A stretch of DNA of 64,000 nt from Bacillota bacterium (GTDB lineage: Bacteria; Bacillota; Clostridia; Lachnospirales; Lachnospiraceae): positions 1 through 64,000 of the forward strand of contig JAEWYQ010000006.1 of the NCBI GenBank assembly GCA_023395555.1, read 5' to 3'. The translations under genes and the position numbers were made by a program. The notes under the pieces were generated by a model. It was not told the DNA's origin and searched no databases. It saw only the letters and a list, made by a program, of their open reading frames with translations. This document shows, in pieces, positions 1 through 64,000 of the stretch (the stretch's first letter is position 1; each line of letters begins with the position of its first letter).

Positions 1-31
1 CCCATGATTGCCTGCACTTGGCAATCATGGG
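1..31. terminator. 12-bp perfect hairpin at window edge
   Basis: Perfect inverted repeat: arms 1-12 and 20-31 with a 7-base loop. It lies downstream of lepA (minus strand), so it may be the terminator of the lepA unit, but the flank that would hold the T tract lies outside the window. Positions 32-189 contain no convincing gene. Confidence 0.5.
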
Positions 32-189
32 ATGTTAAAGGCAAGCCCAGATGGATGGACACTCCTATTCATCCCACATCCAAAATCTCAAACCACAATT
101 ATACTACAACAAAAGGATCCAAAATCAATGCTGCAATACTGTTGTCAGCACTGCAGCACAATCTTCTGATCCTTCTGTCTGATTTATTC

Positions 190-2001
190 CTAATCCTCAT
201 CCAGCTTCAAAACACTCATAAAAGCTCTCTGTGGAATCTCTACATTACCAACCTGCCGCATTCGTTTCTTACCTTCCTTCTGCTTTTCCAGAAGCTTCTT
301 CTTTCTTGTAATATCACCGCCATAACATTTTGCCAGTACATCCTTGCGAACCGCCTTTACTGTCTCTCTCGCAATGACCTTGCTGCCGATTGCCGCCTGA
401 ATCGGTATTTCAAACTGTTGTCTGGGTATCTCTTCCTTAAGCTTCTCGCACATCCTTCTGCCTCTTTCATAGGCACTCTCCGCATGAACGATAAAGGTCA
501 GAGCATCTACTTCTTCTTTATTAATAAGGATGTCCAGCTTTACCAGCTCGGAACGCACATAGCCCTTCAGCTCATAATCAAAGGAGGCATATCCCCTTGA
601 TCTGGATTTCAGCGCATCGAAGAAATCATAAATGATCTCATTCAAGGGAAGCTCGTATTTTAACAGAGCTCTTGTTGTCTCCATATATTCCATTCCCAGG
701 TATACTCCCCGGCGTTCCTGACACAGACTCATGATGGAACCCACAAACTCCGTCGTAACCATAATCTCCGCCGACACCATGGGTTCTTCCAGATATTCAA
801 TCTCCGCAGGATCCGGCAGATTGGTAGGATTGGTAATGTCATAAGCCTCTCCATTGGTCTTATACACTTTATAAATAACACTGGGTGCCGTCGTAACCAG
901 ATCCAGGTTATACTCCCTCTCCAGCCGTTCCTGGATGATTTCCAGATGCAATAAGCCCAGGAAGCCGCAGCGGAAGCCAAAGCCCAGGGCAACCGAGGTC
1001 TCCGGTTCAAATTGGAGGGCGGCATCATTCAGCTGAAGCTTCTCCAGCGCATCCCTCAGATCCGGATACTTTGCGCCGTCTGCCGGATACATCCCGCAGA
1101 ACACCATGGGCTGCACCTTTTTATAGCCGGGCAGGGGCTGGGAACAGGGCCTCATATGATCGGTAACCGTATCTCCCACGCGGGTATCCTTCACATTCTT
1201 TAAGCTGGCCATGAGGTAACCTACCATGCCCGCGCTTAATTCCTCCGCCGGAAGGAATTGTCCTGGTCCGAAGGTTCCCAGCTCTACCACCTCCGCGGTT
1301 GCTCCGGTGGCCATCATTCTTATCTGGGTTCCCTTTCTAACCCTGCCCTCTTTAATCCGGCAAAACACAATTACCCCCTTATAGGGATCATAGATGGAGT
1401 CAAAAATCAGGGCCTGAAGCGGTGCCTCCGGATCCCCCTTGGGCGCCGGAATTTTCTCAACGATCTGCTCCAGAACCTGTTCGATATTAACGCCGGTCTT
1501 GGCGGATACCAGAGGCGCGTCCTGGGCCTCCAGCCCGATTACATCCTCGATTTCAGCAATAACACGCTGGGGATCCGCACTGGGAAGATCAATCTTATTG
1601 ATAACCGGCATGATATCCAGATTATGATCCAGTGCCAGATATACATTCGCCAGCGTCTGGGCTTCGATTCCCTGGGCGGCATCCACCACCAGAATCGCGC
1701 CCTCACAGGCCGCCAGGCTTCTGGATACCTCATAGTTGAAATCCACGTGCCCCGGAGTATCAATCAGGTTGAAGATGTATTCCTCACCGTTTTTTGCTTT
1801 ATATACCGTACGCACCGTCTGCGCTTTGATGGTAATGCCCCTCTCCCGTTCCAGATCCATATTATCCAGAATCTGCGCCTGCATCTCCCGGCTGGTCAGC
1901 AGCCCGGTCATCTCAATGATACGGTCTGCCAGCGTTGATTTCCCGTGATCTATATGAGCTATAATACAAAAATTTCTTATCTTGCTTTGATCTAAAGACA
2001 T
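190..2001 (-). CDS. lepA: Elongation factor 4 (LepA), ribosome back-translocase GTPase
   Basis: 603-residue translational GTPase that acts on stalled 70S ribosomes. The P-loop AHIDHGKST is at residues 15-23, the G3 motif DTPGH at 81-85 and NKID at 135-138. EF-G-like domains and the LepA-specific C-terminal domain follow, and the length is normal for the family. Two ATGs lie close together at 2007 and 2001. The AGGAGG directly abuts the first and stands 6 bases before the second, so 2001 is chosen. The reading frame stays open upstream to 2070, but that part lacks family similarity. The gene lies downstream of spoIIP on the same strand, an arrangement common in Clostridia. Confidence 0.97.
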
Positions 2002-2144
2002 GCTCATCCTCCTGTAAATATCCAATGTCTGCAGATTAGGCATTCCATACCTGTAGGAACCAACCTGCATCTTCTCATTCGCTTCATTATATCATACTGT
2101 TTTTTTCACTGCAAGAAGATACATATGCATCTGAAATATTATTG

Positions 2145-2209
2145 TAATCGTTCCGTCTGTGGCAGGGAGGAGAGCATGGTGCCCCCTCACGCACAGGATG
2201 GAACGATTA
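2145..2209. repeat. Stem-loop repeat, copy 1 of the lepA-rpsT family
   Basis: Outer arms 2145-2154 and 2200-2209 are perfectly complementary, and the interior can pair further. The core, about 2158-2200, is nearly identical, in inverted orientation, to 5168-5213, with roughly four differences over 45 bases. It is also similar to 5040-5085 in direct orientation. It begins just after the spoIIP stop codon and could end the spoIIP transcript, but no clear T tract follows. Confidence 0.75.
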
Positions 2210-2213
2210 TATA

Positions 2214-3701
2214 TTATCTCCCCTGCAGGACAGCATCGAGAACCTCCGCAAAGGGTTCCATCGCATTCATTGCTGATTGAAGGCTGTTCTTATCGGTACC
2301 CAGCTCCACCAGGATGCATCTTGGCCTGAGGTGCAGATTATATCTCCAGCATTTAAGATAATTTTTATAGAACAATCCGGGATATTTTTCTATCCCTTTA
2401 AGCTGAAGCTGAAGACTGAAAGCAAGATTATCCTGAAGATTCGGATTGGCAAGATGGGCGATTGGCCCGTTCTGGTCCCTGCTTAGTCCATTGAACAGCA
2501 TAATCTGAGCCGTTTCCTCTCCGTTCAGAAGGGTGGATCTCCTCGCTCCGCCGTCCCTATGTAAATCAATAATCACATCAATTCCGGGGTTTTCCTCCAA
2601 TATCTTTGACACTCCGTCCCTGGCTTGATTATAGGCGATATTACGATCCAGTCTCCCATGAACAATATCATAGGTGCTGGTATCATGAAGCACCTGATAG
2701 CCATAACGTTCCGTCAGGATATCCTCAAGATAACTGCCAACCCCTACCACGCCGTCCTCCAGCACCCCTTCTCTGCTGTCTATATAAGCTTCCTGGGAAT
2801 GGGTATGATAGATCAATATCTGCGGCTGTCCGTCCTTACGCTGTTCTATGGTCATGTCCTTGTTTATCAGCACTTCTCCGTCAAATATGTCATCTGTAAC
2901 CTTGGTAGCTCCGTCTACAATATAATAATTGTTAATCAGAAAATTTGTATTTTTCATCTGCTCCAATGTATATCCCCCCAGATTACCGGGATTGGATACC
3001 TTGATGCTTTCCTCATGGTCCGTCTCCAGCACGGGGATATCCCCATAGACCGAAACCGTTTCCACTTTCTCTAACTGAGCGTCCGAAGAATCCAATATGT
3101 CTGCCCTTTGGTTAAAATAAAGGCTGGCCCGCTCATTATAAATTGCTCCATTGGTCAAAATATACTCCTGACTCAGAATCCCTTCCTTAAATTCATATAA
3201 TCTAATACCGGCTTCCCTAACGGCGGAGCTGCCATACTTCATGACCTCTGCCGCTTCCTCTTCCCCGGCAATACTGTCATTGACGCTGATATTGTCTTTT
3301 TTCAACGCCATATCCTCATAGGCTTTGGCATAAGGATCATAAAGATTATATTCCTTGGCGCTGACGGACCGTTCCAAACTACCCTCAGTAAAGTTCGCCA
3401 ATTTAAATGGATTACCAATCAGTCCCAATGGAAATGGGGCCTCTTCCCCTTCCTCTGCCATGGTATATGCAAGAAGAGATGACCCCGACTCCATTGCCTT
3501 ATTGCTGATATAATAAAGAATCGCATCGGAATAGCTTGCTTCAGCTTGACCAATTTCTTTCGAAAAGGAAACCAGGGCAAACCGGATCAGAAGATAGACT
3601 GATCCTGCCACAATCATGGTCCATAGAATGAAATAAATGTTGAAACGATACCGCTGCGGGTACTTCCTCCTATGAAATAGAAACCGGATACGATGCTTCA
3701 T
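2214..3701 (-). CDS. spoIIP: Stage II sporulation protein P (SpoIIP)
   Basis: 495-residue membrane-anchored peptidoglycan amidase/endopeptidase. In the SpoIID-SpoIIP-SpoIIM machine it thins septal wall during engulfment. A basic N-terminus and one membrane helix (about residues 19-45) precede a long linker. The catalytic domain starts near 295, with the HTHSQEAY motif at about 299-306, DLHRDG at about 379-384 and VELGT near 465-469. The start is the ATG at 3701 with AGGAGG 8 bases upstream. The open frame extends to 3809, but that extension runs into an intergenic hairpin repeat and is not coding. gpr lies directly upstream, so both are probably forespore or mother-cell expressed; no sigma-G site was assigned. 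Confidence 0.95.
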   Translation of the reverse strand: MKHRIRFLFHRRKYPQRYRFNIYFILWTMIVAGSVYLLIRFALVSFSKEIGQAEASYSDAILYYISNKAMESGSSLLAYTMAEEGEEAPFPLGLIGNPFKLANFTEGSLERSVSAKEYNLYDPYAKAYEDMALKKDNISVNDSIAGEEEAAEVMKYGSSAVREAGIRLYEFKEGILSQEYILTNGAIYNERASLYFNQRADILDSSDAQLEKVETVSVYGDIPVLETDHEESIKVSNPGNLGGYTLEQMKNTNFLINNYYIVDGATKVTDDIFDGEVLINKDMTIEQRKDGQPQILIYHTHSQEAYIDSREGVLEDGVVGVGSYLEDILTERYGYQVLHDTSTYDIVHGRLDRNIAYNQARDGVSKILEENPGIDVIIDLHRDGGARRSTLLNGEETAQIMLFNGLSRDQNGPIAHLANPNLQDNLAFSLQLQLKGIEKYPGLFYKNYLKCWRYNLHLRPRCILVELGTDKNSLQSAMNAMEPFAEVLDAVLQGR

Positions 3702-3764
3702 TATAACTGCCTCCTGCCTGTCAAAAACCTGTAAGCAAACCTGCTCCCTGCCTGGTTCATATAT

Positions 3765-3949
3765 TTGCAAGCAAGCTTGCCGTGTGAATTGCACCTTACA
3801 GTAATTCACACTATACTCCTCTACGCTCTATTAGATCATGAACCAAAACCAGATTCATGATCTCCGCTACGTTCGTATACTTGCAAGCAAGCTTGCCGTG
3901 TGAATTACGCCTTACAGTAATTCACACTATACTCCTCTACGCTCTATTA
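3765..3949. repeat. Array of three hairpin modules between gpr and spoIIP
   Basis: Units 3765-3833 and 3881-3949 are 69-base direct repeats with three differences. Each begins with CAAGCAAGCTTG, contains a hairpin and ends in a CTACGCTCTATTA-type tail. In unit 2 the stem is perfect over 11 bp. Between them (3833-3863) is a third hairpin with a different 10-bp stem, followed by the related tail CTACGTTCGTATA. A more distant relative occurs at 45197-45254. Confidence 0.8.
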
Positions 3950-3984
3950 TATTCACATACATGTGATTTATTACCTCTTACTTA

Positions 3985-4902
3985 TTACCCACATTCCGCT
4001 TGCGCATAGCAGGAGTTGATCGCCTCGGAGATCGTATTACTAAGCCGTTTCACTGCCTCATCGACATTCTTTGGCGTGACAAACATATTTTCAATCTGCT
4101 GCTCCCTGATTTCATTGATGAACTGATTGATATCATGCTCGTCAAAACCGCTCTTCTCCATGTACTTTGTCAAAGTATCCGCCACAATCGTTGCTGCATC
4201 CACAACAGTGGGAACCCCTATGGCGATGACCTTAGTCCCCAGACTCTCTTCATTCAGAGCCTTTCGGTTATTCCCCACACCGGAGCCCGGGCTGATGCCT
4301 GTATCCGTCAGCTGGACTGTGGTATTCACCCGGCTGACACTCCGGGAAGCCAGCGCGTCGATTACAATCAGCAATTTCGGAGAAGTCTCCTTAACGATAC
4401 CCTTAATAATCTCCAAGGTCTCCATTCCGGTCTGTGCCATCACTCCCGGCGAAATTGCACTGACACTGCCCAGATGGTTTCTCTCCTTGAACTCCTTGCC
4501 GTACTCACGGATCAGATGCCTGGTAATAAACAGGCTATCCACCACCTGCGGCCCCAGGGCATCCGGCGTTACCTCCCGGTTACCCAGGCCCACCACCAGA
4601 ATCTCTTCCCGCTTCAGATCTCCGGACAGGGTTTTCAATTGCCTTGCAATCTCCTCCACCGCCGGTTGATAATAATCCTCCGAGGTATTATTAATCTTAG
4701 GGGCCTCAATGGTAATATACACCCCAATGGGCTTCTCCATTGCCTTTGCTCCGCGTTCATCCTTAATCTCTACCACGGATACCCTGATATCATTGGCTTC
4801 GTCATAATTCTCCGTCAAAATAACCCCTTTAATCTCAACATCATCCTCCGGAAAGCTCTCCCGCATCTCCAGCGCCAAGTCCGTCCTAACCTTACAACTC
4901 AC
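3985..4902 (-). CDS. gpr: Germination protease GPR (A25 family)
   Basis: 305-residue spore protease that degrades small acid-soluble proteins at germination. The N-terminus carries the RTDLA motif (residues 6-10) seen around the zymogen processing region. Further along, GLGNREVTPDALGPQVV (about 105-121) and SPGVMAQTGMET match conserved GPR segments. The start is GTG at 4902 with GGAGGG 7 bases upstream. The 5-prime region holds a sixfold degenerate 16-17 bp tandem repeat and then a long inverted repeat. Its place upstream of spoIIP and divergent from rpsT fits a sporulation cluster. Confidence 0.95.
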   Translation of the reverse strand: MSCKVRTDLALEMRESFPEDDVEIKGVILTENYDEANDIRVSVVEIKDERGAKAMEKPIGVYITIEAPKINNTSEDYYQPAVEEIARQLKTLSGDLKREEILVVGLGNREVTPDALGPQVVDSLFITRHLIREYGKEFKERNHLGSVSAISPGVMAQTGMETLEIIKGIVKETSPKLLIVIDALASRSVSRVNTTVQLTDTGISPGSGVGNNRKALNEESLGTKVIAIGVPTVVDAATIVADTLTKYMEKSGFDEHDINQFINEIREQQIENMFVTPKNVDEAVKRLSNTISEAINSCYAQAECG

Positions 4903-4916
4903 TTATTTTCCCTCCG

Positions 4917-5020
4917 CATTCCTATTTATTTCGTATTCTATTTATTCCGCATTTCTATTTGCTCCATAACCTATTTGCTTCATAACTTATTTGCTCCGTA
5001 ACCTATTTGTTCCGTAACCT
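4917..5020. repeat. Six degenerate 16-17 bp tandem repeats upstream of gpr
   Basis: Successive units have the form AACCTATTTGCTCCGT with small changes. They run without gaps from just above the gpr ribosome binding site to the edge of the long inverted repeat. The four distal units are the most regular. They probably lie in the gpr leader or promoter. Confidence 0.75.
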
Positions 5021-5025
5021 CCACC

Positions 5026-5222
5026 TGTAAGAAATCAGCCTGTGGCAGGGAGGAGGGCATGGTGCTCCCGTAATGCACTGTATGGAAGAGATGTGATTGG
5101 ATTTGTATGGCACAGACGAACAAGCTTGTACGGGTGTGACATACAAATCCAGTCATATGTCTTCCATCCTGTGTGTGAGGGAGCACCATGCCCTCCTCCC
5201 TGCCACAGGCTGATTTCTTACA
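5026..5222. repeat. 197-bp near-perfect inverted repeat between gpr and rpsT
   Basis: The outer arms 5026-5069 and 5179-5222 are perfectly complementary over 44 bp. Pairing continues inward with a few mismatches to about 5109 and 5139, leaving a loop of about 30 bases. Each arm holds a copy of the core also found at 2158-2200. It lies between the divergent genes gpr and rpsT. Open frames crossing it (for example 4980-5375, minus) are products of the palindrome and are not called. Confidence 0.9.
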
Positions 5223-5273
5223 TTCATTAACATTCACATTTTTTATTTTTTGCAAAATTTTAAAAATTATGTA

Positions 5274-5302
5274 TTGACAGAATAAACCCGATGGACTACT
5301 AT
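5274..5302 (+). promoter_or_regulatory. rpsT promoter
   Basis: TTGACA at 5274-5279, a 17-base spacer and TACTAT at 5297-5302, oriented toward rpsT. It implies an untranslated leader of about 140 bases, long enough for structured control of S20 synthesis, although I do not recognise a specific element in it. Confidence 0.8.
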
Positions 5303-5450
5303 GTAATAGTATGTTTCCATTAGAACGTCCGTGTCCGGATTTAATGAAACAAATTATTCGAGCAACCAACTCCAAGATTGCATCTCACTCTCACTTTGGT
5401 GTACTTGGCACTGCGGTTGACCATTATATTAATCATTGGAGGTGTACGAA

Positions 5451-5714
5451 TTGGCAAATATTAAATCTGCAAAGAAGAGAATTCTTGTAAATGAGACTAA
5501 GGCTGCTAGAAACAGGCAAATTAAGTCCAAGGTTAAGACGATGATCAAGAAGGTAGATGCAGCTGTTGCTGCCGGTGACAAGGATCTTGCAAAGACAAAC
5601 CTGGTTGCTGCAGTTTCTGAGATCGATAAGGCTTGTTCAAAGGGTGTATATCACAAGAACACAGCTTCCAGAAAAGTATCTCGTTTATCCAAGGCTATCA
5701 ATACGATTGCATAA
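5451..5714 (+). CDS. rpsT: Ribosomal protein S20
   Basis: 87-residue basic protein of the 30S subunit. The N-terminus ANIKSAKKRI and the lysine-rich helices are typical. The start is TTG at 5451, with GGAGG 8 bases upstream. The in-frame ATG-like start further upstream (5436) would overlap the ribosome binding site. Rare TTG starts are common for rpsT in this group and may limit its translation. Single-gene unit with its own promoter and terminator. Confidence 0.97.
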   Translation: MANIKSAKKRILVNETKAARNRQIKSKVKTMIKKVDAAVAAGDKDLAKTNLVAAVSEIDKACSKGVYHKNTASRKVSRLSKAINTIA

Positions 5715-5721
5715 GAATTTG

Positions 5722-5760
5722 CAGGATGTACATTATCAATAATGTATATCCTGTTTTTTG
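5722..5760 (+). terminator. rpsT terminator
   Basis: Imperfect 13-bp stem around a TCAA loop, followed by TTTTTTG. It lies directly after the rpsT stop codon. Confidence 0.85.
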
Positions 5761-5765
5761 TAATA

Positions 5766-5830
5766 GGTCAGCCTGTGTCAGGAAGGATCACCGCGCCTCT
5801 TTTCCTGCCGCGGGCTGATCTATTCTTTTT
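5766..5830 (+). repeat. Stem-loop repeat downstream of rpsT (distant family member)
   Basis: Arms at about 5767-5784 and 5801-5820 pair with a few mismatches, and a T-rich stretch follows. The ends match the GTCAGCC/GGCTGAT ends of the 5026-5222 element, but the core has diverged. It can serve as a second terminator for rpsT. Confidence 0.6.
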
Positions 5831-5915
5831 ATCAAAATGCAGTTACTTTATCCTCCCTTTTAGCCGATATTTGTAGTAACATTACTATTTACTAACAAAT
5901 TTTCAGGGTGGACAT

Positions 5916-6470
5916 ATGATTATAGATATCGACATAAAAATTGCAGATGGCCAGGGAAACCTGCTCCAGCGTCTGGTGAAACGCTTTGACAATATTGATG
6001 TCTCAGATGACCAGCTTAATTTCAGTCTGGATGTCGGAAGAAGCTTCGAAGAGTTTCTATCCGAATACATGTCCTACAGCGGCCGCAGGATTCAGGAAAA
6101 ACTGTTTACTGGCAGCAGGCCGGAAGCTATCGACGAGGAGTATCCATCCGCCGGTTTCAATTTAGACCAGTATCAGGATAATGTCCTGCAATCCTCTACT
6201 GACGGCTACAAAAAATATGAAGACAGGGATATCCAATATCTGATCCGTATCGGAAACGGCAATGTTTTCTCCGGTAAGCTCTCCATGAAGCAGCCCCTTC
6301 CCATTAATAATGCACAGGACAATGGGGAATTAAAGCCTTTGAATAGCCGCGAGCCCGGATGCGAAGACTTGAACTACCTGATGCAGAAAGCCATAGAAAA
6401 ATACGAGACCACCTTCTATCACGTTGTTCTTGATGAGGAAAATGCTGCTGCAGAACCGCAGCCGGAATAA
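5916..6470 (+). CDS. Hypothetical acidic cytoplasmic protein
   Basis: 184 residues with no signal peptide or membrane segment. The N-terminus is beta-strand-like (IDIDIKIADGQGN) and the C-terminus is rich in Glu and Pro. The protein is acidic, about 21 Asp plus 23 Glu. I do not recognise a family. ATG start, preceded at short distance by an AGGGTGG-like ribosome binding site. It is flanked by the rpsT terminator region and a MerR regulator, without evidence of an operon. Confidence 0.7.
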   Translation: MIIDIDIKIADGQGNLLQRLVKRFDNIDVSDDQLNFSLDVGRSFEEFLSEYMSYSGRRIQEKLFTGSRPEAIDEEYPSAGFNLDQYQDNVLQSSTDGYKKYEDRDIQYLIRIGNGNVFSGKLSMKQPLPINNAQDNGELKPLNSREPGCEDLNYLMQKAIEKYETTFYHVVLDEENAAAEPQPE

Positions 6471-6600
6471 GATAACCGGCTTTTTTGGGCGCGGAGAGCT
6501 ATGACATATAATAAATACATAAATACATAAAAGCCCTCTTGACTCTGCCGTTGGGGAACAGTATATAGTATACGTATATCAGTGATCAGGAGGATTGTTT

Positions 6601-7554
6601 ATGAATGAGTTAGTAAAAATCAGAGACGTGTCGGTCAAGTACGATATATCCGCCCGTACACTCCGCTATTATGAGGATATGGGGCTGATAACAAGCACCC
6701 GCAGCAAGGATTACGCTTACCGGTTATATGATGAAGCTTCCGTAAAGCGATTGGAACAAATTTTAATCCTGCGCAAATTAAATATCAGTATTAAGGACAT
6801 TCAACGTATCTTCCATACATCCGGTTCCGAGATTGTTTTAGAGGTTCTGGGGAAAAAGGTTAACGATATTGATGAGGAAGTCTCCCTTTTACATGAGCTG
6901 AAAGAAATTGTTTTAGAATTTATCCGTCAAATCCAGCAAGCCGATTTTGGCAAGGAATCGGATATTAATCTTCTATATAAGAAGGCAAAAGAAATTGAAA
7001 CTCAAATTGTAAATGTGGATTACAACGGCAATCCTTCAACGGTGAAGCGTTTGCTGGAGGTCACGGAGAAACTGGACAACAAGGTGCCGGACATCATGAT
7101 CGTCAGAATACCTAAGTTCAGGGCGGTAACATCAGGGCTTATGACATTTGATGAACTGTTCGGCGGGGACTTCGGACCGTGGCAGGAAGCGCACAACCAT
7201 TTATTTAAACCCGTTATTTTCGATTCCCCCGATTTCCTGTATGGAAAAGACGGAAAAGCCGAATGGATTTGGGCGCTCAAAGACGAAGTATCTGAAACGG
7301 ATACCCACCCATATGAAATTATCGAATACCCCGGCGGGTTATATGCCGTTGCGGTCAGCGTGGATGGTGACGGCGAAAGTCACGACAGGGTGAGGAGCAA
7401 AACAGAGAAATGGCTTGAAAGCACAAATTTCATCCTTGACAGCGAACGCGAATTGATGGGACACATGATTTATGTGGATGATGAAATTAAAGAAGGTCTC
7501 GGCTACCATCAAATGAATCTTTATGCTCCTATAAAATTAAGAGGTGTAAAATAG
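6601..7554 (+). CDS. MerR-family regulator with GyrI-like effector domain
   Basis: 317-residue transcription factor. The MerR winged helix occupies residues 1-75, with the RTLRYYEDMGLI motif around 20. A coiled-coil dimerisation helix follows (about 80-120). The C-terminal half (about 155-315) resembles the GyrI/SbmC ligand-binding fold found in BltR/BmrR-type drug sensors. The start is ATG 6601 with AGGAGG 7 bases upstream, preferred over the TTG at 6595. No transporter lies directly beside it, so the target is unknown. Monocistronic, with a terminator at 7573. Confidence 0.88.
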   Translation: MNELVKIRDVSVKYDISARTLRYYEDMGLITSTRSKDYAYRLYDEASVKRLEQILILRKLNISIKDIQRIFHTSGSEIVLEVLGKKVNDIDEEVSLLHELKEIVLEFIRQIQQADFGKESDINLLYKKAKEIETQIVNVDYNGNPSTVKRLLEVTEKLDNKVPDIMIVRIPKFRAVTSGLMTFDELFGGDFGPWQEAHNHLFKPVIFDSPDFLYGKDGKAEWIWALKDEVSETDTHPYEIIEYPGGLYAVAVSVDGDGESHDRVRSKTEKWLESTNFILDSERELMGHMIYVDDEIKEGLGYHQMNLYAPIKLRGVK

Positions 7555-7572
7555 AAGTAATTCTATTTTACA

Positions 7573-7600
7573 AAAGGGCTGCCTTGAAGGCAGCCTTTTT
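7573..7600 (+). terminator. Terminator of the MerR gene
   Basis: GGCTGCC/GGCAGCC stem with a five-base loop followed by TTTTT. It is close to the 3-prime end of the convergent RNHCP gene. Confidence 0.85.
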
Positions 7601-7605
7601 GATTC

Positions 7606-7923
7606 TTATCCTATCCTGCCCAACCGTACGATTTCATCAAAATCATCGGGCATTACTGTATGTTCGGCAATTTTGTTCACTCGTTCAAAGCCGCATACAT
7701 TGCATCGGTGCAGGATCTGATATCCCTTCCTGCTGTTATAAACAATTCCTACGGGCTTCATCAACCCCTTACAGCCGCTGCTCCTGTCACCCGGAATTCC
7801 GTCCACATGCAAGGAATACAGGCAGAAAGGACAGTGATTCCGATAACTTCCGTTGGACAGCGGCAAGACCTTCTTCCCGCAATGTCCGCAGATAAATCCG
7901 CAATTTTCTTGTTCCCTGCTCAC
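7606..7923 (-). CDS. RNHCP domain protein
   Basis: 105-residue zinc-ribbon-like protein. The RNHCPFCLYSLHVD motif, after which the family is named, is near residues 28-41. A CGHCG pair precedes it, and CKGLMKPVGI and a CNVCG pair follow. The molecular role of the family is not known to me; the cysteine pairs suggest a metal site. The start is GTG 7923 with AGGAGGG 6 bases upstream. The frame stays open upstream to 7953, but that extension crosses an operator-like palindrome. It may share a transcript with the long leader starting near 8290. Confidence 0.8.
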   Translation of the reverse strand: MSREQENCGFICGHCGKKVLPLSNGSYRNHCPFCLYSLHVDGIPGDRSSGCKGLMKPVGIVYNSRKGYQILHRCNVCGFERVNKIAEHTVMPDDFDEIVRLGRIG

Positions 7924-7935
7924 ACCGAGCCCTCC

Positions 7936-7959
7936 TAATATTTGAATTTTCAAATATTA
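7936..7959. promoter_or_regulatory. Operator-like palindrome before the RNHCP gene
   Basis: Arms 7936-7946 and 7949-7959 are perfectly complementary over 11 bp with a 2-base centre. It sits directly upstream of and touching the ribosome binding site. A DNA-binding dimer or an RNA hairpin could act here. I cannot name the regulator. Confidence 0.55.
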
Positions 7960-8201
7960 AGGGGCGGGGTTCTGTTCTTTCTTGGATTTTATCCCTCCGG
8001 GCTTGATAAAAGCATTGACCTGTTCTCCGCCATTCTCTTGAAACGGCGAATACTTCTGCTTCCTGCTTCACAAGGGCCTGTCGCATCCCCTGATCCGAAC
8101 TGTTACCGACTTTATATTGTATCGGTCAATGTATGGCAGTCCTGACCACCATCCAGCAGTAGGTGTATCTTAAATCTCACCGGCTCAGGCTTCATCCCCC
8201 G

Positions 8202-8240
8202 TTAGTATGTGAGCACAGCACACAGGCAAAATCTTCTCAT
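8202..8240 (-). CDS. Predicted 12-residue leader peptide
   Basis: The reading frame MRRFCLCAVLTY has an excellent AAGGAGG (8243-8249) four bases before its ATG. A consensus promoter lies about 55 bases upstream. It is followed by about 280 bases without a good reading frame, and then by the RNHCP gene. This looks like an attenuation or translational-control leader. The frame is too short to prove by sequence alone. Confidence 0.4.
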   Translation of the reverse strand: MRRFCLCAVLTY

Positions 8241-8295
8241 TTCTCCTCCTTACATTGTCTCTTTGGTCTTCTGTAAATCTCAGGTTCCAGTTCTC

Positions 8296-8323
8296 ATTAT
8301 AAGGTCAAAATATACATTGTCAA
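8296..8323 (-). promoter_or_regulatory. Strong promoter reading toward the RNHCP gene
   Basis: TTGACA (8318-8323 on minus), 16-base spacer, TATAAT (8296-8301): full consensus in both boxes. It starts just after the stop codon of the SLH protein gene. The stretch 7960-8295 holds only the leader peptide; part of it might be a decayed element, but I could not establish a family. Confidence 0.75.
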
Positions 8324-8346
8324 GAACAGACCGAATATACCCAAAA

Positions 8347-10716
8347 TCAATATACTCCGCTTCTCTGTACCGAGATATAATTCATAATCAGCTCCACCGC
8401 ATCGTAGCGGGAGATACTGCTCTTCGGATTAAACCTCTGCTCATTGTCCGCCTTCACCAGTCCCAGACCCTTGGCCAGGGCAACAGCGCCCAGATATTTG
8501 CTATCAATGGAAGCCTCGTCGGCAAAGTCTGTTTTATAAATTCCCTTCAGCTGTGCCAGCTTCTCTAAGCCCAGCTTGGAAATGAAGGTCTGAGCCGCTT
8601 CCTCTCTCGTAATCAGCCTGGTATCCTTCTGGCCCGCCTGGGCGGCATCGGTGTAATAACCGTATCCGATCTTATCCATCAGCTCGTTCAGCTCGCCTGC
8701 CGTAATCGCCTGCTCCGGAAGGAATTTGCCGCCGTCAAAGCCGATGTTCATATCTGCAAGAAGCAGGATATTGCGGTAAAGCTTCTCATCCGTAATATCT
8801 TCATAGGCATAGGACTTCGCCGCCTGATACGCCTTGCCGTCATAATCCAGCTGCTCTCCGGTAAAGGGAGAGATTGCGGAGGGGTTGACATCCGGACGGT
8901 ATACAAGACGTACTTCATACTTTATGGAAGCAGGACTGCTACTTTTTGAATCATATTCCCCGATCTGGTTAATCTCATATTTCAGTCCGTAGCCTTCCTT
9001 CGCCAGATAGGCATCCATAGCCTTGGCAGCATCCATAGCGCCCTTGGTGGACTCAAAGCTAACGCTGTCATCCCAGTAGGAGCCAAAGGAATAAATCTTG
9101 CCTGTCACGCCGTCCACGGAACCGTAAAGCCGGTTGTTGGGATACTCCACGCCTTCATTGGTCCGGTTATAGAGATAGGAATAGCCTCCGTACACGCTCT
9201 GGTCATTCTTATAATAGACGACATAATCATTACTGGCCTCCGACAGAACCGATTTACTGAAACGGTCCTTTGCCTGCGCCTTCATAAACTTCTCCAGAAC
9301 TGCTCTGGCTTTTTCTATATCATGGGGAACCTTTACTTCAGTCCACTGATGCTTCACTTCATCATAATAGCTCTTTACAGAAGCATGGAAGCTTAAAATC
9401 TTACCGGTTACGCCGTCTACCGTAGCATAGGCATAGGCCCGGTAATAGCTTGCATCCTTCTCATAATTGATCTCTCTCGGATCATTCAGACTGATATTCC
9501 AGACATAGGAGGCTTTTCCGCTGCTGTCCGTCTGCTTGTTCAGGGTTGCCGACTGCAGAACGAGATTTTTATCCAGATACAGAGCAGAATTACTGGTTAC
9601 CGCTTCGATGGCTTTTTCCTTGGCAATGACCTTTCCCAATTCCTCGATCCGGGCCAACTCCTCTGTGGTCAGCTGAAGAGACATGTCTCCGCCCATTGCC
9701 ATCTTCGCGCTCTCCGTTTCCATCGCCGCAAAGTTGTCCTTTGCTCCGGTATCCCTCCATTCCGCCTTGTTCAGATACACCTCTCCGGTGACCGCATCAA
9801 CGGAGATATAGGGCAGTGTCGGCTCATATACCAGAAACGCCTTCTTCGCCGCCCGTGCTATGCTGTCATACATAGGAATATATCCATAGCCTGAACGGTA
9901 TTCCAGCTTCATTTGCATATTTTCTTTGATCTTTTTAGAGGCCTCCTCCAGGGACAGCTTCGTCGCTGATGACGGTATCTTGGCGCCATACAGCCAGTTG
10001 ACCGTAAGGGCGGTAACCTCTCCCGTGATGCTGTTCACCGACACATTGACATAATTCTCAGGGAAGGGGATGCCCTTCTCCACTCTCTGGAAATGGTATC
10101 CATAATTTCCGTTGTACACACCGTCGAAATCCACGCTGATGTAATTCAGCTTTCCAATAGTATCCGGAACGGTTTTGCTAATAAAATCCTCAGCCGCTTT
10201 CTTAAGCTCCTTCCTCAGATACTTGGATACCCCGGTCTCCCGGTTGGAATAATCGGACTTGTAGTAGTCTATGATATGGAAATCCTTATCACAGCTGACG
10301 CTAATCCGTGCATTCCCATCCTTAGTCCTCCAGTTCATGTTCCAGTATGCACCGGAGTAGGAGCCGAAATCATTAAAATAGTAATCAAATTCCGAATATT
10401 CCGCCGGAATCGTAATCTTGGACTTAACCATCTTAATCGCTGCCTCAAGGGCTGCCTGGGTGGGCTGCTCCGAACTTCCCGGACCTCCCCCTGGGGTAGA
10501 AGCCGCAATTAGCTTCCTCTTTTCCTCTGATACAGTTACTACGGGTGCTTTATCTTCCCCTGCAGCTGCGATGATATCCGCAACCGCGTCCTCTTGTGCT
10601 ATTTCCGCTGCAATCCCTGCCTTCCCGGCAGTCTCAGCCGCGGCCAGCGCTCTGGGCATCGGCAAAGAAGATACCAGAACAACACCGCTTACCATTAGTG
10701 CAATCATTTTCTTCAT
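8347..10716 (-). CDS. Secreted YcdB/YcdC-repeat protein with S-layer homology repeats
   Basis: 789-residue exported protein. The signal peptide (residues 1-25, ending in ALA-A) is followed by an Ala-rich and Pro/Gly linker. Several PepSY-like YcdB/YcdC modules occupy about 85-620; each has a VDGVTG or ITGEV turn, as in VNSITGEVTALTVNW and VDGVTGKIYSFGS. Two or three SLH-type repeats at about 640-785 (GFDGGKFLPEQAITAGEL, DAVELIMNYI) would anchor it to the cell wall. Modules of this type are thought to modulate proteases, but the role here is unproven. The start at 10716 is chosen because it follows GGAAGGGG and begins the signal peptide. Confidence 0.85.
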   Translation of the reverse strand: MKKMIALMVSGVVLVSSLPMPRALAAAETAGKAGIAAEIAQEDAVADIIAAAGEDKAPVVTVSEEKRKLIAASTPGGGPGSSEQPTQAALEAAIKMVKSKITIPAEYSEFDYYFNDFGSYSGAYWNMNWRTKDGNARISVSCDKDFHIIDYYKSDYSNRETGVSKYLRKELKKAAEDFISKTVPDTIGKLNYISVDFDGVYNGNYGYHFQRVEKGIPFPENYVNVSVNSITGEVTALTVNWLYGAKIPSSATKLSLEEASKKIKENMQMKLEYRSGYGYIPMYDSIARAAKKAFLVYEPTLPYISVDAVTGEVYLNKAEWRDTGAKDNFAAMETESAKMAMGGDMSLQLTTEELARIEELGKVIAKEKAIEAVTSNSALYLDKNLVLQSATLNKQTDSSGKASYVWNISLNDPREINYEKDASYYRAYAYATVDGVTGKILSFHASVKSYYDEVKHQWTEVKVPHDIEKARAVLEKFMKAQAKDRFSKSVLSEASNDYVVYYKNDQSVYGGYSYLYNRTNEGVEYPNNRLYGSVDGVTGKIYSFGSYWDDSVSFESTKGAMDAAKAMDAYLAKEGYGLKYEINQIGEYDSKSSSPASIKYEVRLVYRPDVNPSAISPFTGEQLDYDGKAYQAAKSYAYEDITDEKLYRNILLLADMNIGFDGGKFLPEQAITAGELNELMDKIGYGYYTDAAQAGQKDTRLITREEAAQTFISKLGLEKLAQLKGIYKTDFADEASIDSKYLGAVALAKGLGLVKADNEQRFNPKSSISRYDAVELIMNYISVQRSGVY

Positions 10717-10843
10717 AATACCCCTTCCTTTCATTAAAATAGATTTCAGAATTCATCCTTTCCTCTATTAGACGATGAAAAAAATGCCAGGGTTGCATGT
10801 TTTTGTATATCTCATAAAATTTTTCACTTATGGTTTTTTACCC

Positions 10844-10872
10844 TTGCAGTATCGGGGTTAGTTTGCTATACT
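10844..10872 (+). promoter_or_regulatory. Promoter of the MFS transporter gene
   Basis: TTGCAG, 17-base spacer, TATACT, oriented toward the gene starting at 10937. Confidence 0.7.
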
Positions 10873-10936
10873 CTCTAATATTGCCGCCTTGATACTCACT
10901 AGAAAAACCACCGGAAAATAAGAGGAGTCCATTCAT

Positions 10937-12124
10937 ATGATGAATAAGAAAAATAAATATCAGAAAACAATCTATGCCTGTTTTATTGGCTATATCGTAC
11001 AGGCAATTATCAATAATTTTGTCCCGCTGCTCTTTCTCACCTTTCAGCAGACCTATCACATTCCCCTGTCACAAATCACAATGCTGGTTACAATCAACTT
11101 CGGAATACAGTTAACCGTGGATTTACTGGCCATATCCTTTGTAGACAAGATCGGCTATCGCATCTCCATGCTGATCGCACATATCTTCCCGGCTGTCGGG
11201 CTGGCATCCCTGGCCGTGCTGCCGGATCTCTTCGCCGATCCCTTTGCCGGCATATTGATTTCGGTAGTGATCTATGCCACAGGCGGAGGATTGCTGGAGG
11301 TTCTGGTAAGCCCCATCCTGGAAGCCTGCCCTACGGACAATAAGGAAAAAGCAATGAGCTTGTTACACTCCTTCTACTGCTGGGGCCATGTGGGAGTCGT
11401 CCTGATCTCCACCCTGTTCTTCCGTATCTTCGGGATATCCAGCTGGCGGATGCTGGCGGTGATCTGGGCCATTATTCCACTGATGAATGCCATCCTCTTC
11501 GCAAAGGTTCCCATCGCTTCCCTGATCAAGGACGGCGAGACCGGACTGACACTGAAGGAGCTTTTTTCAATTAAAACCTTCTGGGTGCTGATTCTGATGA
11601 TGGTATGTGCCGGTGCCAGCGAGCTGGCGGTCAGTCAGTGGGCCTCCACCTTTGCAGAGAAAGGTCTGGGAGTGAGCAAGACGGTTGGCGATCTGGCCGG
11701 TCCCATGGCCTTTGCGGTATTCATGGGACTATCCCGGGTATTCTATGGGAAATACGGTGATAAAATTAATCTGGACCGTTTTATGACCTACAGTGTATTC
11801 TTATGCATCTTCTCCTACCTGGGAATCTCCCTGATTCCCATTCCCGCACTGGGGTTATTGGGATGCGCACTGTGCGGACTTTCTGTGGGCATTTTGTGGC
11901 CGGGTACCTTCAGTCAGGCCTCCGCTTCCATTAAACGAGGCGGTACCGCAATGTTTGCACTGCTGGCGCTGGCAGGCGATCTGGGCTGCTCCAGCGGTCC
12001 CACCCTGGTAGGATTGGTTTCCAGCCGTTTCGGTGATAATCTGAGGCTGGGAATTCTGGCGGCAATTCTCTTTCCTGTATTAATGCTGATTGCGATCTAC
12101 GGAAATAAAAAACTAAGAGCATAA
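10937..12124 (+). CDS. Major facilitator superfamily transporter
   Basis: 395-residue integral membrane protein with about 12 predicted helices. The N- and C-terminal halves are joined by a loop near residue 200 (KDGETGLTLKEL). The pattern resembles FucP-like or other MFS symporters, such as the helix-4 to helix-5 segment with SLLHSFYCWGHVGV. The substrate cannot be read from the sequence. Two adjacent ATGs (10937, 10940) follow AGAGGAG. It has its own promoter and converges with the minus-strand lipoprotein gene; only 40 bases separate the two stops. Confidence 0.85.
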   Translation: MMNKKNKYQKTIYACFIGYIVQAIINNFVPLLFLTFQQTYHIPLSQITMLVTINFGIQLTVDLLAISFVDKIGYRISMLIAHIFPAVGLASLAVLPDLFADPFAGILISVVIYATGGGLLEVLVSPILEACPTDNKEKAMSLLHSFYCWGHVGVVLISTLFFRIFGISSWRMLAVIWAIIPLMNAILFAKVPIASLIKDGETGLTLKELFSIKTFWVLILMMVCAGASELAVSQWASTFAEKGLGVSKTVGDLAGPMAFAVFMGLSRVFYGKYGDKINLDRFMTYSVFLCIFSYLGISLIPIPALGLLGCALCGLSVGILWPGTFSQASASIKRGGTAMFALLALAGDLGCSSGPTLVGLVSSRFGDNLRLGILAAILFPVLMLIAIYGNKKLRA

Positions 12125-12164
12125 ATAGATAGGAAGGCTCCGCATAAACAGTTCCGTTTTACTA

Positions 12165-13838
12165 TCAATCTCCCGACCAGAATGCCACCTGATCCTGAAT
12201 CAGTCTGGTCAGCATCTCATTGGCTGTATCAATCCCCGCCGCTTTGAAGCTGCTCTGCAGCTTATCCCAGTTAGCGTCAAATTCACCTTCCTTGGACATA
12301 ACGCAGGCAATCAGTCCCGGCCAGGCAATTTCATCCAGCTTCGTAACATAACTGCTGAATTCATCCGGTACGTTCTGTCTGTAAACCGGCGCATAAGGTG
12401 GAATATCAAACTCACTTGCCTGAGGAAAGATATCGATCAGCAGCTCAACGCCCCACGCTTTTCTTGCCTTATTCTGTATACCCGTATAATTCATAATTAC
12501 GGAATCCTTTGAGGTTGTGGTATAGGTCGACCCCGTGGAATCTACCACACCATCCCCATAGCACGGCCAGGGATAGTTATGAAGACCAATTCCGGTTTTA
12601 TCCTTGTAATCCACCTCTTCCCGGGATCTTCTGATCTCATCTTCCGTTCTGTATCTGTGTCCGTTCTCATCAATAAAATAATTTACATCCTTCAGCCCCC
12701 AGTGAATCAGCACCTGCGCTTCATCGGTACAGAGCCAGTCCAGGAACTTAACCGCTCTGACGGGGTCCTTGCAGGCCTTCGTAATGCCGACTCCCCAGCC
12801 GACGGTAAGGCCCTGGTTCATTAATGAGGCTGCCTTCTGATCTTCCCTCATGGTTACAGGAAGCCCCGCATAATTTCTCTCTGATTTTCCGGCGGCTCTC
12901 AATGCCGTCTCGGCATCCGCATAATCCCAATCGGCATCCATCAGGCCCAGAACGCGTCCGGAGGAAATCTTGGCTATATAATCGTCATGTGTCTGTGTGG
13001 CAAAATCCTTATCCAGAACCCCTTCCAGATACATCCGGTTCAGCCATTGATAATATTCCTTCTGACCTTCCGCGGCATGTTTGTAAGTCGCCTTGAAATT
13101 GTTTTTGTCATCTATAATCCACTGTCCGTTATCCGGTGAAGCGTTAGCAATGAATCCGGAGGGATTCGACAGGGTAATATACCAGTGCCAATCGGAACAG
13201 GATAAGCTGATGCCAATGGTTTCGAGACCGTCAATCCGGGGATTGGCTTCCCTATAATCCTTGATCATCTCCCCATACTGCTCTAAGGTTCTGGGAATCT
13301 CCCAGTTATTGGCCTCCAGCACTGCAAACTGCAGCTGCGCGGTTCCGCTGGAACTGTAATAGGTTCCTCCGACACGGTTGCTGGACAGCTGATAGATACC
13401 GGGATCTTCCTTCGTATAACGTAATTTGTTATACTCTTCTCCATACAAGGCTTTTATATTCGGCCCATACTGATCGATCAGGTCTGACATATCGATTAAA
13501 GCCCCCGCATAGACCAGGGCGTCCGAATCCCCCTTTGCAAAAATCAGATCCGGATATTCCTCCGATGCAATCATGAGGGCAATTCTCTGATCATCGCCGT
13601 CCACAGGAAAATCCAGCTCCAAAGTTACTCCGGTCCGCCTTGTAATCTCCTGTGCCACAGGATCGATCCAGGGATCTTCTTTACTTCCGTCGGCACTGTA
13701 AAATGTGAATGTGATGGGTTCCAATGTCCCGGCTCCCGATTCCGCAGAGGATCCGCTTTTTGTTTCGGATATGCTGCATCCCGCCGGCATAACCGTCAGC
13801 ATGCATATCAGCAGCCATATCCCCCTTCTCCTTTTCAT
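12165..13838 (-). CDS. Extracellular solute-binding lipoprotein (LplA-like)
   Basis: 557-residue precursor of a large family-1 solute-binding protein of the type used for oligosaccharides. The lipobox PAGC places the lipidated cysteine at residue 21. A Ser/Gly/Glu-rich tether follows, then the binding fold (EEYPDLIFAKGDSDALVYAGALIDMSDLIDQYGP). The usual partners, the LplB and YtcP permeases, are absent from this neighbourhood. The gene lies 54 bases downstream of a YesM-type kinase in the same direction, so it may act as a sensing co-receptor or serve a distant transporter. Confidence 0.88.
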   Translation of the reverse strand: MKRRRGIWLLICMLTVMPAGCSISETKSGSSAESGAGTLEPITFTFYSADGSKEDPWIDPVAQEITRRTGVTLELDFPVDGDDQRIALMIASEEYPDLIFAKGDSDALVYAGALIDMSDLIDQYGPNIKALYGEEYNKLRYTKEDPGIYQLSSNRVGGTYYSSSGTAQLQFAVLEANNWEIPRTLEQYGEMIKDYREANPRIDGLETIGISLSCSDWHWYITLSNPSGFIANASPDNGQWIIDDKNNFKATYKHAAEGQKEYYQWLNRMYLEGVLDKDFATQTHDDYIAKISSGRVLGLMDADWDYADAETALRAAGKSERNYAGLPVTMREDQKAASLMNQGLTVGWGVGITKACKDPVRAVKFLDWLCTDEAQVLIHWGLKDVNYFIDENGHRYRTEDEIRRSREEVDYKDKTGIGLHNYPWPCYGDGVVDSTGSTYTTTSKDSVIMNYTGIQNKARKAWGVELLIDIFPQASEFDIPPYAPVYRQNVPDEFSSYVTKLDEIAWPGLIACVMSKEGEFDANWDKLQSSFKAAGIDTANEMLTRLIQDQVAFWSGD

Positions 13839-13891
13839 TTACGTAACCCTCCCCTTAAATATTCTCCGTGTCATAAGCACCCCTTTGCTGC

Positions 13892-15670
13892 TTACCTGCG
13901 CGGAATACTGATCTGTACTACTGTTTTTACCATGGGCTCGCTTTGTATGGTGATTCCATATTTCTCACCATACATCAGCTTTACTCTCTGGTTTACATTT
14001 CTTAATCCGATATGACTTCCCATTTTATCAGGAGCCGACTGAATGCTCTCTCTCATCTCCTGCAGTCTTTCTTCCGAAAACCCGATTCCGTTATCCATTA
14101 TCTGAATACGGACGGTATCCTCCGCTTCGTCCACTAGAATTTCAATATGCCCGGCTCCTTTCTTCGTCTCGATTCCATGAACCATGGCATTTTCTACAAT
14201 GGGCTGAAGAATCAGCGGAATTGTATAAATCTCTTCCGCATCACAATTCACCTGGATATGATAGGTAACCCGGTCCTCAAACCGGTACTTCTGTATCTTC
14301 AGATACGCCTCTACCATGGCCAGCTCCTGCCGCAGCGTCACCCGCTTATCCTTAACCTGCAGATTATGGCGCATGATTTTGCCCAGCATCTTGGTAATAT
14401 CCTCGATCTCATACTCCCCGTTCACTCTTGCCTTCATCCGGATTGTCTCCAGGGTGTTGTACAGAAAATGCGGATTAATCTGGCTGGCAAGCATATTGTA
14501 TTCCATCTCCTTCTGCCTGCTGTACAGTATCTCCTTTTGAATCTGTTCTTCCGAGACCCGGTTAATCAAAGCTTCTATATTATTAATCATCAGGCTCAGA
14601 TCATCATAGAGGGAGCTTATCTCATCCTCTCCCCCGATCTTCTCCGCAATATCGAACTGTCCCCGGGAGGCTTTATGAATCTGTATCTTGAAATTATTGA
14701 CTCTGCTGCTGAAATTCCAGGCAAAGATACTGATAATCGAAATTGCAAACACGAAGCTCCCCATAATAATCAGTATACTTTGCTGGCTCTGCTGGTTTGC
14801 CTTTTTCAACATATCCTTATAGGGCCGGATGCTTACCACGGAAAGCTTATCCACAAGACCGGTATACACCACGGGGATCACGGTCAGCACCGCATCCTCC
14901 CCCTTGTACAGTACATTTCTGCTTTTTTCATTCTCCGGCATTTCTTTTAACAGGGACAGCAATTCGCCCTTCTCCGTGCCTTCCGAATTACTATAAACCA
15001 CTTCATCATTATTTAATACCAGCACGGTTTCCGTATCATGCCCCCTCAAAGGAAACAGGATTCGTTCCTCCTTCATTGCGATGACGGCAATCCCCACCGT
15101 GCCTCCCTCCTTGGTCCGGATGATTCGGGAAAAGGAAAGGTATTTCTTATAATTCAGGGAATCTCCGTGAAATTCACAGATTAATCTTCCGTTCTCACTC
15201 AAGGTCTTCCGGAACCAGGGCAGCTGCCTCACCTCGTCGTCAATGATGGCTACCCTTAGATTCCGGGACAGGGTAGGATTATTGAAATAGAAGCAGACAT
15301 TCTCAATCTCCTGGTTATAGTACAACAGGCAGACATTTCGAAGAGTCTTATTCATCTCATTGTAATCGTTGACCAGCTCTTCCGAACTGTAGTATTGATG
15401 TGTCCCCAGCTTTTCTATAATTTCAAGGAAATACAGCCGCCTCGAAGCCTCCGCTATGGATCGGACATTCTTATAAATTCCGTCTCCTATCAGCTGAAGC
15501 TCTGAAACCTCTGAATCCTTATTTTGCTGAATTAAAATGTTCTTCGTCCCATTAATCAGATACAGGCTGACAAACAGCATCGGAAGGAAACCGCCTATAA
15601 TGTAGATCAGAAACATCTTTCTCCTTATGGTAAGCTCCTTCTGTATCCATACCCATCCTTTACCCTTCAT
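13892..15670 (-). CDS. YesM-type sensor histidine kinase
   Basis: 592-residue membrane kinase. Helix 1 lies at about 18-42, an extracytoplasmic Cache-like domain at about 45-290 and helix 2 at about 296-318, followed by a HAMP segment. The His_kinase domain has the phospho-acceptor motif QINPHFLYNTLE around 395-406. The ATPase domain carries PLILQPIVENAMVHG and MDNGIGFS. Kinases of this family normally pair with an AraC-type response regulator (YesN) and control sugar uptake. No response regulator is present here: the flanking genes are the lipoprotein (downstream) and a GGDEF remnant (upstream). Confidence 0.92.
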   Translation of the reverse strand: MKGKGWVWIQKELTIRRKMFLIYIIGGFLPMLFVSLYLINGTKNILIQQNKDSEVSELQLIGDGIYKNVRSIAEASRRLYFLEIIEKLGTHQYYSSEELVNDYNEMNKTLRNVCLLYYNQEIENVCFYFNNPTLSRNLRVAIIDDEVRQLPWFRKTLSENGRLICEFHGDSLNYKKYLSFSRIIRTKEGGTVGIAVIAMKEERILFPLRGHDTETVLVLNNDEVVYSNSEGTEKGELLSLLKEMPENEKSRNVLYKGEDAVLTVIPVVYTGLVDKLSVVSIRPYKDMLKKANQQSQQSILIIMGSFVFAISIISIFAWNFSSRVNNFKIQIHKASRGQFDIAEKIGGEDEISSLYDDLSLMINNIEALINRVSEEQIQKEILYSRQKEMEYNMLASQINPHFLYNTLETIRMKARVNGEYEIEDITKMLGKIMRHNLQVKDKRVTLRQELAMVEAYLKIQKYRFEDRVTYHIQVNCDAEEIYTIPLILQPIVENAMVHGIETKKGAGHIEILVDEAEDTVRIQIMDNGIGFSEERLQEMRESIQSAPDKMGSHIGLRNVNQRVKLMYGEKYGITIQSEPMVKTVVQISIPRR

Positions 15671-15697
15671 ACCTGTCCCCTATGCCGGCCTGCCGTT

Positions 15698-16300
15698 TTA
15701 CGGCACCCTCTTTTTCTTCGCCCTTACTTTATTCCGGTGCTTATACTCGTACATTCTCCCATCTGCAACGCTTAATAAATCATTGACCGTTAGAGCATTG
15801 TCCTGACTAACCTCAATCAAACCATAGCTGAAGCCGCGGTGGTAATGGCTCCCCTCCAGCAGCTTGGAGCCAATCAGGGCCGTTCTTAACGCTTCCATCT
15901 TTTCCTTTGCTTTCCCTTCTTTCCAGCCTTGAGCCAGGACCATGAATTCATCTCCGCCCAGCCGGCACAGAACCGCGTCGGAGGAAAAGCTTCGCAGAGC
16001 CTCCGCCACTGCCACAATATAATTATCGCCCTCGGAATGTCCGAAGCTGTCATTTACACATTTCAAATTGTCAATATCTACAAAGCAAAGAACAGATGCC
16101 CTGTGCTCCGCAACCCACTCATTCAGTTCCTGCATACCGTAGTGGCGGTTATACAGGCGGGTCAGACGGTCCGTATAAGCGATGTCATGCAAATCAGCCA
16201 GATACTCCTTCTCCGTGCTTACATCCGTGAGCATAAATGCATCCGCACAGCGCCCCCGCCAGCTGATAGGATGTATTTCCGCCGCAAAATACTGAACACG
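15698..16300 (-). pseudogene. Truncated PAS-GGDEF diguanylate cyclase
   Basis: The GGDEF domain (RLGGDEF, with TDRLTRLYNRHYG before it and LSVADGRMYEYK after it) is intact for a c-di-GMP synthase. The only ATG, at 16234, has no ribosome binding site. Reading on upstream in frame gives about 20 more residues that look like the end of a PAS-type sensor (VQYFAAEIHPISWRG). The frame is then closed by TAG at 16301-16303. The gene has therefore lost its 5-prime sensor region. The remaining 178 residues might still be made from 16234, but this is uncertain. Confidence 0.7.
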
Positions 16301-16699
16301 CTATGTTTTTTTCCTGCCAAAAATGCATTTTCCATATACACTTGCTCCTTTATTCGTTAAAATTGTTACAAGTCAGCTTGCCGGCGTTCAATCCATACAT
16401 TTTATAGTCGATAGGTTTTATACAAGTTATTATAGTGGATCTTCCGGTACTTTCATAGGGGGGAACTGCAAAATTTATTCTGCTTTTCCCTTTCCTGTGA
16501 TTATATCTCATAATCCGATTAATTTCTACAATTTCTGAGGAATAAAACCGAATCTTTTTAATGAAACATGGAAATACTACAAAGTGTATCATAGTATGTT
16601 TTTATGTAGCATTTCAAAAGCTATTGTAAGTAAGGTTAATTTTGTAAACTTATAACATACAAACAAACGTCACAGGCTACAAAATCGAGGTGAAATCGA

Positions 16700-17029
16700 A
16701 TGCGGCAAGGATTAGGCAAAAGAATAAATCAGTTACGCAAGAGTAAAGGCATGACCTCTGAGCAGCTATCGGAATTGTGCGGAGTAAATGCAGTGCATAT
16801 CCGCAGAATTGAAAGCGGAGGTAGTCTGCCCAGTTTTACTCTTTTTGTGAAGATATGCAATGTGCTGGGAACCTCGGCAGACTATCTGCTGGGTGAGCTT
16901 CTGAATCATCCGGTCATACCGGACAATGTAAAGCAGCTGGGCAAGCAGCTGAAACATCTGTCACCGGAGCAGATGGAAATGATCAATGAGATGGTGGAGG
17001 TAATGATCCGGTACACTACGAAAGAATAA
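16700..17029 (+). CDS. XRE-family regulator
   Basis: 109-residue DNA-binding protein. The helix-turn-helix spans about residues 5-62 (MTSEQLSELCGVNAVHIRRIESG). A C-terminal helix (SPEQMEMINEMVEVM) suits dimerisation. It is a paralogue of the protein at 28493-28816, sharing the layout and the SPEQ tail. GAGGTG precedes the ATG by 7 bases. The 400 bases upstream (16304-16680) contain no gene that I can support. Confidence 0.9.
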   Translation: MRQGLGKRINQLRKSKGMTSEQLSELCGVNAVHIRRIESGGSLPSFTLFVKICNVLGTSADYLLGELLNHPVIPDNVKQLGKQLKHLSPEQMEMINEMVEVMIRYTTKE

Positions 17030-17070
17030 CAAAGAATAACAAAAACAGGTGAATTTTCTTATTTTTTGTC

Positions 17071-17098
17071 TTGCTTTTCTCTTTTTGTATCCTATAAT
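17071..17098 (+). promoter_or_regulatory. Promoter of the small helical protein gene
   Basis: TTGCTT, 16-base spacer, TATAAT, oriented toward the gene at 17144. Confidence 0.55.
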
Positions 17099-17143
17099 GA
17101 TACTTAGGTAATTGTAATGTTACAAAAGGAAGGATTAGAGAGA

Positions 17144-17389
17144 ATGACAGAAAAAGAAAAATCAATGTTAATTAAACAGGCCGGAAAACTCTATTTATTG
17201 GGACTAACCGTAGAAAACCACAGAGAACAGCTGCGGCAGCTGGTAGAGGAAAGGATGCCCTATGATTCTCCTCAGATGAAAACGGCTCTCGCTAAATTTG
17301 AAGCGGCGGACAGCGAATGGAAACGGTTGGAGCAGGAATATTTAAAACATAGGGAACAGCTTGCAATAAAAAAAGAAAACAGGTATTAA
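17144..17389 (+). CDS. Hypothetical small helical protein
   Basis: 81 residues, nearly all predicted helical, highly charged and without membrane segments (TEKEKSMLIKQAGKLYLLGL, then ADSEWKRLEQEYLKHREQL). No family recognised. The start is ATG 17144, about 10 bases after AAGGAAGG; the open frame reaches back to 17117, but that part overlaps the ribosome binding site. It follows the XRE gene but has its own putative promoter. Confidence 0.7.
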   Translation: MTEKEKSMLIKQAGKLYLLGLTVENHREQLRQLVEERMPYDSPQMKTALAKFEAADSEWKRLEQEYLKHREQLAIKKENRY

Positions 17390-17407
17390 TTTCATATTAG
17401 AGCAGAG

Positions 17408-17456
17408 AAAGACCCGGAACCACAGAACCTTCATTCCCATGATTCCGGGTCTTTTC
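17408..17456. terminator. Convergent terminator
   Basis: AAGACCCGGAA/TTCCGGGTCTT stem (17409-17419 with 17443-17453) with a T-rich flank on the plus side and an A-rich flank on the other. It separates the plus-strand small gene from the minus-strand chemoreceptor. Confidence 0.75.
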
Positions 17457-17462
17457 CCGGGT

Positions 17463-19442
17463 CTATTCTTCGTTCAGCTTAAAATTAGAAATAAGTTCCT
17501 TTAGAAGGGTTGACTGACTTGACAGCTCCTGGCTTGCCGCAGCACTTTCTTCCGCAGTGGCGGCATTGGTCTGCACCACATTGGAGATCTGGTTTACTCC
17601 CTGGCTTGCCTGTACAATGGAGGTGGCCTGCTCGGAAGAAGCCGCCGCTATTTTGTCAATCAGAAGCACCGCTTCTTCGGTCACCGCAGCGCTCGCTCTT
17701 AGAGAGGCTGCTGTTTTGTCCGTAATCTGCACACCGCTCTGTACGGTTACAATGGTTTCCTCAATGAGAGCAGCCGTGCTTTTGGCAGCTTCTGCCGATT
17801 TGGCAGCCAGACTTCTCACCTGCTCTGCAACCACCGCAAATCCTTTTCCGGAAGCTCCGGCTCTTGCCGCCTCAATTGCAGCATTGAGGGCCAGAATATT
17901 GGTCTGAAAGGCGATATCGTCAATCACCTTGATAATCTTGGAGATCTCAGAGGATTTCAACGTGATCTGATCCATGGCGGCAACTACGCTCTCCATCTGA
18001 ACATTGCTGTCCTGCAGCTCCCTTCCCGCAATCTCTGCCTTGTCACTTGCCTGCCGGGCATTTTCTGCGTTCTGCCGGATTCGTAAGGTAATCTCTTCAA
18101 TGGTTGCGGACAGCTCCTCCGCCGCGCTTGCCTGCTCGGCGGCTCCCTGGGAAAGCGCCTGGGCTCCCATTGCCACCTGTTCTGATCCGCTGGCCACCTG
18201 CTCCGCCGACTGCCTTACCTGCTGCATTATATAGTTCAAATTAGAGAGAAGGGATTCCATATTCAGCTTCAGCTTTTCAAACTGTCCTACATAATCCCTC
18301 CTCAGCCTGACCGTAAGATCACCCTCGGAAATGCGCATCAATGCGTCGGACATCTCATCAATGTATCCCTGGTAATTTACCAGTCTTTCAATAGTGAGAT
18401 TAAATGCCTGGGCCAGCTGTCCCACTTCATCACGGGATTTTACCGAAAGCTGTACATCAAAATTGCCCTCGGCAATCTGCCGTGCAGCCTGCGTCACCTT
18501 CTTGACCGGCTTTGCAACCTTGGAACTTACAATATAAGTAATGACAACGCCTGCCGCAATTGCCACAACACATACGGCAATCAGAATTTTCTCAAGGAAC
18601 CTTACGCCCTGCATTGCTTCCTGTTCTTCCATCTCCATAACCACGATCCAGGGACTGCCTTCAACGGGTGCGAAGCCCGCAACCAAATCCACTCCGTCAT
18701 AAGAATATTCTCCGCTGCCCACCTCTCTTTTGATCATGTGATTCTCTGTAAGATCCGCCAGCGCCCGGAGGGACTCGTCATTTTTAGCCTCCTCTATGAC
18801 ATTTTCCTGTCTGTAAACCAGCTCGACATCCTTTTCCGCTACCGTCACGCCCTGATTGTTGATCATATATGCATAACCCGTCTGCTTATAAGAGGCACTC
18901 TGCACGATATTGTTCAAGGCCAGGCCATCCTTCCTTCCGTAGAATACCCCTTCCACCTGCCCGTTCTTATAAACCGGAGCGGCATAGATCAGTACCAGCT
19001 CCCCGGTAGCGCTGCTGATAAGCAGATCGGAAGCCATGGGCTCCCCCTTCAGCGCCGTTTGGAAATAATCGCGATTCGCTATATTCGTCGTCTCTCTTTT
19101 GGAATTGAATACCGTGCTGTTTCCGTTTGTATCAGCATAGGCAAATGCCAGATAGCCGGACCGCTCCGCTTCCGCTTCATAGAAAGCAATCCTCTGCTCC
19201 AGAGAAACCTCCTCGTCCAAAAGCATTGTATTCTGGGCAAGAGCATACACATACTTCAGTTCGCCGTCTCTTCTGGACTGGATGTATTTTGCCTCCTCCT
19301 TTGCAAGCTCCATTAAATTGGTATATGTCTCCTCCATCAGGTTTTTGCTGATAATACTTATGGATATCACACTTATGCTAACGATCAGAGAAAGTATCAC
19401 TGCTGTAAATATAAGGACCAGTCTTGATTTTATTGATCTCAT
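17463..19442 (-). CDS. Methyl-accepting chemotaxis protein with dCache sensor
   Basis: 659-residue chemoreceptor. N-terminal helix about 5-30, double-Cache ligand domain about 35-275, second helix about 280-305 and a HAMP domain about 305-355. The signalling hairpin has its tip at [18 protein letters not shown] and flanking Gln/Glu methylation heptads. The start is ATG 19442 with AAAGGAG 8 bases upstream; the open frame to 19502 includes the promoter. It is close in sequence to the receptor at 36533-38605 (same NYQGYIDE segment), so the two are paralogues. Confidence 0.95.
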
Positions 19443-19473
19443 ATTATCCGCTCCTTTCTTTTGTATCGCCTTC

Positions 19474-19502
19474 ATTTTATCATACAAAATCCAAGAAGCC
19501 AA
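19474..19502 (-). promoter_or_regulatory. Promoter of the dCache chemoreceptor
   Basis: TTGGCT (19497-19502 on minus), 17-base spacer, TAAAAT (19474-19479). It resembles a vegetative rather than a sigma-D promoter. Confidence 0.55.
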
Positions 19503-19544
19503 CAGCCGCTTATCTCTCCGGTCTAGTATAAATTAACTATATAC

Positions 19545-20621
19545 CTAATCCATATCCATGGTTCGGATGCCTGTTTTTACCCTCTGCCTGCTATCCTTAC
19601 TGCCCGACATCTGCTTGCTCCATTGCTTTTCCCGGATTTTTTCCTTCATCCTCCTCCGATGTTCAAAGCTCACCTGCTCCTTCTGGAGCTTTAACCAGCT
19701 TTCCCAGCGTTTCTGATCCAGGATTCCGTTCTTTAAGGCAAATCTCACGGCACACCCCGGTTCATTCCTATGCTTGCAATCATGAAACCGGCATTTTCTC
19801 ACCGTCTCCTCGATATCTCCGAACATTACCTCCATTCCGGTATCCGCTTCCCACAGAGATAAAGAACGCATACCCGGTGTATCCAGTATTAGCCCTCCCT
19901 CGGGAAGAAGCACTAATTCTCTGTGAGTTGTCGTATGCCTTCCCCTGTCATCCTCCCGGATCTCACCTGTTTTTAAGAGTTCCTCCCCCGCCAGATAATT
20001 GAGAAGTGTCGATTTTCCCACGCCGGAGGATCCCAGCAATGCTACGGTTCTTCCAGATGCAAGATATTTTCTGATTCCATCGATCCCTTCTCCTGTTACG
20101 CAGCTGATAGCATGCACCTCCACACCGGGAGCAGAGGTATGGACAATGGCTGTTTTCTCCTCTGTATCATCGCAGCAGTCCGCCTTAGTCAGTACCACCA
20201 CCGGTGTTGCACCGCTCTCCCAGGCTGTAATCAGATACCGTTCCAGCCTTCGCATGTTAAAATCCCGGTTGAGAGATTGAATCAGAAAAACCGTATCCAC
20301 ATTGGCAGCCACGATTTGCTCCTTTAGTTCAATTCCCGCAGCGGCTCTTGAAAATTTTGTCTTCCTTGTTAATATAAAGCCGATCTGATGCATTCCGGCA
20401 TCTTTGACATATTCCAGGGCGACCCAATCTCCGACAGCCAGAAGCAGAGCTTCTCCCTGCTTATTTACCGGTCTGTTGACGGAGAGCTCTCCCTCCTCCG
20501 TCATTATACGAAGGATCTGGCCGTAGTCGGCAATCACTCTTCCGGGAAACATTCCTGCTGCCGAATTCTCGTTCCATTCCTTTTCAAAAAAATCATTCCA
20601 TCCATAGTCATTTCTATTCAT
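19545..20621 (-). CDS. rsgA: Ribosome small subunit-dependent GTPase RsgA
   Basis: 358-residue circularly permuted GTPase that assists late 30S maturation. An OB-like N-terminal domain precedes the G4 motif LTKAD, the P-loop GSSGVGKSTL (about 197-206) and the G3 motif DTPGM. The zinc-binding motif CRFHDCKHRNEPGC follows near 285-300. A basic extension of about 40 residues after the usual end contains KEKIREKQWSKQ. GGAAGG precedes the ATG by about 9 bases. Its upstream region holds five 13-bp tandem repeats. Confidence 0.95.
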   Translation of the reverse strand: MNRNDYGWNDFFEKEWNENSAAGMFPGRVIADYGQILRIMTEEGELSVNRPVNKQGEALLLAVGDWVALEYVKDAGMHQIGFILTRKTKFSRAAAGIELKEQIVAANVDTVFLIQSLNRDFNMRRLERYLITAWESGATPVVVLTKADCCDDTEEKTAIVHTSAPGVEVHAISCVTGEGIDGIRKYLASGRTVALLGSSGVGKSTLLNYLAGEELLKTGEIREDDRGRHTTTHRELVLLPEGGLILDTPGMRSLSLWEADTGMEVMFGDIEETVRKCRFHDCKHRNEPGCAVRFALKNGILDQKRWESWLKLQKEQVSFEHRRRMKEKIREKQWSKQMSGSKDSRQRVKTGIRTMDMD

Positions 20622-20640
20622 TCATTAATTCCTTCCATAC

Positions 20641-20705
20641 TGTTGTTTGCATCTGTTATTTGCGTTTGTTGTTTCCATCTGTTGCTTTTACCTGTTGCTT
20701 CTCTG
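20641..20705. repeat. Five 13-bp tandem repeats upstream of rsgA
   Basis: Five consecutive units beginning with TGTT: starts at 20641, 20654, 20667, 20680 and 20693. The first three have the form TGTTGTTTGCATC with one to four changes; the last two drift further. They lie just upstream of the rsgA ribosome binding site. Confidence 0.75.
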
Positions 20706-20781
20706 ATATTCTTCTTCGCCTCACCGGATTAAGGGCGGATTACGTGACTCACCTGCAAATCAGCAGTAAAAAAGAGCATAC

Positions 20782-20807
20782 AAAAAGCACGCTGCCAGAG
20801 CGTGCTT
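20782..20807 (-). terminator. Terminator of the 44-codon mini-gene
   Basis: 8-bp stem AGCACGCT/AGCGTGCT with a five-base loop followed by TTTTTG on the minus strand. Confidence 0.85.
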
Positions 20808-20818
20808 ATATTCCATAA

Positions 20819-20953
20819 TTAATCAATACGATTCATACACGATTCGGGTTGCTCGAAGAAGGCGCAAGGCTGGTTACACATGCCGAGAATCACACTGTGT
20901 GCCTTGCCGGTATTCAGTTAGATTGTTGTCACCTCAATATATTTTCTTGCCAT
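20819..20953 (-). pseudogene. 44-codon cysteine-containing mini-gene with an internal TAA
   Basis: ATG at 20953 with AGGAG at 20963-20967. The frame reads MARKYIEVTTI, TAA (20918-20920), then LNTGKAHSVILGM and CNQPCAFFEQPESCMNRID, and ends at TAA 20819-20821. GAA to TAA would be one base change and would give an uninterrupted 44-residue protein ending I-E-L-N-T. The second part has three cysteines (positions 26, 30 and 39). A consensus promoter and a clean terminator frame it exactly. It may be a nonsense-mutated gene, a sequencing error, or a short peptide with a conserved downstream RNA. I do not recognise the family. It lies beside an ABC exporter operon but has its own promoter. Confidence 0.6.
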
Positions 20954-21007
20954 AATCCAACACTCCTTTCTCAATCAAAACCCATCGAATTAATTTAGAC
21001 CAATTAG

Positions 21008-21036
21008 ATTTTATCTCAAATCCCATACATTGTCAA
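21008..21036 (-). promoter_or_regulatory. Consensus promoter of the mini-gene
   Basis: TTGACA (21031-21036 on minus), 17-base spacer, TAAAAT (21008-21013). The predicted transcript from about 21001 to 20782 is about 220 bases. Confidence 0.85.
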
Positions 21037-21067
21037 TCATTTTTTAATAGAATGCCTCCGGCTGTCC

Positions 21068-22654
21068 TTATCCTATATCACGCTCTCTGAACCTCCAGAC
21101 ACCGATCACGGTAAATACCGCCGCAAGCAACGTCAGTATAATAAGGGGCGCCGCGGAAAATTCCTGTACGGGCAGCTGCGGTATGTTTCCAAAGGGCGTT
21201 ATTCTTGAAGCCCATTCCGGCATATTCATGATCCTGCCGAAATACATTACAATAAAGGTATACCCGAATACCGCCCATACAAGAGAGGTCAGCTTCGGCA
21301 TAAAACCCGCCAGCAATGCGGCAATCCCCATCATAGTCCAGATTGCAGGAAGATAATTAAAGCCTGTTTTCAAGAGCGATCCCAGGGTAAGCTCTCCTCC
21401 TGATGATATACTGAGTCCCAGGGTCATCAGCAGCTCCAACACAATGCTCTCGGCCACGGACACAGCAAGGAAGCTAGTGTACAGCTTGCCGCGAGGTACG
21501 GATCTGGCGAAGATCTGCTCCAGCCTGCCGCGTTTTTCTTCACTATGAATCCGGATTGCGGTCATTACAGCGGGAATGCTGGCAACGATGGACATAACCA
21601 GAAATATCATGGCAATATAGTTATCCAGAAGCGTCGTCCTGCCTTCCGCACCTAATATTTTTTTCATCATCTCATTGTTTTCAACAAAATCGTTGATGTT
21701 GGTACAAACGCTGCCGTAGGACGCTCCCAGCAAAAACACGGCCGCCGCCCAGCCCAACACGGAACCGCGGGATACCCTCCAGGCGAAACCCAGGGGACTG
21801 AGCAGGAAACGCGATGCCCTTGCCCTGCCCTTTCTTGCCGGCAAAACACCGGCACCATGATCGCGCATCGCACCGATCAGCAATGCGGTAACAGTGAGAA
21901 CAACTCCCTCCAGAAGCAGTACAATAAGAGGCATCAGAGCGTCACTGTAAAATGCCTCGACCTTCAGCCCAAGCCCAAGGGGTGAGATCCAGGAGAGGGC
22001 GTTGGAGCTCACATCCCCCAGTGCCCGCATAATATAAAACAACCCCAGCAGTGCAAAGCTAAAGCCGCTTACTCCATGGGCGGTGGAAAATAACTGGGCT
22101 CCCAGGAGGGTCAATCCCGCAAATACAAATCCGACAACTCCAATGGCAACACCATAGGCAAAAGCGCCGCTGACTGTCGTTCCGCCGATGTTCACAGCTA
22201 TGAGCAGGGCTGCCGTAAATATGGAGATGAGCAGATTTACACCGAAGGCAAACTTAATTGCAGCCAGGCTGCCGGTCAGCCTGCCTACCGGCAGTGCGCG
22301 AAAGATTTCAAGGCGTCCCAGCTCCTCATCCACCCGCGTATGGCGATTGATAAGAAAAATATTCATTACCGCGGCAGTAATCAGAAACCATACCAGGCAT
22401 TCCTGTGCCATTACGCTGGCCTGGGTCAGGTTCTCCATTCCATAGACATTGCCCATCATCGCCACCATTGCCGGATTGCTCATTGTGGCGGCCATTTGCA
22501 CGATCTCAGCCTGACCGGGCAAAAGCCCCGGATAAATCCCGGCAAATATTGCCGCAAACCCGGCAATGCAGATAATCCAGACGACAGAGCTGATTCGTTC
22601 CCGGCGGCATATAAATCGTAGATAGGTTCCCAACCGAGCAAAACTATTGTACAT
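21068..22654 (-). CDS. ABC-2 type exporter permease
   Basis: 528-residue membrane protein with about 12 helices in two similar halves. Each half begins with a segment like RISSVVWIICIAGFAAIF or SVLGWAAAVFLLGASYGS. The helix pattern and the RGRLEQIFARSVPRGKLY segment resemble two-half permeases of tetronasin-type antibiotic exporters. ATG 22654 follows the ATPase stop codon by 4 bases, with AAGGGCGG upstream. An alternative ATG at 22672 overlaps the ATPase gene. Third gene of the TetR-ATPase-permease operon. Confidence 0.9.
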   Translation of the reverse strand: MYNSFARLGTYLRFICRRERISSVVWIICIAGFAAIFAGIYPGLLPGQAEIVQMAATMSNPAMVAMMGNVYGMENLTQASVMAQECLVWFLITAAVMNIFLINRHTRVDEELGRLEIFRALPVGRLTGSLAAIKFAFGVNLLISIFTAALLIAVNIGGTTVSGAFAYGVAIGVVGFVFAGLTLLGAQLFSTAHGVSGFSFALLGLFYIMRALGDVSSNALSWISPLGLGLKVEAFYSDALMPLIVLLLEGVVLTVTALLIGAMRDHGAGVLPARKGRARASRFLLSPLGFAWRVSRGSVLGWAAAVFLLGASYGSVCTNINDFVENNEMMKKILGAEGRTTLLDNYIAMIFLVMSIVASIPAVMTAIRIHSEEKRGRLEQIFARSVPRGKLYTSFLAVSVAESIVLELLMTLGLSISSGGELTLGSLLKTGFNYLPAIWTMMGIAALLAGFMPKLTSLVWAVFGYTFIVMYFGRIMNMPEWASRITPFGNIPQLPVQEFSAAPLIILTLLAAVFTVIGVWRFRERDIG

Positions 22655-22658
22655 AAAC

Positions 22659-23372
22659 TCACCGCCCTTCATATTCCGAGAGGAAGAACTCCTCCAGTGT
22701 TCGTCCCTGGGCTTTCACAGAGATATCCGCCATGGAGCCGTCAGCCACAATTCTGCCCTCGCGGATGATGCTGACGCTGTCTGCAAGCTTCTCCACCTCG
22801 CTCATAATATGGGATGACAGAAGAACCGTCTTTCCTTCTTTTTTCATCTCGCTGATTCCATCCTGGAACACCTTCTCCATCAGCGGGTCCAGGCCGCTGG
22901 TGGGCTCGTCAAGGACGAACAGTTCCGCATCCGATGCGAAGGCCGCCACAAGCGCTACCTTCTGGCGGTTACCCTTGCTGTAGGTACGGCATTTCTTGGA
23001 CGGATCAAGCTCAAACAGCTGCAAGTAGCGTTCCCGCTTCCCTTTGTCCGCTCTTTTGCCATTCATGGACAGGAAGAGGTCTATGACCTCGCCCCCTGTG
23101 AAATTGTTCCACAGGTTGACATCACCCGGAACAAACGCAATCCGCTTGTGAAGCTCCACTGCGTTCTTCCAGGCATCCTGTCCGAAGATCCGCACCGTTC
23201 CGTCCGTACAGCGGAGAATGCCCAGGAGACAGCGGATTGTCGTGCTTTTTCCTGAACCGTTGGGACCCAGGAAAGCATGAACCTCCCCTTTCTTCACTGT
23301 CATATCCACGCCGTCCAGCGCGGTGAACTTCCCGAACCTCTTCACCAAACTACGAATATCAATGACTTCCAT
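22659..23372 (-). CDS. ABC exporter ATP-binding protein
   Basis: 237-residue ATPase. Walker A GPNGSGKST is near residue 37. A degenerate signature, YSKGNRQKVALV, replaces LSGGQ at about 134, as in drug-type exporters. Walker B is LFVLDEPTSGLDP and the H-loop is LLSSHIM. ATG 23372 is one base after the TetR stop codon, with AGGAGG 9 bases upstream, so the genes are translationally linked. It powers the permease encoded downstream. Confidence 0.94.
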   Translation of the reverse strand: MEVIDIRSLVKRFGKFTALDGVDMTVKKGEVHAFLGPNGSGKSTTIRCLLGILRCTDGTVRIFGQDAWKNAVELHKRIAFVPGDVNLWNNFTGGEVIDLFLSMNGKRADKGKRERYLQLFELDPSKKCRTYSKGNRQKVALVAAFASDAELFVLDEPTSGLDPLMEKVFQDGISEMKKEGKTVLLSSHIMSEVEKLADSVSIIREGRIVADGSMADISVKAQGRTLEEFFLSEYEGR

Positions 23373-23373
23373 T

Positions 23374-24024
23374 TCACTTCTCCTCCTTATAGAATATTTG
23401 CCGCAAATCGTCCGTGAACGCGTAGAATTTTGACCATTCCTCCGCCAGAGCGGCTTCATCCGACGTATTCAGTTCTCCTCTTTTGAATCTATGCATAATG
23501 TCGGCCTCATAGCCGTCAAACAGCCATTTCATGTATTTGACCACTGCCGTTCCATCCAGATCCCTGCGAAATAAGGAATAATCAATCCCTTCGTAGATTC
23601 TCCGAAGGATGAGCTGTCTCATTTCCTCAATATCTTCAGCGAACTTCCCAAAATAATGTTTATTCTCCTCCTGATAAAAGCTTTCGAAGAAGCTGATCAC
23701 CTCAGGAAATTCCTTCAGTGATTTGCGCTTAAGCTCAGTCAGCATCTTATAGCGCTGAAGGAAATCCCCCGAATCCGTTTCATATCGGTTAACATACTCC
23801 GTCCTGGCAAAGGCAAGGGTATATTCGCAGAGGAAATCGAACAATTCTTCCTTGCTGCCAAAGTAGTAGAACAGCATCCCCTTGCCAATTTGTGCATTCT
23901 CAGCAATTTTATTTGTAGAAGCCCGCTTAAAACCTTTTGAGGCAAATTCCGACAAAGCGGCTTTTATGATTCTCTGCTGCTTTTCCCTGTCCAGGGAATG
24001 AAACACGTCAAATCGACTTTCCAC
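23374..24024 (-). CDS. TetR-family repressor of the exporter operon
   Basis: 216-residue regulator. N-terminal helix-turn-helix about residues 10-60 (FASKGFKRASTNKIAENAQIG, then LFYYFGSKEELF), followed by an all-helical ligand domain. GTG start at 24024 with AGGAGG 7 bases upstream; the frame remains open to 24093 but crosses the promoter. First gene of the operon. The palindrome 24069-24085 inside its promoter suggests autorepression, relieved by a substrate of the exporter. Confidence 0.92.
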   Translation of the reverse strand: MESRFDVFHSLDREKQQRIIKAALSEFASKGFKRASTNKIAENAQIGKGMLFYYFGSKEELFDFLCEYTLAFARTEYVNRYETDSGDFLQRYKMLTELKRKSLKEFPEVISFFESFYQEENKHYFGKFAEDIEEMRQLILRRIYEGIDYSLFRRDLDGTAVVKYMKWLFDGYEADIMHRFKRGELNTSDEAALAEEWSKFYAFTDDLRQIFYKEEK

Positions 24025-24064
24025 TAGACCACCTCCTAAAAAGTCATCAACCTTGTTAAATCTA

Positions 24065-24093
24065 ATCTTAGACCACACCGGTCTATATGTCAA
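24065..24093 (-). promoter_or_regulatory. TetR operon promoter with operator in the spacer
   Basis: TTGACA (24088-24093 on minus), 17-base spacer, TAAGAT (24065-24070). The inverted repeat TAGACC-N5-GGTCTA (24069-24085) occupies most of the spacer and touches the -10 box, so bound repressor would exclude RNA polymerase. Confidence 0.8.
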
Positions 24094-24165
24094 GATGAAT
24101 TTGACTTCATAATCCCCTGCCTCTGCGAATAAATTGAATCATAGCAAATAGAAAGGAATATGGAG

Positions 24166-24684
24166 ATGGATCATTCTTATTCCGAAAACGAATGTATCTA
24201 TAAAGTAAACGCCCCTTATCCGCCGGTACGTGTGGATGAGCAAAACCCCGTCTATGCCTGCGAAATACTGAGTAATATAGGAGGGGTTGTTTCTGAGATG
24301 AGCGATACTGCCCGGTATTTTTATAACTCCGTGGTGACAAGGCAGATGCATCGTTGGATTGCCGAATGCTTTTATCATATCAGTATCGTTGAAATGCATC
24401 ATCTGGATATCTTTGCCGAGCTTGCACTGCAGCTTGGGGCAGATCCGCGGCTCTGGTCCGGCCGGACATGCAAAGAATGGTGGAGTCCGTCTTATAACCA
24501 GTATCCGCGTGAAATGCGGGCATTGATCAATGCCTCCATCAAAGCGGAGGAAACTGCCATCTGTAAGTACAGTGAACAGGCAGCCAGCATCCGCGATAAA
24601 AACATTGCAGCCATATTAAACCGTATCATACTCGACGAAGAACGCCATGTTCAAACCTTCCGGGAAATGTACCAGCGGATATAA
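24166..24684 (+). CDS. Ferritin-like (rubrerythrin-type) protein
   Basis: 172-residue all-helical protein. Conserved carboxylate-histidine patterns lie in four helices: SEMSDTARYFYN, SIVEMHHLDIFAE (E..H), KAEETAICKY and LDEERHVQTF (EERH). They form a candidate di-iron or di-manganese site. Related proteins occur in anaerobes as oxidative-stress or spore-coat manganese proteins. ATG 24166 is chosen because AAAGGA is 8 bases upstream; ATG 24160 is also possible. Upstream neighbour of an MsrAB gene, which also points to oxidative stress. Confidence 0.75.
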   Translation: MDHSYSENECIYKVNAPYPPVRVDEQNPVYACEILSNIGGVVSEMSDTARYFYNSVVTRQMHRWIAECFYHISIVEMHHLDIFAELALQLGADPRLWSGRTCKEWWSPSYNQYPREMRALINASIKAEETAICKYSEQAASIRDKNIAAILNRIILDEERHVQTFREMYQRI

Positions 24685-24843
24685 ATGCATGGAACAAATT
24701 TATATTGATATTTTCGCTTATCCTGACTTCCGTTCCTAATAACTCCTTATTCTTTGAATAATTAATAACCTCAGCGGAAAAATAATAGAATGATGTTTCA
24801 GGATGCGAAATGTGTTAATATAAATAGTGAAATGAGGCGTATT

Positions 24844-25794
24844 ATGTCAGAAATTTATCTTGCAGGCGGTTGTTTTTGGGGAAGTGAAAAATATTTTTCA
24901 TTGATTCGGGGTGTTCTGTCCACACAGGTCGGCTATGCGAATGGAGAAACGGAAAATCCCACTTACGAGGAAGTGTGCTACCGGGATACAGGGCATGCGG
25001 AAGCGGTGCGTGTTGTCTATGATCCCGAAATCATTCCTCTGGAATTTTTACTGGAGCTATATTATGAATCCATTGATCCGGTTTCTGTAAACCGGCAGGG
25101 AGGGGACCGCGGAACCCAGTACCGGACCGGCATCTACTATGTCAATGACAAAGATCTGCCGGTAATTGAACGCTCCCTGGCACATCTGCAAAAGCGGTAC
25201 AGCAAGCCCATTGCCATCCAGGCGGAGCCGCTTCGCAACTTCAGCCCCGCCGAGGAATATCATCAAAAATATCTGGATAAAAATCCGGGAGGCTATTGTC
25301 ATATTTCAAAGGCCAAGTTTGAAAAAGCGGCAAACTCCATTGTAAATCCTGTTACTTATAAAGCACCGGATGCTGATACGCTGCGCAAAACCCTGACTGC
25401 CGCGCAGTATGAGGTGACACAGAACAATGCAACCGAGCCGCCCTTCCGGAATGAATTCTGGAATACCTTTCAATCTGGAATTTATGTGGATATCACAACC
25501 GGTGAGCCTCTCTTTGCCTCCGGTGACAAATTTGAATCCGGCTGCGGCTGGCCCAGCTTTTCAAAACCCATTGATCCGGGTGTCATTCAAGAGAAGCAGG
25601 ATACCTCTCATGGAATGCACCGGACAGAGGTTCGAAGCCGTGCGGGAAACGCCCATCTGGGTCATGTTTTCGACGATGGCCCCAGGAAGACAGGCGGTCT
25701 GCGGTATTGCATCAATAGTGCGTCTTTGCGGTTTATCCCGAAAGATAAGATGGAGCAGGAGGGCTACGGATATCTTTTGGATAGGGTTATTTAA
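24844..25794 (+). CDS. msrAB: Peptide methionine sulfoxide reductase MsrA-MsrB fusion
   Basis: 316-residue bifunctional repair enzyme. MsrA domain: residues 1-160, catalytic GCFWG near residue 10. MsrB domain: about 180-310, with the catalytic cysteine in [11 protein letters not shown] near residue 290 and the GHVFDDGP segment. MsrB lacks the CxxC zinc pairs of many homologues. Together the two domains reduce both S- and R-sulfoxides of methionine using thioredoxin. ATG 24844 follows GAGG by 6 bases; the open frame back to 24790 has no ribosome binding site. Monocistronic, with a strong terminator. Confidence 0.96.
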
Positions 25795-25796
25795 TT

Positions 25797-25850
25797 GAAG
25801 AACGCCTTCCCAGGGCTGAACAGCAGCCGCGGAAGGCGTTCTTCTTTTTA
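25797..25850 (+). terminator. msrAB terminator
   Basis: AGAACGCCTTCC/GGAAGGCGTTCT stem with about 21 bases of loop, followed by a T-rich run. Confidence 0.85.
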
Positions 25851-25910
25851 TGAGGCCAGGATGGGATCAGCCTGCCCGGCAATCCTATCTGCAGCGAAGC
25901 CTCCGGATCA

Positions 25911-27668
25911 TTAATATTTTCCGAAATCAGACTTTGCTTCCAGCATTCGTTTTCTTAAATCCAAACTGCCGTTCCCATTCATCTCGATCTCTAATTTGAA
26001 CTTTCCAACCTCTTCACGCAATGTGACAGCCTGAGCGGACATTTCTTCACTTGTTGCTGAGTTCTCCTCCGCGGTAGCCGCATTGGTCTGTACAACTGCA
26101 GAGACCTGGGTAAGCCCTTGTTTGATCTGTTCGATTGCCAGGGCCTGTTCCGCTGAGGCCTGTTCTATTTTCGCAAAGCTATCGGTTACCTTCAGAGCAT
26201 TCCTGCCCACATCCTGAAGCACCTGCGCTGTCTGCCCTGTGATTCCCGTTCCTTTCGATACGGTGATAACCGAATTATGAATTAGCTCTGAGGTCTGTTT
26301 GGCGGCTTCCGCGGATTTTGCAGCAAGATTGCGCACCTCATCCGCTACAACCGCAAAGCCCTTCCCCGCATTTCCGGCACGAGCCGCTTCAATCGCAGCA
26401 TTTAATGCCAGTATATTGGTTTGGAACGCAATATCTTCAATTACCTTTGTAATATTGGCAATCTGGTTCGAAGCCGAACCTATTTCCGCCATTGCTTCCG
26501 TAAGCTGTGCCATATGCTGGTTCCCGGCATTTACACTCGCTCCGGCCTGTTCCACATACTGGGTTGCTATTTTAATATTGGCGGAATTCTCCATGGCCTG
26601 CTCTGCAATTTTTGTGATAGAAACACTCAATTCTTCCACAGAGGACGCTTGCTCGGTGGAGCCTGCCGCAAGAGCCTGTGCCCCGCTGGAAACCTGGGAA
26701 GCACCGGTGCTTACTTGTTCAGCAGCGGTGTCAATGGTATGCATGGTGTGGTTTATCGACGCAGCCGTATTGAGAATTGCTTCTTTGAGTACCATGAAAT
26801 CACCGGGATAGTCAAGTTCCACCTTAATCCGCAGATCGCCCTGCGCAATCCGCGTAAACTTATCAATGACATCATTAATAATGCTGCTTTGCAGTTGATT
26901 GCTGCTTCGGATCAGTTCTGCCATCTGTCCCATTTCATCCCGGCTTTCATACTTTATCTCAGCCCCTATATGGCCCTTTGATATTTCTCTGTAAACTTTC
27001 ATGATTTCATTGATAGGGGTAAGGATTGACCTCCGGATAAGAATGACCAGTAAAAAGGAAAGTATCACGGCTATTGTGCCGCAGGATATCAGTACAACCC
27101 ATGCAAATTCCACGGAAGCCCTTGCATCCAGTTCCTGGTGTACGGCACGTTCTTCAGCCGTTGCGGAAAATTCAACCAGGATTTCCGTGGCTTTATCCAT
27201 GACAGGCACATAGTTATCCTCAAACATTTTCTTTGCCGCCCTACTATTTTCTTCTGCGGAGTTTTTCATTATCTCGGCCATTTCCTGCCTTATTCCGTCC
27301 GCTTCATTAAAAAGTTTCCGCAATTCCGCAATTTTTTCATCACGGCTCGTATCCCTCTGATTGTCCGCATACTTGTCCAGCGTATTGGAAAGAGATATAC
27401 TGTCTTGCTGAGCCAGATCCATCAGTTCTGCGATGCGGTCACTGTTGGTCTCGGCAAGGGCACGGGCTACGTATCGCTGCATGGATACGGTATCCCGCCG
27501 AATAACCCAGATACTTGTGCTGTTGGGTAATGTATACTGCGCATAAGAGTGGATTTGCTCTTCAATATCACCGATGCTGTTAACGGACATCCCGATCGTG
27601 ATAAGCAGCATAATCAGTATGGCGCTGAAACCCAAAATAATTTTTTTGCTAATGGATAAATTCTTCAT
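25911..27668 (-). CDS. Methyl-accepting chemotaxis protein with four-helix-bundle sensor
   Basis: 585-residue chemoreceptor. Helix 1 about 10-32, 4HB_MCP ligand domain about 35-185, helix 2 about 188-212, HAMP about 213-265. The signalling domain carries the tip [18 protein letters not shown]. The sensor type differs from the dCache receptors elsewhere in the window. GGAGGG precedes the ATG by 9 bases. It lies 20 bases downstream of a cheW gene in the same direction, so the two form an operon. Confidence 0.95.
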
Positions 27669-27688
27669 GGCTATTTTCCCTCCTTAAT

Positions 27689-28189
27689 TCACCCTGCTAA
27701 ATTGGTACCCAGGGTATCCCACTCATCGTCGGTCAGCAGCTTCTGGCAGTCAAGAAGCAGCTTAATACTTGAACCGGTTTTACCAATTCCCTTGATATAT
27801 TGACCCCCATTGCTGATATTCGGCGGAGGTGAAATATCCTCATCCTGTATGGTAAGCACTTCTGCAACACTATCCACTACCAATCCAACGAAGATATTCT
27901 TCGTGTTAAGTACAATGATGCAGGTCCTGACATCGTATTCCCTGACATCCTTTTTAAATCGCCGCCGGGCATCCATGACAGGGATGATCTTCCCACGGAG
28001 ATTGGAAATGCCTTTTATATACTCCGGCATTCCGGGTACCTCCGTGATAGGCTGAATCCCTATAATTTCGGTTATATACCGTATCTCCATGCCGTACAGC
28101 TCGCTGCCCATAGCAAAAATAAGATATTTCCCTTTCAGTGTATCTTCATTTTCCAGTTCCTGTAAATCGCATAAATCTGTCTCTGCCAT
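27689..28189 (-). CDS. cheW: Chemotaxis coupling protein CheW
   Basis: 166-residue CheW-domain protein linking receptors to CheA. Typical segments: KYLIFAMGSELYGMEI near residue 20, ISNLRGKIIPVMD and LVVDSVAEVLTI. ATG 28189 follows a GGGGG-type ribosome binding site. Its operon with one 4HB receptor suggests a dedicated signalling pair. The about 300 bases upstream (28190-28450) contain AT-rich DNA and no gene; I could not assign a sigma-D promoter there. Confidence 0.93.
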   Translation of the reverse strand: MAETDLCDLQELENEDTLKGKYLIFAMGSELYGMEIRYITEIIGIQPITEVPGMPEYIKGISNLRGKIIPVMDARRRFKKDVREYDVRTCIIVLNTKNIFVGLVVDSVAEVLTIQDEDISPPPNISNGGQYIKGIGKTGSSIKLLLDCQKLLTDDEWDTLGTNLAG

Positions 28190-28450
28190 TTTCCTATCCC
28201 CCTTTTTTAAATCTACCATGAATTGCTTTTCTTATTTTTTGAGGTGGTTCTCTTGAGTAAAACTTATTCCATCCTAAACTGTCAAATAAAATATCCTGCC
28301 TGACCGTTAGGTGGTGATACTGGTTCCATTCCTTGCACATCTCGTTTTCTCCATTTTATATAATATATTTTGTAGGGTAATACCATACGACAATATATAC
28401 TATAATACTACATTTAATACAAAGAAAGAAGACCTAATTTATCACACAGC

Positions 28451-28482
28451 AAAAAAAGAACCTTTGGTAAGGTTCTTTTTTG
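28451..28482. terminator. Terminator of the XRE gene
   Basis: AAAGAACCTT/AAGGTTCTTT stem with a TGGT loop, with T runs on both strands. It lies just downstream of the minus-strand XRE gene. Confidence 0.85.
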
Positions 28483-28492
28483 CATATTAGAC

Positions 28493-28816
28493 TTATTTGT
28501 CCAATTCATATACCGCGTCTATCATCCGCTGTACCATTTTAATTTGTTCAGGAGATAAATTCTTACATCTTTGAGCAATCCCTGTCAATGTATTCAGCTC
28601 ATTCCATTCCATACTGTCCTGTACAAAATAATCAAGAGAGCGGTGAAGGACATTAGCGAATTTTATCAGCGTTGAGATACTGGGCTGATATTTCCCGGAC
28701 TCGATTTGTCTGATGTATACGGCGCTAACGTCACACTCCTGGGCCAGTCTCTCCGAGGTATAGTCGGATTCTTTTCTTGCTGCGGCCAGTCTCATACCAA
28801 GTGCTTTACGATCCAT
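28493..28816 (-). CDS. XRE-family regulator
   Basis: 107-residue regulator. The helix-turn-helix is about 5-60 (YTSERLAQECDVSAVYIRQIESGK). The C-terminal SPEQIKMVQRMIDAV helix is shared with the 16700 paralogue. GGAGGT precedes the ATG by 6 bases. No obvious target beside it; the palindromic sequence upstream (28894-28931) is a candidate site. Confidence 0.9.
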   Translation of the reverse strand: MDRKALGMRLAAARKESDYTSERLAQECDVSAVYIRQIESGKYQPSISTLIKFANVLHRSLDYFVQDSMEWNELNTLTGIAQRCKNLSPEQIKMVQRMIDAVYELDK

Positions 28817-28893
28817 TTTGTTACCTCCAACTGTAGATAATACGATACAAGAATATATATTATAATTTTACTTATACTTTGCTTCTCCCGATA

Positions 28894-28931
28894 GAGGGAT
28901 ATAGACTACTTTTATGTATGCTATATCCCTC
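28894..28931. repeat. 11-bp perfect inverted repeat between the mntR-type and XRE genes
   Basis: Arms 28894-28904 and 28921-28931 (GAGGGATATAG and its complement) with a 16-base loop. It lies downstream of the MntR-type gene and upstream of the XRE gene. No T tract follows on either strand, so it is either a weak terminator or an operator. Confidence 0.55.
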
Positions 28932-28980
28932 CTGCCTTTATACGAGCCAACAGGAAACGCGCTGTATCGTATCCGCTGTC

Positions 28981-29472
28981 TTAGGTCTCCGGGAAGACAA
29001 CGGAATCTCTGAATGCCTTAAACTGTCTTTCGATATCCGAATTTTGTATAAAGAAATCCAATAATGCTTTTATCTCCAATACCGTCATAGGACTCAGCGT
29101 ATGTTCTATCAACTCTGTCTCTTCCAAAGGATGGGGACTTCCCAGCATAAGAAAAAAACGTTCTATGATGTTATGACGTTCCAGCAGATAAAATCCGGCT
29201 GCTCTTCCCTTATTGGTTAGCAGAATGCTGTCAAAGCTGTCATATTCCAGGTAACCGAGCCCAACCAGCCTGGAAACCATTTTTGATGCAGATGACGGCC
29301 TGACATGCAGCCGGTCAGAAAGTTTATTGATACGCGTATAGTTTTCCTCTATACATAATCGGTATACCATTTCAAGATAATCCTCCAGAGCGGGCGTGAG
29401 ATCGCTCTCATTTTTCTTTTTCAGCTGATATCCCCGAACCGTATAGAATTCATTGTACGGAACCTTGCTCAT
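28981..29472 (-). CDS. mntR: DtxR/MntR-family metal-dependent repressor
   Basis: 163-residue regulator. Winged helix-turn-helix about residues 20-85 (ALEDYLEMVYRLCIEENYTRINKLSDRL, then VRPSSASKMVSRL), then the dimerisation and metal-binding domain (ERHNIIERFFLMLG, ETELIEHTLSP). Asp and Glu/His residues at the MntR-like metal positions are present. No SH3 domain, as in MntR. The divergent neighbour is a Mn/Zn ABC transporter, supporting manganese control. ATG 29472 is chosen because GAGGA is 9 bases upstream; ATG 29478 is too close to it. Confidence 0.85.
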   Translation of the reverse strand: MSKVPYNEFYTVRGYQLKKKNESDLTPALEDYLEMVYRLCIEENYTRINKLSDRLHVRPSSASKMVSRLVGLGYLEYDSFDSILLTNKGRAAGFYLLERHNIIERFFLMLGSPHPLEETELIEHTLSPMTVLEIKALLDFFIQNSDIERQFKAFRDSVVFPET

Positions 29473-29520
29473 AATCATTCGTCCTCTGTTTTCAAATTTT
29501 ATATAGTATATTCGTAACAC

Positions 29521-29536
29521 TTTACACTTAGGCATC
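29521..29536. promoter_or_regulatory. Candidate MntR-type box
   Basis: The 16-base stretch starting TTTACACTTAGGC resembles the MntR consensus TTTGCCTTAAGGCAAA at about 10 of 16 positions. It lies in the divergent region between the repressor and the transporter genes. Weak evidence. Confidence 0.3.
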
Positions 29537-29621
29537 ATAGATTAGTCAAGGGAAAGATGATTTCCCGCCCCTAACAAAGTGGATGAAAAATCATTTCCTT
29601 ATCATTTTAAGGAGGTTTCTT

Positions 29622-30560
29622 ATGAAGCATAAAATGAAAGGCCTTATTGGCATATTCCTGAGTTTCACATTATTGCTTGCCGGCTGCTCAGCTCCGGCGG
29701 CGAATATGGATTCATCAAAAGATAAACTAAATATTGTTGCTACCACCACCATGCTGGCTGATTTATCCGCCGTCATCGGCGGAGAACGGGTTACGGTCAA
29801 CGGTCTTATGGGGCCCGGCATCGACCCGCATTTATACCAGGCCAGTGCAGGAGATGTTTCCCTGATGCAGAAAGCGGATGCGGTAGTGTACAACGGTCTG
29901 CATCTGGAGGGAAAGATGGGAGAAATATTTGAAAATCTGTCCGGGCAAGGAGCAACCGTTATCTGCATTGAGGATGGCTTAGACGAAGCCAGGCTTCTGG
30001 CCTGGGAGGAGGACAGCTCCGTCCACGATCCCCATATCTGGTTCGACGTTTCCCTATGGAAGGAAGCCGCAAAAATTGTAGCCGACGGATTATCTCAAAC
30101 CGACCCCGAGGGAAAATCAGATTATGAAGCAAATCTGAAATCTTACCTGGAAGAGCTGGATAAGACGGACACCTACATCCGCAATCGGGCTGCCGAGCTG
30201 CCCAAAGCACAGCGCGTACTGGTCACGGCTCATGATGCATTCCAATACTTCGGTAAAGCCTACGGCTTTGAAGTACGGGGGCTGCAGGGCATCAGTACGG
30301 ATGCGGAAGCCGGCACGGCTGATGTGAGCAGTCTGGCTGATTTTATTATGGAACGGCAGATTAAGGCCGTCTTCGTGGAGTCTTCCGTTCCGCCTAAGAC
30401 AATTGAAGCCTTGCAGGCCGCAGTAAAAGCCAGAGGCTTTGATGTTGCCATCGGCGGCGAGCTTTACTCCGACTCCCTGGGTGATGCGGATTCCGGAGCC
30501 GGTACCTACATTCTGACCGTCAGGGCCAATATTGATACCATCGTGGATTCCTTAAAGTGA
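29622..30560 (+). CDS. Metal ABC transporter substrate-binding lipoprotein (TroA/PsaA type)
   Basis: 312-residue precursor. Lipobox LLAGC places the lipidated cysteine at about residue 22. The cluster A-I fold has candidate ligands His in IDPHLYQ, His in VHDPHIWFD, Glu in VESSVPP and Asp in YSDSLG. This H-H-E-D set is typical of manganese or zinc receptors. AGGAGG stands 6 bases before ATG 29622. First gene of a four-gene metal uptake operon divergent from the MntR-type repressor. Confidence 0.92.
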   Translation: MKHKMKGLIGIFLSFTLLLAGCSAPAANMDSSKDKLNIVATTTMLADLSAVIGGERVTVNGLMGPGIDPHLYQASAGDVSLMQKADAVVYNGLHLEGKMGEIFENLSGQGATVICIEDGLDEARLLAWEEDSSVHDPHIWFDVSLWKEAAKIVADGLSQTDPEGKSDYEANLKSYLEELDKTDTYIRNRAAELPKAQRVLVTAHDAFQYFGKAYGFEVRGLQGISTDAEAGTADVSSLADFIMERQIKAVFVESSVPPKTIEALQAAVKARGFDVAIGGELYSDSLGDADSGAGTYILTVRANIDTIVDSLK

Positions 30561-30574
30561 TGGGAGGTAAGTAT

Positions 30575-31325
30575 ATGGAAAAACAACAAAACTATGTGGT
30601 TGAGGTAGAGGATCTGACCGTAGCCTATGATGCCAAGCCGGTTCTCTGGGATATCGATCTGAAAATCCCAAAGGGAAAGCTGATGGCGGTGGTGGGCCCT
30701 AACGGAGCCGGAAAGACGACCTTAATAAAAGCTATGCTGGGACTCTTAAAACCGGTTACCGGAGCGGTTCGCTTCCTAGATGGCGGCAATATGCATACGC
30801 TAAAAAAACGTATCGGTTATGTTCCTCAAAGCGGCAGCGTTGACTGGGACTTTCCGGCCACGGTACAGGATGTGGTGCTGATGGGTTGCTATGGCAAGCT
30901 GGGATGGCTTCGCCGCCCCCGCCAGGCTTCATAAGGAGCTGGCAAAGCAGATGCTGGCCAAAGTCGGCATGCAGGACTATAGCGGCCGTCAGATCAGCCA
31001 GCTCTCCGGCGGCCAGCAGCAGAGGGTATTCCTTGCCCGGGCGCTGGCCCAGGAGGCAGAGGTTTATTTTATGGATGAACCCTTCAAGGGAGTAGATGCC
31101 CAGACGGAACGTATTATCGTAACTCTGCTGAAGGAACTGAAGGAACAGGGCAAAACCGTAGTAGTGGTGCACCATGATTTGCAGACGGTTCCGGACTATT
31201 TCGATTGGGTGACCCTGATTAATCTGCGCGTGGTTGCCTGCGGGCCTGTGGAAGAGGTCTTCCACGAAGACAATCTGAAAAAGACCTACCACAGCTCCGG
31301 CACCCTTTTAAGGAGTGTGGTGTGA
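30575..31325 (+). pseudogene. Metal ABC transporter ATPase, split by a one-base frameshift
   Basis: The first frame (30575-30934) has Walker A GPNGAGKTT and the Q-loop YVPQSG, and ends at TAA after WLRRPRQAS. The second frame (to 31325) has the signature LSGGQQQR, Walker B VYFMDEP and H-loop VVHHD. Removing one T at 30928/30929 fuses them into RRPRQAHKELAKQML, which reads like the uninterrupted family, with a normal length near 250 residues. Either a recent inactivating insertion or a sequencing error. The ribosome binding site GGGAGG is 7 bases before ATG 30575. Without this ATPase the transporter would not function. Confidence 0.85.
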
Positions 31326-31326
31326 T

Positions 31327-32250
31327 ATGGGCGGTATGATTGCTCTGCTTTCTGATTATACATTTCAAACAGTGGCTCTGGGCTCCGCTCTTTTGGGGCT
31401 GATCAGCGGTGTGCTGGGCTGCTTTGCAGTATTGAGGAAGCAAAGCCTGCTGGGAGACGGGGTGTCTCACTCTGCCCTGCCCGGTGTAGTTATGGCTTTT
31501 GTCCTGCTGGGCAGCAAAAACACGGAGGTGCTATTGCTGGGTGCCTTACTCTCCGGCTTGCTGGCAACCCTGTTCATTGTCGGTATCGTAAGGCATACCA
31601 GGGTGAAATTTGACAGTGCGCTGGCACTTGTGATGTCCGTATTCTTTGGATTGGGACTGGTGCTGCTTACCTATGTGCAGAAAATCCCCAACTCCAACCA
31701 GGCAGGACTAAAACGCTTTATCTTCGGTCAGGCATCCACGCTTTTGCAAAGAGATCTCCTCTTAATGGCTATTTGCGGTCTGATATTATTTTCATTGGTG
31801 CTGCTGTTCTGGAAGGAATTTAAGCTTTTTACCTTCGACCCGAATTTTGCGCAAAGTCTTGGCTTTTCACCGAAGTGGCTGAATCTGCTCCTGTCATCCA
31901 TGATTGTGCTGGCTATTATCATTGGATTGCAGACCGTGGGTGTCATCCTCATGAGCGCTATGCTGATTACCCCTGCTGTTGCCGCACGCCAGTGGACGAA
32001 TAAGCTATGGGTTATGGCAGCTCTTTCGGCACTATTCGGAGCGGTATCCGGCATCATGGGTACCGCCGCCAGTTCTCTGGTACCAAAGCTTCCCACCGGG
32101 CCGGCTATTGTGATTTGTGTCAGCGCTATGGTGGCGGTCAGTGTTCTGTTCGCTCCGGGCCGGGGCGTGCTGTACCGGCTTCATCAGCGCAGGAGAAACA
32201 AGATTCTATATCGATTGGAAGGAGGTGCACCGGATGTCCCCTCAGATTGA
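31327..32250 (+). CDS. Metal ABC transporter permease 1
   Basis: 307-residue ABC-3 (ZnuB/MntB) family permease with 8-9 helices. Conserved GVLGCFAVLRKQSLLGDGVSHSALPGV lies near the N-terminus (about residues 25-50), and the LQTVGVILMSAMLITPAVAA coupling region is near residue 205. ATG 31327 follows the ATPase stop directly; the nearest ribosome binding site, AAGGAG, is 11 bases upstream, so ATG 31336 is possible. Its 3-prime end overlaps the second permease gene by 17 bases. Confidence 0.9.
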   Translation: MGGMIALLSDYTFQTVALGSALLGLISGVLGCFAVLRKQSLLGDGVSHSALPGVVMAFVLLGSKNTEVLLLGALLSGLLATLFIVGIVRHTRVKFDSALALVMSVFFGLGLVLLTYVQKIPNSNQAGLKRFIFGQASTLLQRDLLLMAICGLILFSLVLLFWKEFKLFTFDPNFAQSLGFSPKWLNLLLSSMIVLAIIIGLQTVGVILMSAMLITPAVAARQWTNKLWVMAALSALFGAVSGIMGTAASSLVPKLPTGPAIVICVSAMVAVSVLFAPGRGVLYRLHQRRRNKILYRLEGGAPDVPSD

Positions 32251-33139
32251 AATCCAGATCATTGCCGTAATTGTGGCAGCCGCCTGCGCTCTCCCAGGAA
32301 CGTTTCTTGTGCTTCGGAAGATGTCCATGATGTCGGACTCCATTACCCACACGATTCTGTTAGGTATTGTGCTTGCCTTTTTTGTCACCCATGACCTCTC
32401 CTCCCCCTTGCTGATTGTCGGAGCGGCAATCATGGGGGTGATAACCGTCTGGTTGACAGAGCTGTTAAGCCGGACACATCTCCTGGCGGAGGATGCCGCC
32501 ATCGGTGTGGTTTTTCCGCTGCTCTTTTCCATCGCCATCATCTTAATTACCCGATATGCCGGTTCGGTTCACCTGGATACGGATTCCGTACTTTTAGGAG
32601 AGCTGGCCTTCGCTCCTTTTGACCGCATGGTCATCGGCGGCGTGGATATCGGTGCAAAGGCGGTCTATACAACCGGAGCCCTGCTGCTGATTAATCTCGC
32701 CGCTATTCTTATCTTCTTTAAAGAACTGAAGGTGGCAACCTTTGATCCTATTCTGGCAGCCGTGCTGGGCTTTTCCCCGGCACTGGTCCATTATGGTTTG
32801 ATGGCACTGGTGTCCTTTACCACCGTCGGCGCATTTCAAGCGGTGGGTTCGGTGCTGGTTGTGGCCTTTATGATCGGCCCTCCGGTAACAGCTTATCTGC
32901 TGACGGACGATCTCAAACGGATGCTGGTTTTAAGCGGGGCCATCGGAGCGGTCAATGGAGTCCTGGGATACCAGGCAGCTGCGCTGCTGGATGTCTCTAT
33001 CGCCGGGAGCATGGCGGTAGTGACCGGATTGGTATTTCTGGCTGTATTTATCCTTGCTCCCCGCAGAGGATTGATCAGCTCTCTGCTTCGGCGCAGGAAA
33101 CAGAAGACTGCCCAAACAAAGGTATCGCTCCATCACTGA
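32234..33139 (+). CDS. Metal ABC transporter permease 2
   Basis: 301-residue ABC-3 family permease. Segments FLVLRKMSMMSDSITHTILLGIVLAFF and VGSVLVVAFMIGPPVTAYLL are paralogous to those of permease 1. Two permeases per transporter are usual in SitCD-type manganese systems. ATG 32234 has AAGGAGG 8 bases upstream; the frame to 32117 lies within the previous gene. The stop codon is inside the following hairpin. Confidence 0.92.
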   Translation: MSPQIEIQIIAVIVAAACALPGTFLVLRKMSMMSDSITHTILLGIVLAFFVTHDLSSPLLIVGAAIMGVITVWLTELLSRTHLLAEDAAIGVVFPLLFSIAIILITRYAGSVHLDTDSVLLGELAFAPFDRMVIGGVDIGAKAVYTTGALLLINLAAILIFFKELKVATFDPILAAVLGFSPALVHYGLMALVSFTTVGAFQAVGSVLVVAFMIGPPVTAYLLTDDLKRMLVLSGAIGAVNGVLGYQAAALLDVSIAGSMAVVTGLVFLAVFILAPRRGLISSLLRRRKQKTAQTKVSLHH

Positions 33140-33162
33140 AATGGAGTGATGGAGCGATACCT
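33120..33162 (+). terminator. 18-bp perfect hairpin at the end of the metal operon
   Basis: Arms 33120-33137 and 33145-33162 are perfectly complementary with a 7-base loop. No clear T tract follows, so it may protect the 3-prime end or act as an atypical terminator. The stem includes the last codons of permease 2. Confidence 0.65.
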
Positions 33163-33304
33163 CTTAAGCAGCCGCCCTTTATGCGCCTTCCTCTTTTTTA
33201 TTGCCCAGTCATAGTGGCTGGAAGTTGCAGCCGAATTTATTAATACCAATTAATTTCCGCAATTTTTATCAACCATAGAAGCCCACTTTGGGGTATAATG
33301 AGGT

Positions 33305-34135
33305 ATGAACTATAAAGAACATATTGAAATTGCGCTGGCATACATAGAATCTAACCTGAAGATTGATCTGGGTGTCGCTGACCTGGCACGGGCGGCAGGT
33401 TATTCGGAATACCATTTTTTACGGGTATTTAAAGAAGCCACCTGCTTAACCCCTGCCGATTACATACGTAAGCGGCGGCTTTCAGAGATTGCACGGGAGA
33501 TAATGCGACATGACCGGCCCATATCAGAGATTGCTTTTGAATACGGTTTTAATTCTAAGGAAAATTTTACGCGGGCTTTCAAGGCGGAACACCATGTTCT
33601 GCCTACGGAATATAAGGCAGCCGGTAACAGCCTGAAGCTGTATGACCGACTTCGTTTACAGACGGCATCTTTTGAAGTAATACCTAAGATTGTTACCTTA
33701 TCCGACTTTGAATTGACGGTTTTTAAAAGTGATGAAGATTATGCTCCGAACTTTTGGAACAAGTATAATTGTAAAAAACTGTCCCAACGGCTCTCCGGGG
33801 GAAAGGTCTGTGAAGACTACGGTGTTTCCCTGTGGAACGCGAAAGAAAACCGATTGGATTATTGGAACGGAATTCCCACGAAGGAGGCTCAGGGAGATAC
33901 TGCCGGAACCGTTCAAATTCATATTCCCGGAGGATTGTATGCTGTATTTGCCACTCCTTTGGCAACGCATTTTGATTTTGTGAATACAATCCATCGGACA
34001 TGGGGCTATATCTCTGATACCTGGCTGCCAAAAAGTAATTACCGTCGCACCGGCAGTTATGAGTTTGAAAGCTATGTTGAGGCCAGCCGGACCTTCAGCG
34101 AGAAAATCTATATCCCTATCGAAGAGAAAGCTTGA
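33305..34135 (+). CDS. AraC-family regulator with GyrI-like effector domain
   Basis: 276 residues. The N-terminal double helix-turn-helix (residues 1-105; LGVADLARAAGYSEYHFLRVFKEATCL and ISEIAFEYGFNSKENFTRAFK) is followed by a GyrI-like ligand domain (about 120-275). The layout matches Rob-like multidrug regulators. The TATAAT at 33294-33299 ends only five bases before the ATG and no spaced ribosome binding site exists, so the mRNA may be leaderless. The gene at 34205 is probably its target. Confidence 0.88.
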   Translation: MNYKEHIEIALAYIESNLKIDLGVADLARAAGYSEYHFLRVFKEATCLTPADYIRKRRLSEIAREIMRHDRPISEIAFEYGFNSKENFTRAFKAEHHVLPTEYKAAGNSLKLYDRLRLQTASFEVIPKIVTLSDFELTVFKSDEDYAPNFWNKYNCKKLSQRLSGGKVCEDYGVSLWNAKENRLDYWNGIPTKEAQGDTAGTVQIHIPGGLYAVFATPLATHFDFVNTIHRTWGYISDTWLPKSNYRRTGSYEFESYVEASRTFSEKIYIPIEEKA

Positions 34136-34204
34136 CTCTTTGGGAAAAATATCAATAACAAAACAGAATATGCACAATACATTACAATAAGGGAGGTTCC
34201 ATTT

Positions 34205-35152
34205 ATGAAAAGGTTAAACATCACATGGGATGAAATCCATGACAGTACCGGCTATCTCTTCTCCCTCGCGAAATCCCTGGCCTGTGCCGTTAAAAACAGT
34301 CCCTGGCCGGAATATGCGGAGGATATCATTGCAACCAGCGGCTTTGCGTTCCGTATGTGGGTGTCCGCTGACCTTTGTCCCTCTGCTACCAGCATCTGGG
34401 ACTTTGGATCTCAGAGAGCCTGGGTGGAAAACGGAGGGCTGACTTGTGGTTATGTGGGCCGTTACTGGGGACAGGAGGACATAGAAGAAGAAAAGCGGCT
34501 GGAAGCTATCACGATTATTAAGAAGTCCATCGACAGCGGCGTCCCTGCTGTTTCATGGGATATCGGAGTTCCCGAATGGGGCCTGATTACCGGCTATGAT
34601 GATGAATCCCAGATGCTCTATACTTTATCCATTAACCCGGAACACGCAGATCCGACAAGCCCCTCTTATAACGGCGCACAAATGCCCTATCAGCAGCTTG
34701 GCAAGAGGGAACTGCCCCTGTTGTCGGTGCTGACAATCACAGGAAAGACAGACAAGTCACAAGAGGATATCCTGCTCGATACCATGAGGCTGGCGGTTTC
34801 CCATTTACAAGGCGGGGAATGGTGTGATAACGCCAAAGGACTGGAAGCCTATCCCGCATTGATCCGGCATTTTGAAGAGGCTTTCAATCCCGATGCATCC
34901 TGGAACATGGAATATTTCCTCGGCACCTTTGGAGCCTTGAAATATTACGCATGGAAGTATTTTCAGAAAATGAAACAGGACAGGCTCGCCGCCCTTTACC
35001 AATCGGTGTATGATGCGTGGCAGGAAGCATTCCAGATCAAAACCGGCCAGGATGTCAGCCTGCCGGAGGTACGGGCCAAAATTGCAGCGTTGCTGAAATC
35101 GGCTCAGAAGAACGAAATCCAAGCCGTGGAAATTATGAAGCAAAGTACTTGA
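34205..35152 (+). CDS. Uncharacterised protein paired with an AraC regulator
   Basis: 315 residues, soluble and rich in Trp (WPEYAEDI, WDFGSQRAWVENGG, YVGRYWG). Around residues 115-140, IDSGVPAVSWDIGVPEWGLITGYDDE recalls the His/Asp half of papain-like C39/BtrH-type folds, with a possible Cys at LTCGY. I cannot confirm an enzyme activity. AGGGAGG precedes the ATG by 7 bases. It lies 69 bases downstream of the AraC/GyrI gene and ends in a strong bidirectional hairpin, so the two genes form a unit. Confidence 0.7.
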   Translation: MKRLNITWDEIHDSTGYLFSLAKSLACAVKNSPWPEYAEDIIATSGFAFRMWVSADLCPSATSIWDFGSQRAWVENGGLTCGYVGRYWGQEDIEEEKRLEAITIIKKSIDSGVPAVSWDIGVPEWGLITGYDDESQMLYTLSINPEHADPTSPSYNGAQMPYQQLGKRELPLLSVLTITGKTDKSQEDILLDTMRLAVSHLQGGEWCDNAKGLEAYPALIRHFEEAFNPDASWNMEYFLGTFGALKYYAWKYFQKMKQDRLAALYQSVYDAWQEAFQIKTGQDVSLPEVRAKIAALLKSAQKNEIQAVEIMKQST

Positions 35153-35158
35153 TCATAC

Positions 35159-35193
35159 AGCAGCCGGACATGCTTCTCTCATGTCCGGCTGCT
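35159..35193. terminator. Bidirectional terminator
   Basis: Arms 35159-35172 and 35180-35193 are perfectly complementary over 14 bp. It serves the plus-strand gene and overlaps the stop codon of the convergent DUF5131 gene. Confidence 0.7.
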
Positions 35194-35910
35194 GGTTATA
35201 TTTATGTTACATTCACGTGCGGTACAGTGCTGTATTTTCGGATTGATTTTGTATAATACGCCATCCTTGCGAAACCGGGAGCCTGTGCTTCTGAATTGGA
35301 ACGAAACACCGGATTTTATACATTGCTCCCGTAGTTTCAAAATCCAGTCATAATCACACTCTCTCGCCTCTCTTCCGGACTCGCCGCAGGCTGTCACATG
35401 CTCCACGCCATGAAGATACGGTTCCAGATTGATTTCACCCAGCAAGGGACCACACACTATGATACGGTGCCTGATGGGATAAGATAAAAACAAGGGCAGC
35501 CGATCATCCGCTATTTCCTGGTTTTCCACCGTACAGCCTATAGTCACATTATCATACCCCTCTCCCCAATCCTCCGGCAGGGAAACAGGAAAACGGTCAA
35601 TTCTTTTTGTAATAAAGAAAAAATGCAAATCAGGGCGCTGTTTCATAATGCTCCACGCTTCCTTCCGCCATTCATCGGCCTCCGGAAGAAAAAAATCAGT
35701 TGTAAAACAGGTATCTACCGTTTTACCGCCCTCCATTTTATATTTGGTTATTTTTTTACGCGGCATATACAGCGTTTCAATTGGTTTATAAAAATCATCT
35801 GTTTTCACAACTTCATTCTGCCCATACCGCTTCGAATATAACCCGTAATAATAACAGTACGTACAGCCATCACTTATTTTGTAACACCCTGTCCACGGTT
35901 CCCAGCCCAC
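35179..35910 (-). CDS. DUF5131 (phage Gp37/Gp68-like) protein
   Basis: 243 residues. The N-terminal PWTGCYKISDGCTYCYYYG has cysteines spaced CxxxxxxCxxC, reminiscent of a radical SAM cluster loop. Segments TCFTTDFFLPEADEWR, FFFITKRIDRF, VTIGCTVENQ and ACGESGREAR are characteristic of the family, which is found in phages and genomes and has no settled function. GTG start at 35910, near the usual N-terminus; an ATT just before it could also be used. Stand-alone gene. Confidence 0.85.
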   Translation of the reverse strand: MGWEPWTGCYKISDGCTYCYYYGLYSKRYGQNEVVKTDDFYKPIETLYMPRKKITKYKMEGGKTVDTCFTTDFFLPEADEWRKEAWSIMKQRPDLHFFFITKRIDRFPVSLPEDWGEGYDNVTIGCTVENQEIADDRLPLFLSYPIRHRIIVCGPLLGEINLEPYLHGVEHVTACGESGREARECDYDWILKLREQCIKSGVSFQFRSTGSRFRKDGVLYKINPKIQHCTARECNINITSSRT

Positions 35911-35961
35911 AATTGCTACCTGCTTTCCTTCTCATTTATTCCGTGTTTTATCTCTGACATC

Positions 35962-36474
35962 TTATGTACGGTCCGACATGAGTATGCCATACCAATGCAT
36001 ATCAACCCAGTTACCATTGATATCCTTTGTTTGCTGCCTTAAAACACCTTCCTGCTTCATGCCCAGCTTTTTCATAAGGGAAACAGATTTTACCGGATCG
36101 GTAGTTTCGGCGGTGATTTTGTGAAGGCGGAGCACGTCAAAGCCATAGTCCATCAACGCCCTGCTGGCCTCGTAAGCATAGCCCTGCCCCCAGAACTGCT
36201 GATTGAAGATCCAGCCGATTTCATAAATACCGGCTTCCTCGCCGGGCAGCTGTTTAAATAAAGCATGGCCGATCAGCCTGCCTGTCTGTATATGCTCCAC
36301 CGCAAAGGCAATGGGCTTTTCTATGAAATAGTCCAGCCATTTTGTGCACTCCTCCATATTATAGGGCGGCTCACATTGCTCCATGACTACGGGGTTTGAA
36401 AAAATTTCAAATAAATCCTGCAAATCCTCTTCTTTATAATTTCGTATCAGTAACCGTTCTGTTTTCAGCTCCAT
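35962..36474 (-). CDS. GNAT acetyltransferase (RimJ/RimL type)
   Basis: 170-residue N-acetyltransferase. MELKTERLLIRNYKEEDL opens the domain. The acetyl-CoA loop is WGQGYAYEASRALMDYGF, and KITAETTDPVKSVSLMKKLGMKQEGVLR closes it. Such enzymes modify protein N-termini or amines; the substrate is unknown. ATG 36474 is chosen from the family N-terminus; no strong ribosome binding site precedes it, and the frame stays open into the chemoreceptor gene upstream. Confidence 0.88.
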   Translation of the reverse strand: MELKTERLLIRNYKEEDLQDLFEIFSNPVVMEQCEPPYNMEECTKWLDYFIEKPIAFAVEHIQTGRLIGHALFKQLPGEEAGIYEIGWIFNQQFWGQGYAYEASRALMDYGFDVLRLHKITAETTDPVKSVSLMKKLGMKQEGVLRQQTKDINGNWVDMHWYGILMSDRT

Positions 36475-36532
36475 CTGATTCACATAAGCTCCATTGCACG
36501 TATGGCATGGTCTCCTTTCAATTTGGCATTCG

Positions 36533-38605
36533 TTATTCATCCATCTCACGCTCTGGCGGCAGCAGAAGACGTTGGTTCACCCGGCCGCCGATTTGATGGG
36601 TATGCTCCGCCCCTCCCATGGGGTAGGAGCCGGTCTGTCTCAGCCTGAATCTGGCCAGCAGCCCTTTCAACAGATTGGATTGTCCCGACAGCTCCTCGCT
36701 GGCTGCCGCGCTCTCCTGTGCGGTGGCGGCGTTGGTCTGTACCACCGATGAAATCTGCTCAATTCCCTGATTGAGCTGGGTAATGGCCGTTGCCTGCTCC
36801 TGGGAGGCTTCCGCGATCTTATTGATCAGTCCGACAGTCTCGTCGGTCTCTTTGGCACTCTCCTCCAGCGCGTTTGCAGTGATGTCCGCCGTCCGGCTGC
36901 CATTTTGCACTGCCGCCAGGGTTTCTTCGATCAGGGCGGTAGTGTCCTTGGCGGCCACTGCCGACTTCCCGGCCAGGTTCCGCACCTCATCCGCTACCAC
37001 AGCGAAGCCCTTGCCGTGCTGTCCGGCCCGGGCTGCCTCAATGGCTGCGTTCAGCGCCAGAATATTGGTCTGGAAGGAAATATCTTCAATGATTTTGATA
37101 ATTTTCATAATTTCAGAGGATTTGAGGGTGATTTGTTCCATCGCAATGACCATCTCCTTCATATGGTCATTGCTGCTGCGCAGCTCTCTTCCAGCAAACT
37201 CCGCCTTCTCCTGGGCCAGCTTGGCGTTCTTCGCATTCTGCCGGACCTGCTCGGTGACCTCCGCGATGGACGCGGACAGCTGCTGGATGGCGCTGGCTTG
37301 CTGGGCCGCCCCCCGGGAAAGGGCCATAGCACCGCTGGATACCTGATCCGAGCCGCTGTCCACCAGACTGGCGGAATGATGAATTTGCAGCAGCGTGTTA
37401 TCCAGGTTAGCCAGCATCGCCTGCAGGTTGTCCTTGACTTTTTTGAATTGACCCGTATATTCCCTCCGGAGTTCAACGGTCAGATCCCCCTGGGCCACGC
37501 TGGACAGAACACCGGAAATTTCATCGATATAGCCCTGATAGTTAACAAGTCTTTGTATGGTGAGCTGGAAGGCATCCGAAAGCCTGCCCAGCTCATCCTT
37601 GGATTTCACAAAAAGCTCTATGTCAAAGTTTCCGTCCGCAATCTGCTGGGCGGCCTTTGTAATGGCTTTGATAGGCTTTGCGATAGCGCTGCTGATGGAA
37701 TAGGTGATGACCGCGCCGGCAACCGCCATAATCAGGCACAACCCAACCAGCATCCAGGTAAGGGCAACCGTCCGCTCCAGCACCTCGTTCTTTTCCAGGG
37801 TCATAGCCATAATCCACGGACTGCCTTCAATGGGGGCATAACCCACCAGCTTCGCCTTGCCGTTGTAGGAATATGTCCCGCTGCCAACCTGGCGGGTGAT
37901 CATCTTCTCGGTGAGGGCACCCAGCTCCTTGAGGGAAGGATCGGTCTTGGCATTTTCAATGTCGTTGTCCTGCATCAGAACAAGATCGGTATTTTTGTGG
38001 CCCACCGTGACTCCCTGATTGTTGACAATATAGCCATATCCGGTGGTCTTATAGGTGACCTTCTCGCAGATTGCACTCAGGGTCAGTCCGTCCCTTCTGC
38101 CATACAGTACCCCGATGATCTGTCCATTTTCATACACCGGTGCCGCATACACCAGCACGGGCTTTCCGTCCAGCTTGCTGAACATAACATCGGAAGCGGC
38201 GGGGGTGCCCTTAATCGCCGTCTGGAAGAATTCCCGGTCCGCAACGTCATTTGTCTCCCTTGCGCTGTTTAAGATGACGGCTTTTCCGTTTTTATCCGCA
38301 AATCCGAACAGAATAAAGTCAGCCCTCTTTGCCTCGGCCTCAAAATAGGCAATCTTTTGCTCCAGCGGAACCGAGCTGTCGGTAAGCACAGGAACCTGTG
38401 CCAGCACATCCATATACTGGAGCTGGGCATCTCTTCTGGAGGTAATATACTGAGCCTGTGCCTTTGCCATCTCCGCCAGATCGTCCTGGGCGTCCGACAG
38501 CAGATCCTGACTGACGATGTAGATTGCGGCACCGCCAAGGGCGGCAGTGACCAAAAAGATAATTAGTGTAAACGTTGCGACCAGTCTTAGCTTGATTGAT
38601 TTCAT
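36533..38605 (-). CDS. Methyl-accepting chemotaxis protein with dCache sensor
   Basis: 690-residue chemoreceptor, paralogous to 17463-19442. N-terminal helix about 5-30, double-Cache domain about 35-275 ([19 protein letters not shown]), second helix about 280-305, HAMP. The signalling tip is [18 protein letters not shown]. The C-terminus has about 25 extra residues ([15 protein letters not shown] and beyond) not seen in the paralogue. ATG 38605 is preceded by GAGGAG at 9 bases. No cheW beside it. Confidence 0.95.
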
Positions 38606-38790
38606 GAATACCCTCTCCTCTACCCTTTTAATTTGTTGTGTCACCCGAAACCATGCTGGAAAAAATTACTTTGTTATTATTGTAACACACTACTCAATAA
38701 ATAGAAATAGGGAGTTTTTTGTCGAAAACCACGAACCAAATCCGGTATAACGGAATCAATTACTACGGAACCCTGGAAAACTTAAAATAT

Positions 38791-39285
38791 TCAGATATCC
38801 TTCTTTTGTCTTGCCAGCTCCTTTGCTTCCTTACCGCTCATGTGCTCAATCCTCAGCGCGATCATGCATACACTGTTATATCCCTTTTCAACCGCCTCTA
38901 ATCGATGACTTTTCTCCAGGTCCGGCGAATATCTTGCCGTTAGAATTTCAAGGGCCTTTCTTTTTTCCCCATCCGCCAGAATACGGGCCCTGCCGAATAC
39001 AATAACACTGCGGAAGTAACTGGTATACTCCTCCTGCACCACCTGGTCCTGGTCGATCACGCAGAAGGAAACCTTCTCATTTCCGAAGATGGCGTCCAGC
39101 TTATGTCCGGTTTGGGCACAGTGGAAGTATATCTCATTATCATGATATACATAGCTGAGGGGAACGGCATAGGGATAATCATCGTCCCCGGATACAGCCA
39201 GCACTCCCGATGTTCCGCGCTTTAAAACCTCCAGGTTCTCCTCCATGGATAAAGCCTGCTTATTACGGCGCATTTCTCTAAACAT
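38791..39285 (-). CDS. Pyridoxamine 5-phosphate oxidase-family flavoprotein
   Basis: 164 residues. The split-barrel fold starts at RGTSGVLAVSGDDDYPYAVPLSYVYH. HCAQTGHKLDAIFGNEKVSFCV follows, and a YFRSVIVFGRARIL strand. Relatives bind FMN or F420/haem, and some are linked to nitroimidazole resistance (NimA-like). ATG 39285 has GGAG 7 bases upstream, and MFREMRRNKQALS is the usual N-terminus. It lies 34 bases downstream of the acylhydrolase gene. Confidence 0.85.
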   Translation of the reverse strand: MFREMRRNKQALSMEENLEVLKRGTSGVLAVSGDDDYPYAVPLSYVYHDNEIYFHCAQTGHKLDAIFGNEKVSFCVIDQDQVVQEEYTSYFRSVIVFGRARILADGEKRKALEILTARYSPDLEKSHRLEAVEKGYNSVCMIALRIEHMSGKEAKELARQKKDI

Positions 39286-39319
39286 ATAAAAACTCCTTTC
39301 ATAATTAGATGCCTGACAC

Positions 39320-40471
39320 CTAATAAAGATGCCAGACACCAAAACGGTATGGCTTTTCGAAATTACAATCGAAGTAATACGTAACAGATGAGGAAGCCTG
39401 TTCGTGCACTATGGACCATTGTGTCGTCCATTTTCCCTCGGATTGGGAAACCTGCGCCAGGGCCTCCTTCACTTGTTCACCGGTGAAGGAGCCTTCCTTC
39501 TCTTTATAGAGACCGCTTAGGCAATTATACCGCTCTTTTGCATTTTCCCCTCCGGCAGCCGTATTTCCATTGGCAAGATTAAAGTTTGTCACAATGTTTG
39601 TGTCTGCAACTACCAATTCTCCCTCCACAAATTCAATGGAAACCGATGCACCAGCGGCATCCGAAATCGCAAGATGATGGCTGATACCGCCTGAGGCGTA
39701 TATATCATATTGCTTTAATAATTTTATAGCTTCCTCAACCGTTGCCGCCTTATTTAACAGGAGGCGAATCGCCGTGGTGATGGTCAGATCCGGTTTTTCC
39801 GTATCAATGGTGATCATTCCCCCCTCATTGATTTCAAGATCCGCAACACAAAGTCCTGTTTCATTTACGCCATCCATAGGGACATACAGGGCGGCAATGG
39901 CAAGCATTTTGTTGGCAATTCCCTCCGGCACCATTTTCTCGGCAGCGGGGATGCCCTCCGATATACTCTCCGGTCTGGCGGTGATATTTTGAAAATCACA
40001 GGTTGAAATGGATGCATACCCGCCTTTGGGAACACATCTTACAATAATTGGGACAGAGCCCGTCCAATCAAAATTCCGCCCCCAAACATGGGAACCTTCG
40101 GGAGCGTTGGCAGAAATGGTACTGCAGGCAAGCCCGCTTTCTTTCACATCGACGGAATAAAAGCCTTTTGAGATGCGCTTTGTAAGAAATGCGCTCACCG
40201 CTTTATCCGAGGCTGCTCCCCCTGATTTCAGAAACTCTTCAAAATAATAATCTCCGTCTACTTCCATGTAGTAGACCGGCTTTTCATCCATTATTCTCTC
40301 AATGGAATGCATGATTTTCAGTTCTTCACGGAACAGAACAGCGGTACCCGCTGCAATAAGAAGGAATAGAATCACTAAGGAAATCAGTACTCTCCCCGCA
40401 TATCGTCTTGTCCGGGACTTTTCTTTATTATTCAATTGTTTTTCCCCCACCAAATACGAATTATTTTCCAA
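39320..40471 (-). CDS. Membrane-anchored Ntn hydrolase (choloylglycine hydrolase/acyltransferase family)
   Basis: 383 residues. A cytoplasmic basic tail and one helix (about residues 26-48) anchor an external Ntn-hydrolase-like domain. The nucleophile is probably the Cys in GLACSTISANAPEGSHVWGRNFDW (about residue 112), with the Arg and Asp of GRNFD following. The family includes penicillin acylases, bile salt hydrolases and amide C-N hydrolases. Here the cysteine is not N-terminal in the precursor, so processing would be required. TTG start at 40471 with GGAAG 6 bases upstream. Confidence 0.78.
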   Translation of the reverse strand: MENNSYLVGEKQLNNKEKSRTRRYAGRVLISLVILFLLIAAGTAVLFREELKIMHSIERIMDEKPVYYMEVDGDYYFEEFLKSGGAASDKAVSAFLTKRISKGFYSVDVKESGLACSTISANAPEGSHVWGRNFDWTGSVPIIVRCVPKGGYASISTCDFQNITARPESISEGIPAAEKMVPEGIANKMLAIAALYVPMDGVNETGLCVADLEINEGGMITIDTEKPDLTITTAIRLLLNKAATVEEAIKLLKQYDIYASGGISHHLAISDAAGASVSIEFVEGELVVADTNIVTNFNLANGNTAAGGENAKERYNCLSGLYKEKEGSFTGEQVKEALAQVSQSEGKWTTQWSIVHEQASSSVTYYFDCNFEKPYRFGVWHLY

Positions 40472-40499
40472 CTATTTCTTCCGTCCATTATAGCACAGA

Positions 40500-40550
40500 A
40501 AACCCGGCCAAAAAAGATGGAAACAAAAATCTTTTTTAACCGGGTAAATC
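40500..40550 (-). terminator. Terminator of the ABC exporter gene
   Basis: An outer ACCCGG/CCGGGT stem and an inner AAAAAAGAT/ATCTTTTTT stem form a hairpin downstream of the 40585 stop codon. T-rich on the minus strand. Confidence 0.7.
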
Positions 40551-40584
40551 CATAAGTCAGATTAAAAGTCAGCAGAGAATGATT

Positions 40585-42336
40585 TTATAGCTCCTGCGCA
40601 TTGTAGAGCTTTGCATAGATGCCATTCCGCTCGTACAGCTGTTCATGGGTGCCTTGTTCTGCAATCCCTTCCTTTGTAAGAACCACAATACGGTCGGCAT
40701 TTCTCACTGTGCTCAGTCTGTGGGCGATGATGAACAGCGTATGGCCCTCTGCCAGCGTCCTCAGGCTGTCCATAACGGCCTTTTCACTCTTATAATCCAA
40801 GGCACTGGTTGCCTCGTCAAAAATGAGGATGGGAGGATTTTTCAGAAAAACCCGCGCTATACTGATTCGTTGCTGCTGCCCGCCGGAGAGCTTTACGCCG
40901 CGCTGTCCGATATCCGTGTCATACCCATTGGGCAGCTCCATAATAAACTCATGGGCGTTTGACTTTTTTGCGGCTTCTACTGCTTCCGCCTCTGTTGCAC
41001 CGGGCCTGCCGTATAAAATATTTTCCATAACCGTACCTGCAAACAGGAAGGTCTCCTGGCGCACGATGCCGATCTGCTGCCGGAGGGGATGCAATGCCAT
41101 ATCACGGACGTTGATTCCGTCGATACAAATCTCCCCTTCAAGAACATCATAGAATCTGGGAATAAGGGAGCATAAGGTTGTCTTCCCAATGCCGGAAGGG
41201 CCCACGATGGCAACGGTTTCACCCGCCTGCACATCCAGGCTGATATTCCTCAGTACATAATCCTGCCCCTCGCTGTATCGAAAGGTTACGCTGCGAAACT
41301 CCACACGCCCTTCTTTCACTTGTACCTCTAAAGCATTTTCCTCATCCTGTATTTCAGGGGTCAGCTCCATTATCTCGCGGAAACGCTCATAACCGGATAT
41401 CCCCTCCTGATACTGCTGTACCATAAATGCCAGCTTCGGGACCGGCGAGGTAAGATAGGCGGCATACAGGATGAATACCAGAAGATCGGGCACATCCAGT
41501 TTTGCACCGGCAATCCAGATACCCCCGGCCACAATAATCGCCACTGTAATCAGCTGTGTGAAGAAGGTCTCGATTACCGTATAATGCAATGCCTCATTCT
41601 TGTATATGGCCGCACGGCTTTGATAAAAGCGGCTGTTTTCCTCTGAGAACTTTCTGATTTCCAATTCCTCGTTGGCAAAGCTCTTCACCGCCCGGATACC
41701 GGACAGATTCTCCTCTGCCTGCCGGTTGACCTCAGCGATACAGCTGCGGCTCTTTGCATAGGCTTTCTGGAGCTTGCCAAAAAATACAAACGAATAGATT
41801 CCCATAACAGGCAAAAACAAGCAAACAACCAAGGTCAGTCTCACATTAATGTGAAGCAGTATAATCAGGGAGCCGATAAACTGCGTACCGTAAATAACCA
41901 GATTCTCCGGCCCATGATGATACAGCTCCGTTAAGTTTAAGAGATCATTTGTCAACCGGGACATCAACTGCCCCGTCTTCTGGCTGTCGTAAAAGCTAAA
42001 GGAAAGCTTCTGAAAATGTCCAAACAGCTCCATTCGCATATCGCGTTCAATTTTTGCCCCCATATCATGGCCCTTATAGTCAGAAAACATTGCAAAGCCG
42101 GTCTGAAGCACAATGATAAACAGCATCAGCGCACCGGTCTGCAAAATAGCGGTTAATATATTTTCTGTACCGTTTTCCATGACGTCTTTCGTAATATATC
42201 TCACACAGACGGGCAAAATAAGGGCAAGAGCCGCGACAAAAATGCTGGACACAAGATCCGCAGCCAGCAATCCCTTGTATGGTGTATAATAGGATAGAAA
42301 CTTACGTATTTTTTGAATTCGTTTACTCTGTGTCAT
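40585..42336 (-). CDS. ABC exporter, fused membrane and ATPase domains
   Basis: 583-residue half transporter of the MsbA/lipid or drug exporter type. Six helices in residues 25-300, then the ATPase: Walker A GPSGIGKTT (about 379-387), signature LSGGQQQR, Walker B ILIFDEATSALD, H-loop IAHRLS. It probably works as a homodimer, as no partner half transporter is adjacent. ATG 42336 has GGAGG 5 bases upstream. A leader peptide and hairpin precede it. Confidence 0.95.
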   Translation of the reverse strand: MTQSKRIQKIRKFLSYYTPYKGLLAADLVSSIFVAALALILPVCVRYITKDVMENGTENILTAILQTGALMLFIIVLQTGFAMFSDYKGHDMGAKIERDMRMELFGHFQKLSFSFYDSQKTGQLMSRLTNDLLNLTELYHHGPENLVIYGTQFIGSLIILLHINVRLTLVVCLFLPVMGIYSFVFFGKLQKAYAKSRSCIAEVNRQAEENLSGIRAVKSFANEELEIRKFSEENSRFYQSRAAIYKNEALHYTVIETFFTQLITVAIIVAGGIWIAGAKLDVPDLLVFILYAAYLTSPVPKLAFMVQQYQEGISGYERFREIMELTPEIQDEENALEVQVKEGRVEFRSVTFRYSEGQDYVLRNISLDVQAGETVAIVGPSGIGKTTLCSLIPRFYDVLEGEICIDGINVRDMALHPLRQQIGIVRQETFLFAGTVMENILYGRPGATEAEAVEAAKKSNAHEFIMELPNGYDTDIGQRGVKLSGGQQQRISIARVFLKNPPILIFDEATSALDYKSEKAVMDSLRTLAEGHTLFIIAHRLSTVRNADRIVVLTKEGIAEQGTHEQLYERNGIYAKLYNAQEL

Positions 42337-42351
42337 ACAATCCTCCATAAT

Positions 42352-42379
42352 AGGAGGGTTATGATATAGTCACCCTCCT
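42352..42379 (-). promoter_or_regulatory. Leader hairpin before the ABC exporter gene
   Basis: Arms 42352-42359 and 42372-42379 pair over 8 bp. The stem overlaps the end of the 18-residue leader frame and lies about 6 bases upstream of the exporter ribosome binding site. This arrangement suits translational or attenuation control. Confidence 0.45.
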
Positions 42380-42415
42380 TGATTTGATTCTGGTAACTAT
42401 AATTGTATTTTTCAT
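42359..42415 (-). CDS. Predicted 18-residue leader peptide
   Basis: MKNTIIVTRIKSRRVTIS, basic, with GAAAGGG 8 bases before its ATG. It ends inside the hairpin upstream of the exporter gene. Further upstream are two small palindromes: CGCAAATTGCTTTGCG (42451-42466) and the overlapping CGGTATAACCG. The rest of 42480-42664 is AT-rich; one short open stretch there is not supported. Confidence 0.4.
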   Translation of the reverse strand: MKNTIIVTRIKSRRVTIS

Positions 42416-42664
42416 ATTCTTCACCCTTTCTCTCCATAATTATTACATCACGCAAATTGCTTTGCGGTATAACCGACCTATTATAAATTGTATAAATTTA
42501 TTTATAATTGATATGATTTTATAATGGATCGTAAGAAAAAACAATCTATAAAACGGTTATAATCACTTTTTACCACCAACGAAGCTTTCTGATCCTTTAA
42601 GACCATGATAAGCTCTTCTGCACTCTTCGCAGCTCGTAAGACATGATTTATCGCTGTGGTATTA

Positions 42665-43939
42665 TTAATAGTCGTAAGACATGACCTTCATATATCTTCT
42701 AAGAGAAAATTCACCGTCATGGGGCATCCCGCAATAGCCCTCCGACATGCGCGCTCCGCTGGTAACGCGAACAACACCGGTCTTTGCCAATATGATTTCA
42801 ATCGCCTCTTTATCACGCTCCTCACAGGCCAGTGCGACTGTTTGAAGATGATTCTTGTATTTGCTCAGTTCACTAAGAAGCTTTTTCCGCGGAAGAGGCC
42901 GTACCCAGCAATTTCGGAACAGATAGGAAGGGGTCAGCGACATATCGTTATATGCGATCACACTGCAATTATCGGCAGAAAAAACCCGCTTCTGATCCTT
43001 TGCAGCTTCCAGCCTTTCTGTATACAGTTCAAGGGTTTTCTGCGCTGTTAAATACGGATTGTTCTCCGGCAGCGCCCCCGCCGCGCGCTCAAGAATTCCC
43101 GCAAACCGCCGGGCAAACCGCACAACCTCGTCAAAGTCCTCCGTATCAACGAAGAGTCCCTGGCAGGAATTACAAAATAATTGGTTAGTATCGCAAATAT
43201 TCCAGGCGATTCCCTCCAGCTCAGAATCCGAAACATCCCCTGAGATATAGGCAAAGCTAATCTTATGCCCCCATTCAATGATGCGTGTATTGGGGCTCGC
43301 CGCACTTCTCACGGCAGAAACCGCGGCGTCACCGCCCCAGACGACGATGGCATCCGCCGCCTTCATCAGCTTCTTCATTGCTTCGATATCCTGAGAAGGA
43401 TAGTCAAATACAAATACATACTGTGCAATCAGCGGCTCAATCCGGATGAGTTCCTGCAATATGGGGATGGATAATCCATCATCATCTCCGGGCAGCTTCA
43501 ATATGTTGATATTCCCGGTCAGCAGCCCCTCAATGACGCTGAACACAGGCAGCGCGTCAACATTTCCAGCCGCGATATGAAGCAGTACGCCAAGAGGCAT
43601 CCATTCCTGCCGTACAGATCTAGCTTCACCATAGGGCGAAAGGCTGCTCAGCGGCGTGCCGAATTCTATTTTCATTCTGTTTTCTATATATTCCCTGGAC
43701 ATAATCTGCTTCACCATCTGAAGCTCCCTGCGGGCCTTCTCCTCGGTCATGCCCAGATCAAGCAATAAAGGCAGATGCTCCTCTTCATTGAGCCTCCCTG
43801 AGAGGATTTCACAGGTATTGATTACCGCAGCAAGGGGCAGGGATGTTTTTTCACGTGTCTCAAATATTATATTCTCAAGCCGTTCCAGCTCGACGCGGCT
43901 CTCCGCTCCATTCATCTGTTTTCCTGAAATTAAATTCAC
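42665..43939 (-). CDS. luxC: LuxC-like acyl-CoA/acyl-enzyme reductase
   Basis: 424-residue aldehyde-forming reductase of the LuxC family. NAD(P)-binding features include ILKLPGDDDGLSIPIL and VVWGGDAAVSAVRS. EWGHKISFAYIS is followed by CDTNQLFCNSCQG (about 249-261), where the catalytic Cys is expected (Cys256 or 259). GTG 43939 overlaps the luxE stop codon (GTGA) and uses the GGAGGAGG inside luxE. In luminous bacteria LuxC reduces the acyl group passed by LuxE to a fatty aldehyde; no luciferase genes are present here, so the product is unknown. Confidence 0.9.
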   Translation of the reverse strand: MNLISGKQMNGAESRVELERLENIIFETREKTSLPLAAVINTCEILSGRLNEEEHLPLLLDLGMTEEKARRELQMVKQIMSREYIENRMKIEFGTPLSSLSPYGEARSVRQEWMPLGVLLHIAAGNVDALPVFSVIEGLLTGNINILKLPGDDDGLSIPILQELIRIEPLIAQYVFVFDYPSQDIEAMKKLMKAADAIVVWGGDAAVSAVRSAASPNTRIIEWGHKISFAYISGDVSDSELEGIAWNICDTNQLFCNSCQGLFVDTEDFDEVVRFARRFAGILERAAGALPENNPYLTAQKTLELYTERLEAAKDQKRVFSADNCSVIAYNDMSLTPSYLFRNCWVRPLPRKKLLSELSKYKNHLQTVALACEERDKEAIEIILAKTGVVRVTSGARMSEGYCGMPHDGEFSLRRYMKVMSYDY

Positions 43940-45057
43940 CGTACACCTCCTCCGGCCAACTCCAATGCATCGGTTGTGCAGGTTTTTATCTGACTTACAC
44001 CTGCCCTTCCTTTTAATTCAAAATAAGGGGTATCAATTCCGCAGCCGCAATCCCTTCCCTCGTATAGCACTGCCAGGTCATCTGTTACCACACTGGTAAG
44101 CGGAGTACTGGATACCAGGGGAGACACAAAGCTCAGCAGCCCCATGCTTCCCATGGGAACCGGCTCCAGTGTTTTTATATCCCGGACAATGGCCCTGCTG
44201 TAAATCGGGACATGAAAATGTCCGTTTCTGCATTTGATATAGGGCAGAGGATGCTCGACCGCGCTATAGAACTCAAAACAATTGTGTTTTTCAATTCCCA
44301 GGGTGTCGTATATTAATTTAAAAAAGAGATCCCGGTCAATCTCTGTGTCGGCAAACTGTTTCCATCCGCCGCCCAGAAGCACCTTGGAATGACGGTTCAA
44401 GTTTAATGAGATGTGATTCTCCTTGAGGGTTCTGACCAGGAAAAACATATATGCGGGAAAACCAACAAATCTTACGGGCAGTCCGCTTTTCGCATACCTT
44501 ACCAGTGCTTTTTTAATCCCTTCGATATTTATCTCATATTCCGTTCCGGTATCCTTCAGCACATATTCCCGGTGAAGTCCGGGGGCAAATTTAGTAGCGC
44601 CGTAAGCTGTTTTTATGGCGCCCATCTGTGTATGCCTGCTTGGTTCATATCCAAGGACAATATAGTTGGTGGGAAGAATTGATATTAATTTATGGTAAGA
44701 AAAATATCTTATCATCATCAAAACACCATAGAAAATCGTCTTTTTATCAAATTCAATCCTGCTCTGCCGCCCTGTTGTACCGGAGGATGTCGCCCTGACC
44801 GCCAATTTCTTCTCCGGCATGGAACAAAGGTAATTCCGCTTATAATAAAGCGTTGGAATTACCGGTATCTGATACAGCGTATCCTCTGAAACCAGCTTAT
44901 CAACGGAAAAGTCCTCTGCTTCCAGTATCCGGGCATATTCCGGGCAATGCTCCATATGGAATATAACATCCTTCCTGACTGCTTCTAAAAACAATCCGCC
45001 GGTTTTCTGCAAATCATATGGATTTTTCTTCAGCATCAGCTTTCTACGTAAGTCCAC
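43936..45057 (-). CDS. luxE: LuxE-like acyl-protein synthetase
   Basis: 373-residue adenylate-forming enzyme that activates a fatty acid with ATP and passes it to a LuxC subunit. The ATP-binding loop ATSSGTTGRQSR is at about 89-100. RFVGFPAYMFFL, KVLLGGGWKQF and the C-terminal YFELKGRAG are conserved in LuxE proteins. GTG start at 45057 with AGGGGAG 11 bases upstream; ATG 45036 is a less likely alternative. The overlapping luxE-luxC pair suggests a complex. No luxD thioesterase is adjacent, so free fatty acids may be the direct substrate. Confidence 0.88.
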   Translation of the reverse strand: MDLRRKLMLKKNPYDLQKTGGLFLEAVRKDVIFHMEHCPEYARILEAEDFSVDKLVSEDTLYQIPVIPTLYYKRNYLCSMPEKKLAVRATSSGTTGRQSRIEFDKKTIFYGVLMMIRYFSYHKLISILPTNYIVLGYEPSRHTQMGAIKTAYGATKFAPGLHREYVLKDTGTEYEINIEGIKKALVRYAKSGLPVRFVGFPAYMFFLVRTLKENHISLNLNRHSKVLLGGGWKQFADTEIDRDLFFKLIYDTLGIEKHNCFEFYSAVEHPLPYIKCRNGHFHVPIYSRAIVRDIKTLEPVPMGSMGLLSFVSPLVSSTPLTSVVTDDLAVLYEGRDCGCGIDTPYFELKGRAGVSQIKTCTTDALELAGGGVR

Positions 45058-45196
45058 TACTATCTTTACTCCCCTTCTGTCAAATTCTTTAAATTTATAA
45101 TAACATATCTTTTTTCATAAAGAAATAGCGCTGCAGTTAAAACTGCCGCGCTGCAGGCCCCCACCGGACTGTTTGTTGTAGAGATTTCGCATAATT

Positions 45197-45254
45197 CAAG
45201 CAAGCCTGATGTGCGAGTGCCCTTCTCGCACTTCCCACTACGCTTTCATTATAT
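45197..45254. repeat. Hairpin module between luxE and the SPL-like gene
   Basis: CAAGCAAGC at the left, then GTGCGAG/CTCGCAC stem (45211-45217 with 45225-45231), then CTACGCTTTCATTATAT. The two flanks match the repeat units at 3765-3949, while the stem sequence is different. Confidence 0.6.
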
Positions 45255-45374
45255 CATTTTTTCAGTATAAAGAAATGACAAAAATATCGTATTCGAAAAA
45301 ATTTTGCGAACTGAATTCTTCCGCCGAAATAGTTTCCGTAATTTTCGGTAAACTATATCATAGGAGGTGTTCAC

Positions 45375-46376
45375 ATGAATATGCGCTTTGATGCGGTTTA
45401 TTATGAACCGGGTGTACTCAATTATAAGCTGGGGCTGCTGCTGCAGAGCAAATACGCAGACCTGCCCTGGATACCGATAGAGAATCATAACCGTATACCG
45501 GAAATGACAGCGGCGCACAACCGGGATTTTCCAAAGCTAAAGAATCATTTGATTGTCGGAATCAGAAAGACACACCGGTATGTACCCAATTATAAGGTTT
45601 CTGACTGGCTGGTGCCATATACCTCCTCCGGCTGCAAAGCGATGTGCCTGTATTGCTATCTGGTCTGTAATTATAACAAATGTGCCTATCTGCGTCTGTT
45701 TGTCAACCGGGAGCAAATGCTGGACAGGCTCCTTAAAAAGGATGCCCAGGCCCCGGTGCCCCAGACCTTTGAGATTGGCAGCAACAGTGATTTACTGCTG
45801 GAAAACACAATAACGAATAATTTACTCTATACCATTGAGCGATTCTCCCAGGAAGGCCGGGGGAACCTGACATTTCCGACAAAATTTGATATGGTGGAGC
45901 CCTTGCTTCACCTTGACCATAAGGGGAAGACAATCTTCAGAATGAGCGTGAACCCCCAGGAAATCATACGCCGCGTAGAGCTGGGAACCTCCCCGCTGCC
46001 CGCAAGAATCCGCGCGCTTAACGCCATGGCAGAGGCGGGTTATCCTGTGGGGCTGTTGATCGCTCCAGTGATTCTGCTTCCGGACTGGAAGCGCATGTAC
46101 GGGGAGCTGATCACCCGGCTGGCAGAGGAGCTGAGCGTTAAGGTCAAACAAAATGGCTTCCTGGAGATTATATTGATGACCTACAGCTTCGTACAAAACG
46201 CAATTAACACGGAGGCCTTTCCGGGCGCCGTGCAGCTTTTCGACCGGGAAACCATGACCGGGCGCGGGCGCGGCAAATATTGCTACCGAAACGATGTCCG
46301 GGCAGAGGCGGAAGCCTTTTTACGGGAAAGCCTGTCACGTCAATTAGGAACTATGCCGATATTGTATATTTCCTAA
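45375..46376 (+). CDS. splB: Spore photoproduct lyase-like radical SAM protein
   Basis: 333 residues. The cluster motif SSGCKAMCLYCYL (Cys87, Cys91, Cys94; CxxxCxxC) and the following YLRLFVN match spore photoproduct lyases, which repair the UV thymine dimer of spores. FPTKFDMVEPLL and FRMSVNPQEIIRRVE are typical SPL segments. The position where I expect the hydrogen-donating cysteine, after QTFEI, reads GSNSD, so that residue appears to be Ser; Cys98 and Cys103 are extra. AGGAGG stands 7 bases before the ATG. Divergent from luxE. Confidence 0.78.
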   Translation: MNMRFDAVYYEPGVLNYKLGLLLQSKYADLPWIPIENHNRIPEMTAAHNRDFPKLKNHLIVGIRKTHRYVPNYKVSDWLVPYTSSGCKAMCLYCYLVCNYNKCAYLRLFVNREQMLDRLLKKDAQAPVPQTFEIGSNSDLLLENTITNNLLYTIERFSQEGRGNLTFPTKFDMVEPLLHLDHKGKTIFRMSVNPQEIIRRVELGTSPLPARIRALNAMAEAGYPVGLLIAPVILLPDWKRMYGELITRLAEELSVKVKQNGFLEIILMTYSFVQNAINTEAFPGAVQLFDRETMTGRGRGKYCYRNDVRAEAEAFLRESLSRQLGTMPILYIS

Positions 46377-46394
46377 GACCTTGCGGAACCTTTC

Positions 46395-47261
46395 CTACGG
46401 GGCTATCCATCCATTAATCAGCTCCTCATGGCTGTTCATCCAATTGCGGGCAGCATCCAGCGGTTCGCCGCCGGCCTCCTCAATTGCACCCATCAGGTCG
46501 CCTAATTCAGCCTCTGTCATTTTAAAGCTCTTCAAAAATGCCGTTACCTCCGGCATATCATCCTCCAGACCTTTTCTGGAGTATTTATAAATATTTTCAA
46601 CCTCCCCGAATACACCCTTGGGATCCTCCAGCACCTTCAAATCCCATTTTGCAAATTTCCAGTGGGGTGCCCAACCGGTTACGACAATGGGGTCACCGGC
46701 ATCAATGGCCTTTCCTAGTGCCGCCGTCATAACCGGGCCGCTTCCGGTCAGAAGCTTATAATCCAGCCCATATTCCTCCAGAGCCTTTTCCGCGGCTCCC
46801 ATCAGACCGGCACCCGCGTCGATTCCCACGATTTCACCGCCGAATTGATCCTTATTCTCATTCAGTTCCTCAATGCTGTTGATTTCAACATATGCGGGCA
46901 CAATCAACCCCAGAAGTGCATTTTCATAGCAAATACCCAGATCCACCATCTTATCTCCGTACTTTTTCAGATAGTCTTCATGGGTAATGGGAAGCCAGAC
47001 ATCCAGAAATGCATCGGTACTTCCGCTGGCAACCGAAGCAAACACCGGGGCCGCGTCCGCCATGGTGAGCTCCACCTTATAACCCATTTTGTCTTCCAGA
47101 ACCGCAGCGGCAAGATTCGTCATTGCGATCCCTTCCGCCCAATTGACATAAGCCAGCTTGACGGTTCCCTTTGACTCCTTACCCAGGTTACTCCCGCATC
47201 CTGCCAGACTCACCGTTACCATTAATATCACTAAGACTATTCCTGTTAATTTCCTATTCAT
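46395..47261 (-). CDS. opuAC: Glycine betaine/choline ABC substrate-binding lipoprotein
   Basis: 288-residue lipoprotein; lipobox SLAGC places the cysteine at about residue 22. OpuAC-like domain: KLAYVNWAEGIAMTNLAAAVLE, TDAFLDVWLPITHEDYLKKYG and VVTGWAPHWKFAKWDLK. Aromatic residues in VNWAEG, DVWLP and GWAPHW would form the betaine cage. AAGGAGG precedes the ATG. Last gene of the opuAA-opuAB-opuAC operon; it overlaps opuAB by 8 bases. Confidence 0.93.
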   Translation of the reverse strand: MNRKLTGIVLVILMVTVSLAGCGSNLGKESKGTVKLAYVNWAEGIAMTNLAAAVLEDKMGYKVELTMADAAPVFASVASGSTDAFLDVWLPITHEDYLKKYGDKMVDLGICYENALLGLIVPAYVEINSIEELNENKDQFGGEIVGIDAGAGLMGAAEKALEEYGLDYKLLTGSGPVMTAALGKAIDAGDPIVVTGWAPHWKFAKWDLKVLEDPKGVFGEVENIYKYSRKGLEDDMPEVTAFLKSFKMTEAELGDLMGAIEEAGGEPLDAARNWMNSHEELINGWIAP

Positions 47262-48168
47262 AAATTTCCTCCTTCTTTTTATGTTTATATTCAGAGCGCT
47301 TGTTTATTAACCCCTTCACAAATGCCCTTCCAGACTTTTTAGATGCGGAACCCAATCCTTGGGTAATACGGTCAAGCAGCATGGCCATAATCACCACGGC
47401 AAGCCCTCCCTCAAAGCCCTTTCCGACATTCATCTGTGTAATACCCTCATAGACAGTTTTTCCAAGTCCGTCCGCCCCGATCATGGCGGAGATGACAACC
47501 ATCGAGAGAGAAAGCATGATGGTTTGATTGAGTCCTGCCATAATAGTCGGAACTGCGAGAGGAAACTGCACCTTGAAAAGCAATTGCGACGAGGTTGCAC
47601 CAAAGGATTTGGTCGCCTCCACCACATCCATGGGTACCTGACGGATACCGAGATTGGTCAGCCGTACAATGGGCGGCATGGCAAAGATAATGGTGGCCAC
47701 CGCCCCCGGCACAGTTCCCAGATCGAAGAAATATACCGCGGGGATTAAGTACACAAATGCAGGCATGGTCTGCATAAAATCCAGTATCGGCCGTATGATC
47801 TTATTTGCCGTATCACTTTTTGACATTAAGATACCCAGAGGCAGACCGATGATTAAGGCGATCAAGGTCGAGGCGGTAACCAATGCCAGTGTCTGCATGG
47901 TTTTATCCCAAAGACCCAGATTATGAATGAGAAAAAGACCGATTCCCGCGAAGACAGCGATTCCTTTTCCCGCAATCCACCAGGAAAGAAGGACGATGGC
48001 AATAATAAAGATAACAGCCGGTATGATAGAAAGGAACCAGCCCGCCCCATCAATGATACCGGAAAGGGCTTCCTTAATGGCTGTAAAAAAGCCGCTGAAG
48101 TTCTGGGTCATCCAGTCAATTCCTTTTTCAACAACATTACCGATGGGTATCTTCGTGCTAAGCGTCAT
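47254..48168 (-). CDS. opuAB: Glycine betaine ABC permease
   Basis: 304-residue permease of the ProW/OpuAB type. About seven helices; the coupling loop is TKSFGATSSQLLFKVQFPLAVPTIMAGLNQT near residue 185. A distinctive GIDWMTQNFSGFFTAIKEALS amphipathic N-terminus is typical of OpuAB. ATG 48168 is preferred over ATG 48174, which overlaps the ribosome binding site GGGGAGG. It overlaps the opuAA end by 11 bases. Confidence 0.94.
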   Translation of the reverse strand: MTLSTKIPIGNVVEKGIDWMTQNFSGFFTAIKEALSGIIDGAGWFLSIIPAVIFIIAIVLLSWWIAGKGIAVFAGIGLFLIHNLGLWDKTMQTLALVTASTLIALIIGLPLGILMSKSDTANKIIRPILDFMQTMPAFVYLIPAVYFFDLGTVPGAVATIIFAMPPIVRLTNLGIRQVPMDVVEATKSFGATSSQLLFKVQFPLAVPTIMAGLNQTIMLSLSMVVISAMIGADGLGKTVYEGITQMNVGKGFEGGLAVVIMAMLLDRITQGLGSASKKSGRAFVKGLINKRSEYKHKKKEEIYE

Positions 48169-49357
48169 GACCATTCCTCCCCTCTCCGGCTATTCCGGCC
48201 AACACCGTGGATTTAAATATAATCCCTCTTAGCTTTTTATCCGAATCAACTACAGCGACAGGATAACTGGAATGTAAAAACAAAGGTATGATTTCATCAA
48301 TGGATGTTTCCTGATCTACCGATTGAATATTTTCATCAATAATCGTTTCCAGCTTCTCTTCCCCCCCTTGAATCAGGGCGGATACCTTGTCAATTGTAAT
48401 GATCCCGCGCAGAACACCGCTTTTATCGGTAACAAAGATGCTGGAAATACCCAAGTCCTTCATCTTACGTGCGGCAAGCCTCCGTCCCGATTTCTCAAGC
48501 ACGATGGATTCTGCATCCCGCATAATGACGGAAGCGGTTATAATTTTCGTACGGTTTACATCCTGGGTAAATTCCCGGACGTAATCATTCGCAGGATTTT
48601 GCAGAATCTCTTCTGCGGTTCCCAGCTGCACGATTTCGCCGTCTTTCATGATGGCAATTCTGTCTCCGATCTTCAGGGCTTCATCTAAATCGTGAGTGAT
48701 AAATAGGATGGTTTTTTTCATTTTCTGCTGCAGGGACAGCAGCTCGTTCTGCATATCCTTGCGAATCAGTGGGTCAAGAGCACTGAAGGCTTCGTCCATC
48801 AAGAGGATATCCGCTTCTGTGGCAAGGGCTCTCGCAAGCCCCACCCGCTGCTGCATACCCCCTGACAGTTCATTGGGCTTTGCATTGGCATAGCCCTTTA
48901 ATCCGACGATCTCCAGCATTTCTTTTGCCTTCTCCCTGCGTTTTTCCTGATCCATCTTTTGTATTTCCAGACCAAACGCCACATTTTCCAGTATGGTTTT
49001 ATGCGGCAAGAGCGCAAAGTTCTGAAAAACCATTGCAATTTTCTTCCGCCGGGCTTCTCTCAGATCCGGAGCGGACATTTTAGTAATATCCTTGCCGTCA
49101 ATCAGAATACTTCCGCTGGTGGGCTCGATCAGACGGTTCAGGCAACGTATAAGCGTTGACTTGCCGCTGCCCGAGAGCCCCATTACCACGAAGATCTCCC
49201 CCGCCTCCACCGAGAATGAGATGTTGTTTACACCAACACTGTGCTTGTGCTTTTTTAAAATCCCAGCCTTATTTGCACCCTTTTCCAACAAGGGTATCAC
49301 TTGTCTGGGCGATGGGCCGAATATTTTGTATACCTGTTTTACCTCTACTTTCGGCAT
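48158..49357 (-). CDS. opuAA: Glycine betaine ABC ATPase with CBS domains
   Basis: 399 residues. Walker A GLSGSGKST near residue 59, signature LSGGMQQRV, Walker B ILLMDEAFSALDP, H-loop ITHDLDEA. The C-terminal part (about 280-395) contains a tandem CBS pair (LGISSIFVTDKSGVLRGI, YPVAVVDSDKKLRGI), which in OpuA-type transporters senses ionic strength or cyclic di-AMP. ATG 49357 has AGGAGGG 4-5 bases upstream; the open frame to 49579 is not coding, since it crosses the promoter and operator. Confidence 0.95.
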   Translation of the reverse strand: MPKVEVKQVYKIFGPSPRQVIPLLEKGANKAGILKKHKHSVGVNNISFSVEAGEIFVVMGLSGSGKSTLIRCLNRLIEPTSGSILIDGKDITKMSAPDLREARRKKIAMVFQNFALLPHKTILENVAFGLEIQKMDQEKRREKAKEMLEIVGLKGYANAKPNELSGGMQQRVGLARALATEADILLMDEAFSALDPLIRKDMQNELLSLQQKMKKTILFITHDLDEALKIGDRIAIMKDGEIVQLGTAEEILQNPANDYVREFTQDVNRTKIITASVIMRDAESIVLEKSGRRLAARKMKDLGISSIFVTDKSGVLRGIITIDKVSALIQGGEEKLETIIDENIQSVDQETSIDEIIPLFLHSSYPVAVVDSDKKLRGIIFKSTVLAGIAGEGRNGHDA

Positions 49358-49373
49358 AATTCCCTCCTTATTT

Positions 49374-49415
49374 ACAAAGTAACAACTTGCATTTATTTTC
49401 ATGTTGTTGCTTTGT
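49374..49415. promoter_or_regulatory. Probable BusR-type operator of the opuA operon
   Basis: Arms 49374-49386 and 49403-49415 are complementary over 13 bp with one mismatch, separated by 16 bases. It lies downstream of the promoter -10 box and covers the expected transcription start. The repressor gene next door is the natural candidate; BusR proteins bind split motifs. Confidence 0.6.
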
Positions 49416-49444
49416 AGGTTACCACAAATAACCTCGTTTGTCAA
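49416..49444 (-). promoter_or_regulatory. opuA promoter
   Basis: TTGACA (49439-49444 on minus), 17-base spacer, weak -10 TAACCT (49416-49421). A GGTTA-N7-TAACC inverted repeat also overlaps the -10 region. Confidence 0.55.
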
Positions 49445-49591
49445 ACTGGAGGCTGAATTTTTTTTACATTTATTGTTACAATCCAATCTGTGGGATGCGG
49501 TCGGGTGAGCTTCCCTATACGAAATAAAGAGTCCGCTTGCAGACTCCTGCGCTGCCCCGCAGTTGTCTTTAGGCAGCATCTACCTATACGA

Positions 49592-49627
49592 GAAAAAAGA
49601 AGATTCCCGTGATCCGGAAATCTTCTC
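49592..49627 (-). terminator. busR terminator
   Basis: GAAGATT/AATCTTC stem with an imperfect CCGG/CGGG inner part, followed by TTTTTT on the minus strand. Between here and the opuA promoter (49445-49590) I see only two copies of CCTATACGA and no gene. Confidence 0.8.
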
Positions 49628-49647
49628 AACTGATACCTTTGTTACTA

Positions 49648-50268
49648 TTATTTATCTGGGTACAAAAAGTTTTTCACCCTCTCATGGCAGTTTTCATCTC
49701 CCACGTAATACAATATATCACCTTCCGTCATAACTGCATACGGCCCCGGCGATATGATGATTTCTTCCCCCCGGCGGATTGCAATAATAGTCGCCGAGGT
49801 ATTGTGCCAGAACTGGGTTTCGGAAATACTCTGACCGGCACAAGACGCCTGTCCGGTAATCTCCGCTTCAAAGGGGGAAAAAGGATTCACCACGCGGAAT
49901 CGTTCGGTTTTATACATCAGCTCCGAAACCATCTCTTTTAAATTTGTACTTTGGACAATCTGTTGGTTCAAGCCGTCCATGATATACTTTTTCAGATCAC
50001 TCATCTGTCTGACGGAATCAAATTTGTTAATAAAATCTACGGCCTGCTTTCTGGATTTGATTAGAACGCCGCTGCCCTTTGTAATCTCCACGATTTTCAT
50101 ATCGGCTAAAACGCTGACCGCACGCCGGGCGGTTTCAGAGGATACTCCGTACTGGCTCGCCAGAGCCGAGCGGACGTAAATCTTTTCGCCCTCCGGATAA
50201 TCACCGCAGGCGATCTTCGCAGCAATATCCGCCGCAATCTGTTGGTATTTGGGTATATCAATTTTCAT
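49648..50268 (-). CDS. busR: GntR-type repressor with RCK_C domain (BusR-like)
   Basis: 206 residues. GntR winged helix about 5-70 (YQQIAADIAAKIACGDYPEGEKI, SSETARRAVSVLADM), a helical linker about 75-110 and a C-terminal RCK_C/TrkA-C domain about 120-205 (FEAEITGQASCAGQSISETQFWHN, GDILYYVG). This architecture is that of BusR, which represses the glycine betaine transporter when bound to cyclic di-AMP. The gene sits directly upstream of opuA on the same strand but has its own terminator. GAGGTG precedes ATG 50268. Confidence 0.85.
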   Translation of the reverse strand: MKIDIPKYQQIAADIAAKIACGDYPEGEKIYVRSALASQYGVSSETARRAVSVLADMKIVEITKGSGVLIKSRKQAVDFINKFDSVRQMSDLKKYIMDGLNQQIVQSTNLKEMVSELMYKTERFRVVNPFSPFEAEITGQASCAGQSISETQFWHNTSATIIAIRRGEEIIISPGPYAVMTEGDILYYVGDENCHERVKNFLYPDK

Positions 50269-50392
50269 GCCGCACCTCAAAATATTGTCTGATGACTTGT
50301 AATCTGCTATAGAAGCCAAAACCTCTTTCATAAATAGTATAAAGCAGTCGACAGTATTTTACAAGCAGTATCATGGGAACTGTAACGCCTAA

Positions 50393-51352
50393 TCAAAGTT
50401 TAAACAAAGGATTTAACTCGCAGCCAGTAAATAAAATATCATTTTCTACATTGTGTATCCATTCTTTTTGATGATCATCCTCACTGTCAGGACTGTAAAA
50501 CCAACTAATCTTGCATATCTGCCGAAACTTCATAAACAGTGGTATCTTCGATATCCAGAAATCGTCTAAATGATTGGCAGATAAATAACCTTTCATAAAA
50601 TTGGCTATTATTTCATTGGTGAAATCATATCCTTGGTCGTTCCTGCGCCCCCACCATAAGCCATGGTAAAGAGCGATTCCTATATCTAAGGCAAACCAGC
50701 CATATAGACTATCGTCAAAGTCAAACACATTGATTTTTTCGCCCTCTATTATGAAATTCCACGGGTGAATATCATAATGAATTAATCCATACGAATCTAT
50801 GTCCTTGGGCAGCGCCATTATTTCGCTTATTAAATCCTCGGCAATTTTATGTACCGTGGGACAGCCCTTTATTTCATCTAAGAAAAGTGCGTTATGTCCC
50901 GTAAATACACTTCTTACACTGCTCTCATCAGCAGGTAAATATTCTTTCGTAAGCCTATGAATATCTCCCATCACTTTGCCCCAATTAAAAAATATCTTTT
51001 CATTCCATAAATCAGGGTCATTTTTATTCCAAAACTTACCGGGCAATGCTTCAAAAGCGGAAATGATATATGGTTTGCCATCCATTTCCGTTGACATGAC
51101 AAGCTCGTTATTATCGGCAGGAAGCGGCAAAGAAACGCCTATATTATTATTTGCTAAGTAATATAACCAGTCCATTTCCGCTTTTGTTTGGCATATTTGC
51201 TCCGCCGGACGCTCCGAAAACCGTAATATATACCATTTATCATTTTTTTGAAATGAGTATATTTGATTGGTGGATTCACTGATAAAGTGTAATGTTCCTT
51301 TATCAAATCCATAATTATTTGCTGCGAATGAAAGTAAATGATCTGATACCAT
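50393..51352 (-). CDS. Aminoglycoside phosphotransferase-family kinase
   Basis: 319-residue small-molecule kinase with the APH fold. The catalytic loop LIHYDIHPWNF is near 215-225 and the metal-binding FDFDDSLYGW follows at about 235. Substrate is uncertain: such proteins phosphorylate antibiotics, choline, homoserine or sugars. The WDWLYYL-like and WFALDIGIALYHG segments resemble uncharacterised Firmicutes members. ATG 51352 has GGAGG 5 bases upstream, better than TTG 51367. Confidence 0.85.
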   Translation of the reverse strand: MVSDHLLSFAANNYGFDKGTLHFISESTNQIYSFQKNDKWYILRFSERPAEQICQTKAEMDWLYYLANNNIGVSLPLPADNNELVMSTEMDGKPYIISAFEALPGKFWNKNDPDLWNEKIFFNWGKVMGDIHRLTKEYLPADESSVRSVFTGHNALFLDEIKGCPTVHKIAEDLISEIMALPKDIDSYGLIHYDIHPWNFIIEGEKINVFDFDDSLYGWFALDIGIALYHGLWWGRRNDQGYDFTNEIIANFMKGYLSANHLDDFWISKIPLFMKFRQICKISWFYSPDSEDDHQKEWIHNVENDILFTGCELNPLFKL

Positions 51353-51363
51353 CTTGTCCTCCG

Positions 51364-51558
51364 TCAATTTTTAATAAAAGGCTGGCATTTCGGGCAGTAA
51401 TAGACAACGCCGCCCAAATAGGCTTCTTTTACAATTAACTCACCGCAGCGCAGAACCGCCCCCTCCGGCTGTGCCGGCTGCTGACAGCGCCGATGATTAA
51501 AGGCTTCTTTGTCGCGGCTAACTGCATAAGTCTTGCCATTCCTGTTTTTGATTTTTCC
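51364..51558 (-). pseudogene. C-terminal remnant of an Fpg/Nei-type DNA glycosylase
   Basis: In the frame ending at TGA 51364-51366 the DNA reads GKTYAVSRDKEAFNHRRC, a gap, LRCGELIVKEAYLGGVVYYC and PKCQ. This matches the zinc-finger end of formamidopyrimidine-DNA glycosylases. Upstream the frame closes at a TAG and has no start codon. Only about 60 codons remain of a gene of about 270. The 51560-51960 stretch beyond it holds no recognisable gene. Confidence 0.6.
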
Positions 51559-51994
51559 TTTTTCAAAGCCAATATCCCTCCTATTATATTTGTAACATCT
51601 AATCGGTTATTCATCGTTAACTGTAGTGTCAAAAAATTGCCTGCTCTATCTCGCAGGACTGCTAATCATTTTAACAGAATGGCCTCTATTCCGCCACTCC
51701 GTCCTGACGCAATTGCTCCAAACGGACGGCAAGTTTTTATCGCTGCGATGTGCTGCTTTAGCTAAGCGGTTTCCAGGCAGTATGGATTAACTATTTCAAT
51801 ATTCTATCATAGAATAGGGAGGAAGCCAACCGCAACTTAGGTTATTCTGCTCGCCGTACTCTTCTTTGATTGATGCCTTAAACTAAATATGTCATAGTAT
51901 TTATATAATGGAAGTGCCAGATAAAATAGGAATTTAGTGGAACCCAGACGATGAAAGATTCGTCTAATTATTAAAAAGGGGATGGGGTGGCCAC

Positions 51995-52402
51995 ATGAAA
52001 AAAAGACATCTAACAATATTTTTTCTAGCTATAATAGGGATTATAGGTGTTTTCATTGGAAAATCATTTTGGGGAACAAAACCATTTCGGGCCTTATCCA
52101 CGTCGGAAATCTCCGGCATTTCTGTTAAACTGTCACCGCCTGATGTAACCTTTGAATTAACCGGCAGCGAGATGGAAGAAATAGTTGAAATGCTCCATGC
52201 CGTAGTGATTTACAATAAAGACAATTCTTACAGGGATTATGTAGGTCAAGGAGTGATAATTACAATAACAAAAACTGACGGTACACAAATGAAAGCAACT
52301 GCATTCAATCCATTTTTCATTATTGATGATGCGGGATACAAAACGAAGTATGAACCATGTGAAAAAATAAATTCGTGGGCAAACGACCTCAGATATAAAT
52401 AA
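51995..52402 (+). CDS. Hypothetical membrane-anchored protein
   Basis: 135 residues. One N-terminal helix (about 6-24) with a basic lead suggests an uncleaved signal anchor. The exterior part is beta-rich (ISGISVKLSPPDVTFELTGSE, GQGVIITITKTDGTQMKATAF). Similar small proteins are frequent in Clostridia, but I cannot name a function. A GGGGATGGGG-type ribosome binding site precedes the ATG. It ends in a strong terminator at 52438. Confidence 0.7.
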   Translation: MKKRHLTIFFLAIIGIIGVFIGKSFWGTKPFRALSTSEISGISVKLSPPDVTFELTGSEMEEIVEMLHAVVIYNKDNSYRDYVGQGVIITITKTDGTQMKATAFNPFFIIDDAGYKTKYEPCEKINSWANDLRYK

Positions 52403-52437
52403 TCATAGTTTCCGATTTACAAAAAACCAGTATATAT

Positions 52438-52468
52438 AAAGCCTGACTCTCAAGAGGATCAGGCTTTA
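52438..52468 (+). terminator. Hairpin terminator
   Basis: AAAGCCTGA/TCAGGCTTT stem (52438-52446 with 52459-52467). Short T-rich flank. It also faces the end of the minus-strand remnant at 52484. Confidence 0.75.
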
Positions 52469-52483
52469 TAATTTAATGTACTT

Positions 52484-52750
52484 TTATTCAGGTAAACCGT
52501 ATTCAAAGGTAATGCTTAAGGTTTCCAGGTGACCAAGCAAGTTATTATCCAATATTGTTGCAGTGGCATCTGACAGATCACCATCCATGGTACGTGCCTT
52601 GTCCGGTGCTTTTGCAACCCAGGAATTATATAGGTTAACCCTGGTACATATATCATCATCACTTGTGGTATATGGCTTTCCTATTAGTCCAATCGGTTCT
52701 CCATTAACTAATACCTCTTTGATTGTTATAATATACCCTGGGTACAGCAC
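52484..52750 (-). pseudogene. C-terminal remnant, probably of a secreted glycoside hydrolase
   Basis: 88 codons. The fragment YIITIKEVLVNGEPI and then YTTSDDDICTRVNLYNSWV resembles C-terminal accessory domains of clostridial cellulases and related hydrolases as I remember them. There is no signal peptide or catalytic part, and a neighbouring fragment in the opposite direction begins at the same place (52755). A GTG near 52750 is only an accidental start. Confidence 0.5.
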
Positions 52751-52755
52751 CTCCC

Positions 52756-53257
52756 CATTGCTTATAAAGGATTTTTGTCATTTACGAGATACGCTTGCGA
52801 ATAAAGACGATAGTTTTCTTAACGAAAAGTTTTGCTTAGCATTAAACCTTAATAGCCTATGTCTTCAATTGATTTCTCTTATGTTAAGCCAAAAAAACTA
52901 GTTATTGATATGAATGGTGCCACCTATTCAGATATTATAAGCCTTAATCCATTAATCAACAAAATACTAGCGCATCCTGAGAAACAAATCAGTATGCAGG
53001 AAGCGAGCCATATCGTCGGAATGAGTTATTCTCATTTCAGCCGCTTTTTTGAAAAATTAACTGGTTTTCACTATGCTAATTTTAATAATCTTCTGCGAAT
53101 TAATCGAGCAGAAGAATTGCTGCTAACTACTTCTATGCCTATTTCAGAAGTAGCCGCAGCAATTGGAATTGATACTCTGTCATATTTTACTAAATTATTT
53201 AGACAAATTAACGGGATAACTCCCAGTTCTTACAGGAAAAAATACAAGATTTCTTGA
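52756..53257 (+). pseudogene. Frameshifted AraC-family remnant
   Basis: The first frame reads LIKDFCHLRDTLANKDDSFL and on to LISLMLSQKN, then stops at about 52901. The AraC DNA-binding part continues in another frame from KPKKLVIDMNGATYS, with ISMQEASHIVGMSYSHFSRFFEKLTG and ISEVAAAIGIDTLSYFTKLFRQ, to 53257. The switch falls on a run of seven As at about 52891-52897, consistent with loss of one A. The N-terminal half of the protein is missing, cut at the junction with the hydrolase fragment. The downstream frame could still produce a helix-turn-helix peptide from 52859. Confidence 0.75.
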
Positions 53258-53333
53258 ACTATTTCGATAGGTCCAAGGCTGCGCTTCCTAATATTGCTCA
53301 TTCGTTTCCGTTCTATGAAGGATACGGATGCCT

Positions 53334-53711
53334 TCACGAACATAAAAACCAGGTATAGCCATACTTGTCCAGCACCTCTGCTCCTCCGCCGTTATCATCC
53401 GGGGGCGGATGGGGCAGGAAACCGCGAACGAGCGTACCTCCTTCGGCAAGCTTGGGAATTATTTCTTCCACTCTCTCACGGGACGGAAGAAGAACAAGGA
53501 TAGGCATCCTGGAGACCGGAACCGCCGCATCTGTATCGCCGCCGCTGACCCCGCCGCCTGATTCCGTCAATGTAACCATGGCGTGCATTACCGGGTTATT
53601 CGGGTCGTTATTCAGCCGTGATAAAGCGGTGATCCTCCCACCGAAAGCATTGGCATAGAAGCGGAAGGCTTCTTCGCAATTGCCGTTGAACCGTAAATAA
53701 GGCATAATCAT
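53334..53711 (-). CDS. VOC-superfamily protein (PhnB-like)
   Basis: 125 residues. MPYLRFNGNCEEAFRFYANAFGG and GYTWFLC are characteristic of PhnB/glyoxalase-like proteins. Metal ligands are not obvious, and enzymatic activity is uncertain. AAAGGA lies 10 bases before ATG 53711. Next to two AraC regulators, but not clearly in an operon. Confidence 0.85.
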   Translation of the reverse strand: MIMPYLRFNGNCEEAFRFYANAFGGRITALSRLNNDPNNPVMHAMVTLTESGGGVSGGDTDAAVPVSRMPILVLLPSRERVEEIIPKLAEGGTLVRGFLPHPPPDDNGGGAEVLDKYGYTWFLCS

Positions 53712-53752
53712 ATGTTTTAAGTCCTTTCTGATTTTATTTCTTCTATCCTACC

Positions 53753-54577
53753 TTAAAACTTGTAATTATCATTGTAAAAAAAGGACATACCCTGCACATA
53801 TTTCTGCGGAGTCATTCCGCAGATCGACGTGAAGTCATGAATAAAATGGGACTGGTCAAAAAAACCTGTCTGTACCGCTATATCCGTAAAACGCATATCT
53901 GTACTTTGCAGTAATTGCAAAGCATAATTTACTCGTACAATACGAGAAAATGTCTTAGGAGTTGTACCAATCTGCTGTAAGAATAAACGCCGTATCTGTT
54001 TTTCGCTGTAAAAGAACTCAGAAGATAATTCCCGTATGCCTATATTCCCATTATGTGCTAATATCTTGTTTTTTATTGCTATGATTGTTTTTTCTTCCCG
54101 CAAATCCGCCAGGCGGTTAAGAAATATATTATCCAGTGACACGACTAAGGCTTCGATACTTTCCGAATTAATCAGCTCGTTTTCAATGGCCTGCATCAGC
54201 GGTTTATCGATATCCTTCAGATCAAAGGATAAATCGACAAATTCGGATTGGTCTGCCCGGATCAGCGGGAATAAACAACCGGAATGAAATTCAGCCAGCA
54301 ATAGGAATTTCATTTTATTTGCATGTTTTCCAACATTGCAGATTTTTGTGTTTACTCCCCGTAATGCACCGGTGATTTTTTGGTCGCTTACGGATATTAC
54401 CATTGTTGAGCTTGCGGAGGGTAATATGGTATATTCATCCGACATATTTGCCGGAAATGTAATGGTATAACAGGAAATATAGGGCCGTAATAAAACATTG
54501 GGCGGTATATACAAAAAATCTTCCCCACGGCTTAAGGATATTCCCTGATAACATTCTATGCTTTTCTTAGAGATCAT
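53753..54577 (-). CDS. AraC-family regulator
   Basis: 274 residues. N-terminal sensor of the DUF6597 type (IPPNVLLRPYISCYTITFPA), C-terminal double helix-turn-helix about 175-265 (IGIRELSSEFFYSEKQIRRLFLQQIG, FTDIAVQTGFFDQSHFIHDF). Such proteins often control nearby small enzymes; the VOC gene 40 bases downstream is a candidate. AAAGGATG-type ribosome binding site. Confidence 0.85.
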   Translation of the reverse strand: MISKKSIECYQGISLSRGEDFLYIPPNVLLRPYISCYTITFPANMSDEYTILPSASSTMVISVSDQKITGALRGVNTKICNVGKHANKMKFLLLAEFHSGCLFPLIRADQSEFVDLSFDLKDIDKPLMQAIENELINSESIEALVVSLDNIFLNRLADLREEKTIIAIKNKILAHNGNIGIRELSSEFFYSEKQIRRLFLQQIGTTPKTFSRIVRVNYALQLLQSTDMRFTDIAVQTGFFDQSHFIHDFTSICGMTPQKYVQGMSFFYNDNYKF

Positions 54578-54712
54578 TTTTTAGTCATCCTTTTAATAAA
54601 CTGTCCAAAATATAGGGAACCGGAATGCTGGAGTTTGAAATGCACGGAATATTCTTACTCAGTCTGAATATCCGCGATCTTCATTAGAATTTCTGTGAAC
54701 GCTTCCATTATA

Positions 54713-54753
54713 ACAAAAACCTGCCGAAAAAACAATTTTAGTTCTTCGGCAGG
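54713..54753 (-). terminator. Terminator of the AraC/GyrI gene
   Basis: CCTGCCGAA/TTCGGCAGG stem (54720-54728 with 54745-54753), followed by TTTTTG on the minus strand. Confidence 0.8.
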
Positions 54754-54764
54754 CTTCATCAACC

Positions 54765-55625
54765 CTACTTTTTCTCTACCGGTATCCATATTTCGCAGAA
54801 ACAGTCCGCGTTACTGCTATCCGGATACAATTCAAAATCATCCGCATCCAGCATATTGTAATCCGAGCTGGGCAGAAACTCCTTGGAAATTCTTTCCCAG
54901 GTCTCTCCGATGCAGTTCCCGTCTTCTCCGATGCATTGGAACACCGCCCAAAGCGTGGGCGTCACTTCCCAGACAAAGAAGCCCTCCGGAACCTCGCCGC
55001 CTTCATAGACCATCCCAATCCCATAGTGAAAATGCGTGTTTTCTTTTGAGATCGGAGCACATATCCCATAAATATCGTGGGTCTTCGTATGCTTCTTCAG
55101 CACGTCAAAAACTCCGTTTTCACCGCATTTTTTCCAAAAATCCGGTATCTCAGTATTTCCTTCTTCGGAAATAGATTCATTCCTGAATGCCTGAGCCTTC
55201 ACCAGGAGTTTAAAGCTTTCCCTCTCTGCAATCTTGTAGTCCATAGCCGTACCGCCTTCCAATTTGATTTTTATTACAAGGCGATTGAAGGACCGTAATC
55301 CGGTTCCGGAGCGCCTCGCCACATTGGGCGTTACTCCGTGGAACCTGGAAAAAGCTTTTGTAAAGCTCTCAGGGGACTCATAGCCATATTTGAGCGCAAT
55401 ATCGATTACTTTCCTGTCTGACATGATAAGCTCCTGCCCTGCCATGGAAAGCCTTCGGTTTCGGATATACTCATTTGCCGTTATCCCCGTAATCATACTG
55501 AAAATCCGATGAAAATGATAGCTTGACATGTATAACTGCCTTGCAGCATCCTCATAACTGATTTTGTCCATAATATGTTCTTCCATATAGTCGATTGCTT
55601 TCTGTAAGCTTTGAATACAATCCAT
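54765..55625 (-). CDS. AraC-family regulator with GyrI-like effector domain
   Basis: 286 residues. Helix-turn-helix pair at 1-105 (ISYEDAARQLYMSSYHFHRIFSMITG, VIDIALKYGYESPESFTKAFSRFHG) and GyrI-like domain about 125-285 (GGEVPEGFFVWEVTPTLWAVF). It has the same domain order as 33305-34135, but is clearly different in sequence. No AGGAGG; the ATG at 55625 is set by the family N-terminus. Target unknown. Confidence 0.88.
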   Translation of the reverse strand: MDCIQSLQKAIDYMEEHIMDKISYEDAARQLYMSSYHFHRIFSMITGITANEYIRNRRLSMAGQELIMSDRKVIDIALKYGYESPESFTKAFSRFHGVTPNVARRSGTGLRSFNRLVIKIKLEGGTAMDYKIAERESFKLLVKAQAFRNESISEEGNTEIPDFWKKCGENGVFDVLKKHTKTHDIYGICAPISKENTHFHYGIGMVYEGGEVPEGFFVWEVTPTLWAVFQCIGEDGNCIGETWERISKEFLPSSDYNMLDADDFELYPDSSNADCFCEIWIPVEKK

Positions 55626-55910
55626 TGTTTATCACCTCATTTAGATTGTAAGGCATTCTTTCCCTTCTGTCCTAACCTGGTTTGCTCAATTCTGTCTGAA
55701 TAGAGTATATCACATTTGTTCTATGTAAATAAAGATATAGCTTAATCCTTGGGTAAACCCATGGATTTTCCACCCTTTAGAAAAAATCAAGGTATTGGAA
55801 GTTTTTTCTGAAAGGTATCGCATATTCTCTTCATTTGTAGTAGTATTATGTAATATGTAATCCAAAATATATCTACCATAAAATAACATTATTATCGGAG
55901 GATTAATGAA

Positions 55911-57230
55911 TTGAAAAAACGAATAATTCCTTTCTTGCTTATTTGCATTTTAACCGGCTGCGCATCTTCCGGAAGCCCCAATGAAGCCACTCCAGACAAA
56001 ATCACTGTCGAAAACGCCGATGACGTCAGCTTAGACAAAACTCCTGCCGAAAGTGCCAATGAGTCCGACGCAGACAACACCACCGCCGAAAACGCCAATG
56101 AAACCAACTTAGACAAAACTTATACCATGAAGCATTTGTCCTTTAAAGTTTCTTCCACCTGGGAACACAACAACGCAGACGGAGCGGACTATTTTTACCC
56201 TTCGTACGGAGGTATGGTATTGGTATTCAACACAAATCTTGGCAAAGTTCCAGCCAATGACGCAGACATGCAAGACAATCTATTACAGGCATATGATGGA
56301 TTTATAGAGGATGAGTCTAATTTAAAAACAATTTCAGATAATTTTGATTTAAAAAATAATATACATACTGCCACATTTACCGTAGACTATGAAGAAGGCA
56401 CTCAGTATTTTATGTACTACGCAACAATCAAGGACAAGTATTTGTATTGCATAATTTTAACCGGAGAGATGGATTTGCAAGACAAGCTTGATAAGCTCTT
56501 TAAGGAGATAACATCCAGCATTTCCTTGGAGAACAATCCCCAGGCATCCATCGGGATCAATTTAACGATAGATGAAATCATTAAAATGATGGATGAACGC
56601 CTCAGGAAAAACCAATTGCCTACGTTTAGTGATGCCGCAAAGGTCGAATCATTCGCAGAGATGGAAGGATTCGGTGCTGTAGCATACGAACTTTATACTC
56701 TTACAGATGGTGTAGACTTTGAATTTTTCAGCAATATAGAAACAAATGAATTGCTACAAGTTATGTATATAGTGGACAGAAGCCAGCTGTCATCCAGTGC
56801 ATATGAAGTGGTTGGCTTTATCAATGCTTCGCTGCCCTACTTGTTCGAGAAGGATACATATAAGGATCTGGACAAAAAGCTTGACATGAACAGCGATAAA
56901 GAATCTTATGAAACGAAAGCTGCTGGAGCGGAAAGGGAATACTATTATTATATCAACCGGCAATCGGCCGTCCATCTGACATTCCTGGCCAATCATCTTA
57001 CCACCGAATTTTTTATAAAATGCACTCTTATATCATTATTTTCATCGGATGCGTTTAACCAATTTGTCCATGCTTCTGTCTGTTCCTTCAATTGTAAGGT
57101 GTTTTCCGCTTTTCCTGCCAATTCTTCCGTCCAGCACAATATTTTTAATTCCATTGCTTTTTGTATCTCTTCCTTTTTCAATTGCCGAATTATCATAAAT
57201 AATCTCACTTTCCTACATCTTACGTATTAG
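55911..57230 (+). CDS. Lipoprotein of unknown function with an aberrant C-terminus
   Basis: 439-codon frame. TTG start at 55911 with CGGAGG 9 bases upstream; lipobox LTGC puts the lipidated Cys at 17. Residues 20-70 are a low-complexity tether in which ENAN/DKT-like units repeat about three times. Two beta-rich domains follow (about 75-200 and 210-360), ending near YYYYINRQSAVHLTFLAN. The last about 75 codons (from about 56995) are the antisense of a GNAT fragment on the minus strand, so the original 3-prime end was replaced. Family not recognised. Confidence 0.65.
   Translation: MKKRIIPFLLICILTGCASSGSPNEATPDKITVENADDVSLDKTPAESANESDADNTTAENANETNLDKTYTMKHLSFKVSSTWEHNNADGADYFYPSYGGMVLVFNTNLGKVPANDADMQDNLLQAYDGFIEDESNLKTISDNFDLKNNIHTATFTVDYEEGTQYFMYYATIKDKYLYCIILTGEMDLQDKLDKLFKEITSSISLENNPQASIGINLTIDEIIKMMDERLRKNQLPTFSDAAKVESFAEMEGFGAVAYELYTLTDGVDFEFFSNIETNELLQVMYIVDRSQLSSSAYEVVGFINASLPYLFEKDTYKDLDKKLDMNSDKESYETKAAGAEREYYYYINRQSAVHLTFLANHLTTEFFIKCTLISLFSSDAFNQFVHASVCSFNCKVFSAFPANSSVQHNIFNSIAFCISSFFNCRIIINNLTFLHLTY
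56993..57208 (-). pseudogene. N-terminal fragment of a GNAT acetyltransferase
   Basis: 71 codons reading MIIRQLKKEEIQKAMELKIL, with CWTEELAGKAENTLQ further on. This is the typical opening of a GNAT protein. The sequence stops shortly after HFIKN, before the acetyl-CoA binding loop. The break coincides with the end of the lipoprotein homology on the other strand. Confidence 0.6.
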
Positions 57231-57246
57231 ATTGAAGAGCAAATAC

Positions 57247-58011
57247 TTACAATTGCTTCTTTCTAAATATCAATACCGACAGTACCAGAAAAAACAAGGA
57301 GAGCAGGCAGGATATCAAGATAGCACCATGGAGCGAAGATACCTCGACGGAATTTTTTATAAGTCCTAAATTATCAGTGACTAACGAAATTGGATTATAC
57401 CTATGCGCCGCCGGTATGATATTCACAAGCAGGCAACCTACTACTGCCGCGCCTGTGCTCAGCAGGCATCCATAATTACTTTTCGTCAGAGCTGAACAAA
57501 GCAATAAAGTACCCAGCAAAAACACGCCAAACAGCCACAGGCAAAATACAGAAAACAGCAGATTTACTATTTCACCCGCCGGGAAGAGATATACCGTGTA
57601 GCCATAAGTCAGTCCGAAGCATAGCGCGATACTGGCCGTCCAAATCAGAACCATACCGGTGTATTTTGAAAGTATGACGGCCGTCCGGGACAAGCCTTTG
57701 GTCAGCATATTGATCAGCGTCCCCTTATTCAGCTCCGATGACAGAACCGGACTGAATAAGATCACCATCACGATGAGTCCCATTTGTGTTGCATTTTTGA
57801 AAAACTGTGTCCAGGCGTCAAATGCAGTCGCCTCCGGCAAGGTCATGGTGATGCCGTCCGTCATAAGGCTTCCAAGTATGTCAGGCAGCAGCTTAGCCAT
57901 AAGAGGATTGGTGATTCCGAAAACCGCAAAGACGATGAGCATGATGAGCAGCTTATAGGTTTTTGCATATTCCAGAATCTCTTTTTTCAGAAAAGCATAG
58001 TAGTTTCTCAC
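57247..58011 (-). CDS. ABC-2 type permease
   Basis: 254 residues with six predicted helices; the ELNKGTLINMLTKGLSRTAVILSKYTG segment between helices 2 and 3 is typical of NatB/CcmB-like ABC-2 permeases. GTG 58011 overlaps the ATPase stop codon (GTGA) and uses GGAGG 7 bases upstream. Last gene of the XRE-PLDc_N-ATPase-permease operon. Probably exports a peptide or lipid-active compound. Confidence 0.9.
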   Translation of the reverse strand: MRNYYAFLKKEILEYAKTYKLLIMLIVFAVFGITNPLMAKLLPDILGSLMTDGITMTLPEATAFDAWTQFFKNATQMGLIVMVILFSPVLSSELNKGTLINMLTKGLSRTAVILSKYTGMVLIWTASIALCFGLTYGYTVYLFPAGEIVNLLFSVFCLWLFGVFLLGTLLLCSALTKSNYGCLLSTGAAVVGCLLVNIIPAAHRYNPISLVTDNLGLIKNSVEVSSLHGAILISCLLSLFFLVLSVLIFRKKQL

Positions 58012-58925
58012 CCTACCACCTCCACAAACAGACTTTCCAGCGTCGGCTCCATAACCGCAAACTTCAATGGAAGAAGCCGCTTTCGCGATAACACGTCCAG
58101 CAGAAAATGCCCATCCATATTGTGATCGGCAAAAAGCACCGTCACCGTGTTTTCATTGCGTGATAAGCTGATTGCCGGCTGCCTGAGTTCCTCCGTGTTC
58201 TCGAAGGAAGACGCTTCCTCCGGGCTGCCAAACTCGATGATAAACCCGCTATGCCTGTACCGCTCTTTGATTTCCGAAAGCGTACCGTGTAATGCCAGTC
58301 TGCCCTTGTGCAATACCGCAATGCGGTCGCACACTCTTTCCACGTCCGACAGGATATGGGTCGAAAATACAACCGTCGTTTTTCCTTTCACCGCAAGCAG
58401 GATGTCAAGTATTTCCTTTCTTCCGATTGGATCAAGGGCGGAGGTCGGTTCGTCGCATATAAGAAGCTTGGGCTCGTTCAGCAATGCCTGTGCGATACCA
58501 AGGCGCTGCTTCATCCCCCGTGAAAACCCGCTGATTTTCTTGTTGTCGTCCTTCAGCCCCACCAGCGAGAGCAATTCCTCGCTCCTTAATTTGGTCTTCG
58601 CTTTCGTAAGGCCGGTTATTTCACCGCATAGCTTCAGATATTCCATGGGCCTCATATATCCATAGAACTCAGGAACATCCGGGAGAAAACCTATATTGCG
58701 GTTGGTTTTTGTTTCACCAAACGCCACCTTTTCCCCGCATACCCTTACACTCCCGCTATCCGGCTTCAATAAGCCGAGAACAATTTTCATCGTTGTTGTC
58801 TTACCCGCGCCATTCTGCCCGACAAAGCCAAATATCGAATGCTCCGGCACATACATGTCAAATCCGCTGAGCACTTCATGGTTTCCAAAGCCTTTGCAAA
58901 GCTGGTTAACCTCCAATACATCCAT
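58008..58925 (-). CDS. ABC transporter ATP-binding protein
   Basis: 305 residues. Walker A GQNGAGKTT near residue 40, signature FSRGMKQRLGIAQ, Walker B LLICDEPTSALDP, H-loop FSTHIL. The C-terminal 80 residues (DUF4162-like) follow the ATPase, as in bacteriocin-immunity ATPases. ATG 58925 overlaps the stop codon of the PLDc_N gene by one base. AGGGGGA is 6 bases upstream. Confidence 0.94.
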   Translation of the reverse strand: MDVLEVNQLCKGFGNHEVLSGFDMYVPEHSIFGFVGQNGAGKTTTMKIVLGLLKPDSGSVRVCGEKVAFGETKTNRNIGFLPDVPEFYGYMRPMEYLKLCGEITGLTKAKTKLRSEELLSLVGLKDDNKKISGFSRGMKQRLGIAQALLNEPKLLICDEPTSALDPIGRKEILDILLAVKGKTTVVFSTHILSDVERVCDRIAVLHKGRLALHGTLSEIKERYRHSGFIIEFGSPEEASSFENTEELRQPAISLSRNENTVTVLFADHNMDGHFLLDVLSRKRLLPLKFAVMEPTLESLFVEVVG

Positions 58926-59131
58926 TATTCTTCCCCCTTGCCGAAGGCAAAGTATACAACCGGGCCGATGGTCTGTACGAGCATGACGATCAAGGCCCAC
59001 ATCACCTTATTCCCAAAACGGTAATGGGGATGCCGCAGCACATGAACAAGGGCGGTAATGCCAAGCGCAAGCTGCGCGACAGCCAGCGGAATGAGAAACG
59101 GCAAATATTCTTTTAGCGTATCTAAACCCAT
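58925..59131 (-). CDS. Small PLDc_N-type membrane protein
   Basis: 68 residues with two predicted helices (LPFLIPLAVAQLALGITALVHVL and VMWALIVMLVQTIGPVVYFAFG) joined by a HPHYRFGNK turn. This is the phospholipase D N-terminal-like membrane module found alone in small proteins beside ABC exporters. Likely an accessory of the ABC pair downstream. GGAGG precedes ATG 59131. Confidence 0.85.
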   Translation of the reverse strand: MGLDTLKEYLPFLIPLAVAQLALGITALVHVLRHPHYRFGNKVMWALIVMLVQTIGPVVYFAFGKGEE

Positions 59132-59144
59132 AATATAATCCTCC

Positions 59145-60263
59145 CTAACAATTATTTTTTAGCTTTTCCGCAATTCTGTGAAAACGACGCTCGTCAGCCA
59201 ACGCAGTAAATGCAGGATTATTTACCACCCCGTCGATCATGCTCTGGCGGACGATTTTCTCATCCCGGGGCAGGGCGGGACCTAAATCAAGCTCCTCCAG
59301 CCATTCATCGATCAGATTAAAGTAACCGTCTCCTTTTAATTGCAGCGGATAAATATCTCCTGTAACAAGCTCTGCGTATCCTTCCAGGATTTCCAGAGCT
59401 TTGTCTGTATTTCCGAGCATCGTATATCCCTGTGCGGCAAGGAGATAGAACTTCATGAGCAGCGACGGGTGAAGATTTTTCAAATCAAAAGCCTCAACGA
59501 CGGCCATCGCCCGCCTGTATGTTTCATCAAACTGCTCCGGTTCATCTGTACAGAGCATGAGATAATCGGAACAGGCACCAAAAAGGGAGCCCATATGCTG
59601 GTAGATGCCGACTTGCAATGCCGATTTTGCTTCTCTGGGCTTGCCGATCATCTGGTAAGCCGGCGCAAGCAGGGATTCCGCGGAAATAATCTTCCGGCTT
59701 GTTCCCTCAAGCAGTTCTATCACCTCATTGGGATTGCCCAGCGTCAAGGCGCAGAAGGCCTCCATATTCAGTGCCAGCTGCTTAAGCTCCGCATCTTCAC
59801 TTTCTTTTTTCACCCGGATAAACAGCTCTTTGGCCTCCGCAATCACAGAGAAGGTTTTATCCATATCACCTGCTTCCATGCTGTTGTTTATCAGCAACGC
59901 GCCAATTTGGAACAGCAAGGGAAAGCAGGAGAAATACTTTTTAGCCGTCTCGCGGCAATGCTCCAATACTTCATCGAAGGGTTTGGAAGCAAAATCGGCG
60001 GATCGTCCCAGATACCATTTACGGATATCCTCTTTGCTCATTTGCGGCTCATAGCCCACGAGCTCATCAATGCTAATGTTAAAAAGGGCTGCAAGCTGCG
60101 GGAGAAAAGTAATGTCAGGATAGCTCTGGCCTGTTTCCCATTTCGAAACGGACGCCTTGGATACTCCAATGTAGCCTGCAAGGTCGTCCTGTGTCAGTCC
60201 TTTTTCCCTGCGCTTATTTACAATCATCCTTGCAATATTGATTTCTTTCATGTTTATGTCCAT
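59145..60263 (-). CDS. XRE-type regulator with TPR-like C-terminus
   Basis: 372 residues. Helix-turn-helix about 8-65 (LTQDDLAGYIGVSKASVSKWETGQSYP). The rest is helical with tetratricopeptide-like repeats, as in sensors that bind a peptide. First gene of the operon with PLDc_N, ATPase and permease genes (14-base gap). The start at 60263 or 60251 cannot be decided; neither has a strong ribosome binding site. Inverted repeats in its promoter suggest autoregulation. Confidence 0.88.
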   Translation of the reverse strand: MDINMKEINIARMIVNKRREKGLTQDDLAGYIGVSKASVSKWETGQSYPDITFLPQLAALFNISIDELVGYEPQMSKEDIRKWYLGRSADFASKPFDEVLEHCRETAKKYFSCFPLLFQIGALLINNSMEAGDMDKTFSVIAEAKELFIRVKKESEDAELKQLALNMEAFCALTLGNPNEVIELLEGTSRKIISAESLLAPAYQMIGKPREAKSALQVGIYQHMGSLFGACSDYLMLCTDEPEQFDETYRRAMAVVEAFDLKNLHPSLLMKFYLLAAQGYTMLGNTDKALEILEGYAELVTGDIYPLQLKGDGYFNLIDEWLEELDLGPALPRDEKIVRQSMIDGVVNNPAFTALADERRFHRIAEKLKNNC

Positions 60264-60362
60264 GCCCTGTCTCGCACAAGTTGCTATGAAAGTGCTGGCA
60301 TGGACCCGGTCCCCCTTTCATCTATATATTCCGTTTCTTTCAACCTTTTCACCTCTGCTATT

Positions 60363-60391
60363 ATTATACAGGTTGACAAAATCAACTTCAA
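60363..60391 (-). promoter_or_regulatory. Promoter of the XRE-ABC operon with internal operator
   Basis: TTGAAG (60386-60391 on minus), 17-base spacer, TATAAT (60363-60368). GTTGACAAAATCAAC (60372-60386) is an inverted repeat filling the spacer. Confidence 0.75.
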
Positions 60392-60400
60392 TGGATCTGT

Positions 60401-60427
60401 GGTTGATTTTTATTAACAAAATCAACC
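60401..60427. promoter_or_regulatory. Second operator-like inverted repeat upstream of the XRE promoter
   Basis: Arms GGTTGATTTT and AAAATCAACC are perfectly complementary over 10 bp with a 7-base centre. Its GTTGATTTT half site recurs in the repeat at 60372-60386, giving at least three copies. A cooperative repressor could bind both. Confidence 0.65.
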
Positions 60428-60468
60428 ACGGGGAAACCTCCGGTACTGACATACCTTACTTTCTGATC

Positions 60469-60506
60469 AAGGAGGAAGGCATCGGTTTCCCGATGCCTTC
60501 CTCCTT
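60469..60506. terminator. 17-bp perfect hairpin
   Basis: Arms AAGGAGGAAGGCATCGG and its complement with a four-base loop. Between the dehydrogenase gene end and the XRE promoter. No T tract; a terminator for the minus-strand dehydrogenase gene or an RNA stabiliser. Confidence 0.6.
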
Positions 60507-60573
60507 GGATAAAATATTTCTTCCTACTTACTCTTATCTGCAATCTGGGCAAGCTTTGATAACTCCCATAGCG

Positions 60574-61434
60574 TTATTCTTCATAGTATTTGATTAATGC
60601 CTGTGTGCCCAAGTCTCCTGCACCTTTTTCTTCCAGGCTCCCATACATGTTAAGAACTTCTTCCAAAACAGGAAGCTCCAGCCCCCTTGCCTTCGCCTCG
60701 GAAGCCGCAATTCTCATATCCTTTATAAAATGCTTGATAAAAAACCCGGGTGCATAATCCCCTTTTAATATTTTAGGAGCAGCACTGCTAAGCTGAGTGC
60801 TTGCCGCAGAGCCTTTTTTTATGGTATTTATCATCGTCTCAACATCCAGACCGACAGCTTTCGCATAGGTCATTGCTTCGCATACAGCAGAAATGGTACC
60901 TGCAATTGCAATTTGATTTGCCATCTTAGTATGCTGCCCATTGCCAGCCTTCCCCTCATAGACAATATGGTCTCCCATTGCCTCAAATATACTTTTGCAG
61001 GTATGATATGCCTCTTCCTCTCCGCCAACCATGATAGTCAGAGTACCTTCCTTCGCTCCAATATCCCCTCCGGTAACCGGTGCATCAAGGGCACAGAAGC
61101 CTTTTTCCTTCGCTCTGTCATATATTTGAATCGCTAATTCGGGGCTGTTTGTTGTCATGTCGATGAGATACGCCCCTTGCTTTGCACATTCCATAATTCC
61201 ACCTTGCCCAAAGTATACCTCTTCTACATCCTTTGGATATCCAATCATAGTGATAACCGCATCCTTACCAGCAGCACATTCCCGGATGGTATCCGTCCAA
61301 ACAGCTCCTTCTTCTATAACATCCAACACTTTTGACTTGGTTCTTGTATAAATGCAAACATCAAATCCAGCCTTCATTAAATTTCTCACCATGGATTTTC
61401 CCATGATGCCTACTCCGATAAATCCTATCTTCAT
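60574..61434 (-). CDS. NAD(P)-dependent beta-hydroxyacid dehydrogenase (GarR/GlxR type)
   Basis: 286 residues. Rossmann motif MKIGFIGVGIMGKSMVRNLMKAG (1-23), the substrate signature VTGGDIGAKEGTL at about 120-132 and catalytic Lys in GNGQHTKMANQIA. Substrates in the family are tartronate semialdehyde or 3-hydroxyisobutyrate. ATG 61434 has AGGAGG 9 bases upstream. The frame stays open to 61644, giving 70 residues I do not recognise and that have no ribosome binding site. Confidence 0.93.
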   Translation of the reverse strand: MKIGFIGVGIMGKSMVRNLMKAGFDVCIYTRTKSKVLDVIEEGAVWTDTIRECAAGKDAVITMIGYPKDVEEVYFGQGGIMECAKQGAYLIDMTTNSPELAIQIYDRAKEKGFCALDAPVTGGDIGAKEGTLTIMVGGEEEAYHTCKSIFEAMGDHIVYEGKAGNGQHTKMANQIAIAGTISAVCEAMTYAKAVGLDVETMINTIKKGSAASTQLSSAAPKILKGDYAPGFFIKHFIKDMRIAASEAKARGLELPVLEEVLNMYGSLEEKGAGDLGTQALIKYYEE

Positions 61435-61668
61435 TCTATTATTCCTCCTATCGTTCCTTTCAGGTTCAATTAATGTCATTCTTTCAATCGCTGCAAGATC
61501 AATCTCTACTAGATATAATACCAGATTTCTGTGCATAAAGAAAGATATACCTTCCCTTGGGCGAAAGTCTGAAAGTTTAAGCTTCTCTGTACCCGGGAAA
61601 TTTTGTACGATTTGATTTTTATTCGCCTTAATGTTGAAATCCATTCAATAATAACCCTATAACGAAAC

Positions 61669-61708
61669 AAATCCGAACCTTTCTTTCATCATAAATAGGT
61701 TCGGATTT
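61669..61708 (-). terminator. 12-bp perfect hairpin
   Basis: Arms 61669-61680 and 61697-61708, 16-base loop, no strong T tract on either side. Lies after the end of the GNAT remnant. Confidence 0.55.
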
Positions 61709-61747
61709 GCACTGCTTAGAGTAACCGCGGGAACCGATGATTGCCCT

Positions 61748-62221
61748 TCAATCTTCTGATTTTTCTTTTATTATCTCATATCCTAGACGACGGTAGAAAT
61801 TGACGGCAATGTTTTCTTCTTGAACGGAAAGTGACGTTTGCTTATATCCACGCTGGGATAAAAGTTCAAACAATTTTTCCATTAACTTTGATCCGATCCC
61901 TTGATTACGGTATTCCGGCAAAACAGAGATTACAAGCTCAGGCGTTTCATCATCAACATGCCCGTAAGCAGGGACAATCCTTGTCCACGCCGCGCCAACC
62001 GCTTTCCCGTCAACTTCTGCGAATACTCCGCAATCCTTCTCATTGCCGTAATTCTCAATATAGATAAATAAATCGGGATGAAAGATAACATTTCTATCTG
62101 GCAGTTCTATGCCGGGTGGCGTAAAGATAGCCCAATAGCTGAACTCTAGCCAATATTTTAACTGCCAACGACTTGAAGTCCGTTTGCATCTGCGGCAACG
62201 ACTTGCTCGTATATAAAGCCG
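61748..62221 (-). pseudogene. GNAT acetyltransferase lacking its start
   Basis: The frame ending at TGA 61748-61750 reads LEFSYWAIFTPPGIELP, GVFAEVDGKAVGAAWTRIVP and VISVLPEYRNQGIGSKLME, ending VNFYRRLGYEIIKEKSED. It is a clear GNAT with its acetyl-CoA loop. The N-terminal about 15 residues are replaced by an unrelated stretch, and TGA closes the frame at 62222. No ATG, GTG or TTG exists before the LMEKL methionine. The upstream part overlaps a different gene remnant. Confidence 0.65.
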
Positions 62222-62262
62222 TCATCCTCCAATCAATCGATCAGATTTTCACGCGAAAGCCT
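62158..62262 (-). pseudogene. Possible remnant of a PF07553-type surface lipoprotein repeat
   Basis: The frame reads SRENLID, TGA, then LEDDGFIYEQVVAADANGL and VVGS before TAA 62158-62160. SRENLI..LE.DGF..EQ is similar to the host-cell-surface-exposed lipoprotein repeat as I remember it. Only one repeat survives, with a stop codon inside. It overlaps the GNAT remnant in another frame. Low confidence. Confidence 0.35.
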
Positions 62263-62271
62263 TCTCTGGTA

Positions 62272-62934
62272 CTATCTTATAATAGTAATCTTATGTTTTG
62301 AATATAACCAATTCATAATTTCACTTTCTGTTTCTTCACTAACCATTTTTGCAGCTTTTATTCCCGCACCCATATGATGCAGTGACGTATCTTTAATACG
62401 TTTTTGCAAAGCGGTCCCATGGCATCTGGCTAGTGTTTTCATATGGGTATCATCAACCATGGAAACACAAAACTCAATGGTTCCATGTGGTTTTTTGTAC
62501 TCTTCCCATCTGCTTTCTTCAAGCTGCTCCGGCAAGCAGCCGGATGCTGCCATGCTTCTTATTGTTTCTTCAGCGCTGTTAACCTTTATAACACTGGAAT
62601 ATTCAATATAGTTACAATAAATATCCTGAAACACCGGAAAATCACTCATGGCATCTTTTCCAAACAGCTTTTCATATTCACCAAATAACACTTTTTCAAA
62701 ATTTTCATAAGCCTGCTGAAACTTCTGAAAATTTATTCCCACTGATAAAAACCATACATGTCCAAACTGGTTATATAAAATATTAAACGGATGGATACGG
62801 CACACCAGTTCATCAGAAAGTAATAAGTGATTGTTTCTCCCTTTGCTGTCGCCCTCATCTAACCCCAAATTTCGGCAGATATTTTTATAAGTTTTCTCGG
62901 AGAGATATTGCAATAAGTTTAATTTATTAATCAT
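62272..62934 (-). CDS. Hypothetical protein
   Basis: 220 residues, soluble, no recognised domain. Notable segments: HPFNILYNQFGHVWFLSVG, YIEYSSVIKVNSAEETIRS, and MVDDTHMKTLARCHGTALQKRIKD. It is rich in Tyr and Phe and has no signal peptide. ATG 62934 follows AGGTGAG by 6 bases; the frame continues to 62982. Regions of gene debris flank it on both sides. Confidence 0.6.
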   Translation of the reverse strand: MINKLNLLQYLSEKTYKNICRNLGLDEGDSKGRNNHLLLSDELVCRIHPFNILYNQFGHVWFLSVGINFQKFQQAYENFEKVLFGEYEKLFGKDAMSDFPVFQDIYCNYIEYSSVIKVNSAEETIRSMAASGCLPEQLEESRWEEYKKPHGTIEFCVSMVDDTHMKTLARCHGTALQKRIKDTSLHHMGAGIKAAKMVSEETESEIMNWLYSKHKITIIR

Positions 62935-63090
62935 GATATGCTCACCTGCAAATATAGATTTTGTTTTATTCCGATAAAGCAATTCAAATCTCAGCGTCCC
63001 TTTGTATGATACCGATAATGAAGTTGGTGAACCTGTTCTTCCAGTTCAGGAACGGGACCATCTGTAATGGTGCCACGAATAATATCTTGA

Positions 63091-63432
63091 ATGGTGGCTT
63101 CCATGGGCGCGGCGCCCATGCTTCTGCAACAGGCGCGAGCAGTTAACAGGGCACTATTTCTTGCGGCAAATGATTGCAGCTTTGGGAAGAAGTATTTTGA
63201 TCTATCCGGGCGGAAGTGGCATATTGATGCCGGCGACAGCGATCTTCCCTGCGGTGAAGTCTACATTGCACCAATTGAAGGCGGGACCCATGGAAGCGTA
63301 TTTTTTGAAAAACTGTATATTGAGGAATGCGGCGTGTTTGAATGCGTTAAATTCTCCGTTGAGAACGGACGGATCACCGGCAGCGACAACAAAAGCGTAA
63401 ATGCTTTCGTGAGCGGGATGGGCCGTGCTTAA
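63091..63432 (+). pseudogene. Fragment of an M29-type aminopeptidase
   Basis: From about residue 20 the frame reads LFLAANDCSFGKKYFDLSG, RKWHIDAGDSDLPCGEVYIA and PIEGGTHGSVFFEKLY, typical of the middle of M29-like metalloaminopeptidases (the GEVYIAPIE strand). The N-terminal and the C-terminal catalytic regions are missing. The first 20 codons look unrelated, and no ribosome binding site is seen. Confidence 0.6.
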
Positions 63433-63523
63433 CAGGTTTCTGTATAAATCTTTGCCTAGTCAACTTCGTCCAATGTATGTGCAGACCTTGCCCCGCCCGG
63501 ATATCCCACTGCAATAATACCGT

Positions 63524-64000
63524 TCAACCTATAAGTTCTATCATTTTCTTAACTGCCTCGTCCACAGTTAAATGTGTTATATCAATACGAGGATAATCAT
63601 ATTGATGATAAATGTTTCTTGATACTTCAATTCCATATTGTATCCGTTGTTCATGACGGCCATCCTTTCTTGCTCTGCGAATATTTTCCTCAAGCTCACA
63701 TTCCAAAATTATTGGCACGAATGTATATGTTAAGCCTGCTTCAGATAGCTGGTCCATAATATTATCAAATATTTGTTTCCTTGGTCCATGAAACCCATAT
63801 AAAAATATTATGTTATTTATAGAGGGACAATTTATATAATTACGCAGCATAGTGAACATATTGTTTGTAACTACTTCCTTAAGTTCATCTGAAAATTCAA
63901 ACGGATGAATCATTCTGCAATAATCACTGTCAACGAGTGCCGAATTGTCTAATTGTTTATATAAAGCAGCACATGTTGTCGATTTACCGATACCATTTGC
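63524..64000 (-). CDS. P-loop kinase-like ATPase (partial, runs off the window)
   Basis: The frame continues to the window edge, and its first visible codons read ANGIGKSTTCAALYKQL, a Walker A loop. ALVDSDYCRM follows (Walker B-like), and NNIIFLYGFHGPRKQIFDNIMD and ECELEENIRRARKDGRHEQRI are later. This layout fits small AAA_33/nucleotide-kinase proteins, which phosphorylate small molecules. The 5-prime end lies beyond base 64000. 159 residues are visible. Confidence 0.8.
   Translation of the reverse strand, partial: ANGIGKSTTCAALYKQLDNSALVDSDYCRMIHPFEFSDELKEVVTNNMFTMLRNYINCPSINNIIFLYGFHGPRKQIFDNIMDQLSEAGLTYTFVPIILECELEENIRRARKDGRHEQRIQYGIEVSRNIYHQYDYPRIDITHLTVDEAVKKMIELIG

Follow-up and report, generated by a model that had tools for sequence, protein, structure and literature searches.

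Leaders resembling the locus analyzed here have been described for other ribosome factors. In Listeria, the leader rli80 of hflXr comprises a 14-codon leader ORF and a terminator and is induced by lincomycin and erythromycin, according to the passages of PMC6310831 that deal with it. The corresponding passages on the cplR leader of Clostridioides (PMC10201436) do not mention a motif close to the stop codon of its upstream ORF (uORF). The word GTPase does not appear in the main text of a survey of attenuators (PMC2965389). Among the matches listed, the open-access literature, which mostly excludes subscription journals, contained no paper on such a leader of an RsgA gene.

The window, i.e. the whole stretch of 64,000 nucleotides that was analyzed, contains on its minus strand a cassette of 255 bases which very probably constitutes the 5′ leader of the downstream gene for an RsgA-like GTPase and likely acts by ribosome-mediated attenuation. 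Three of the properties expected of an attenuator were found: a short ORF led by a Shine-Dalgarno (SD) sequence, an intrinsic terminator between this ORF and the gene, and a leader that is kept in front of related genes. Judging from the sequence, the leader ORF is presumably translated and read-through into the GTPase gene presumably regulated. LepA shows at most 89% identity in a comparison with 378 genomes of one family, and the gene content, which includes sporulation genes, suggests that the DNA comes from a spore-forming member of the gut Clostridia, probably of the Lachnospiraceae. The features of the locus are compiled in Table 1.

The cassette and its 44-codon frame

In a preliminary description of this DNA, a promoter, a ribosome binding site, a 44-codon frame and a terminator had been assigned to the 255 bases. 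Scans and reading of the ORFs revealed that all of these elements are real and located on the minus strand. The promoter should drive the leader and probably also the rsgA-like gene; in the interval from the terminator to that gene, the consensus scan detected no promoter-like site on the minus strand. Since two sites with at least 11 of 12 matching positions occur in the 64 kb, compared to 1.25 expected, the promoter on its own is not unusual. The combination of promoter, SD and start codon was found at two places of the window (five entries), while 20 first-order Markov sequences gave a mean of 0.15 entries. The distance between the terminator and the GTPase gene is approximately 160 bases; an 18-base repeat occurs there four times, with a spacing of 13 bases (20640-20696).

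Table 1. Positions of the leader elements and of the presumed target gene in the window
Feature	Position	Strand	Remarks
Promoter TTGACA-17-TAAAAT, 11/12	21008..21036	-	Consensus scan
Shine-Dalgarno GAAAGGAG of the leader ORF	20963..20970	-	Same or similar element in relatives' leaders
Leader ORF MARKYIEVTTI-TAA, 11 codons + stop	20918..20953	-	ATG at 20953, TAA at 20920-20918; Val at -4, G-ending codon at -5
GAGGTGA in the leader ORF just before the stop	20929..20935	-	Complementary to the 16S anti-SD; duplex -11.3 kcal/mol
TAACTGAATA, stop codon + following box	20911..20920	-	Common to L036, L038 and L046; single occurrence in the window
P2 hairpin, formerly read as coding cysteine part	20864..20907	-	z -2.0
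CCTTCTTCG, candidate anti-SD strand for pairing with the leader SD	20854..20862	-	Paired in the fold; without covariation support
Intrinsic terminator T1 + U tract	20785..20807	-	-12.5 kcal/mol
Second terminator hairpin T2, overlapping T1, own U tract	20775..20793	-	Tail similar to those of L042 and L044
Gene for an RsgA-like GTPase (358 aa), presumably controlled by the leader	19545..20621	-	RsgA_GTPase domain match

As had been claimed, the 44-codon frame contains a single TAA, which is its codon 12, and ends with a TAA at 20819; the three cysteines are also present, all of them in the second part of the frame. By contrast, the conclusion drawn from these data, an interrupted gene for a cysteine peptide, was not supported, as searches with the joined frame gave chance matches only. 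The joined 44-mer, with X at the stop, retrieved no candidate sharing three 5-residue words from the protein collection and only weak matches from 195, 145 and 80 genomes, the second set of which largely repeats the first. Thus, no intact homologue was found by the protein and genome searches, which covered genera other than that of the window and hence not the copies of close relatives. The best match (E 3.8e-4, L015) is antisense inside an unrelated coding region. Nine matches were inspected and taken as chance, the remainder was judged by E-value alone. Three of the better matches also contain a TAA, but those that were read closely run antisense in unrelated genes. Blastn searches of plasmids and phages and a pattern search of viral contigs with the joined frame gave nothing, or matches that were taken as chance. 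In random sequence of the same composition, the second part (32 codons) would be open in 23% of cases and is therefore not beyond chance. Its codon score is the best among the forward frames but weak, as 290 of 5000 shuffles were equally good. Nothing in the genomes searched, all of them outside the genus, indicates that the joined 44-residue peptide forms a family.

Upstream of the cassette, the same strand carries a TetR gene and genes for an ABC ATPase and a permease; the GTPase gene is followed downstream by a chemotaxis receptor gene. A link between the cassette and the exporter beside it was dropped since, by eye, three relatives of the permease lack such a cassette behind them, one of the contigs ending approximately 300 bases past the gene. 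For the permease itself (22672-21068), neither Pfam nor NCBIfam gave a match at E 0.001. Its relatives with 69%, 64% and 49% identity come from MAGs labelled Anaerolineaceae, Coriobacteriia and Clostridiales, a spread that suggests transfer or mixed MAGs.

A second cassette lies at 8323-8019 on the minus strand of the window. It possesses a perfect consensus promoter and an SD, followed by the 12-codon ORF MRRFCLCAVLTY. A stretch of 144 bases (8162-8019, minus strand) matches the 16S rRNA model with 50.9 bits at a cut-off of 50, and an RNHCP-domain gene (7953-7606) follows it. This cassette is possibly an rRNA-mimic leader; no fitting paper on a leader of such kind was found among the matches listed from the open-access literature. 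It was rejected as a second example of the GTPase leader, as it is of the same style but of different content.

Leaders of RsgA-like genes and their stop-proximal motif

The product of the window gene matches the RsgA_GTPase domain (2.9e-53, 180.7 bits, cut-off 30) and also RsgA/YjeQ in the PDB. Similar proteins were searched for in 397 genomes, which yielded 50 places in 48 genomes with at most 50% identity. Thirty of these places were read at first, L085 and L086 later. By eye, the leader plan (SD, ORF of 8-16 codons, terminator) was recognized at 20 of the 30 loci, in 19 cases before the rsgA-like gene and in one (L061) before a kinase gene situated upstream of it. Most of these leaders have a hairpin between ORF and terminator. 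The distance to the gene goes down to tens of bases (L058, L060). Leaders are also present before a second rsgA-like copy in the genome G531 (L085) and before a gene for an APH-family kinase in G705 (L097). The counts given below refer to 22 leaders, comprising 18 of the 19 leaders chosen by eye, L085, L097, L108 and the leader of the window. L037, a near copy of L038, was omitted from the counts and from the tree. The leaders were selected by eye, and it is owing to this choice that each of the 22 has an SD, a start and a stop.

Two loci (L057, L059) revealed another short ORF with a hairpin or terminator before the rsgA-like gene, outside the valine rule described below; more than one type of leader may precede these genes. 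At L035, L036, L038 and L051, a second terminator-like block of the GCGGTATTTTTGCGCCC type, absent from the window, follows the first terminator.

What most of the leader ORFs have in common is the region preceding the stop codon. Position -4, counted from the stop, is occupied by valine in 19 of the 22 leaders and, when the window is left out, in 18 of 21. The third base of codon -5 is G in 20 of the 22, and both properties together are shared by 18 of the 21 leaders besides that of the window. L053 and L062 depart from this rule, and L049 has alanine in place of valine. The ORF consists of 10 codons in 13 of the 21 other leaders. The window contains 45 ORFs of 8-14 codons that are preceded by an SD, and MARKYIEVTTI-stop is the only one of them that obeys the rule. 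Due to the agreement with 18 of 21 leaders and this sole match, the TAA at codon 12 is best read as the genuine stop of an 11-codon leader. The suggestion of a short functional peptide is hence retained in a modified form, inasmuch as the first 11 codons and the stop match a family of leader ORFs before the relatives of the downstream gene.

The same region could pair with the anti-SD of 16S rRNA. SD-like pairing of -6.8 kcal/mol or lower near the stop was calculated for 19 of the 22 leaders. Ordinary gene ends reached this value in 4 of 31 cases and gene-internal places in 112 of 1245. The duplex of GAGGTGA in the window is the strongest among the 22.

A scan with fixed rules (SD, 8-14 codons, valine at -4, G-ending codon -5, then a terminator) identified 14 of the 30 rsgA-like loci, all of them among the leaders chosen by eye, and none of 10 canonical rsgA loci. 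It recovers 16 of the 22 leaders including that of the window and misses L042, L047, L049, L052, L053 and L062. On both strands of the window, the MARKYIEVTTI leader is the only match, and 68.6 kb of opposite strands gave none. A separate regular expression found 13 of the 30 rsgA-like loci; the value for the canonical loci rests on the fixed-rule scan instead.

"Canonical" is our own label for distant RsgA copies, which occur as a second RsgA with 29-37% identity in 16 of 18 leader-bearing genomes. The approximately 1.4-1.5 kb upstream of 10 of these 16 copies gave no match in the scan. In a tree of 41 proteins, from which L037 and also L035 (broken frame) were omitted, the 10 canonical copies are separated from the branch of the window gene with 100/100 support. 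Eighteen of the 20 rows labelled as leader-bearing fall into one supported clade of 21. The window GTPase lies outside this main clade, without a clear position among copies that mostly have no leader. In the upstream DNA of 11 such copies, several of which are nearest to that of the window on the tree, the scan detected no leader, though with 16 of 22 leaders recovered it could miss some.

An APH-family kinase gene was found in 2 of 68 genomes searched, in both cases with the leader. In G380 (L108, 2725-5019), it stands under the leader and is directly followed by the rsgA-like gene; in G705 (L097/L110), it stands under the same kind of leader. With only 2 of 68 genomes, the kinase was rejected as a general partner.

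RNA folding and alternative readings

The folding of the entire cassette RNA is unremarkable (z -1.2). The P2 hairpin after the stop gave z values of -1.65 or lower in 17 of 20 testable leaders, with a mean of -2.9 for all 20; L054 and L062 have no testable P2 segment. In the window, P2 begins 11 bases past the leader stop. Of 17 folds, most show the leader SD paired to a CCUUUC strand located further downstream, but this helix failed the covariation test. Outside the invariant core, 58 of 120 pairs were counted, compared to 60.1 in shuffles (20 leaders; L053 and L062 not usable). The SD/anti-SD helix was therefore not accepted as a supported switch and is kept as a possibility.

Many relatives contain the core motif ACCTTTCGTGAATACT, of which the window has no recognizable copy. 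A pattern search in 41 genomes, 18 of them picked for carrying the leader, gave exact matches in six rsgA-like leaders and one kinase leader, and four matches with one mismatch inside long ORFs on either strand. Because a reversed control pattern yielded 9 matches with up to one mismatch compared to 11 for the real motif, only the seven exact ones carry weight. Two matches to the motif in viral contigs lie inside phage genes and were discarded.

When a ribosome block at the start region was simulated by folding, the terminator was clearly lowered in 4 of 17 leaders (L036, L042, L053 and the already low L044) and unchanged or raised in others. The terminator of the window remained unchanged (0.96 before and after). 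Rfam covariance models gave no match above their cut-offs at the cassette region, three matches being far below theirs; at 13 relative loci with E up to 0.5, the search gave only a weak miRNA match in L046 and, on the opposite strand of L043, a T-box.

These results bear differently on the possible readings of the cassette. A real 44-codon gene for a small cysteine peptide, recently broken by a nonsense mutation, would agree with the good expression signals and with a joined frame that is open but for one TAA and has the top codon score of the forward frames. It is nevertheless extremely improbable, given that no homologue of the joined peptide was found in the protein collection and the genomes of other genera, that the second part would be open by chance in 23% of cases and has a weak codon score, and that the stop-proximal motif is common to 18 of 21 leaders of other genomes.

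Alternatively, the cassette may be an independent gene, for a small RNA or a short peptide, which ends at the terminator and leaves the GTPase gene uncontrolled. The strong terminator some 160 bases before that gene, the 13-base repeat array in between and the indifference of the window terminator to simulated ribosome occupancy are in line with such a gene, but a like leader stands before 20 of 30 rsgA-like genes by eye, before 14 of 30 by scan and before none of 10 canonical genes, and it can be as near as tens of bases (L058, L060), making this reading very unlikely. It is conceivable, on the other hand, that the leader acts through RNA alone, as a riboswitch or by protein binding, and that the short ORF is incidental. 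The P2 hairpin is kept in form, and the conservation of codon -5 at the base level (20 of 22 G-ending) is what an RNA motif would give. However, an ORF of 10 codons in 13 of the 21 other leaders and valine at -4 in 18 of 21 speak against it, and we regard control by RNA alone as unlikely.

Proposed mechanism and known parallels

If the cassette is a ribosome-mediated attenuator, transcription would in the ordinary state mostly end at the terminator near 20785. The position of GAGGTGA would allow its binding by a ribosome whose A site holds the stop codon, and from the dimensions of the ribosome, P2 would start near the leading edge of a ribosome paused at the leader stop. Slow progress of a ribosome along the leader ORF, probably close to the stop, might thus alter the downstream folding, and the polymerase would read on into the GTPase gene. 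The action of RsgA on the 30S subunit and, in two genomes, the association with an APH-family kinase suggest that the inducing signal may be translation stress or else a drug or other compound directed at the ribosome. Only tentatively, and with considerable doubt, we propose that these leaders represent an undescribed family of leader-peptide attenuators in which an internal anti-SD contact holds the ribosome at the stop and switches on an RsgA paralogue (with an APH-family kinase in two genomes), which would be a 30S factor induced by stress or drugs and in this respect comparable to HflXr.

If this is true, gut Clostridia hold a second RsgA under translation-coupled control, and a role of RsgA in inducible ribosome protection or repair would be indicated for a protein that, to our knowledge, has otherwise been regarded solely as an assembly factor. 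The leader motif tied to the stop codon would open the sensing step to direct test. Moreover, a misleading peptide gene can be struck from the list.

Compared with known systems, the window protein matches canonical RsgA/YjeQ/CpgA in its GTPase part, but its gene belongs to a separate branch (100/100), and the canonical genes had no scan leader at 10 loci. ARE-ABCF leaders, among them that of cplR in Clostridioides, share with the window a short uORF and a premature terminator upstream of the gene for a ribosome factor; they also have an anti-SD element, of which the window contains a possible counterpart. In the account of cplR given in the relevant part of PMC10201436, however, the uORF reads Met-Arg-Ile, the SD of the gene itself is also sequestered by the terminator, and the target is an ABC-F protein. 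Similarly, the portion of PMC6310831 on rli80 describes a leader that differs from that of the window in its GTPase, which is HflX instead of an RsgA-like protein, in the RLR motif of the hflXr/macrolide leader type, which is absent from MARKYIEVTTI, and in having been shown to be induced by drugs. What both have in common is the arrangement itself, in which a short leader ORF and a premature terminator precede the gene for a ribosome GTPase paralogue, with the ordinary second copy encoded elsewhere.
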